Shown here: positions 1-34,697 of the stretch, piece after piece | Layout of the letters: each line of letters starts with the position of its first letter | How positions within the stretch are numbered: the stretch's first letter is position 1 | Assembly (NCBI GenBank): GCA_903924765.1 | Contig: CAIYCT010000088.1 | Span: 1 to 34,697 of the forward strand | Length of the DNA: 34,697 bases | Reading direction: 5' to 3' | Origin: an uncultured Rhodospirillaceae bacterium | GTDB taxonomy: Bacteria; Pseudomonadota; Alphaproteobacteria; Rhodospirillales; Magnetospirillaceae | Made by a program: the position numbers and the translations under genes | Notes under the pieces: generated by a model | Told to the model about the DNA's origin: nothing | Seen by the model: the letters and a program-made list of their open reading frames with translations, nothing else | Databases searched by the model: none

Positions 1-509
1 GGCTTGATCGCTGCAAGGATCGCGTTATCCTTTCCAATGGCTTTAGCAAGGCCTTCGCCATGACCGGATGGAGACTTGGTGCGGTTGTTGCGCATCCCTT
101 GGTCGCGGAAAGAATGATGATGCTTCTGCAAACCACGTCGTCGTGTGTCTCGCCATTTTTGCAGCGCGCCGGTATCGAAGCCATTTCGGGGGACCAAAGC
201 GCCGTTCAAGTTATGATGAAGGAATATGGCGCTCGCCGCGATTTGCTAGTGACAGGGCTTAACAAAATTCACGGAATCACGTGCCATCTGCCTGGTGGGG
301 CCTTTTATGCATTCCCCAATATTTCGAGTTTTGGGTTGTCATCCGAGCAATTCGCTGACGTCATGTTGGAAAGGGCTGGCGTCGCCTTATTGCCAGGTGG
401 CAATTTCGGCGCTTCTGGCGAAGGGTTCGTGCGCATATGCTACGCCTCATCCCGAGAGAATATCGAAATGGCGCTACAGCGGATTTCCGAAGTGTGTAAG
501 TCTCTATAA
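1..509 (+). CDS. PLP-dependent aminotransferase, class I/II (5' truncated)
   Basis: C-terminal part of a fold-type I aminotransferase; the gene enters from the left edge and is open in frame from base 3. The Schiff-base lysine is visible in the motif SKAFAMTGWR (Lys codon 48-50), typical of aspartate/aromatic/histidinol-phosphate type class I/II enzymes. Near the end, the Arg in FVRICYASS fits the conserved arginine that binds the substrate carboxylate. About 169 codons are present, so more than half of a usual 380-400 residue protein lies outside the window. It is followed after 12 bases by a thiamine-diphosphate enzyme on the same strand, then an SDR and a GT61 enzyme, so a role in making an amino- or acyl-modified sugar or a glycan substituent is plausible. 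This is not the DegT/DnrJ fold usual for sugar aminotransferases, so the substrate may be an amino or keto acid. Substrate unknown. Confidence 0.85.
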   Translation, partial: LDRCKDRVILSNGFSKAFAMTGWRLGAVVAHPLVAERMMMLLQTTSSCVSPFLQRAGIEAISGDQSAVQVMMKEYGARRDLLVTGLNKIHGITCHLPGGAFYAFPNISSFGLSSEQFADVMLERAGVALLPGGNFGASGEGFVRICYASSRENIEMALQRISEVCKSL

Positions 510-521
510 AAGGGGGGCGTG

Positions 522-2324
522 ATGATTAGGGTGTCGGACTACGTCGCTAGCTTTATCAGCGATCAATTAGGCATCAGAGATGTGTTTATGCTGACCGGTG
601 CTGGGATTATGCATTTGACTGATGGGGTTGCGTGCAATGAGAAATTAAGGCCGATTTGCGTCCATCACGAACAAAGCGCTTCAATGGCTTTGGAAGCGTA
701 TGCGCGGGCGAATGGTGATTTCTCAGTAGGCTATTTCTCGACAGGGCCAGCAGCGACCAACGCGCTAACGGGTTTGGGTGGGGCTTGGCAAGACAGCGTG
801 CCTTGCTTGTTTATCTCCGGTCAGGTGAAGCGTTCGGAATCCAGCATCAATGCCGGTGTTGAGGGGTTGCGGCAGTTCGGTGTGCAAGAACTGAACATTA
901 TTCCGGTAGTGTCTTCCCTGTGTAAGTATGCGGTGTACCTGAATGATCCGCAGAAGGTGCGGTACGAGTTGGAAAAGGCGGTGAGCATTGCCAAAACAGG
1001 CCGGCCAGGCCCTGTTTGGCTGGAAATCCCGATGGATGTCCAATCCGCGCTGATCGATCCGGATCAATTGGAAGGATATCTATCCGATTATACAGTGCCG
1101 GTCGCCATTCAGGAAGATATGGACTTCGTTCTGAATGCTGTAAAAGCCTCGTCTCGTCCGGTCATTCTGGCGGGGCGTGGCGTGCGATTGGCTGGTGCCT
1201 GCGAGGCGCTGGCTGCTTTGGCCGAGCAATACAATATTCCTGTTGTTACCCCTTATCTGGGGATCGACAATCTTCGTCACGATCTGGACATTTATATTGG
1301 CAAGACCGGTGTGAAGGGGGATCGACCTGCGAATTTTGCCATGCAGAATTCCGACTTGATCCTTGCTGTTGGCACAAGTTTGCATGTTTCCGTAATCGGT
1401 TATGATTATGGACAGTTTGCCCGAGCGGCGAAGAAAATCGTCGTCGATATCGATCCGACTTCCCACCTCAAGAAAACGATTAAGATCGATCGTTTGATCC
1501 ATTCCGACGCTAAATTTTTTCTGACTGGGCTATTGAATATACTTGATGCATCGGGCCATAGGGCCGGGACCAAGGATTGGCTTGAGCGTTGTGTCGGGTG
1601 GAAGAAAAAGTATAAGGTTTGTCTGCCTGAGTATGAGAATACACCGGACGCGATTAACATCTACTCGTTCGTAAGTAGGCTTTCGGTCTTGTCAGCTCCT
1701 GGAGACATCTTCGTGTCGGACGCTGGGTCGGCTTTTTATGCGGTTTCTCAAGGCATACAGCTTACTAAGCCGGATCAGCGCTACATTCCATCGGGAGCCA
1801 TGGCGACGATGGGGTATTCGCTTCCCGCCGCCATTGGGGTTTCCGTCGCTACTGGCGACGGGCAGGTTTTGGCGGTAACAGGCGATGGTTCGTTCCAGCA
1901 GAATATTCAAGAGTTGCAAACCTTGCTGTATTATAATCTGCCGGTGAAGCTGTTTGTTTTGAACAATGATGGGTACCTGTCGATCCGGGCCTCCCAGAAA
2001 AATTACTTCAATAATCGCTATATCGGAGAGGGCCCGAGCAGCGGTGTGACCATGCCCGATACGCTTAAGATTTGCGATGCCTATGGCATCAAAGCGGCGA
2101 GAGTGTCCGATTTAAACGAGCTGGATAAGGCAATCCAATTGGCAATGGACACCAAAGGGCCGTATGTCCTTGAAATCATCACGCCGTCCAGTCAACCGAT
2201 CATTCCAACCGTGTCATCGCGGGTTAATGAAGACGGTTCCATGAGTTCGCGTCCGTTGGAGGATATGGCTCCGTTCTTGGATCGGGACGAATACCATTCA
2301 AATATGCTGATTGACGAAGTGTAG
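522..2324 (+). CDS. Thiamine-diphosphate enzyme, acetolactate-synthase-like
   Basis: Full-length (600 residue) ThDP-dependent enzyme of the acetolactate synthase/decarboxylase superfamily. Seen: the N-terminal Pyr domain with the cofactor-activating Glu50 in VHHEQSAS, a middle domain around residues 190-330, and the C-terminal PP domain with the Mg/ThDP signature GDGS (about 454-457) ending in NN (about 481-482). ATG 522 is chosen because the ribosome site AGGGGGG (511-517) fits it; an in-frame GTG at 519 is an alternative. It lies in a polysaccharide block, not beside an ilvH-type small subunit, which argues against branched-chain amino-acid synthesis. ThDP enzymes of this class in O-antigen clusters (YerE of yersiniose synthesis) attach a two-carbon unit from pyruvate to a keto-sugar; the following SDR could then reduce the product. 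That role is inference; decarboxylation of a keto acid is an alternative. Confidence 0.8.
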   Translation: MIRVSDYVASFISDQLGIRDVFMLTGAGIMHLTDGVACNEKLRPICVHHEQSASMALEAYARANGDFSVGYFSTGPAATNALTGLGGAWQDSVPCLFISGQVKRSESSINAGVEGLRQFGVQELNIIPVVSSLCKYAVYLNDPQKVRYELEKAVSIAKTGRPGPVWLEIPMDVQSALIDPDQLEGYLSDYTVPVAIQEDMDFVLNAVKASSRPVILAGRGVRLAGACEALAALAEQYNIPVVTPYLGIDNLRHDLDIYIGKTGVKGDRPANFAMQNSDLILAVGTSLHVSVIGYDYGQFARAAKKIVVDIDPTSHLKKTIKIDRLIHSDAKFFLTGLLNILDASGHRAGTKDWLERCVGWKKKYKVCLPEYENTPDAINIYSFVSRLSVLSAPGDIFVSDAGSAFYAVSQGIQLTKPDQRYIPSGAMATMGYSLPAAIGVSVATGDGQVLAVTGDGSFQQNIQELQTLLYYNLPVKLFVLNNDGYLSIRASQKNYFNNRYIGEGPSSGVTMPDTLKICDAYGIKAARVSDLNELDKAIQLAMDTKGPYVLEIITPSSQPIIPTVSSRVNEDGSMSSRPLEDMAPFLDRDEYHSNMLIDEV

Positions 2325-2381
2325 ACGGCGTTCATGATTGCCATTTATCTTATAGGAATATGAACAAGGAATTTAAGAAAA

Positions 2382-3338
2382 TTGCATAATATCGACGATT
2401 CTTCTTTAAGAAGACGCGTTCTTCTGACTGGCGGGTCAGGTTTCGTTGGAATGGCGGTTGCCATGCGCCTCATGGAAGAAGGGTGCTCCGTTGCTTTGCT
2501 CCTTCGTACCAGCAGTAAAACCCTCCTTATTAAGGATGTTGTAGAACAATCAACAGTTATTCTTGGTGACATGAATGACCTTGAGGCCGTGCGCGAGCAA
2601 ATTGCCGCGCATGCGCCGGAAATTATTGTTCATATCGCTTGGCAAGGCGTGAACGGCGTGAATCGCAATTCCTCTATTCAACTGGATAATGTGCTGACAA
2701 CGCTCCAGCTCTATCAGATTGGGCGGGATTTGGGGATTAAGAAGTTTGTCGGATTGGGTTCGCAAGCGGAATATGGACCTCAATCCGGTCGAATTAACGA
2801 AAGTACGCCACCTCATCCGACGACGATATATGGAGCGGCGAAGCTTGCAACTTATTTATTGTTGGACAGGTTGAGCGCCGTAGATGGGATTGATTTCGCG
2901 TGGCTTCGCCTCTTCTCCGGATATGGCCCAGGAGATGATCCGCGGTGTCTTATTCCTTACTTGATCTCCAGCCTTTTGAAGCGGGAGGCGCCCAATCTAA
3001 CTCGTTGCGAACAGATATGGGATTTTATCTATGTGGACGATGTCGCTGCAGCCATTGTCGCTGCCGCGCATGGAAATGCGAAAGGTGTTTTTAACCTTGG
3101 CTCCGGCATTCCTTTGCCACTGAAAGAGGTTGTCGAACGGTTGCGGGACGTTATCGATCCGTCAATCCCCATCAAGTTTGGTGACGTTCCTTATCGGCCA
3201 GATCAAGTCATGCATCTGGAAGCCGATATATCAGCTTTGGTTTCCGCTACTGGCTGGCGTCCATCCATTTCGTTGGAAGACGGCCTTAGGTTCACGGTGG
3301 ACTGGCACCGTAACCTAGCGACAAAGACCCAACGGTGA
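2382..3338 (+). CDS. NAD-dependent epimerase/dehydratase (extended SDR)
   Basis: Nucleotide-sugar epimerase/dehydratase of the extended short-chain dehydrogenase family, 318 residues. Seen: the N-terminal Rossmann motif TGGSGFVG at residues 16-23, the catalytic Tyr150/Lys154 pair in YGAAK, an upstream Ser in GLGSQAEYG, and a C-terminal segment with GWRPSISLEDGL as in dTDP/CDP-sugar 4-ketoreductases and 4,6-dehydratases. The reading frame has a stop at 2361-2363 and no ATG before the nucleotide-binding motif, so the start is most likely TTG 2382, with AAGGA at 2366-2370 as ribosome site. A nearby ATG at 2360 opens a different frame and stops after nine codons. It sits 57 bases after the ThDP enzyme and 30 before the GT61 gene, consistent with one glycan operon. 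The exact sugar cannot be read from sequence. Confidence 0.85.
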   Translation: MHNIDDSSLRRRVLLTGGSGFVGMAVAMRLMEEGCSVALLLRTSSKTLLIKDVVEQSTVILGDMNDLEAVREQIAAHAPEIIVHIAWQGVNGVNRNSSIQLDNVLTTLQLYQIGRDLGIKKFVGLGSQAEYGPQSGRINESTPPHPTTIYGAAKLATYLLLDRLSAVDGIDFAWLRLFSGYGPGDDPRCLIPYLISSLLKREAPNLTRCEQIWDFIYVDDVAAAIVAAAHGNAKGVFNLGSGIPLPLKEVVERLRDVIDPSIPIKFGDVPYRPDQVMHLEADISALVSATGWRPSISLEDGLRFTVDWHRNLATKTQR

Positions 3339-3368
3339 ATTGAAAATTTTTAGCAAGAAAGACGTATT

Positions 3369-4715
3369 ATGGCATCTCTCCCGTATATGAATATTCCGGA
3401 CCAACCATTTAGCAAACCCACGCCCGATGAATGGCAGAAAATCCTTGCCGAAGGCGGGGGGGATTTGATGGCATCCCCTTATATGGGTGAAGGACGGCGG
3501 AAATTGGCCGATGCCTTGGAAAGCAATGGATATCAGTATCCGGCCCGCAGTCTTTTGTCGGGTAAGCTGATCCCGCTGCTGGGGCGGGCATACTTTCCGC
3601 CTCGAGTGCGGACGTTCAGTATTTTCGACGCCGATGCCGCCGATCACGGAGTGTCCGTGATCCCCGTTGAGCCGCAGCCACTGACTGAAGGTTGGTTACC
3701 CGCTTCCGTTGGGATTTCCCCGGTTACCGAGACCATGAACGCACGTCCGCGCTGGAAGCGAAAGCATTTCGTGGCTCAATTGCAAAACGGACACTGCGTA
3801 CTGTCTCCGTGGGGGTATGCTATCTTCTCGAAAAATGAACACTATTCGGTCGATTTCTGCTGCAATGATGGTCCCATGATTGCTTGGAGCGGTGTTGTTC
3901 CCCAACCAACGTATATTCCAGGTACGGTTGCGGTCCTGGCCCATTCCTGGAGCCATGCCGTGTTTCACTGGATCATGGAATCCATGCCTCGCATGGAGTT
4001 GCTGCGTCTGGCGGGCTTTCCCCCAGAGACCGATAAAATCGACCGAATCGTCGTGCGGTCTCTCGAAAAATGGCATCACGAATTTATCGAGCGTTTGGAA
4101 ATCCCAATTGAAAAATTCGTTGAGGTCGGTCATATCGGCCATATCACAGCGGATACTCTTTTGGTTTGTTCCAATGTCGAAGAAAGTGATTGGACCAAGG
4201 ATCCGCCCTATTTCGAGCCGGAACCGTGGGTCACCCGTCTTGTGGCGGATTTCATTCCTGATGAAAATCCCGTCTCACCTACAGAGCGTATTTATATTTC
4301 CCGGGCAAACGCCGGTTCAAGGCGGATCGCCAATGGTGATGACTTAAAACTGTTTCTTGAGAAAAACAGTTTCAGGACCGTCTTTTTTGAAGATAAAACA
4401 ATGGCGGAAAAGGCGGCAATAATGCGTAGCGCTGCAGTTGTTGTCACCCCTTCGGGGGCGGCGTTGACTAATATCCCCTATATGCGACCAGGAACAAAGT
4501 GCGTGGTTCTGTACCCCGAAGACCATTTTGTTTCCCTGTTTAATGCCATATGCGCCAATGTGGGGGTTGTTCACATCCATGCGGTGTTCCCCTCGATTGT
4601 GCGTTATTTCCCAGGTCAATTTTGCGGAGTAGCTGAGCATCTGCGCGAGCAATTGATAGACATTCCTCATTTAGCGGACATTCTGAACCACTTCAACGTC
4701 CCTGTTGCCTTATAG
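3369..4715 (+). CDS. Glycosyltransferase family 61 (DUF563) protein
   Basis: 448-residue protein with the hallmarks of the GT61/DUF563 family, which transfers sugars in capsule, O-antigen and other glycans. Seen: the mid-protein motif HSWSHAVFHWIMESMPRM (around residue 195), a family signature of HWxxExxPR type, then IYISRANAGSRRI and, toward the C-terminus, a nucleotide-sugar-binding stretch with TPSGAALTN. No signal peptide or membrane segment is evident, so it probably acts at the cytoplasmic face. Start ATG 3369 follows the SDR stop by 30 bases; the ribosome site is weak (AAGAAAG). It is the last gene of the A/T-richer plus-strand block and meets the next gene tail to tail with an 8-base gap. 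Donor and acceptor sugars unknown. Confidence 0.85.
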   Translation: MASLPYMNIPDQPFSKPTPDEWQKILAEGGGDLMASPYMGEGRRKLADALESNGYQYPARSLLSGKLIPLLGRAYFPPRVRTFSIFDADAADHGVSVIPVEPQPLTEGWLPASVGISPVTETMNARPRWKRKHFVAQLQNGHCVLSPWGYAIFSKNEHYSVDFCCNDGPMIAWSGVVPQPTYIPGTVAVLAHSWSHAVFHWIMESMPRMELLRLAGFPPETDKIDRIVVRSLEKWHHEFIERLEIPIEKFVEVGHIGHITADTLLVCSNVEESDWTKDPPYFEPEPWVTRLVADFIPDENPVSPTERIYISRANAGSRRIANGDDLKLFLEKNSFRTVFFEDKTMAEKAAIMRSAAVVVTPSGAALTNIPYMRPGTKCVVLYPEDHFVSLFNAICANVGVVHIHAVFPSIVRYFPGQFCGVAEHLREQLIDIPHLADILNHFNVPVAL

Positions 4716-4723
4716 CGAAAGAC

Positions 4724-5407
4724 CTATTTGGACACGATGTTCATGATGTCCTCGAACCCGCCATCCACGTTGTCGGGGGTCAGGATGGCGAAGGTGTCCA
4801 GAATGATCACCGCGTTCAAAACCGCGTCGCGGCTGACGGCGGATCGCATGCGTTCGGTAAAGGCCGAATTGACGATGGAAAGATTTGCATAGGCGTCCTT
4901 CAATCCGTCAAAGGACAAGGTGACCGGTTCGCCGATCGAGCCGCTTTTGATATACTCGGTCAAAAGCCAGGTGCCAAGGCTGCGGAACACTGTTTCGCGT
5001 TGGTCCGAAAACGGCAAATGAAAGCGCGACATGGGGCGCAAGAATTCGGTGCGCGGGCATCCCGACGTCGCCATGGTCAGTCCGACCAAGGACGCGACCG
5101 CTTCCTGCAAGGTCTTCTTGGAGACGATGATGCGCCTGGCGGTTTCAACCTCGACGATGGCTTGGGTGTAGGAAAAGGCGTTGGAAAATTCGGGCAGGAA
5201 ATGGGCGATGCTGACGGCCGCGGGGCAATATTTGGGGCCTTCTTCGATAGGGCAGTTGGAGCATTTTTGAAACTCCAGCTTGGTCCAGTCGGGCCTGGGC
5301 GAATCGTGCGGCAGCAGGATATGAAAGGTATCCTTATCAAACGAGAGTTTGACAACGAACTCGGGCTTGCCCTTTTCATGGAATTTGTAGGCGACGGTTT
5401 CAGGCAT
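4724..5407 (-). CDS. Uncharacterised Cys-motif protein
   Basis: 227-residue soluble protein that I do not recognise with confidence. Its N-terminal 45 residues look like a short beta-rich segment (YKFHEKGKPEFVVKLSFD...FHILLPHDSP). This is followed by a cysteine cluster, CSNCP then YCPAAVSIAHF (spacing C-x2-C-x8-C), and a further Cys in SGCPRTEFLRPM. The rest is predicted helical (TLQEAVASLVGLTMATSGCP, SAVSRDAVLNAVIILDTFAIL). The spaced cysteines suggest a metal or Fe-S site, but none of the common ferredoxin spacings is complete. No signal peptide or membrane span. Composition matches the core genome rather than the adjacent glycan island. It is alone on its strand, 95 bases downstream of murI, and could be the last member of the acidic-protein/murI unit. 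Confidence 0.75.
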   Translation of the reverse strand: MPETVAYKFHEKGKPEFVVKLSFDKDTFHILLPHDSPRPDWTKLEFQKCSNCPIEEGPKYCPAAVSIAHFLPEFSNAFSYTQAIVEVETARRIIVSKKTLQEAVASLVGLTMATSGCPRTEFLRPMSRFHLPFSDQRETVFRSLGTWLLTEYIKSGSIGEPVTLSFDGLKDAYANLSIVNSAFTERMRSAVSRDAVLNAVIILDTFAILTPDNVDGGFEDIMNIVSK

Positions 5408-5502
5408 GTCAGTCTCGGAAAATTTATCTAGGAACGTCTAATAATAAGGGGTTGGATGCCCTGAGATTGCAAATGAATTCCCCAAGACTATGGCCAAAGT
5501 CA

Positions 5503-6351
5503 TTACTGGTGGACTAGATCGATAATATTAACTTCGGCTGGGTCTATCGCCCAAGGTACGAAGACGGCGGCGACGCGGGCGAAGCGTTCGGGGGCATCGG
5601 TCGCGAAATAGCGCACCGGCGCGGGCACGGTCTGCTTGGGAGCGGAAATGGCGCGGTTTTCCAACAAATCCTCCACGGCGCGGGCGGTGGTGGTGGCGGA
5701 GTCGACGATGGCGACGTTGGGGCCCAGGAGTTGGCGCAGCAGCGGCAGAAACGCAGGGAAATGGGTGCAGCCCAGCAACAGGCAGTCAGCGCGCTCCAGC
5801 GGTTCGGGATCGAGAAAGGCGTTGGCCAGATAATGTCTGGCCACCTGCATGGCGATGGGGCCGTCAACCATGCCTTCTTCCGCCATGGAGACGAACAGCG
5901 GGCAGGCTAATTGCGACACGCTGGCCCCAGGCCGGGAATGAAGAATCGAGCGGGGATAGGTTCCTGCGCGTACGGTGCTTTCGGTGGCGATGACCATGAT
6001 CTTGCCGCGCGGGCTGGCATGACCGGCTGCCTGCGCGCCCGGTTCGACCACGCCCAACACCGGCAGTCCGGGAAATTCGGCCCTCAGCGCATCCAAGGCG
6101 TGGGCGGACGAGGTGTTGTCCGCCACCACCAGGGCTTTAATGCCGACCGAGACCAAGGCCTTGGCGGCTTCCAGGGCATAGGCGCTGACGGCGGCGGCGC
6201 TTTTGGTGCCGTAGGGCAGGCGGGCGGTGTCGCCCAAATAGATCAGCGGCTCGTGGGGAAGGCGCTCGCGCAACGCCTTCAACACCGTTAAACCGCCGAC
6301 GCCGGAATCGAATACCCCGATGGGGAGGGATACCGACGCCTTAGCGGTCAT
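5503..6351 (-). CDS. murI: Glutamate racemase homologue, first catalytic Cys replaced by Asp
   Basis: 282-residue Asp/Glu racemase family protein that by homology interconverts L- and D-glutamate for peptidoglycan. Seen: N-terminal FDSGVGGLTVL (Asp15, Ser16), LPYGTK (45-50), GVVEPGAQAA (100-109), LACPLFVSMAEEG (148-160), and the second catalytic motif LLGCTHFP with Cys195 and His197. In place of the usual ACNTAS there is VVADNTSSA, so the first catalytic cysteine is Asp78 (codon 6118-6120, GAC on the coding strand). In MurI both cysteines act as the two acid/base residues, so racemisation by the known mechanism should be impaired or altered. All other motifs are intact, so this is not a decaying gene. 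Start ATG 6351 overlaps the preceding small gene's stop (ATGA, 6348-6351), indicating translational coupling. Family is certain; racemase activity is not. Confidence 0.85.
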   Translation of the reverse strand: MTAKASVSLPIGVFDSGVGGLTVLKALRERLPHEPLIYLGDTARLPYGTKSAAAVSAYALEAAKALVSVGIKALVVADNTSSAHALDALRAEFPGLPVLGVVEPGAQAAGHASPRGKIMVIATESTVRAGTYPRSILHSRPGASVSQLACPLFVSMAEEGMVDGPIAMQVARHYLANAFLDPEPLERADCLLLGCTHFPAFLPLLRQLLGPNVAIVDSATTTARAVEDLLENRAISAPKQTVPAPVRYFATDAPERFARVAAVFVPWAIDPAEVNIIDLVHQ

Positions 6352-6689
6352 TCGTCTTCCAGCTCGGACGCCGGGACGATGGTGACGCCTGTGCCGTCGT
6401 CAAGCTCAAGGATGGCGACGTCGCCAACGATGCGTTCTTCTTCGGTTGCCAGATGGTTGAAGTATTCCCACAGGAAGGCGATGGCGTAAGCCTGATCGTC
6501 GGCTTCGTCCTCGTTGATCTCGTCGTCTTCCAGACCGGCCAGATCGCGCAGGATTTCCAGGGAATCGTCGAACATCTCCATCAGATCCATGGGTTCTGAT
6601 TTCAAATCGTCGATGATGCTATTAAATTCCTCATCGTCCAGTTCATATTTCCACTGGGCGGTGCTGGACTGGTAGTAGACGGCGATCAT
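6348..6689 (-). CDS. Small acidic protein of unknown function, coupled to murI
   Basis: 113-residue, strongly acidic soluble protein, rich in Asp and Glu throughout (LEDDEINEDEADDQAY near residue 53, ELEDE at the C-terminus). No signal peptide, membrane span or cysteine. Its start is well supported: ATG 6689 with GGAGGAA as ribosome site immediately upstream. Its stop overlaps the murI start by four bases, so the two are translated as a pair. I do not recognise the family. Location suggests a partner or regulator of the racemase homologue, but the arrangement could be incidental. Confidence 0.75.
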   Translation of the reverse strand: MIAVYYQSSTAQWKYELDDEEFNSIIDDLKSEPMDLMEMFDDSLEILRDLAGLEDDEINEDEADDQAYAIAFLWEYFNHLATEEERIVGDVAILELDDGTGVTIVPASELEDE

Positions 6690-6783
6690 GGTGTTCCTCC
6701 AGTTGAGAGCAGAACTTCCGTTATTCCTGAAAAAAAGGCAATGTGAATTTAGTCGATGCGTTTAAGCGAGAAGGGAAACTGGC

Positions 6784-7125
6784 ATGCGGAGATGGATTGC
6801 TGTAGCCGGTGTGTCCGGGGCAATGGCGGTGGCGATGGCGGCGTGGGCCATGCATGGAGTGAGTGGCGACCCGGCGGCTCAGGATTTGATCCACAAGGGG
6901 GCCTATTACCAACTGACCCATGCTCTGGCCTTGTTGGCCGCCCAGCATCTGGGCGCGAAAGCGTCTTGCGCGCTGTTCGCGGTCGGTCTGATCTTGTTTC
7001 CGGGAACGTTGTATTTATTAGCGGCGGGCGCGCCAGCCTACGCGCAAGTGCTGACGCCGATCGGCGGCATGGCTTTTATCGGCGGCTGGCTGGGACTGGC
7101 GTATGAAGGAATAAGAAAGGGGTAA
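6784..7125 (+). CDS. DUF423 family small membrane protein
   Basis: 113-residue inner-membrane protein of the DUF423 (YgdD-like) family. Seen: a short N-terminal hydrophobic segment (residues 4-24), the family-typical region with KGAYYQLTHALALLAAQHL (about 38-56), then two more hydrophobic helices (about 64-82 and 88-108) containing the Gly-rich PIGGMAFIGGWLGL. The start ATG 6784 is preceded by AGAAGGGA. It stands alone on the plus strand, divergent from the acidic protein/murI pair and convergent with rpmG, with which it shares a terminator hairpin. Function unknown. Confidence 0.85.
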   Translation: MRRWIAVAGVSGAMAVAMAAWAMHGVSGDPAAQDLIHKGAYYQLTHALALLAAQHLGAKASCALFAVGLILFPGTLYLLAAGAPAYAQVLTPIGGMAFIGGWLGLAYEGIRKG

Positions 7126-7135
7126 CTCACCCCTT
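7117..7135. terminator. Bidirectional terminator shared by DUF423 gene and rpmG
   Basis: Perfect 7-bp inverted repeat AAGGGGT / ACCCCTT with a five-base loop. It lies between convergent genes and includes both stop codons (7123-7125 on plus, 7134-7136 on minus). It is followed by ACTTGATTTT on plus and TTCTTATTCC on minus, so it could serve both directions, though the T-runs are modest. Confidence 0.55.
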
Positions 7136-7301
7136 ACTTGATTTTGGTTTCCTTGAAGACCACATGCTTGCGGACGACGGGGTCGTACTTGCGGAACTCC
7201 ATCTTTTCCGTGGTCTTGCGCGGGTTCTTTTTGGCCGTGTAGAAGAAACCAGTGCCGGCGCTGCTGAGAAGTTTGATCAAGATAGTGGCTGGCTTGGCCA
7301 T
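7134..7301 (-). CDS. rpmG: 50S ribosomal protein L33
   Basis: 55-residue large-subunit ribosomal protein L33, starting [14 protein letters not shown] and ending in a basic Lys-rich stretch ([10 protein letters not shown]). It has the family signature [18 protein letters not shown] and lacks the zinc-binding cysteine pairs, so it is the C-minus type. ATG 7301 is chosen over a longer upstream in-frame opening (to 7349) because it gives the conserved MAKP N-terminus and has AGGAC upstream. It lies downstream of rnr and an S41 peptidase gene. An rnr...rpmG neighbourhood is, from memory, common in alphaproteobacteria and supports the taxonomic reading. Confidence 0.97.
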
Positions 7302-7374
7302 GATTAAAGTCCTGCGATTAAAAATTCCGAAGGCGCGGACAATACTCACTGTGCCGCAGGAGTCAAGAGCAAAA

Positions 7375-8949
7375 CTATCTTACGGTCTCGGCCACGCTTT
7401 GATTGGGGGGCGTGGACAGGGCCAGGGCGCGTTGGTACAGGGTCGGTTGCGACAGCAGTTTTTCAGCCAAGGCCATATCGGAATCTTTGTCCAATCGGGA
7501 CATGGACGGGCACAGATCGCGCAATCGGGCGCGGCTGTTGATGTCCTCGATTTTCACCCGCCGCCAGTCGGCTAGATCATGGGGAACCGTCGCCGAGCGG
7601 GCTAGCATGTCCTGCGGCGCGATTTGCGTTTGATCGGCGAGTGAGGTGCATAAGGTGGGTAAGACGCCCAAACCGTGCAGGGCATAGCCTGACGGTGTGA
7701 AGAACCGTGACCAAGTCAGGGTGATTTCGCCGTCATTGGGAAGGTGGATCACAGTCTGCACCGTGCCCTTGCCGTAGCTGTTGGTGCCGATGACCACCGC
7801 GCGGCCCGAATCTTCCAACGCTCCGGCCAGGATTTCCGCCGCCGAGGCCGATTTGCCATCCACCAGCGCCACCACTGGAACGCCTTCGCCCACGCCGCCG
7901 CCGGTGGCGTCGTAGGATTGATTGGACAGGGGGTGACGCCCCCTGGTCTGAACGATAATTCCAGACGGGATAAACAGGTCGGCGGCGTTGACCGCCTGAT
8001 CCAGCAAGCCGCCGGGATTGCCGCGCAAATCCAGAACCACGCCGATGAATTTGGCGCCCAGTTGGTCTTTGGTTTGCGTCAAGGCTTGGGCAATGCTGTC
8101 TGCGGTTCGCTGATTGAAGCTGGACACATGCAGAATCAAAATGCCGTCAACGGTCTCGGCGGTGACAGTGGGCGGAACGATCAGGGCGCGGCGCAAGGTC
8201 TTTTGGACTTGCCTGCCGGTGGCGTCGATGACAACCACACTCAATTCGCTGCCGACGGGCCCGCGCAAATGTTCGACGATGGCAGGTTGGTCCAGATTGG
8301 TGACGTCCAATCCGTCGATGCGGGCGATCAATTGTCCGGGTTGCAATCCGGCCTGGGCGGCGGGCGATTGATCCAGCACGGTCTGAATGCGCAAGCCCTT
8401 GGCCTCGTGGTCAAAGGTGACGCCGATGCCGCCAAAGCCATTGCGCTCGGCCCGCAGACGGCGGGCTTCCTGGGCGCCGTGATAGCGGGAGAACAAATCC
8501 AGCCGCGCCAGGGTCGAATCGAAAATCGCCTCCAGCACCTGTTCCATGTCGGCTTTCTTGAGCTGCGGCGACAGGGCGCTGGCTTCATGGGCGATGGTGA
8601 CTGTCAAGCGCGACCAGCCCCGCACATCGTCGTCACCCGGCGCGGGATATTCGGCGGCGATGTGGTCGGTGGCGGACAGCAAGACGGTGTCGTCAACCCG
8701 CTGCACGGTCAGGGAGGGGTCGATGGAGCCCAGGCCGTGGAGGCCTTCCATCGAGGCGTCGGCCACGCTGATTCGGTCCAAGGTGCGTTCGGTGATGGCG
8801 GTCATGCCTTGGGCCAGGGTCTTTTCGGCTAGGCCTTCGTCAAACGGCGCGTCGGCCTTGGCCCAGCCATCTAGCGTTGATGTGCCGCAGGCCCCAGCCA
8901 GTACAAATCCGATCAACAATATGGAGAATGAATTTCTATAGTTTAGCAC
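7375..8949 (-). CDS. S41 family C-terminal processing peptidase (CtpA-like)
   Basis: 524-residue exported serine protease of the S41/CtpA family, cutting C-terminal tails of periplasmic proteins. Seen: an N-terminal hydrophobic export signal (residues 8-20) ending LAGAC, similar to a lipobox but with one extra residue before Cys21, so lipidation is uncertain. A PDZ domain follows (about 172-255, GIGVTFD...[13 protein letters not shown]), then the protease core with [15 protein letters not shown] (307-320), nucleophile Ser369 in GKSASAAEI and general base Lys394 in YGKGTVQ. The start is GTG 8949, 28 bases after the rnr stop, without a strong ribosome site; no other upstream start exists in frame. 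It is probably co-transcribed with rnr. Known relatives process photosystem, cell-wall-hydrolase or lipoprotein substrates; the target here is unknown. Confidence 0.9.
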
Positions 8950-8977
8950 CGCGCCGATTCCATAAAATGAATTCTAA

Positions 8978-11236
8978 TTATGATCTGCGGCCGGGCTTGC
9001 GGGAAGACTTCTTTTTTGCGAAGGCGCGATATGACGGGCGATGACGGGCGGACGCGGCGGATGACGCGCTCTTGCCTTGGGAGGTTTTGGGGGATGTGCT
9101 GGACAGGCTGAACATCATGCTACCGGTCAACCCGTTGGCTTCGCGCAAGGTGACCTCGATGGTGGCGCCCAACTGGAAGCTGCGCCGGGTGCGCTTGCCC
9201 ACCAAGGCGTGCTGGGTCTCGTCATGGAAATAGCTGTCGTCGGGCAGGGCACTGGCGGGGATCAAACCGTCCGCTCCGGTTTCAGTCAAGGTGACGAACA
9301 GACCAAACCGCGCCACGCCCGAGATGCGGGCGGCGAAGGTCGCGCCCACTCTGGACGACAGATACGCGGTGACGTAGCGGTCGACCGCCTCGCGCTCGGC
9401 GGTGGCGGCGCGGCGTTCGGTCATTGAGATATGGACGCCTTGGTCGGGGAAGGTGGTGACGGCGTCGGCGGGCAATCCGCCCGCTCCGGCTTTCAAGCCC
9501 GTCACCAAGGCGCGATGAACCAGCAAATCGGCATAGCGGCGGATGGGCGAGGTAAAGTGGGCGTAGCGGGCCAACCCCAACCCGAAATGGCCCAGATTCT
9601 CGGGTGCGTACACCGCCTGGGCTTGCGAGCGCAGGATCACTTCATTGACCAGGACTTCGTGCTCGCCGCCCTTGACCTTGGCCAGGATGGCGTTGAATTG
9701 CGCCGGTTTCGGCGTTTGGCCTTGGGGCAGGTTCATCTCCAAGCTTTTCAGGAAGTCGCGCAAGCCTTCCAGCTTTTCCAGCGACGGAGTGTCGTGTACC
9801 CGGTACATGCAGGGTTGGTGTAGTTTCTCCAATTCCATGGCGGCGCACACATTGGCCTGGATCATGAAATCCTCGATCAGGCGGTGGCTGTCCAGGCGCT
9901 GGCGCGGGCTGATGCCCAGCACCTGGCCTTCGGGCGACAGCACCACTTTGCGTTCGGGCAAATCCAATTCCAGCGCGCCGCGATTCGAGCGGGCGATGAA
10001 CAAAGATGCCCAAGCGCCATACAGCGGTGCGATCACGCTGTCCATCAATGGAGCAATATCCTGGTCCGGCAGGCCATCGCGGGCGATCTGCACCCGCTCA
10101 TAGGTCAGACGCATGGCCGAGCGCATCAGCCCGCGCAGGAAACGGTGCTCCAGCAGACCGCCGTTCTTGTCGATGCGGAACTTGACCGCCAAGCAGGGGC
10201 GATCCTCATCGGGCTTCAGCGAGCACCAGCCGTTGGACAATTCCTCGGGCAGCATGGGCACCACTCGGTCGGGGAAATAGACCGAGTTGCCGCGCTTGAA
10301 CGCTTCCTTGTCCAAGGCATCGTCGGGCCGCACATACCAGGACACGTCGGCGATGGCGACCATGCACCACCAGCCGCCCGCATTGGCGGGGTCGGTGTCG
10401 GCCTGGGCCCAGACCGCGTCGTCGAAATCGCGCGCATCGGCGCCGTCGATGGTGATCAAGGGAACAGACCGCAAATCCTCGCGGTTTTCCAGCGGGGCCG
10501 GACCGGATTTCTGCGCCTGAGCCAGGGCGTCGTCGGGGAATTCGTTGGGAATGCCGTGGGTGTGGATGGCGATCAGGCTGACAGACTTGGGTTCGCCCAT
10601 TTTGCCCAAGCGCTCTTTGACCGCCGCTTGACGCAATCCATAGACCCGGCCGGGCAGCAAGTCAGCCAGCACCAGATCGTCTTTCTCGGCCCCGCCATCC
10701 TCGCCTTTGGGCACCTGATAATCGGCTTTTTCGCGGCGATTGGTGGGGTGAATGCGGCCCGACCCGTCGGGCATGGGCTCGTAAACGCCCAACACCCTGG
10801 CCTTGCGCTCGCCCACCAGACGGATGATCGAGCCTTCGTACAAATCGTTGCGCAGGTGCCGTAGCCGGGCCAGCACCCGGTCGCCGACCCCAACCACGAT
10901 ATCGTTGCTGCGCATGGGGGCCAAAACAATCCGGGGCGGACTGCCTTGCTCTTCCCATGCCAGGGGCCGCGCGATCAAATCGCCATCGGTGTCCGATCCG
11001 GTGATTTCGATCACCGAGACCTCGGGCATGGCGCCAGGACGGGAATAGCTGCGGCTGCGGCCCTTGTCGATGGCCCCATCCATTTCCAGCTCTTTCAACA
11101 GCAGTTTCAAGTGGATGCGGTCTTCACCCTTCAAGTTGAAGGCGAGCGCGATCTCGCGCTTATCCACATGGCCTTGGGCTTGGTGAATGAACTCCTGAAT
11201 CTGCTGCCGGGTCGGCAAGGGCGTGGGCTTTTTCAT
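8978..11236 (-). CDS. rnr: Ribonuclease R
   Basis: 752-residue 3'-5' exoribonuclease of the RNase II/R family, degrading structured RNA. Order of parts: N-terminal helix-turn-helix-like region (residues 1-75), cold-shock domains (about 80-230), and RNB catalytic domain with the metal-binding aspartates in TIDGADARDFDDAVWA (about 257-273) and the conserved YARFTSPIRRYADL-type motif (HFTSPIRRYADLLVHRAL). A C-terminal S1 domain (SRVGATFAARISGVARFGLFVTL) and a Lys/Arg/Ser-rich tail follow; the basic tail is typical of RNase R rather than RNase II. Start ATG 11236 is 56 bases downstream of the AEC transporter gene on the same strand. A long antisense open frame across it is a composition artefact. 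Confidence 0.96.
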   Translation of the reverse strand: MKKPTPLPTRQQIQEFIHQAQGHVDKREIALAFNLKGEDRIHLKLLLKELEMDGAIDKGRSRSYSRPGAMPEVSVIEITGSDTDGDLIARPLAWEEQGSPPRIVLAPMRSNDIVVGVGDRVLARLRHLRNDLYEGSIIRLVGERKARVLGVYEPMPDGSGRIHPTNRREKADYQVPKGEDGGAEKDDLVLADLLPGRVYGLRQAAVKERLGKMGEPKSVSLIAIHTHGIPNEFPDDALAQAQKSGPAPLENREDLRSVPLITIDGADARDFDDAVWAQADTDPANAGGWWCMVAIADVSWYVRPDDALDKEAFKRGNSVYFPDRVVPMLPEELSNGWCSLKPDEDRPCLAVKFRIDKNGGLLEHRFLRGLMRSAMRLTYERVQIARDGLPDQDIAPLMDSVIAPLYGAWASLFIARSNRGALELDLPERKVVLSPEGQVLGISPRQRLDSHRLIEDFMIQANVCAAMELEKLHQPCMYRVHDTPSLEKLEGLRDFLKSLEMNLPQGQTPKPAQFNAILAKVKGGEHEVLVNEVILRSQAQAVYAPENLGHFGLGLARYAHFTSPIRRYADLLVHRALVTGLKAGAGGLPADAVTTFPDQGVHISMTERRAATAEREAVDRYVTAYLSSRVGATFAARISGVARFGLFVTLTETGADGLIPASALPDDSYFHDETQHALVGKRTRRSFQLGATIEVTLREANGLTGSMMFSLSSTSPKTSQGKSASSAASARHRPSYRAFAKKKSSRKPGRRS

Positions 11237-11292
11237 ACGCCGCAGAGAACCCTAAACAGGGCCAGGATGCAAGCGGTGTCTGGTGGTTTTTC

Positions 11293-12228
11293 TCACCCCC
11301 GCACAGCCCACAGCACCAGGGGCATGGTTAGAGCGGCGGCTAGGGTGGTGACGGTGATGATGGCGGCCATGAGGTCGGCGTCGCCGTTCATCTGCCGCGC
11401 CATGACGTAGGACGAGGCCGAGGTGGGGACCGAGGCGTACATCACCACGATCTCCAGCGGCATGGCGGTGACGCCCAACAGGGTGGCGATTACGCCCACC
11501 AGCAGCGGCAGCACAACCAATTTTCCCAGTGTCGATACTATCAGCGGCCAGCGTTGGGCGTGGATCGAGGCTAGGTTGATGCCCGCGCCCACCACCAGCA
11601 GGCCAAGACTTAAGGATGCTTGGCCCAATATTTTCAAGGTCGAGGCCAGCACCGGGGTCAGCCCCACACCGGTCAGATTGATCGCTCCGCCGACAACGCA
11701 GGCCAGGATCAGCGGATTGGTCGCAACCGCCTTAACAATCAATTTGCCTCGATGATCCCCTCCGGCATTGGTGCTCGAGTGTGCCCAATGGATCATGCCG
11801 ATGGTGGAAAACAAGTTTACCAGGGGCACGGCAATGGCGGCGCAAACGGCGGCAATAGCGATGCCAGGCTGGCCGTATAGGCTGCCTGCCGCCGCTAGCG
11901 CTCCATAGGTATTGGGGCGCTGCACGCCTTGGAACACCGAACTGAAGGCAGGGCCGTCAACGGATTTCAAGCACGGGGCAAGCGAGGCGGTCAGCGTCAG
12001 CAGAAGGATCAGCGCCCCGGCTTGGGCCAGGGTCAAATTGAGGATGGGCATGTCGCTGAGATCGGCCTCGGCCACAGAGCTGATCAGCAAGGCGGGAAAC
12101 AAGACCCAATAGGTAAGAAACTCGGCAGGGCGCCAGAACCCATCGTCCAGCAATTGGAAGGTCTTCAGGCTATAGCCCAAAGCGATCAAGGCGAAAATGG
12201 GGATCAGAGCCAGCAGGATAGAACTCAT
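11293..12228 (-). CDS. AEC family transporter (auxin efflux carrier-like permease)
   Basis: 311-residue integral membrane protein of the AEC family, which contains malonate, malate and auxin carriers. Ten or so hydrophobic helices are visible in two five-helix halves. The N-terminus (LLALIPIFALIALGYSLK) and the segment LLDDGFWRPAEFLTYWVLFPALLISSV match the family pattern, and the C-terminal half has the usual MPLEIVVMYASVPTSASSYVMARQM motif split around residues 254-275. ATG 12228 overlaps the stop of the upstream GT9 gene in ATGA (12225-12228), so it is translated with the glycosyltransferases. That linkage may mean only shared expression. Substrate cannot be read from sequence. Confidence 0.9.
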   Translation of the reverse strand: MSSILLALIPIFALIALGYSLKTFQLLDDGFWRPAEFLTYWVLFPALLISSVAEADLSDMPILNLTLAQAGALILLLTLTASLAPCLKSVDGPAFSSVFQGVQRPNTYGALAAAGSLYGQPGIAIAAVCAAIAVPLVNLFSTIGMIHWAHSSTNAGGDHRGKLIVKAVATNPLILACVVGGAINLTGVGLTPVLASTLKILGQASLSLGLLVVGAGINLASIHAQRWPLIVSTLGKLVVLPLLVGVIATLLGVTAMPLEIVVMYASVPTSASSYVMARQMNGDADLMAAIITVTTLAAALTMPLVLWAVRG

Positions 12229-13133
12229 GGCAACGACTCAATGACCTCAGCCACCGACAATTGTCGCAAATCGGGGCGGCGCAGGATAGCGACTTGGCCG
12301 CGCGGCGCGCAGCGGGCCGGGTCGCTTTCGTGGGAAAACAGCACCAAGGTTGGGCACCCCATCACCGCGATCAGGTGCATGGGGCCGGTGTCGTTGCCCA
12401 CCGCCAACGTGGCGCGGCGGGCCAGTTCGCCCACTTGAAACAGATCGGTTTTGCCGCATAAGTCAAGGCAGCGCGGTTCGGTGGCGGCGATTGCGTCCAG
12501 TTCCGTGCGCTCGGATTCAGTCCCCAACAGCACCGGTTGCACGCCGCGATCCGCCAAAGCCGTCGCCAGGGACGCGAAGTGTTGCCAGGGCCAGCGTTTG
12601 GCCGGACGATGGGGCGCGCCGCCGGGACACAGCAAGGCGAAGGGTGGGCCTAGGGCGAAGCCGGTCAACTCCGCATGCAGCCAAGAAAAATCGGGCTGGG
12701 GAAGGGTGGTTATTCCGGCGTCATGTAGTTGCCCAGCTTGTCGCTCGATGGTGTGAAGAGTGCCGCGATGCGGATTGCTGTCGGGGTGTGAACAGCCCTT
12801 GGCGATGCCGGACCAATGGGCCGGTTTGCCCATCAGACGATAGTACCGGGTCGACCGGCTGGAGGTTTGCAAATCGTAGATCCATTTGAACGGCAACGAT
12901 TTTAATTTCTGTTTCAGCGCCAGCAGACGGGTGATGTGCCACAGTTTGGGCCGCGAATCGATCCATACCTCGTCGAACCACGGAGCGCGCTCAGCCAAGT
13001 CCTTGAAGGGCTTTGTGGTCAGCAAAACGATGTGGGCATCGGGATGATGGGCGCGGATGGCGGCGAAGGGGCTGGCGCTTTGTATGAAATCGCCCAGGGC
13101 TCCCAAGCGAATCACCAAAACAGCGTTTTTCAC
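12225..13133 (-). CDS. Glycosyltransferase family 9 (heptosyltransferase-like)
   Basis: 302-residue GT9 enzyme related to LPS heptosyltransferases (WaaC/WaaF/WaaQ), which transfer heptose from an ADP-sugar to the LPS core. Seen: the N-terminal VLVIRLGALGDFIQSASPF motif, a central LCPGGAPHRPAKRWPWQHF donor-site motif, and the family signature VGNDTGPMHLIAVMGCPTLVLF. The frame is open upstream to 13310, but the GT9 motif starts at GTG 13133, which overlaps the stop of the upstream GT4 gene in GTGA (13130-13133); that start is chosen. Its own stop overlaps the AEC start. GT4-GT9-AEC therefore form one coupled unit. Acts in the cytoplasm at the inner membrane. Donor may be ADP-heptose or another sugar. 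Confidence 0.9.
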   Translation of the reverse strand: MKNAVLVIRLGALGDFIQSASPFAAIRAHHPDAHIVLLTTKPFKDLAERAPWFDEVWIDSRPKLWHITRLLALKQKLKSLPFKWIYDLQTSSRSTRYYRLMGKPAHWSGIAKGCSHPDSNPHRGTLHTIERQAGQLHDAGITTLPQPDFSWLHAELTGFALGPPFALLCPGGAPHRPAKRWPWQHFASLATALADRGVQPVLLGTESERTELDAIAATEPRCLDLCGKTDLFQVGELARRATLAVGNDTGPMHLIAVMGCPTLVLFSHESDPARCAPRGQVAILRRPDLRQLSVAEVIESLP

Positions 13134-14347
13134 CCCAACACCTCGCGATACACGTTCAAAGTGGCGGCGCACATGGCCTCGCGGGTGAATTCCCGATTGA
13201 CGAAGGCTTGCGCGGCTTGCGCCATGGTCGAACGCTCGGCCTCGGACAAGGACAGGAAATGTTCCAGCGCTTGCGCCAAGGCGTGCGGGTCGCCTGGTTC
13301 CACCAGCCAACCGGTTTGGTTGGGAATGACCGTTTCGCGCGGCGCGCCGTGGTCGCTGACGATGACCGGACGGCCCATGGCTTGGGCTTCGACCACCACT
13401 CGACCGAAGGCTTCCGGGTCGGTGGAGGCCGAGATCGCCACGTCGGTCAGCATATAGGCGGCGGGCATGTCATTGCATTCATCGACGATATGGACCACGT
13501 CGGTCATATCGCGGGCGGCGATCAGGTCGGTCAATTCCTTGCGGTAGCCGCTGCGGCCCTGGTCCGAGCCCACCAACAGACAGCGGATGTCGTGGCGGCC
13601 TAGGATGGCAAGCGCTTCGATCAGCACCGACTGGCCTTTCCAACGGGTCAGGCGACCGGGCAGCATGATAACCTTGTAGCCGTCGGGCAGTCGCCACTTT
13701 TGCGCCAAGGCGATGATTCGTTCCTGACTGACCCGATTGGGGTCGAAAATGGCCATGTCAATGCCACGATGGATCACTCGGATGCGGTCAGGGGCGACGC
13801 CGTACATGCGTTGAATGTGCTCGGAAATGAAATAGGAGATGGCGATCACTCGCTCGCCGCTGGCCATGACCGAATTGTACAAGCGTTTCAGCCCGTACAT
13901 GCCCAACGTGTAGGTGCCGTGGAAGGTGGTGACGAAATGCGCGCCGGTTCTTTCGGCGGCGGCCTTGGCGCTCCAGGCGGGAGCGCGCGAGCGGGCGTGG
14001 ACGATATCAACGCCCAGATCGCGAATCAATTGCTCCAACCGGTCGACGTTGCGGCGCATGACAAACGGATTCTTCGAGGCCAACGGCAAGGTAACATGCA
14101 CACCGCCGGTGCGGGCGATCTCGCGCACCATGGGGCCGCCTTCCGACGCCACCACCGCTTTCCAGCCGGCGGTGCTGATGGCGGCGGCCATGTCCACGGT
14201 GCCGCGTTCGACGCCGCCAGTGATCAAAGACGGCACTATTTGCAGAACGACAGGTTGACGTCCGAGTTTTCGACATGTTTCATCACCCCATTGAGTTGGG
14301 GTGGCGGTGGTCGCAGACTCGTTTGATAGGAGAGGTTCGTTGGTCAT
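13130..14347 (-). CDS. Glycosyltransferase family 4
   Basis: 405-residue GT-B glycosyltransferase. Seen: the N-terminal acceptor domain beginning VVLQIVPSLITGGVERGTVDMA (about 32-53), a linker with VIHRGIDMAIFDPNRV, and the C-terminal GT4 donor domain with PGRLTRWKGQSVLIEAL and the catalytic E-x7-E motif in SASTDPEAFGRVVVEAQAMGRPVI. ATG 14347 gives about 30 extra residues before the conserved part and lacks a clear ribosome site; its start codon overlaps the divergent hydrolase start by two bases, so a somewhat later start is possible. First gene of the coupled GT4-GT9-AEC unit, likely building LPS core or O-chain. Confidence 0.9.
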   Translation of the reverse strand: MTNEPLLSNESATTATPTQWGDETCRKLGRQPVVLQIVPSLITGGVERGTVDMAAAISTAGWKAVVASEGGPMVREIARTGGVHVTLPLASKNPFVMRRNVDRLEQLIRDLGVDIVHARSRAPAWSAKAAAERTGAHFVTTFHGTYTLGMYGLKRLYNSVMASGERVIAISYFISEHIQRMYGVAPDRIRVIHRGIDMAIFDPNRVSQERIIALAQKWRLPDGYKVIMLPGRLTRWKGQSVLIEALAILGRHDIRCLLVGSDQGRSGYRKELTDLIAARDMTDVVHIVDECNDMPAAYMLTDVAISASTDPEAFGRVVVEAQAMGRPVIVSDHGAPRETVIPNQTGWLVEPGDPHALAQALEHFLSLSEAERSTMAQAAQAFVNREFTREAMCAATLNVYREVLG

Positions 14348-15107
14348 GAATGAATCGCAGGGTTTCGGGGCGGGGATATTACCATGCCCAAGCGGCGCGT
14401 CTATCGCCTACAATAAGATTGTGGGAAAGAATCCGGGTGTGATCTTTTTGCACGGCTTCCGGTCGGACAAAGAAGGCGGAAAAGCCTTGGCCGTCCAAGA
14501 TTTGTGCGTACAGCACGGCCATGCCTTTGTGCGCTTCGACGCTTTCGGACACGGCCAAACGCCGGGGGATTTGTTACAGGGCACCATTGGCCGCTGGGCC
14601 CAGGACGCTGTCCATGTGCTTGATTCCTTAACCGAAGGGCCGCAAATCCTGGTGGGGTCGTCGTTCGGCGGCTGGATCTCGCTGTTGGCGGCGATGAAAC
14701 GGCCCGAACGGGTGGCGGCCATCGTGGGATTGGCCGCTGCGCCAGATTTCACCGAGGATTTGTTGTGGAATACCTTCACCCAGGCTCAGCGCGAGCAGTT
14801 GGAAACCCAAGGCGAAGTGGTGTTGCCCGATTGCGAGAACCCATTGGGCGATTGGCATATCCCCAAATTGCTGATTGATGAGGCCCGAAACAACTTGGTG
14901 TTGCGCAGCCCCATCCCCTTGACCTGTCCCGTGCGGCTGATCCATGGCCAAGCGGATGACGACGTGCCATGGCAACAGGCGTTGCAACTTGCTGATTTGC
15001 TGGAGTCGACCGATGTGCGGGTCACTTTGATCAAGGATGCCGGTCACCGGTTGTCGCGCGATCAGGATTTGGCGGTCATCAAACAGGCGCTTATAGAATT
15101 GTTTTGA
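14346..15107 (+). CDS. Alpha/beta hydrolase
   Basis: 253-residue cytoplasmic alpha/beta-fold hydrolase. Seen: the oxyanion-loop region FLHGFRSDKEGGKA (about 35-48), the nucleophile elbow GSSFGGW (Ser in G-x-S-x-G), a late acidic residue in IHGQADDDVPW, and the catalytic His in DAGHRLSRDQDL near the C-terminus. Together these are the Ser-Asp-His triad. ATG 14346 is chosen because a strong ribosome site AGGAGAGG (14329-14336) lies nine bases upstream; the frame is open a little further to 14301 with a poorer start. Related proteins include acyl-peptide and ABHD10/palmitoyl thioesterase-like enzymes; the substrate is unknown. It is divergent from the GT4 gene with overlapping start codons. Confidence 0.88.
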   Translation: MNESQGFGAGILPCPSGASIAYNKIVGKNPGVIFLHGFRSDKEGGKALAVQDLCVQHGHAFVRFDAFGHGQTPGDLLQGTIGRWAQDAVHVLDSLTEGPQILVGSSFGGWISLLAAMKRPERVAAIVGLAAAPDFTEDLLWNTFTQAQREQLETQGEVVLPDCENPLGDWHIPKLLIDEARNNLVLRSPIPLTCPVRLIHGQADDDVPWQQALQLADLLESTDVRVTLIKDAGHRLSRDQDLAVIKQALIELF

Positions 15108-15149
15108 GGGTGGAATGGTCGGCTGCGATCGAAGTTAAGCGCCCTTGCG

Positions 15150-15179
15150 CCTTAATTGTGACACAGTGCTCGATTAAGG
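15150..15179. promoter_or_regulatory. Nested dyad upstream of the small secreted protein gene
   Basis: Perfect 7-bp inverted repeat CCTTAAT / ATTAAGG (15150-15156 and 15173-15179) enclosing a smaller dyad TGTG-A-CACA (15157-15165). It ends 28 bases before the GTG start at 15208. It could be an operator or a 5' UTR hairpin; no matching regulator consensus is recognised, and no convincing -35/-10 pair was seen around it. Confidence 0.35.
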
Positions 15180-15207
15180 GCTAAGCTTCCTGCAAGGAGT
15201 CATCATC

Positions 15208-15498
15208 GTGAGACGAATTCTTTTTCTGGCCTGTGTAGCAGCCGCTTTGTCCCCCCAGCTTGCGATGGCGTGGTCCGTGCAGTCGGGTGGTAGCGGCCAA
15301 GACAGCAGCAAGTTTACCGATCAAGATGAGCAATTGCAGCACATGGCGGGTCGAGACGAGTACGGCAACAGCACAAGCGCCAATGGCTTTGGCAGCAGCC
15401 AATCCGTGGGCGGGATGACCTTCAGCGCGACCTCGCAAAATTCCGCTCCGTCGGTTCCCGTCTTTATTGCGCCGCCCTTAAGTGCCACTAGGCACTAG
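15208..15498 (+). CDS. Small secreted Ser/Gln-rich protein
   Basis: 96-residue protein with a clear Sec signal peptide (MRRILFLACVAAALSPQLAMA, cleavage about residue 21) and a short, Ser/Gly/Gln-rich, low-complexity mature part (WSVQSGGSGQDSSKF, ANGFGSSQSVGG). No cysteine in the mature part, no recognisable domain. It uses GTG 15208 with AAGGAG at 15193-15198 as ribosome site. Stands alone between the hydrolase gene (100 bases upstream, same strand) and the convergent nadK, with a small hairpin AGTGCC-ACTA-GGCACT (15481-15496) overlapping its stop. Function not recognised; probably periplasmic or extracellular. Confidence 0.7.
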   Translation: MRRILFLACVAAALSPQLAMAWSVQSGGSGQDSSKFTDQDEQLQHMAGRDEYGNSTSANGFGSSQSVGGMTFSATSQNSAPSVPVFIAPPLSATRH

Positions 15499-15507
15499 AA
15501 AGCCAGC

Positions 15508-16290
15508 TTACCCGCCGAACTGCTCGGCCATGATCCGTTCGTTCAGGCTCATTTCGGGGTCGAACAGCAAGGTCAGGGTGACTGAGCGGTCTTCTTGCAC
15601 GGTGACGCGGATCACGTCGCGGACTTCGGTGAAGTCGGCCACGGCGCTGACCGGGCGCTTGGCGCTTTCCAGCATATCGAATTGGATCACAGACGTATGT
15701 GATACAAGAGCGCCGCGCCACCGTCGGGGGCGGAAGGCGCTGATTGGGGTCAGGGCCATCACGTTGGAATCCAACGGCAAAATGGGGCCGTGCGCCGACA
15801 GATTATAAGCGGTGGACCCGGCTGGTGTCGATAGCAGCACACCGTCGCTGGCCAGTTCATTCAAACGGACGCGGCCATTGACCGTAATGCAAATCTTGGC
15901 CGATTGGCGAGTTTCGCGCAGCAAGGACACTTCATTGATGGCCAAGGCCTCGTTCTTGGTGCCATCGCCCTGATAGGCGATCATGCGCAACGGATACAAT
16001 GTCACCGGTTGGGCGGCGGTGACTCGTTCCAGCAAGCCGGATTCGGCGTAATGATTCATCAAGAAGCCGACGGTGCCGCGGTTGATGCCGTAGATGGGTT
16101 TGCCGCTTTTGATGAAGCGATGCAGGGTTTCCAGCATGAAACCGTCGCCGCCGATGGCGACGATGATGTCGGCCTCTTCGGGGGAGACGGTGGGGTATTG
16201 AGCTGTGAAATGGTGAAGGGCGACCTGGGCCGTTTCCGAGGTCTCGGAGGCAACGATAGCGATCTTGGGCGGCGTCGAGGAGTCTTCCAT
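15508..16290 (-). CDS. nadK: NAD kinase
   Basis: 260-residue ATP(or polyphosphate)-NAD kinase that phosphorylates NAD to NADP in the cytoplasm. Seen: the catalytic GGDG motif at residues 47-50 ([13 protein letters not shown]), [13 protein letters not shown], the NE-pair [12 protein letters not shown], and the conserved glycine-rich signature [28 protein letters not shown] (split around 148-175). Slightly shorter than the 290-residue enterobacterial enzyme, as usual in alphaproteobacteria. It follows the GtrB-like gene by 12 bases on the same strand, so it is probably the last gene of the glycan operon starting at 20054. No dedicated promoter seen in the gap. Confidence 0.95.
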
Positions 16291-16302
16291 GGGATGATTC
16301 TA

Positions 16303-17277
16303 TCAGTCCTTCGGAGGTTCTGGGGAAGTTTCAGGCCAGGAATAGATTTCGCGGATGATGTAAAGCGGTCGCCCTTTGACCTCGTCGAACACCCGGCCCA
16401 GATAATCGCCCAAAATCCCTAGGCTTAACAATTGCACGCCGCCCAAGAACAGGACGCTGACCAACGTGGATTCGTAACCAGGCACGTCGATGCCCCAGAT
16501 CAGGGTGCGGACGATGCGGATGCAGATGTAGAAAAACGCCAAGCCGGAGACGCAGGCGCCGATCACGCCCCAAACCCTGAGCGGGAAGTTGGAAAACGAG
16601 GTCAAACCGTCGAAGGCGAAACGGAGCAAATGCATGAAATTGAATTTGCTGGCGCCGACGGTCCGCTCCTCTTGATGATAGAGAATGCCGGTCTGGCGAA
16701 AGCCCACCCAGGCGAAAATGCCCTTCATGAAGCGCGAACGCTCGGGCATGTGGTTGACGGCGTCGATCACCTTGCGATCCATCAGGCGGAAGTCGCCCAC
16801 TTCGCGCGGTAGCGGCACGTCGGACAGATTGTCGAAGCACCAATAGAACGCTTTGGCGAATAATTTTTCCAGCCAGCCTTGCCCTGTGCGTTGGTCTCGG
16901 ACGGCATAGACCACGTCGTAGCCCTCGCGCCATTTGACCAGCATGTCGGCGATGGCTTCGGGCGGGTGCTGTAAATCGGCATCCATGGGCACCACCACGT
17001 CGCCCTTGGCTTGGGCCAGCCCCGCCGACATCGCTTTTTCCTTGCCGAAATTGCGCGACAGATCGATCACCTTGATCCGCGGGTCAGCCCGCGCCGTCAA
17101 GATCAGCTCTTGTAAAGTCGCGTCGCGGCTGCCGTCATTGACGCATACCGCTTCCCACGGCACGCCCAGGGCATCGAGCGCCGGGGTCAGGCGCGAAAAC
17201 AAGCCGTGGATACCGCCCGCTTCGTTGTAGAAGGGGATCACCACTGATAGCAACGGCTGGGTATCTCGCGTTTCCAT
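16303..17277 (-). CDS. GT2 glycosyltransferase, GtrB/dolichol-phosphate-mannose-synthase-like
   Basis: 324-residue family 2 glycosyltransferase that likely moves a sugar from a nucleotide donor to undecaprenyl phosphate. Seen: the cytoplasmic GT-A domain with VVIPFYNEAGGI (10-21), VNDGSRDATL, the DXD-type metal site MDADLQHPP (about 99-107), and the DFRLMDRKV / ERTVGASKFN motifs. Two C-terminal transmembrane helices follow (about 226-250 and 262-290) and a short tail. This is the layout of GtrB, ArnC and bactoprenol glucosyltransferases, which feed O-antigen or lipid A modification. It is in an operon with a methyltransferase 9 bases upstream and nadK 12 bases downstream. Confidence 0.9.
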   Translation of the reverse strand: METRDTQPLLSVVIPFYNEAGGIHGLFSRLTPALDALGVPWEAVCVNDGSRDATLQELILTARADPRIKVIDLSRNFGKEKAMSAGLAQAKGDVVVPMDADLQHPPEAIADMLVKWREGYDVVYAVRDQRTGQGWLEKLFAKAFYWCFDNLSDVPLPREVGDFRLMDRKVIDAVNHMPERSRFMKGIFAWVGFRQTGILYHQEERTVGASKFNFMHLLRFAFDGLTSFSNFPLRVWGVIGACVSGLAFFYICIRIVRTLIWGIDVPGYESTLVSVLFLGGVQLLSLGILGDYLGRVFDEVKGRPLYIIREIYSWPETSPEPPKD

Positions 17278-17286
17278 AAGCCCCGT

Positions 17287-18009
17287 TTAGATGATCTTGA
17301 CGTACACTTGACCGCCTCGAGCGGCAAAGCCCCGATAAACATAGCGGATTCCGGTGGCGGCGACGAATTCTTTCCACGCCTTGAATTCGTGCTGCTGCCA
17401 ATTGTGGTAATTGAAATACTCGTCGAACACGATGATGGTGCCGGGACGGATGCGATCCTTGACCCCTTCCAAGATGTCCTTGGTGGATGAATACAGATCG
17501 CAATCCACATGCAGGAACGACAACTTGTCATGGCTGCTTTCTAGGAACGGAGGGATGGTTTCGCTGAACCAGCCCTTGTGCAGACGGACATTGGGCAGCA
17601 CCGGCGGCAGTTTGCCGCCCAGCGAGAACTTGCCCGCCTTCTCGAACGTGCCGGTCCACTCGCCGGGCAGGCCTTCGAAACTGTCGAAGGAATTGACCAA
17701 GCTGTCTTGGCCGCGATCCGTCAGCAGCCGGGCGATGTAATTGGAGCTGGCGCCTTTTTCCACGCCGAATTCCAGATACAGTCCGTTTTGTTCAGCCTCG
17801 GCCACGGCGGCTTCCAGCAGTTTCCAGCGGCCTTGGAACATGATCGCCTGGGTCATGTGTTCCTTGACGTACAGGGCGGATTCATGGCGGGCCATGATCT
17901 GCAATTCGTAATTCAGATCGTGGGAATGGTACTTCTGCATGATGCGGGTATAGAACCGCAGAGAGAACGGGCGTTTCTCGGTGCTGTAGCCCAGCTTTTT
18001 ACCGAACAT
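17287..18009 (-). CDS. Class I SAM-dependent methyltransferase (TylF/macrocin O-methyltransferase-like)
   Basis: 240-residue methyltransferase. Seen: SAM-binding motif I LYLEFGVEKGASSNYIARLL (about 97-116), NSFDSFEGLPGEW with the acidic residue that holds the ribose, and FLHVDCDLYSSTKDIL with metal-binding acidic residues, followed by GTIIVFDEYFNY. This pattern matches the TylF/MycF-like sugar O-methyltransferases, which are metal-dependent. It lies between two GT2 genes (4-base gap upstream, 9-base downstream), so O-methylation of a sugar in the surface glycan is the natural reading. Regiochemistry and substrate unknown. Confidence 0.85.
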   Translation of the reverse strand: MFGKKLGYSTEKRPFSLRFYTRIMQKYHSHDLNYELQIMARHESALYVKEHMTQAIMFQGRWKLLEAAVAEAEQNGLYLEFGVEKGASSNYIARLLTDRGQDSLVNSFDSFEGLPGEWTGTFEKAGKFSLGGKLPPVLPNVRLHKGWFSETIPPFLESSHDKLSFLHVDCDLYSSTKDILEGVKDRIRPGTIIVFDEYFNYHNWQQHEFKAWKEFVAATGIRYVYRGFAARGGQVYVKII

Positions 18010-18013
18010 ATGG

Positions 18014-18778
18014 TTAGTCCTTACTCGCTTTGAGGTCTTGAATTTTGAGATAGGTCAGCAAGGGATAGAGCCCGGAAAACAACGCCAGGGCAAAGCCCCG
18101 CCAGCCTTCCCGGCAGCCCTTGCGTCCCCAATAGGCTCGGGCGAAACGGGAAAACACCCGGCGCACGGTGGTGAACAAAGAGGGGTATTTTCCGTGCATG
18201 CGGGCATTTTGCGCTGCGCCGCTGGAATACCAGTTGAGCCGCTGGATCATCGCTTCCACCGATTGATCGACATAATGATCGATGTGGCCGGTCAAAAAGC
18301 CTTTTTGCCCGGTAAGGGTGATGGTGGGATGGACCTCGCCGTCGCCCCAATGCTTGGCTCCGCGTGAAAACAAGCACGACTTGGCCGAGACGCCGTTATA
18401 CGCTCCCCATCCGTATTGAACCCATTTGCCGCAGAAAAAATTATGGAACGGGATTTCGAAAAAACCGGGCGGGGCGGCGGTCAACGCCACTTCCAATTCG
18501 CGCCGCAATTCGTCCGAAATGCGTTCGTCCGCATCCAGTTCCAAGACCCACTGGCCCGCGCACTGGGCGATGGCGAAATTGCGGCGATCGCCTTCGTTGG
18601 GCCACGCGCCTTCGAAAACCTTGGCTCCCTTGGATCGAGCAATGTCGCCGGAGGCGTCGTTGGATCGATCCAGCACCACCACGACCTCGCCGGCGAAAGC
18701 GGCGCTGTCGAGACACGCGGCCAGCGAGTCTTCCTCGTTTCTTGCAACGACCAGAACGGACAGAAGGGGTTCCGACAT
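18014..18778 (-). CDS. GT2 glycosyltransferase, WaaE/KdtX-like
   Basis: 254-residue GT-A glycosyltransferase of family 2. Seen: LSVLVVARNEEDSLAACLDSA (6-26), VVVLDRSNDASGDIA, the metal-site region WVLELDADERISDEL (DAD), and the later EIPFHNFFCGKWV...GWG segment common in the WaaE/KdtX subfamily that adds beta-linked sugars to LPS core heptose. No transmembrane anchor of the GtrB type. It is 13 bases downstream of the O-antigen-ligase-like gene and 4 bases upstream of the methyltransferase, in the same operon. Sugar specificity is not readable. Confidence 0.88.
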   Translation of the reverse strand: MSEPLLSVLVVARNEEDSLAACLDSAAFAGEVVVVLDRSNDASGDIARSKGAKVFEGAWPNEGDRRNFAIAQCAGQWVLELDADERISDELRRELEVALTAAPPGFFEIPFHNFFCGKWVQYGWGAYNGVSAKSCLFSRGAKHWGDGEVHPTITLTGQKGFLTGHIDHYVDQSVEAMIQRLNWYSSGAAQNARMHGKYPSLFTTVRRVFSRFARAYWGRKGCREGWRGFALALFSGLYPLLTYLKIQDLKASKD

Positions 18779-18791
18779 TATGGGTAACGCC

Positions 18792-20054
18792 TTACGCTTT
18801 TAAAATCGGCGGCACAGTAGCATCGACCTTATGGGGTGACAATCGTCCCGCATTTTCGTCCGCAACGCCCTGCAACCCGAACAACAAAGCGGTGACAGCC
18901 AAGGCGGCGATCCAAGAATCGGTGTTGATCTCGAAATTGAACATCGCCGTGGCGAAGGCGGCGGCAAAGGCGGCGGCGGCATAGGCTCGGATTTGCAAAG
19001 GCAGTTGGGCGATGCGGCGGGTGACAAGCCACAGTAAGACTAGGCAAAGCGCCATTCCCACCGCTCCCAATTCGACCCAAATCTGCAGCCATTGATTATG
19101 GGGATAAATGCCGACGCCATCGGCATAGACGTAATGCTGAATTTCTTCGGGCGACACCGGCACCATCTTGGCCGCTTGAATGCCCCAGCCCAACAGCGGG
19201 CGTTCGAAAATGCGGTGGGTCATGTAGTCCCAGATTTCCAGCCGATGCAGCCCCGAGGTGGGGATGTGGGACGCCATCTTCCCCCGATAATCGGCGAAGA
19301 TCGACAGCAAGAAGGGCAGCAAAGCGGGGATTGCCATTGCTGTCGCGCGGATCGCTTGAAGGGAAAGGTCGGGTTTCCAGCGCATGCCCATAAAAGCGAC
19401 TAGGCCGACCAGGGCCGCCGCTCTGGCGGTGCCGCTGGGACTGAGCGCAATCGGCGCCGCCAACAGAGCGATCATCGCCAGGACGCGCCTTTTGTCGCGC
19501 GGAACAACCCAGGCCAGAACCGGCCAAATCACCAGCGCCAGATAATCCAGGCCGCGATTGTATTTGTAGGTCATGTAGGAGTCGCCCCAGCCCAGATGGA
19601 GAAAGGTCAGCTGGTAGCCTGACAGGATATCGACGGTAAAGATCAATCCGCCCAAACAGATTGCCATGCTTAAGGAGGCAAAGATCACAGGCGCGTGGGG
19701 GTGGAGCCGGGGGTGGATGGACAGCACAATCAGCCCCGCGATCAAGACCGCGGACAGTTGCAGGGCTCCGTGTAGACTTTGCTGGGGGCCGATGCTCCAC
19801 AGGATGCTCAACCAACACAAGGCCAGAAACGCAGCAGCCAAAAGGCTAAGGGGCCGGTCTGGACGAAGAGCTTTCACCGCAAGCAAAAAAACCAAACCGC
19901 CCAGGCCAAACGTCACAGGCGCGTAGGCGGGACCGGAGATCAGCCCGAAGGTGGGAAGCGCGACGAACAAGACAACGGCAAGATATTTGACGATGGCGTC
20001 TTGGTTCGCGGCGAAAAAGGTCGGGTTTTTATCTGTATCGGTCATTAATTTCAT
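18792..20054 (-). CDS. O-antigen ligase family protein (WaaL-like)
   Basis: 420-residue polytopic membrane protein with about ten to twelve hydrophobic helices. A large periplasmic loop near residues 255-330 carries the family signature IYPHNQWLQIWVELGAVG and the preceding ERPLLGWGIQAAKM. Enzymes of this Wzy_C/WaaL fold either ligate undecaprenyl-linked O-chains to lipid A-core or polymerise O-units; the two cannot be separated here. Start ATG 20054; an AGGAGG stretch lies 16 bases upstream (20071-20076), a little far, and an in-frame ATG at 20045 is an alternative. First gene of a minus-strand operon running to nadK. Confidence 0.9.
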   Translation of the reverse strand: MKLMTDTDKNPTFFAANQDAIVKYLAVVLFVALPTFGLISGPAYAPVTFGLGGLVFLLAVKALRPDRPLSLLAAAFLALCWLSILWSIGPQQSLHGALQLSAVLIAGLIVLSIHPRLHPHAPVIFASLSMAICLGGLIFTVDILSGYQLTFLHLGWGDSYMTYKYNRGLDYLALVIWPVLAWVVPRDKRRVLAMIALLAAPIALSPSGTARAAALVGLVAFMGMRWKPDLSLQAIRATAMAIPALLPFLLSIFADYRGKMASHIPTSGLHRLEIWDYMTHRIFERPLLGWGIQAAKMVPVSPEEIQHYVYADGVGIYPHNQWLQIWVELGAVGMALCLVLLWLVTRRIAQLPLQIRAYAAAAFAAAFATAMFNFEINTDSWIAALAVTALLFGLQGVADENAGRLSPHKVDATVPPILKA

Positions 20055-20224
20055 GGGACAGCTTACGTCACCTCCTTAAGCCCCGGCCCGGGGGTGACGA
20101 TGGTGGGGCGAAAGCCGGGGCACCATACACGGTGTATTGAGGCCATTCAATGCATAGCCCCATTGCTATGGACTAGGGCTCGTGGCATCGTGCGGGCCGA
20201 TCAACTGTCTATAGGAAAAAAGAC
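20055..20224. other. Divergent intergenic region with dyads
   Basis: 170-base region between the divergent waaL-like gene and the GT4 gene, so it should hold both promoters. It contains a GC-rich inverted repeat CCCCGG-C-CCGGGG near 20083-20095 and a separate dyad ATACAC-G-GTGTAT (20125-20137) that could be an operator. No convincing -35/-10 pair was identified. A ribosome site AGGAAA precedes the plus-strand GTG start at 20225. Confidence 0.4.
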
Positions 20225-21373
20225 GTGCGAGTTTTGCACACGATGCCCGGCCGCAACTGGGGCGGGATGGAGCAGCGGGCTTTGGAACAGGTGCGCTGGT
20301 TGATGGATCACGGCCATCACTCCTGGTACATGGCCCCGCCCGATGGCGAACCCTATGCCAAGGCGGTCGAGATGGGCGTTCCGGTGGTTCCCATGGTATT
20401 CGATCCGCCGTGGTCGCCCAAATGCTTTTTGGCGCTTCGGCGCTTCGTAATCGAAAACAAGGTCGACATTATCGACGTTCACGTCACCCGCGACGCCAAG
20501 GCGGCGTTGGGCAGCATGGATTTGTGCGCCATTGTGCGTTCACGCCATGTGGATATTCCGCTGAAGACTTCGTTCCTGCGCCGTTTGCAATGGCGTGACG
20601 GATCGGACCATGTGGTGACGGTGGCGGGGGTGACTCGTACTCACCTGATCGAAATGGGTTTGGCCGATCCCAACCGCTCCACCTGGATCGGCGGCTGGGC
20701 CGAACCGCGCTATTTCGACGCTATTATCACCGACCAGGACCGCGCTCGGTTGCGCCAGGAACTTTCCATTCCCGATGGCGTGCCGGTGCTGCTGTGCCCC
20801 GCCATGCTGCGGCCGGACAAGGGCCAGAATTTCCTGATCGAAGCTTTAGGACTTCTGGAAGGGCAGGGGATCAAACCCATCGTCCTGTTTGCCGGCAAGG
20901 CAACTGGCGAAAGCGCGGCCTATGCCCAATCATTGCAAGAGCTGGCGACAAAAATCGGCGTGACCGACCGTTTGCGCTTCCTGGGCTATCGCACCGATCT
21001 TCCCATTTTGATGCGCTTCGCCGATCTGCTGGTGCTGCCGTCTTTGATGGAGGGTCAGCCGCGGGTGATGGTGCAGGCCTTCGCCTCGCGTCGTCCGGTG
21101 GTGGCGTGCGATGCGGGCGGCGTGGCCGAGATCGTCAAGACCGGCGAGACCGGATGGCTGATCCCCAAGGCCAATCCGGGCATCCTGGCCGAAACCATCG
21201 CCCATGCCTTGGCCCATCCCGAGCAGCGCGAACAGATGGCTGCGGGCGCTCATGCCTTGGCGCTAAACACCATGAACATCGACACGCGCATGGCGCAGAC
21301 CTTGAGCGTCTATGACCAAGCCCTGGCGCGAGCCCGCGCCCGCAAGTTTCCCAAATATACCGGGCATCCATAA
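20225..21373 (+). CDS. Glycosyltransferase family 4
   Basis: 382-residue GT-B glycosyltransferase. Seen: the N-terminal RVLHTMPGRNWGGMEQRALEQV (acceptor-side glycine loop, residues 2-23), a middle VVTVAGVTRTHLIEMGL, and the GT4 donor domain with LLCPAMLRPDKGQNFLIEAL, the late LRFLGYRTDLPILMRFADLLVLPSL segment (split about 260-285) and GQPRVMVQAFASRRPVV in place of the E-x7-E motif. There the first position of the catalytic Glu pair is MEGQ and the second is Gln. Start is GTG 20225 with AGGAAA upstream; no ATG precedes the conserved part. Its stop overlaps the next GT4 start (TAATG). Likely LPS core or O-chain assembly. Confidence 0.88.
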   Translation: MRVLHTMPGRNWGGMEQRALEQVRWLMDHGHHSWYMAPPDGEPYAKAVEMGVPVVPMVFDPPWSPKCFLALRRFVIENKVDIIDVHVTRDAKAALGSMDLCAIVRSRHVDIPLKTSFLRRLQWRDGSDHVVTVAGVTRTHLIEMGLADPNRSTWIGGWAEPRYFDAIITDQDRARLRQELSIPDGVPVLLCPAMLRPDKGQNFLIEALGLLEGQGIKPIVLFAGKATGESAAYAQSLQELATKIGVTDRLRFLGYRTDLPILMRFADLLVLPSLMEGQPRVMVQAFASRRPVVACDAGGVAEIVKTGETGWLIPKANPGILAETIAHALAHPEQREQMAAGAHALALNTMNIDTRMAQTLSVYDQALARARARKFPKYTGHP

Positions 21374-22407
21374 TGGCCCAGATCGTCATGACCGACGACG
21401 GCATCGTCTTTGACGGCCTTAGCCTGGAGCAAGGGCCGTTGGGCGGGGCTGAGACCTCGTTCATCGAGATGGCCAACGCCCTGGCCGCGCGCGGCCATCG
21501 GGTCCAGGTCTTCAATAAATGCTTGGCGCCGCTAACTCATAAAGGCGTTCAGTGGAGTCCCCTTGACGCGCCCTTGCCTGACGACGCCGACCTGTACATC
21601 GCCAACCGCAGCCATCATTTGATCCGCAAGCTGCCCCGTGCCAAGGCTCGCATCTTCTGGATTCACAATCCGGCCCGCTATCTATTGAAATGGCGGTATC
21701 AATGGCAGTTGGCGCTGGCCCGCCCGACGATTGTGTTTTCAGGCCTCAGCCATGCGGGCACCTATCCCGGCTGGGCCTTCGATGGCGGGCGCGAAATTGT
21801 ACCATACGGCCTGACCGACCTCTTCTGTCACGCGTCCGAACGCACTCCTCCCGCGCCCCGCGCCGTGTTTACCTCCAATCCGCTGCGTTCGCTGGATTGG
21901 GTTCTGGACGCGTGGGAGCACGCCATCCGCCCCATGGTCCCCAACGCCCAACTGCACATCTTTGCGGGCAGCGCCACTTATGGCGCGGTGGGGCAATCCA
22001 AGGCCGACAAGATGGGGCCGATCCTGGCCCGCGCTGCCAGCCTGGAAGCGGCGGGCGTCCTCCTGCGCGGCCCGGTGCCCAAAGCCCAATTGGTGGATGA
22101 GTTGGCTCAAGCCCGCCTGCTGCTGTATCGCGGGGACATCGGCGAAACCTTCTGCTCAGCGGTGGCCGAGGCCCAAGCCATGGGCGTCCCCGCCATCGTC
22201 CAGGACATCGCCTGCCTGTCCGAACGCGTCCGCCATGGACAAACCGGCTTCGTGGTCCAAGCACAGGAAGAGTTCGCCAAGGACGCGGTCCGCCTGTTGA
22301 CCGACGATTCCCTGTGGACGGAGCAGCACAAGGCGGCGTTGGCGACTCAGCGGTCGTGGTCCTGGGACATGGCCGCCAAGCAGTTTGAGCGGATCGGGGG
22401 GATTTGA
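21373..22407 (+). CDS. Glycosyltransferase family 4 (short)
   Basis: 344-residue GT-B type glycosyltransferase. Seen: N-terminal FDGLSLEQGPLGGAETSFIEMA (about 10-31) as the acceptor-side glycine-rich loop, IFWIHNPARYLLKW, VFTSNPLRSLDWVLDAW at the start of the donor domain, and a C-terminal GDIGETFCSAVAEAQAMGVPAI carrying the E-x7-E motif. ATG 21373 overlaps the previous gene's stop by one base, so the two glycosyltransferases are translated together. No membrane segment. Donor and acceptor unknown. It is the last gene before a region with hairpin pairs and no coding sequence. Confidence 0.87.
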   Translation: MAQIVMTDDGIVFDGLSLEQGPLGGAETSFIEMANALAARGHRVQVFNKCLAPLTHKGVQWSPLDAPLPDDADLYIANRSHHLIRKLPRAKARIFWIHNPARYLLKWRYQWQLALARPTIVFSGLSHAGTYPGWAFDGGREIVPYGLTDLFCHASERTPPAPRAVFTSNPLRSLDWVLDAWEHAIRPMVPNAQLHIFAGSATYGAVGQSKADKMGPILARAASLEAAGVLLRGPVPKAQLVDELAQARLLLYRGDIGETFCSAVAEAQAMGVPAIVQDIACLSERVRHGQTGFVVQAQEEFAKDAVRLLTDDSLWTEQHKAALATQRSWSWDMAAKQFERIGGI

Positions 22408-22416
22408 GGTTTAGGT

Positions 22417-22669
22417 TGGGCTGCAGCCCATTCCCGCTTGGGGCGATGCCCCAAACCCCGTTTCGTCATTCATCTTCCGAGCGTCAGCGAGGGCGGGAAA
22501 CGACTGGTAATTGGTTGAGTGTTTTTTGTTCCAGCGTTCACGAAAAGACGCGGGGCGGAAAGGAGAATCGGCGGATAAAGACCACCGGGCACATGCTTCA
22601 CAGATTCGTGGGCAAAACAATGGGGCCAGGGACTTAAAGTCCCTGGTGTGTGTGGGCAGAGCCCACATA
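22417..22669. repeat. Non-coding element bounded by two pairs of hairpins
   Basis: The 270-base gap between the GT4 gene and the next gene holds four perfect or near-perfect inverted repeats in two pairs. Left pair: TGGGCTGCAGCCCA (22417-22430) and TTGGGGC-GAT-GCCCCAA (22438-22454). Right pair: a 21-base palindrome CCAGGGACTT-A-AAGTCCCTGG (22626-22646) and TGTGGGC-AGA-GCCCACA (22651-22667, extendable by a wobble pair to 22649-22669). Between them are about 170 bases with no convincing gene. The layout resembles REP/BIME-type dispersed elements; the outer hairpins may also terminate the GT4 unit. No second copy occurs in this window. Confidence 0.55.
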
Positions 22670-22677
22670 AGTCATGC

Positions 22678-23082
22678 TCACTTCCCGGCGGATTTGTTCA
22701 GCGACGCTTGCAGCGCGGCGGCGCTTTCCTTGATTTTTATCAGGTCGGATTGGGCGGCGGCTTGTTTGGCCGTTGCCAGGTTGGCCATCAACAAGGGCTG
22801 GGCCATTACGTCGGAATCGGGGATGGCCCCGGCCCCTTGGTCCTTGCAGGGGTTGCCTGCGCTGGCATCGTATTCGGCCCCGCCGGGGCCGATCAGGCAA
22901 TTCATGACATGGTGCAGATGTTTTTGCGCGGTGGGCAAATCGGTTGCCATGGCGGCGAACCCGGCATGGAGCGCAGCGGTGATGATTTCGGCCTTGGCGT
23001 CGGCGGCTGATGCGGAGCGTGGCGACAGGACCAAAAGACCGAGTGCGGTAAAGACCAATGATAGCCCTTGAAGCTTATTCAT
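22678..23082 (-). CDS. Small exported helical protein with conserved-looking Cys pair
   Basis: 134-residue protein with a Sec signal peptide (hydrophobic residues about 7-20, cleavage near SASA-AD at 26). The mature part is mostly Ala-rich helix (AEIITAALHAGFAAMA, LLMANLATAKQAAAQSDLIKIKESAAALQ). Between two helical parts sits a motif HLHHVMNCLIGPGGAEYD...NPCKDQGAGAIPD, with two cysteines and a cluster of histidines that could form a disulfide or bind metal or haem ligands. The cysteines do not form CxxCH, so it is not a classical c-type cytochrome. I do not recognise a named family. Downstream of the FliL-like gene with a 69-base gap. Confidence 0.75.
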   Translation of the reverse strand: MNKLQGLSLVFTALGLLVLSPRSASAADAKAEIITAALHAGFAAMATDLPTAQKHLHHVMNCLIGPGGAEYDASAGNPCKDQGAGAIPDSDVMAQPLLMANLATAKQAAAQSDLIKIKESAAALQASLNKSAGK

Positions 23083-23151
23083 GACGACCTCCCTTGAATG
23101 TTGGGTCGATTTTTAAGTGTGCGCAAAGGGCATTGGTTTCAAGTATGGCGT

Positions 23152-23514
23152 TTACTGAAACGACAGCAGCATGATGTAGACATCCTCGACGTTTTCGGTG
23201 CCGGGGGTTTCTTTCAATGTGTCGCGAACGATGGATTTCAGCATTTCGGTGCCACCGGGTTTTCTGAATTCCTCATACGTAACCGCCTGGACCTTGTGCT
23301 TGATGATCTCGCCCAAACCTTTGGGCATTTGCGGGCGCGAAGGGAAGTAGGCTTGCATCTTGCACACCAGGGTGTGGAAGTTGCCGTTCTTGTCCCACAT
23401 CTCGACGATCAGATTGTCTATTTTCTGGAAGCCGCCTTTTTCCTCCTCGGCGCGGGCGGGCAGGGCGGTCAGCAGGACGCTGAAAATGACCAACAAGCGC
23501 AGAAACTGGGACAT
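23152..23514 (-). CDS. Exported FliL-like protein
   Basis: 120-residue protein with a cleavable-looking signal peptide (MSQFLRLLVIFSVLLTALPARA, cleavage near 22). The mature part follows the FliL pattern: a beta strand FHTLVCKMQAYF, a helix-strand KGLGEIIKHKVQAVTYEEFRK, then GGTEMLKSIVRDTLKE and the terminal VEDVYIMLLSFQ, comparable to the C-terminal VxDVxFxxFxxQ of FliL. FliL is normally a single-span inner-membrane protein that stabilises stators at the flagellar base; here the N-terminus looks cleavable (ARA-EE), although it could stay as an anchor. Follows nadB by 10 bases on the same strand, so it may be co-transcribed with the NAD genes. Similarity is by pattern only. Confidence 0.6.
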   Translation of the reverse strand: MSQFLRLLVIFSVLLTALPARAEEEKGGFQKIDNLIVEMWDKNGNFHTLVCKMQAYFPSRPQMPKGLGEIIKHKVQAVTYEEFRKPGGTEMLKSIVRDTLKETPGTENVEDVYIMLLSFQ

Positions 23515-23524
23515 GGATGGTCTC

Positions 23525-25135
23525 CTACAGTACTCGATGATCCGAGAAATTTTTCGGCACCAAGACGGTGCTTTGCGGTGGGGCGATCAGGTCCAATTCG
23601 GGGAAGTCGATGGTGTAGTGCAGTCCCCGGCTTTCCTTGCGGTATAGGGCCGAGCGCACGATCAAATCGGCCACCGTGGCGATGTTGCGCAATTCCAGCA
23701 AATCGCCGGTGACGCGGAAGCTGCCGTAATATTCGTGGATCTCGTTGAAGATCAGCTTCAGGCGGTGCTTGGCCCGCTCTAGCCGTTTGGTCGAACGGAC
23801 GATGCCTACATAGTCCCACATGAAGCGGCGGATCTCGTCCCAATTGTGCGACACCACCACTTCCTCGTCGGAATCGGTGACCCAACTTTCGTCCCAATGG
23901 GGCAGCGAACGCGGCATGGCGGCGTCGTCCAGATTGGCTGCGATGTCCTGGGCGGCGCGGGCGCCCAGCACCAAGCATTCCAACAACGAATTCGAGGCCA
24001 AGCGATTGGCGCCATGCAGGCCGGTGCAGGCCACTTCGCCGATGGCGTACAGATTGGTCACGTCGGTGCGGCCATTTTTGTCGGACAGAACTCCACCGCA
24101 GGTGAAGTGGGCGGCGGGCACCACCGGGATCGGCTCTTTGGTGATGTCGATGCCGAATTGCTGACAGGTGGATTGAATGGTGGGGAAGTGGGCGGCGATG
24201 AAGTCCGCCGGACGATGGCTGATGTCCAAATAGACGCAGTCGCAGCCCAAGCGCTTCATCACGTCGTCGATGGCGCGGGCAACGATGTCGCGCGGGGCCA
24301 ACTCGCCACGGCTGTCGTACTCGTCCATGAAGCGTGTGCCGTCGGGCCGCAACAGACGACCGCCTTCGCCGCGCACGGCCTCGGAAATCAAAAAGGATTT
24401 GGCGCGGGGATGATACAGGCAGGTGGGGTGGAATTGGCTGAATTCCATGTTGGCCACCCGGCATCCCGCCCGCCACGCCATGGCGATGCCGTCGCCGGTG
24501 GAGCCGTCGGGATTGGAGGAATATAAATACACCCGCGACGCGCCGCCGGTGGCGAGTACGACCATGCGGGCGGGAATGGTCATGACCCGACCGGTGTTGC
24601 GATCCAGGGCGTAGATTCCCTGGCACGGACCCTTGCGGTCCAGGGCCATCTTGGGGCGGATCAAATCGACGGCGATATGATGGTCCAGCACGATGGCCGA
24701 ACTGGCGCGGATGGCGTCGGCCAGGGTGGTCTGCACTGCCCGTCCGGTGGCGTCGACCGAATGGATGATGCGGCGGTGCGAATGTCCACCTTCGCGGGTC
24801 AGGTGGTAATCTTCACCCTCGCGGTCGAAATCGACGCCTTTGCCGATCAGCCATTGAATGGCGTCGCGGCCGCTTTCCACCACCAGCTTGACCATGGCGT
24901 GGTCGCACAGACCCGCTCCGGCGATCTGGGTGTCGGTGATGTGAGACTCGATGGTGTCGGCGTCGTCGAGTACGGCGGCGATGCCGCCTTGGGCGTACAT
25001 GGTGTTGCCCTCGGTCAGGCCGTTCTTGGCCATCACCGCGACCTTGGCTCCGGGGCGCAATTCCAGAATCTTCAAGGCCAGCGCTAATCCGGCGGCCCCC
25101 GATCCAACCACTAAGACGTCGTAAGTTTCGCTCAT
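23525..25135 (-). CDS. nadB: L-aspartate oxidase
   Basis: 536-residue flavoprotein that oxidises L-aspartate to iminoaspartate, first step of de novo NAD synthesis. Seen: FAD-binding [15 protein letters not shown] (about 8-22), the [17 protein letters not shown] active-site region, [53 protein letters not shown], and [21 protein letters not shown] near the FAD adenine site. A helical C-terminal domain follows. The frame is open upstream to 25486, but the family N-terminus begins at ATG 25135, which overlaps the nadC stop in ATGA (25132-25135). Last biosynthetic gene of nadA-nadC-nadB. Confidence 0.96.
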
Positions 25136-25956
25136 GACCAATCCAATCCGATATCCACAGCCGGGGCCGATTGCGTGATGCGGCCCACCGACACCCGATC
25201 CACGCCGGTTTCGGCGATGGCTTTGATGGTGTCCAACGTCACCCCGCCCGAGGCCTCGGTTTTCGCCCGCCCATCGATCAGGCGCACTGCGGTGCGTAAT
25301 TGCTCCAATGACATGTTGTCCAGCAAAATGATGTGGGCTCCGGCTTCCACCGCCTCGGCCACTTGCGCCAGGGTGTCGCACTCCACTTCCACCGGTGACA
25401 GCCCCGCGGCCAAAGCGCGCTTGACGGCGATGGCGACGCCGCCGCACACGGCGATGTGATTGTCCTTGATCAGCACAGCGTCCCACAACCCAATGCGGTG
25501 GTTGGCGGCTCCGCCCATACGAGCGGCATATTTGGACAAAGCGCGCAGGCCGGGAATGGTCTTGCGGGTGTCGAGCAGTTGGCAGTCGGTGCCCTCGATC
25601 CTGTCCTTGTAACGGCGGGCCTGGGTGGCGATGCCCGACATCAATTGCAGCAGGTTCAGGGCGGTGCGCTCAGCTTCCAGCAGACCCAGGGCGGGTCCGC
25701 GAATTTCCGCCAGCACCGTTTGGGCCGGTATGGAATCGCCGTCTTTGACCATGGCGTGGAAATGCGCCTCGGGCACGACGATGTCGAAGACCCTGCGGGC
25801 CACGTCGATGCCCGCGACCACCAGGGACTCGCGCGCGGTCATGATGCCGCTGAACACGGTCCCATTGGGCAAGACGGTCTGGCTGGTGATGTCGCCTGTG
25901 CCCACATCCTCGGCCAAGGCTGCGGTGATGACCCGGTCGATGTCGGCGCGATCCAT
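25132..25956 (-). CDS. nadC: Nicotinate-nucleotide diphosphorylase (quinolinate phosphoribosyltransferase)
   Basis: 274-residue enzyme converting quinolinate and PRPP to nicotinate mononucleotide, third step of de novo NAD synthesis. Seen: the N-terminal [18 protein letters not shown] (about 12-29), [15 protein letters not shown], the PRPP/quinolinate site [41 protein letters not shown], and [11 protein letters not shown], ending with [26 protein letters not shown] 25956 is chosen because the upstream part of the open frame lies inside nadA in another frame. It is 13 bases after the nadA stop and overlaps nadB. Confidence 0.96.
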
Positions 25957-25969
25957 CAGCGAGCCCGTC

Positions 25970-26986
25970 TCATCGGCCTGGGGAGTTAGACATGGGAACC
26001 GAGGCGGACCAGGACAGCATCTTTTCCAGCGGCGCCAGTGCCTGGACGCGCAATTCCTCGTCAATCTCGATGCGAGGGCCGTTATTGACCAAAGCCAGAT
26101 AGATTTTCTCCAAGGTGTTCTTGGCCATGAATGGGCAGTTGGAACACGAGCACGATCCATCAGCGCCGGGAGTGGGGATGAACAGCTTGTCGGGCGCGGC
26201 CTTTTGCATCTGGTGGATGATGTGCGGCTCGGTGGCGATGATGAATTCCCGGTCCGGCGATGCCAACACATAATCCAGCAATGACCGGGTCGAGCCCACA
26301 TGATCGGCATGGGCTAAAATGGCCTCGGGGCATTCGGGGTGCGCGGCCACCTTGGCATTGGGGTGGCGGACCTTCAACTTGACCAATTCCTTTTCCGAGA
26401 ATTGCTCGTGGATGATGCAGCTGCCCGGCCACAGGGTCAGGTCGCGTCCGGTCTTCTTGGCGATGAACGCGCCCAGATGGCGGTCGGGCGCGAACAGGAT
26501 TGGGCGACCGGCAGGCAATTGATTGACGATGGTTTCGGCGTTGGACGAAGTGACGATGACATCGGACAGCGCTTTGACTTCGGCCGAGCAATTGATGTAG
26601 GTGACGGCCAGATGGTCGGGATGGGAATCGCGAAAGGCACGGAAATCGGCGGCTTGGCACGAATCTTCCAGCGAGCACCCCGCGTCGGCGTCGGGGATCA
26701 GCACGGTGCGTCCGGGCGACAGGATCTTGGCCACTTCGCCCATGAAGCGGACGCCGCAGAACACGATCACATCGGCGTCGGTGGCGGCGGCCTTGCGCGA
26801 CAGGTCCAGGGAATCGCCGACGAAATCGGCCAAATCCTGAATTTCGCCGTCTTGATAATAGTGGGCCAGAATGACGGCGTTCTTCTCGCGGCGCAACCGG
26901 TCGATCTCGGCGATCAGATCCAATGAGGGATCGATGTCCGCTTCGGTTTTGGCTTGGGGGCCGGGAAGGGCGATGGTGACAGTCAT
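25970..26986 (-). CDS. nadA: Quinolinate synthase
   Basis: 338-residue [4Fe-4S] enzyme that condenses iminoaspartate with dihydroxyacetone phosphate to quinolinate. Seen: AVILAHYYQDGEIQDLADFVGDSLDLS (split about 37-64) with the first conserved domain, the cluster cysteines in VFCGVRFMGE, LWPGSCIIHEQF and CSCSNCPFM, plus AHPECPEA and VGSTRSLLDYV. Three related domains characteristic of NadA are all present, and length is normal for the short type. First gene of nadA-nadC-nadB, 65 bases downstream of panD on the same strand. No NadR/NiaR-type or NrtR box was recognised in the gap. Confidence 0.96.
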   Translation of the reverse strand: MTVTIALPGPQAKTEADIDPSLDLIAEIDRLRREKNAVILAHYYQDGEIQDLADFVGDSLDLSRKAAATDADVIVFCGVRFMGEVAKILSPGRTVLIPDADAGCSLEDSCQAADFRAFRDSHPDHLAVTYINCSAEVKALSDVIVTSSNAETIVNQLPAGRPILFAPDRHLGAFIAKKTGRDLTLWPGSCIIHEQFSEKELVKLKVRHPNAKVAAHPECPEAILAHADHVGSTRSLLDYVLASPDREFIIATEPHIIHQMQKAAPDKLFIPTPGADGSCSCSNCPFMAKNTLEKIYLALVNNGPRIEIDEELRVQALAPLEKMLSWSASVPMSNSPGR

Positions 26987-27051
26987 GATCGTCTCTAACT
27001 CATCAGAACGTTAAGGATAAAGCGATCCCAAATATTAGATGTGAGCGGGCA

Positions 27052-27594
27052 TTATAGACTAAAATGAGACCGGATGAACTCGTTGATTTCCTGGTCTTGC
27101 CAGCCCTTGGCTTTCAACTCCTCGCGGATGGCCGCCACATCCACATTGGGCCAGGTGTGGCAGGACTCGACCGCACGGCTTCCGGCATCCAGGATGCGGA
27201 AATCATAGGGACGCTTTTCGCTGGCGAATACGTCGTACAGCAAGACCTGATCCACTTGGTTGTCAGGCAGGAAGGTCAGGATGCGGGGTTTCAAACCGTA
27301 TAGGGCTTCCGGGCCGGGCAAATAATCCGAGGCGGCAATGATCAATTCGTCGCCCACCTGGCAGGTCCTGGCGGCGGCGCCGTTCAGCACGCAGCAGCGC
27401 GAACCCTCTTGGCCGAAGATCACGTAGGTGGTCAGTCTCGCGCCCGAATTCTTGTTCCAGATCTCGACGAACTCCATGGGATACAGTCCCGCTTGCTCGC
27501 AGTGGATTGGGTCCAAGGTGATGGAGCCGTGATAGTTCAGATCCGCGCTGGTGACGCGGATGCCGTGAAGTTTGGCGCGGATAACCTTCATCAT
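27052..27594 (-). CDS. panD: Aspartate 1-decarboxylase with C-terminal extension
   Basis: 180-residue PanD, which decarboxylates L-aspartate to beta-alanine for CoA synthesis. Seen: [20 protein letters not shown], with the self-cleavage site Gly23-Ser24 that yields the pyruvoyl group, active-site Arg53 and Tyr57 in GARLTTYV, Asn71 in LNGAAA, and [12 protein letters not shown]. The canonical protein is about 120-130 residues; here about 60 extra residues follow the beta-barrel (after residue 119), predicted mixed then helical, with [24 protein letters not shown]. The extension is in frame and ends at a normal stop, so it is not a run-on. ATG 27594 or 27591 may be the start. Upstream of and co-directional with nadA-nadC-nadB. 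Confidence 0.9.
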
Positions 27595-27782
27595 TGTTTT
27601 TACCTATGGTTCTTTTTCCGCACTGGTAAACCTTAGCGGCTTGGTCCCGCAACAAAATTCGCCCCCCCCTCCCACAATTGCCCTGCAAGTCTTGCCGCCC
27701 GATGGGCAAAAAATTCCGTTTTCATCGGGGCAAAGGGGACGCGGTATTTTGTCAGTTCTTTGATTTATATGGATTTTTATGT

Positions 27783-27799
27783 TTGGCACGGTGGTTGCG
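27783..27799 (+). promoter_or_regulatory. Sigma-54 promoter upstream of fliK
   Basis: TTGGCACG-GTGG-TTGCG matches the -24/-12 consensus (YTGGCACG-N4-TTGC) with the invariant GG and GC at exact spacing of ten bases. It lies 42 bases before the fliK ATG (27841) and reads toward the fliK-flgD-flgE genes. A ribosome site GGGGAAG (27829-27835) follows. Predicted transcription start is near 27810. Confidence 0.85.
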
Positions 27800-27840
27800 G
27801 TTAGGTTTGGGCCAATTTCTTTCCATCTGGGGAAGCGACC

Positions 27841-29547
27841 ATGAGTATTCAGTCTTTGAACAATAGCGGACAGGCCTCGGCCACAAACGCCACCAGTGCG
27901 GCCCTCACTGGCGCCAATTCGGCCTTGACCGAGCAGCAGGCGATGGACGCGTTCGTACAGGCGTTGACCCAAGTGGTTTCGTTTCAAGGTCAGAACGGAT
28001 TGCCGTCCCTTCCCGGAATTTTCGCCAAAGCCGCCGCCCAGCAAACCAATGCCGCGCAGCAGCCTTCGCAATCTCAATCGAACGATCAGCCACAGCAGCA
28101 GAACGACTCTGGGCCGACGATCGTTCAAAGTGGCCAGAATGGCCCAACTCAATCCCAGACGACGCAGTCCTCGTCCAGCGCGCAGACCAAGAAGAGCGCC
28201 GCCAATGCGGCAAATGATCAGTCGCAATCCACGAATGCGTCCTCTTCCGATCAATCGACAAACACGGTCAATCCAACCTCCGATCAAACGGTGATGGCGG
28301 TAGTGGCTGCGCAAATTGTCCAAGCGCCGCAACAGGTCCAGCAGACCCAAACAGTGACGACGGGAACGACCGATGTCGGCACGCAAACCACGGGTCCGAT
28401 TTTACAAGAAGCCGCCAATGCCGGTCCCACCGGTCCGACGGGTGCTGTGCAGCAAGCGGGACCCCAGACCGGACCCAAGACTACTGTCGCCTCGGGACCC
28501 ACCGACGCGACCGCTGGCCAGAAGCAATCGGCGTCTCAAGACGACACCTGGTCGATCCTTCAAGGCTCGGCCTCGGCGACCGCCGTCAAGGGACCGACGG
28601 TTCAAACTGCCTCCAAGGGCAATCAAGCGGCTTTGAAGGATCAGCAGGCCAACGATCTGGCGGCTTCGCTGGATGGGACCGGAGCCAATCTTGCCATCAA
28701 GGTTGCGGTCAACGCCAATGCGAACGCCAAGACTAACGCGGCCGATCAGCAAAGCGCCGATGCCGCCGCTACGCAAGCGGCGTTGCTGGTAGCCGCCGAT
28801 CCGCTGGCGTCTAATTCCAACAATCCATCCTTGACCAAGGATGACGGCAGCCAAGCCGATGCAGGGCAAACCGCGCAGCTGACGGGCGACGCCAAGCCGA
28901 CCGCCGCCGACGCCTTGACCCAGAGCGCCGAAACTTTCAGCGCGGTTCTGGCAGCGCAGATCGAGACCGAACAGCCCGAAGCCGCGCCGCCGCCCACGCA
29001 GCAGAACATTACAGGCGTGACCGGCGTCAGCGGCACGCAAGCGACCCAGAAGACTCAGGCCGCGCAAGCGCCCCAGGCTCCGACGTCACCCCGGACCGCG
29101 CAGCAGGCTCAGGTCATGGATCAGGTCTCGGTGCAAATCAGCAAGCAGGCCAAGGACGGCGTTGACAGCATCAAGGTCCAATTGCGGCCCGAGGAATTGG
29201 GACGGATCGAAATCAAGCTGGAAGTCAGCAAGGATGGTTCGGTTCAAGCCACGGTCACCGCCGAGAACAAAGACACCTTGGCCATGCTGCAAAAAGATTC
29301 CGCAGGCTTGGCAAAAGCTTTGTCCGACGCCGGACTGAGCACCGACAGCGGCTCGATGAATTTCAATTTGCGTGGCGAAGGCCAACAGCAATTCGCGGGC
29401 GACGCCAATTCGCAAAACGGCAATAACGGTTCCAACGGGGGCGGCAATGGCCGCGCGCCGTGGTTGGCCGCCGCCGGAAACGATGATGTTGATGTGAGTG
29501 CTCAACCCTCGCAATCATCGCTCTCAGCCGTTGATATTCGGGTTTAG
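27841..29547 (+). CDS. fliK: Flagellar hook-length control protein FliK
   Basis: 568-residue secreted ruler/switch protein. The N-terminal about 400 residues are low-complexity, very rich in Gln, Ala, Ser, Thr and Asn (e.g. QQTNAAQQPSQSQSND), with a short GPTGPTG repeat near residue 197. The C-terminal domain (about 425-520) is the Flg_hook family: VSVQISKQAKDGVDSIKVQL, then RPEELGRIEIKLEVSKDGSV and ALSDAGLSTDSG. The domain switches the export apparatus from hook to filament substrates. First gene after the sigma-54 promoter, 14 bases before flgD. N-terminal repeats are poorly conserved in the family, so identity rests on the C-terminal domain and context. Confidence 0.88.
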   Translation: MSIQSLNNSGQASATNATSAALTGANSALTEQQAMDAFVQALTQVVSFQGQNGLPSLPGIFAKAAAQQTNAAQQPSQSQSNDQPQQQNDSGPTIVQSGQNGPTQSQTTQSSSSAQTKKSAANAANDQSQSTNASSSDQSTNTVNPTSDQTVMAVVAAQIVQAPQQVQQTQTVTTGTTDVGTQTTGPILQEAANAGPTGPTGAVQQAGPQTGPKTTVASGPTDATAGQKQSASQDDTWSILQGSASATAVKGPTVQTASKGNQAALKDQQANDLAASLDGTGANLAIKVAVNANANAKTNAADQQSADAAATQAALLVAADPLASNSNNPSLTKDDGSQADAGQTAQLTGDAKPTAADALTQSAETFSAVLAAQIETEQPEAAPPPTQQNITGVTGVSGTQATQKTQAAQAPQAPTSPRTAQQAQVMDQVSVQISKQAKDGVDSIKVQLRPEELGRIEIKLEVSKDGSVQATVTAENKDTLAMLQKDSAGLAKALSDAGLSTDSGSMNFNLRGEGQQQFAGDANSQNGNNGSNGGGNGRAPWLAAAGNDDVDVSAQPSQSSLSAVDIRV

Positions 29548-29561
29548 GAAGGGATCGGATC

Positions 29562-30353
29562 ATGACCACCACCAACACGACAAGCTCGGCGACCAACAGC
29601 AACGGCAGCAATGCCGCGGTTATCGCCAGTCTTAATTCGCAAGCTCAGAAATCGGCCTCTTCCTTTGCTGCCAGCAACAACGCTTTGTCGGGTAGCGGCG
29701 GTTCTTCCAGCGCTTCGGGTTTGGCCAGCAATCTAAACATGTTCCTGACCATGCTGACCACGCAGCTTCAGCACCAAGATCCGCTCAGCCCCACTGACTC
29801 AACCCAGTTCACCAATCAGTTGGTGATGTATTCGGAAGTGGAGCAGGGCATTCAAACCAACTCCAATTTGACCAAGCTGATCAGCTTGCAAAACACCAAT
29901 CAGCAATCGGCGTCCATCGGCTATATCGGCCAGACCGTCGAAGTGTCGGGGTCCGACGTGCCGCTGCAAAACGGAAACGCGGAATTCAATTACAGCCTGA
30001 AGTCGGCGGCAACGAACGCGGTGGTTCAGATCCAGGATTCGTCCGGCAACACAGTGGCTCAATTGACGGGATTAACGACGACGGGAACGCACTATATGAG
30101 CTGGAACGGACAGAACTCGTCCGGTACTCAGTTGCCCGACGGAAAATACACCATCGTGGTCAAGGCAAACGACGCCACAGGCAACACCATCTCGGCTACG
30201 ACCAATGTTTACGGAAAAGTAACGGGGGTGTCTTCGGATGCGACCAACGGCACGCAATTGGATCTCGGGTCGGCGGTTACCTCGACAATGGCCAATGTGA
30301 CGGCCATCGTCGACACCACGACGTTGAATAACCAGATCGCGACGAAACAGTAA
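29562..30353 (+). CDS. flgD: Flagellar hook assembly (scaffolding) protein FlgD
   Basis: 263-residue hook-cap protein that guides assembly of FlgE. Seen: a Ser/Asn/Ala-rich N-terminal tail (1-50), then the conserved FlgD N-domain MFLTMLTTQLQHQDPLSPTD (about 60-80) followed by STQFTNQLVMYSEVEQGI, and a C-terminal Ig/tudor-like part (about 118-225: IGYIGQTVEVSGSDVPL, then YMSWNGQNSSGTQLPDGKYT). Ribosome site AGGAAGGGA precedes ATG 29562. Lies between fliK and flgE, as is common in alphaproteobacteria. Confidence 0.95.
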   Translation: MTTTNTTSSATNSNGSNAAVIASLNSQAQKSASSFAASNNALSGSGGSSSASGLASNLNMFLTMLTTQLQHQDPLSPTDSTQFTNQLVMYSEVEQGIQTNSNLTKLISLQNTNQQSASIGYIGQTVEVSGSDVPLQNGNAEFNYSLKSAATNAVVQIQDSSGNTVAQLTGLTTTGTHYMSWNGQNSSGTQLPDGKYTIVVKANDATGNTISATTNVYGKVTGVSSDATNGTQLDLGSAVTSTMANVTAIVDTTTLNNQIATKQ

Positions 30354-30400
30354 TTTCTGACTAAGGACTCTTTACTCGGTCCGGTCACAAGGAGGCTAAA

Positions 30401-32605
30401 ATGAGCTTGTATGGCGCAATGTTTTCGGGTGTGTCGGCACTGTCGTCGGAATCGTCGGCGATGGGGGCCATTTCAGATAACATCTCGAACATCAACACCA
30501 TCGGTTACAAGGACACCACGGTCAATTTCCAGACCTTGGTCACCAAACAGGTCTCCTTGACCGAATATTCGCCGGGCGGCGTTCAATCCAAGCCCAGGGC
30601 CAATATCAACAGCCAAGGCGTGTTGCAGGCTTCGACCTCATCGACCGATATCTCGATCTCGGGGCAGGGCTTCTTCCCGGTCAATTCCGTATCGACTCCG
30701 CTGGCGTCCGGGGGCGGAGAGTTCGCCTATACCCGCGCCGGTTCGTTCACGGTCGACAAGAATGGCTATCTGAAAAACGCCGCTGGGTATTACCTGCAAG
30801 GCTGGCCGCTGCAACCGTATGACTCGACGCCTGGCGTCACGTCCCAAACGATTAACGGCACTCAGTATATGAAGGCCTATAAGAGCACCACCGGGTCGTA
30901 TACCTATATCAATGACGGGGTGGTCGGTCCTAAAGATCTGCAACCGTTGAATTTGGACAATATTGCCGGTACGGCCAATGCGACGGCGAACATTTCGTTG
31001 GGGGCCAACTTGCCTGCCGGAGCTTCGGTTGGCACGGTCGAGAACACCAATTTGCTGGAATACGATTCGCTGGGCAACAGCCATAACGTGCTGCTCAATT
31101 GGACCAAGTCCGCTCAAAACGACTGGGCCGTATCGACCACGCCGCCGGAAGGCTCGACCCAGGTTCAGTTGACCGACGCCAAAGGCAATACCTATGCGGC
31201 TTCGGGACGTTTGGACTTTTCGGCCCTGCCGACCATCAGCGGGACCACCACCATTCCCAACACGGCGACCGGCACCGCTGTGCCCAATTCCAATTTTACC
31301 ATGCAAATCAACGGCACCACCTACACCTTCGCGGTGGGGTCGGGCACCAACGGAACGCCGCTGAACACGTTTTGGGCCGATCCGTCCAGTCTGTCTGCTG
31401 GAGATACCGCCACTTTCGCTCAAACCGTGGCAGGCGAAGTCAACTCGGCGTTCCTCAGTCAATATGCCGGGGCCACCGCTGGGGCGACCTTCACCGGTCC
31501 GGGCTCTGCGGGAACCATCAACATCGCCGTAAGCGGCGGCACTCCGACGCAAGTAAACTACAATGCGGGCGACAGCATCAGCACCATTATCACCGCCATT
31601 AATAAGGTGTCGCCATCCACTGGCATTAAAGCTTGGGACAATGGCGGCACGCTGCAATATTACACCACTCAAAGCCAAGGGGTGCCGGTGACGATCACCG
31701 ATTCCAACGCCGACCCCGAATTGCAAGGCGGAGCCGGACCGTTGACTTTGACGGGCACCGGATTGACCTATGCCAGTCAGGTGGCGGGCACTGGATCGAT
31801 CGTGTTCAATCAATACGACAACACTAACGCCGTAACGATTAAAGGCTTGACCAATCTGACCACGGCAACTGGTAATTTCGCCTTCGAGCAGGCGCTTGAT
31901 CCGCAAAACCTTACTGCGGGAACCGTCCCGCTGGGATCGGACACTTTCTCCGTATCGGCGCTGTCGAGTTTCGTTTACTCAGGCACCGACAAAACCCAAA
32001 ACACTCCGAGCAACGGACAATTGACCCCCGCCATTACCTTCAACGGCGATGGCACACCCCAAAAGATTAACGTTGCCCAAATGAAGGTTTACTGGGCCAA
32101 CGGCTCCGAGAATCAAAGCCAAGCCGGACAAAACGGCGTTAAACCCCCCATCAACTTGAAACTGGGCGACACCAACGTGTCGGACGGCATGACTCAATTG
32201 TCGGGCAACTATTCGCTGACTTTCATGAATCAGGACGGCGCCAAGTTCGGCAATTTCCAAAGCTTGTCGGTGGATTCGGGAGGCATCGTCACCGCCCAGT
32301 TCGACAACGGCGTCACCGTTCCCATTTACCAAATTCCGGTGGCGACCTTCGTCAATCCAGACGGCATGGACAGCTTGACCGGCAACGTGTTCATCAGCAC
32401 GGATTTCTCAGGCCTGCCGACGCTCAGAACCCCTGGCGACGCCGGTTCCGGCACGGTCAACCAATCATCGCTGGAAGCGTCGACGGTGGATTTGGGAACC
32501 GAATTCACCACCATGATCGTGACTCAGCGCGCCTATTCGGCGGCGGCGAAGGTCATCACCTCGGCCGACCAGATGCTGGACGATTTGCTTAACATCAAGC
32601 GGTAA
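30401..32605 (+). CDS. flgE: Flagellar hook protein FlgE
   Basis: 734-residue axial hook subunit, much longer than the about 400-residue enterobacterial protein. Seen: the N-terminal rod/hook motif with ANNIxNxxTxGYK-like DNISNINTIGYKDTTVNFQ (about 27-45), ISGQGFFPV, the FlgE core region DLQPLNLDN, LLEYDSLGNSHNVLL and the C-terminal VDLGTEFTTMIVTQRAYSAA. Extra sequence around residues 290-450 includes a repeat-like FTMQINGTTYTFAVG and ITDSNADPELQGG, a probable surface-exposed insertion. Ribosome site AAGGAGG before ATG 30401. Last gene of the fliK-flgD-flgE unit; a terminator follows. Confidence 0.95.
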   Translation: MSLYGAMFSGVSALSSESSAMGAISDNISNINTIGYKDTTVNFQTLVTKQVSLTEYSPGGVQSKPRANINSQGVLQASTSSTDISISGQGFFPVNSVSTPLASGGGEFAYTRAGSFTVDKNGYLKNAAGYYLQGWPLQPYDSTPGVTSQTINGTQYMKAYKSTTGSYTYINDGVVGPKDLQPLNLDNIAGTANATANISLGANLPAGASVGTVENTNLLEYDSLGNSHNVLLNWTKSAQNDWAVSTTPPEGSTQVQLTDAKGNTYAASGRLDFSALPTISGTTTIPNTATGTAVPNSNFTMQINGTTYTFAVGSGTNGTPLNTFWADPSSLSAGDTATFAQTVAGEVNSAFLSQYAGATAGATFTGPGSAGTINIAVSGGTPTQVNYNAGDSISTIITAINKVSPSTGIKAWDNGGTLQYYTTQSQGVPVTITDSNADPELQGGAGPLTLTGTGLTYASQVAGTGSIVFNQYDNTNAVTIKGLTNLTTATGNFAFEQALDPQNLTAGTVPLGSDTFSVSALSSFVYSGTDKTQNTPSNGQLTPAITFNGDGTPQKINVAQMKVYWANGSENQSQAGQNGVKPPINLKLGDTNVSDGMTQLSGNYSLTFMNQDGAKFGNFQSLSVDSGGIVTAQFDNGVTVPIYQIPVATFVNPDGMDSLTGNVFISTDFSGLPTLRTPGDAGSGTVNQSSLEASTVDLGTEFTTMIVTQRAYSAAAKVITSADQMLDDLLNIKR

Positions 32606-32626
32606 TAGCCATTAAGGTCGGATCAT

Positions 32627-32655
32627 AAGGAGGGCAGAAGCCCTCCTTTATTTTG
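32627..32655 (+). terminator. Rho-independent terminator after flgE
   Basis: Perfect 9-bp stem AAGGAGGGC / GCCCTCCTT with loop AGAA (32627-32648), followed by TATTTTG. It lies 22 bases after the flgE stop and separates it from fliF. Confidence 0.85.
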
Positions 32656-32733
32656 CCTGTTCCAAAAAGTGGGCAAATCTTGCCGAGTGTTAACCTCGTA
32701 TCAATCAAAACCCTGCTAGCGTTAGCGTAACTG

Positions 32734-32745
32734 CCCCCTAGGGGG
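32734..32745. other. CCCCCTAGGGGG palindrome before fliF
   Basis: Perfect 12-base palindrome CCCCCTAGGGGG located 13-19 bases before the possible fliF starts. It contains the AGGGGG that could act as the ribosome site, so a hairpin or a dimeric protein could mask it. Seen only by eye; function unproved. Confidence 0.35.
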
Positions 32746-32764
32746 TTAAGACGCGGGGTTGGTC

Positions 32765-34432
32765 GTGAACGCATTTTTGCAGATGTTGAGGGGATTGGGG
32801 CCGATGAAGCTAGCGATGATCGCTGGCGTCGGCGTGTCCGTTCTTGGGTTCTTCATCTACTTGATGAGCCGAGTCGCCTCGCCCCAGATGGAGCTGTTGT
32901 ACGGCGATTTGGAAAACGGCGATTCCAAAGCCATCCTGGAAAAACTTCAGGCCGAGAAAATTCCCTTCGAAATCCGCAAAGACGGCGGCGAGATTTGGGT
33001 GCCGCGCGAACGCAAGGGCGAACTGCGGGTGCGCATGGCCGAAGACGCTATGCCGTCCAGCGGCGGCCGCGTCGCCGGATATGAACTGTTCGACAAGCAA
33101 GACGCCCTGGGCACCACCAGTTTTCAGCAAAACATCAATTACGTTCGCGCCATGGAAGGCGAACTGGCCCGCACCATCCGCTCGGTGGATAAGGTCAAGA
33201 ACGCCCGTGTCCACATCGTAATGCCCGCCCGCGAGGCTTTTTCCCGCGAAAGCACCGAACCGTCGGCGTCGGTCATCATTAAGATGAAGGGCGCCGCTCG
33301 GCTTGAACGCGGCCAAGTGCTGGCCATTCAACATTTGATCGCGGCGGCGGTGCCGAAATTAAAGCCGACCCGCATCTCCATCGTCGATGACAAAGGCACC
33401 TTGCTGGCGCGGGGCTACGACAACGATCAAGAAGCCATGGCGCAAAACGCCGAGGAAATGCGCCTAGGGACCGAATCGCGCCTGTCGCACACCATCGACG
33501 ATCTGTTGGAGCGGACCTTGGGGCCGGGCCGGGTGCGGTCGGAAGTATCGCTGGAGATGGACGTCTCGCACGCGGTCACCACCGAGGAAACCTACGATCC
33601 CGAAAGCAAGGTTCTGCGCAGCCAGGTCAACGTCAACGAAGACGAATCCAGCACCGAAGGCGAGCCGCCCTCGGTCAGCGTGCAGCAGAACCTGCCCGAT
33701 CCCAATGCGGCGCAGAATTCCAACAACAAATCCTCGTCAAAGAGCAACAAGACGCAGGAAACCAGCAATTACGAAATCAACAAAAAGGTTAAGAACACCG
33801 TTCGCGAACTGGGCGAGGTCAAGCGGGTGTCTGCGGCGGTGCTGGTCGATGGCGTGTACGAAACCGGCGCCGACGGCAAGAAAACATATCGCGAGCGCAC
33901 CGATAAGGAAAAAGAACAAATTGCCGCTCTGGTTCGCTCGGCAATCGGCTATAATAAGGACCGTGGCGATCAGGTCACCGTCGAATCCATGCAGTTCGCC
34001 GGGGGCGAAGATCAATACTTGGCCGACGAGGCGGGCGATTTCATCTTCGGCATGCGGCGCGACTTCGTCGAAAAGCTGGTGTCCAATCTGGGATTGTCGG
34101 TGGTCGCCATCTTGTTCCTGCTGTTGGTCCTGCGCCCGCTTATCAGCCGCGCAGTGGACAGCATGCAGGCCGGTCCCATCGGACCCGACGGTCAGCGTCT
34201 GATCGCGGGCGAGTTGGGCATGGTGCCGCAATTGGTCGGCCCCGGCGGGGCGCCTTTGCCGGCGCCCGCATTGGGAGGCGAGGAAGAAGTCATCGCCGAC
34301 GAACTGATCGATATCGACAAAGTCGAAGGACGGGTCAAGGCCTCGTCCATTCGCAAGATCGGCGAGATTGTGGAAAAGCATCCGGAAGAGGCTTTGTCCA
34401 TCATCCGGACGTGGATGTATCAGGAAGCTTAA
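32765..34432 (+). CDS. fliF: Flagellar MS-ring protein FliF
   Basis: 555-residue inner-membrane protein forming the MS-ring. Seen: first membrane helix (about 17-35, MIAGVGVSVLGFFIYLM), the family YGDLENGDSKAILEKLQAEKIPFEI, VAGYELFDKQDALGTTSFQQ, NYVRAMEGELARTI and the following ARVHIVMPAREAFSR periplasmic ring-building motifs, a Ser/Asn-rich linker (about 315-335), the second helix (about 445-462) and the C-terminal FliG-binding tail ending SIIRTWMYQEA. The frame begins after a stop at 32747; starts possible are TTG 32759 and GTG 32765, the latter giving MNAFLQML with GGGG upstream. Followed after 18 bases by fliG. Confidence 0.95.
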   Translation: MNAFLQMLRGLGPMKLAMIAGVGVSVLGFFIYLMSRVASPQMELLYGDLENGDSKAILEKLQAEKIPFEIRKDGGEIWVPRERKGELRVRMAEDAMPSSGGRVAGYELFDKQDALGTTSFQQNINYVRAMEGELARTIRSVDKVKNARVHIVMPAREAFSRESTEPSASVIIKMKGAARLERGQVLAIQHLIAAAVPKLKPTRISIVDDKGTLLARGYDNDQEAMAQNAEEMRLGTESRLSHTIDDLLERTLGPGRVRSEVSLEMDVSHAVTTEETYDPESKVLRSQVNVNEDESSTEGEPPSVSVQQNLPDPNAAQNSNNKSSSKSNKTQETSNYEINKKVKNTVRELGEVKRVSAAVLVDGVYETGADGKKTYRERTDKEKEQIAALVRSAIGYNKDRGDQVTVESMQFAGGEDQYLADEAGDFIFGMRRDFVEKLVSNLGLSVVAILFLLLVLRPLISRAVDSMQAGPIGPDGQRLIAGELGMVPQLVGPGGAPLPAPALGGEEEVIADELIDIDKVEGRVKASSIRKIGEIVEKHPEEALSIIRTWMYQEA

Positions 34433-34450
34433 GGGGCAGGGAGTGCTGTA

Positions 34451-34697
34451 ATGGCGCGTATGAAGGAAGATTATCGCAGTCTGACCGGCCCGCAAAAGGC
34501 CGCGATCTTCATGCTGTCATTGGCGGAAGAGCATTCCGCCAAGCTGTTCGCCATGATGGCGGACGAGGAAATCCGCGAGTTATCGCAGATCATGGCCAAT
34601 TTGGGTTCGGTGTCGTCCAGCTTGGTGGAGCGCCTGTTCGTGGAATTTGCCGACCAGTTGTCGTCCACCGGCTCGCTGGTGGGTTCGTTCGATTCCA
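34451..34697 (+). CDS. fliG: Flagellar motor switch protein FliG (3' truncated)
   Basis: First 82 codons of FliG, cut by the right edge. Seen: the N-terminal FliF-binding domain with YRSLTGPQKAAIFMLSLAEEHSAKLF (split about 8-33), a typical FliG opening, and MADEEIRELSQIMANLGSV. The protein links the MS-ring to the rotor and contacts MotA. ATG 34451 with GGGAG upstream (34438-34442) is chosen; an in-frame ATG at 34460 is an alternative. It follows fliF by 18 bases, so both are co-transcribed. Confidence 0.92.
   Translation, partial: MARMKEDYRSLTGPQKAAIFMLSLAEEHSAKLFAMMADEEIRELSQIMANLGSVSSSLVERLFVEFADQLSSTGSLVGSFDS

Follow-up and report, generated by a model that had tools for sequence, protein, structure and literature searches.

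An Asp-for-Cys variant of MurI in Magnetospirillaceae, predicted to bind glutamate without racemising it

The window, meaning the whole stretch of 34,697 nucleotides analysed here from an uncultured member of the Magnetospirillaceae, encodes a MurI homologue in which aspartate takes the place of the first catalytic cysteine. The same variant (hereafter D-type) forms a conserved clade within the family, and nearly every genome that carries it also has a normal Cys-type paralogue. Judging from sequence comparison, we predict that D-type is a glutamate-binding protein that does not racemise, likely with a regulatory role, which stayed behind at the probable original murI locus once a duplicate had assumed D-glutamate synthesis; we give this reading a probability of about 0.5.

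The D-type gene and its predicted structure

The window gene is a MurI by both descent and fold (Table 1). In a profile search its product scored 203 bits against the TIGR00067 glutamate racemase profile (cut-off 146.65), and against NF002035 it scored 213 bits and the AMB-1 paralogue 200, both below that profile's cut-off of 328. On TIGR00067 the D-type protein of AMB-1 reached 206 bits vs 200 bits for the paralogue of the same strain, so family profiles cannot tell the two apart. The predicted structure of the window protein (pLDDT 96) has the two-domain racemase fold, the first 48 PDB matches of the model are glutamate racemases, and the fold is common to the MurI structures 2gzm, 2jfo, 5w16 and 1b73 (TM 0.74 to 0.89).

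Table 1. Positions of the D-type gene and of its catalytic and pocket codons in the window
Feature	Position	Strand	Basis or remark
D-type MurI homologue	5503..6351	minus	282 aa; open reading frame and TIGR00067 profile match
Codon 78 GAC (Asp78), replacing the first catalytic Cys	6118..6120	minus	plus strand reads GTC
Codon 81 TCG (Ser81); Ala in paralogue and outgroup; change linked to Asp78	6109..6111	minus	
Codon 195 TGC, second catalytic Cys, retained in the window gene	5767..5769	minus	
Asp15-Ser16, retained pocket residues	6304..6309	minus	residue counts in the D clade
Pro46-Tyr47-Gly48, retained pocket loop	6208..6216	minus	residue counts in the D clade
Asn79-Thr80, retained pocket residues adjoining Asp78	6112..6117	minus	residue counts in the D clade
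Thr196-His197, retained pocket residues	5761..5766	minus	residue counts in the D clade

The open reading frame reads VVADNTSSA at the first catalytic motif and LLGCTHFP, the normal form, at the second. The initial annotation had placed Asp at the first catalytic Cys, and this is borne out by codon 78, which lies opposite the Cys of the ACNTAS motif in an alignment with Aquifex MurI 1b73; going from Cys to Asp at this codon takes two base changes. The annotation also held that all other family motifs were intact, which stands apart from one linked change that it did not single out, Ala81 to Ser. Where MurI glutamate racemases have Cys and Ala, D-type has Asp78 and Ser81, and in the model a helix spanning residues 79-92 begins right after Asp78, with Ser81 as its third residue. 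Going by its sequence, D-type does not have the two catalytic cysteines of an active two-base glutamate racemase, the first being Asp78, and it does have the conserved residues of the substrate pocket. These are common to MurI glutamate racemases and D-type, as is the second Cys in most members, and we take the roles of Asp15, Ser16, Pro46-Gly48, Asn79, Thr80, Thr196 and His197 to be those seen in MurI structures.

Distribution of the Asp78 clade

Using a search of the family and an order-wide DNA motif pattern, we found the Asp form in 37 of 55 family genomes belonging to 9 of 17 genera, AMB-1 among them, with one D-type copy in each. Across the 317 genomes of the order, the DNA pattern found no Asp form outside the family, and the three remaining matches carry Trp within the motif and are due to chance. 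A class-wide sample of 385 genomes returned the window's own genome and one Trp-type chance match, with no further Asp case. Codon 78 is GAC in 32 and GAT in 5 of the 37 D-type genes and TGC in 36/36 paralogues; an identical Asp codon class in all 37 D-type genes means that the residue is neither a sequencing error nor a product of chance.

Residue counts refer to the proteins listed, namely the best 120 of 8000 scored candidates in each search. Among the best 120 for D-type, 111 have Asp at position 78, one has Gly and eight have Cys, the last being the most distant of the matches listed (e.g., Telmatospirillum and Skermanella), and the named records among the best matches are Magnetospirillum aberrantis, UT-4, LM-5 and 64-120. 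Four D-type proteins (P0011, P0026, P0029 and P0101) are labelled as coming from Solirubrobacterales, Bacteroidales, Bacteroidota or Actinomycetota metagenome-assembled genomes, and their contigs were probably binned into the wrong genomes. A scan of the contigs of named organisms with two peptide patterns returned other MurI only; the patterns are not specific to the clade.

Residue conservation and constraint

An alignment had been proposed to see whether Asp78 is conserved in a clade, and this proved to be the case: besides the 37 genomes, 111 of the 112 D-clade proteins listed have it, the remaining one (P0047) having Gly, as arylmalonate decarboxylase does. Ser81 is present in 112/112, and Ala81 in 120/120 paralogue proteins listed and 11/11 outgroup proteins. 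All 120 proteins listed for the AMB-1 paralogue have Cys at both catalytic positions. Cys195 is found in 107/112 D-clade proteins listed and is replaced by Ala in P0019, P0024, P0037, P0053 and P0056, which cluster close to M. aberrantis in the tree and have neither catalytic Cys. Since these five have lost the second Cys too, two-base racemisation is not what the clade conserves.

The pocket residues are almost constant in the D clade and the paralogue alike: Ser16, Pro46, Tyr47, Gly48, Thr80, Glu158, Thr196 and His197 occur in 112/112 D-clade proteins listed, Asp15 in 111/112 and Asn79 in 110/112. Thr126, constant in the paralogue, is Ala in 5/112 listed D-clade proteins and in 8/34 D genome copies, suggesting that constraint is somewhat relaxed close to the D pocket, which could reflect a changed ligand. 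Under thresholds that we set ourselves, eight sites (K25, A52, D78, S81, L192, L204, D228 and V265) separate the D clade from the paralogue and outgroup.

Of the two genes, the one with Asp is more strongly conserved. Pairwise comparison covered 34 of the 37 genomes, leaving out G019 (disrupted paralogue), G044 (paralogue of 325 aa) and G002 (no paralogue). When pairs of genomes were compared for both genes, the D copies were more alike than the paralogues in 556/561 pairs, with a median identity of 72% vs 60%. The median dN/dS was 0.28 for D vs 0.36 for the paralogue, with D having the lower value in 448 of the 554 pairs that could be used, seven of the 561 having been dropped with dS outside 0.02 to 1.5. 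For the closest relatives of AMB-1, the D value is not lower than that of the paralogue among the rows listed.

The Cys-type paralogue and other candidate sources of D-Glu

The second murI that the initial annotation had suggested looking for is present on contig C355 of the window's assembly, with ACNTAS and GCTHFP motifs. A Cys-type paralogue was found in 36 of the 37 D-type genomes and all 36 genomes bearing it also carry the D copy, the two lying about 56 kb apart in AMB-1. The search detected none in G002, a genome of 340 contigs that is 99% complete, and in G019 the gene is disrupted. The G019 paralogue (G019:C7:125072-125873) consists of two overlapping pieces in different frames, which may be a genuine disruption or the result of faulty assembly. 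The paralogue of G044, a genome 79% complete, has an odd length of 325 aa, and its match ends at residue 219.

In our searches, eight of the 55 family genomes are without an intact Cys-type MurI, six having no MurI at all and the others being G002 and G019; four of the eight are less than 90% complete, all of them among the six. A Dat-like aminotransferase scoring at least 218 bits, though below the TIGR01121 cut-off in every genome except G012, occurs in 8/8 of these genomes vs 27/55 overall, a co-occurrence that, leaving kinship aside, has a chance of about 0.002. All 24 D-type genomes that lack a Dat-like gene have the paralogue, G044 with its copy of odd length among them. Every one of the 37 D-type genomes thus has a Cys-type paralogue or a Dat-like gene, so D-type is in no case the sole candidate for supplying D-Glu. 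This pattern fits D-Glu being supplied by other genes and supports that prediction, but does not decide it.

The six genomes with no MurI match (G004, G007, G008, G010, G011 and G018) each have a Dat-like aminotransferase, with scores between 224 and 266 bits. The idea that D-type serves as the sole D-Glu source where the paralogue is missing was not supported, given the Dat-like gene in both G002 and G019.

Evolutionary origin and gene neighbourhood

A 95-row tree resolves the D clade as one group (100/99) and the paralogues as another (100/100), with Skermanella MurI outside both. Telmatospirillum J64-1 has a single MurI, of the Cys type; this protein and two metagenome proteins group with the D clade at moderate support (94/85). 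A topology that unites the D and paralogue clades was not rejected (AU p 0.367), so a duplication before the Telmatospirillum split and one after it are both compatible with the data.

Two genes adjoining Telmatospirillum murI, one of them encoding a holin-superfamily protein (PF07332), were also found near D-type in 7 of 37 D loci from five genera, where they are divergent and lie about 0.9 to 1.2 kb upstream of the D-type murI. Neither was seen at any of the 36 paralogue loci within the fetched spans of 3.5 to 10 kb. These shared neighbours suggest that D-type probably occupies the original murI locus and that the active copy is the one that relocated.

No operon partner conserved across D-type loci was found in the 37 fetched spans. 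The 113-aa acidic protein at 6348-6689, which overlaps the D-type murI by four bases (6348-6351) and has no Pfam match above cut-off, had been thought a possible part of the change. We rejected it as a partner: matches to it occur in 52 of 55 family genomes, some of them without the Asp variant, and it abuts D-type murI solely in the window and G015, lying about 2.5 to 8 kb off in 23 loci and beyond the fetched span in 12. The window genes for a GT61 glycosyltransferase (3369-4715) and a DUF6901 protein (4724-5407) adjoin D-type murI and have no counterpart near the other fetched D-type loci.

A Crp/Fnr-type pair lies within 27 of the 37 D spans, directly upstream and divergent in 23, and is not found beside the window copy. 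At most of the loci where the pair lies upstream it is followed by DUF2249 and hemerythrin genes, a cluster that may serve a nitrosative or oxygen response. Two consensus patterns for Fnr-type sites gave no match in the 37 D-type upstream stretches, one of which is 75 bases long.

Proposed role and alternative explanations

Among the explanations put forward at the outset, lost racemisation beside a paralogue that supplies D-Glu fits best, given the second murI and the clade-wide Asp, and is what we predict. In an ancestor of Magnetospirillum, Paramagnetospirillum and Phaeospirillum, murI would have been duplicated and the copy at the old locus would have exchanged its Cys for Asp. Asp78 and Ser81 may then cap the end of the helix that formerly held the catalytic thiol, after the manner of a capping box, in which a pair of residues caps a helix end. 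The capped helix would fix a non-reactive pocket in which glutamate is still bound, and the output would most likely be control, through protein-protein contacts, of wall synthesis or DNA gyrase. In known MurI enzymes, to our knowledge, racemisation is abolished when either Cys is lost, and a carboxylate at position 78 would presumably act as a weak base towards the alpha proton of free glutamate. In other racemases and epimerases, Asp and Glu do act as bases (PMC8142540). With the pocket retained, some clade members devoid of both cysteines and other D-Glu candidates at hand, a non-racemising glutamate binder is the most economical reading.

Gyrase-inhibiting MurI proteins are normal two-Cys enzymes. 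Those of E. coli, B. subtilis, M. tuberculosis and M. smegmatis have the same fold and a second role, and the inhibition is described as uncoupled from racemisation (PMC10886550), so such a role could outlive the loss of catalysis. D-type differs from usual MurI in having lost the second Cys in 5/112 listed proteins and in having a normal paralogue in nearly every genome.

The main rival is a working enzyme with Asp-dependent chemistry, in which Asp78 would serve as acid, base or nucleophile towards a substrate resembling glutamate, assisted in most lineages by Cys195. The reaction might be an elimination, a decarboxylation, a hydrolysis or the transfer of a proton at an activated carbon. We regard this rival as a possibility worth keeping, if an unlikely one. 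Asp78 and Ser81 are more constant than Cys195 (111/112 and 112/112 vs 107/112 proteins listed), and their near-invariance could equally mean catalysis by Asp; for the one-base or decarboxylase activity raised by the initial annotation, that of Asp78 is the sole hint. The first Cys of arylmalonate decarboxylase, which lies far outside MurI, is Gly and the second is kept; D-type resembles it in having lost the first Cys and, in 107/112 proteins listed, kept Cys195, but has Asp rather than Gly. Against an Asp-dependent enzyme stand the lack of a conserved pathway partner in the neighbourhood and the variation of Thr126 and Cys195 within the clade, and in the model an Asp at the start of a helix would suit a structural cap equally well. 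EcL-DER, an aspartate/glutamate racemase, belongs to a different branch of the family. It resembles D-type in having one catalytic Cys replaced (Thr83/Cys197) but has Thr rather than Asp there, and it is still an active one-way enzyme, unlike predicted D-type (PMC12661438, PMC8142540). Such relatives show that swapping one Cys alters the outcome: according to PMC8142540, EcL-DER with its Thr/Cys pair is unidirectional, and a Cys-to-Thr change turned trans-3-hydroxyproline epimerase into a dehydratase. That the clade is a new enzyme type seems to us rather doubtful; such an enzyme would have an Asp-based site at the old murI locus, be more tightly constrained than the true racemase, perform a reaction unlike that of known Cys/Cys or Cys/Thr members and, in one group, do so with neither catalytic cysteine. 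It is improbable that D-type still racemises glutamate, slowly or one way, with Asp78 standing in for the first thiol. The retained pocket, Cys195 in 107/112 proteins listed and the conversion of L-Asp by one-thiol EcL-DER (PMC12661438, PMC8142540) would agree with this, but both thiols are missing in five listed clade members, an Asp at that position would presumably be only weakly basic towards free glutamate, and a Dat-like gene is present in G002 and G019, as in the family's six MurI-less genomes.

D-type might instead be an obligate dead partner, forming a heterodimer with the paralogous MurI that the active copy requires. The D copy is present in all 36 paralogue-bearing genomes, and there is precedent in the AdoMetDC prozyme of trypanosomes, a dead paralogue that activates the active enzyme beside it, although that protein is unrelated to MurI (PMC6221367). 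On the other hand, the D copy is kept in G002, where no paralogue was detected, and in G019, where the paralogue is disrupted, allowing for possible assembly faults; given these two genomes, a partnership is possible but perhaps not obligatory, and we consider the obligate form improbable. When a gene has a second copy, decay commonly begins with the loss of a catalytic residue. A decaying pseudogene or a sequencing error is nonetheless extremely improbable, with the same Asp in 37 genomes of nine genera and D more conserved than the paralogue in both pairwise identity and median dN/dS.

Implications

In the collection of papers that we searched, we found nothing on glutamate racemase in Magnetospirillum or as a pseudoenzyme, and nothing on an Asp variant of MurI. 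Searching for Magnetospirillum together with murI gave titles on other matters, and for Magnetospirillum transposon, essential-gene or peptidoglycan work we found only reviews. Public records label many D-type proteins as glutamate racemase, and the D-Glu step in magnetospirilla may therefore be credited to the wrong gene. One genome here holds an intact enzyme and a slower-changing version that has the pocket but not the first thiol, and the pair would offer a natural test of the roles that MurI has besides racemisation. As AMB-1 holds both copies and is genetically tractable, the question is directly testable there.
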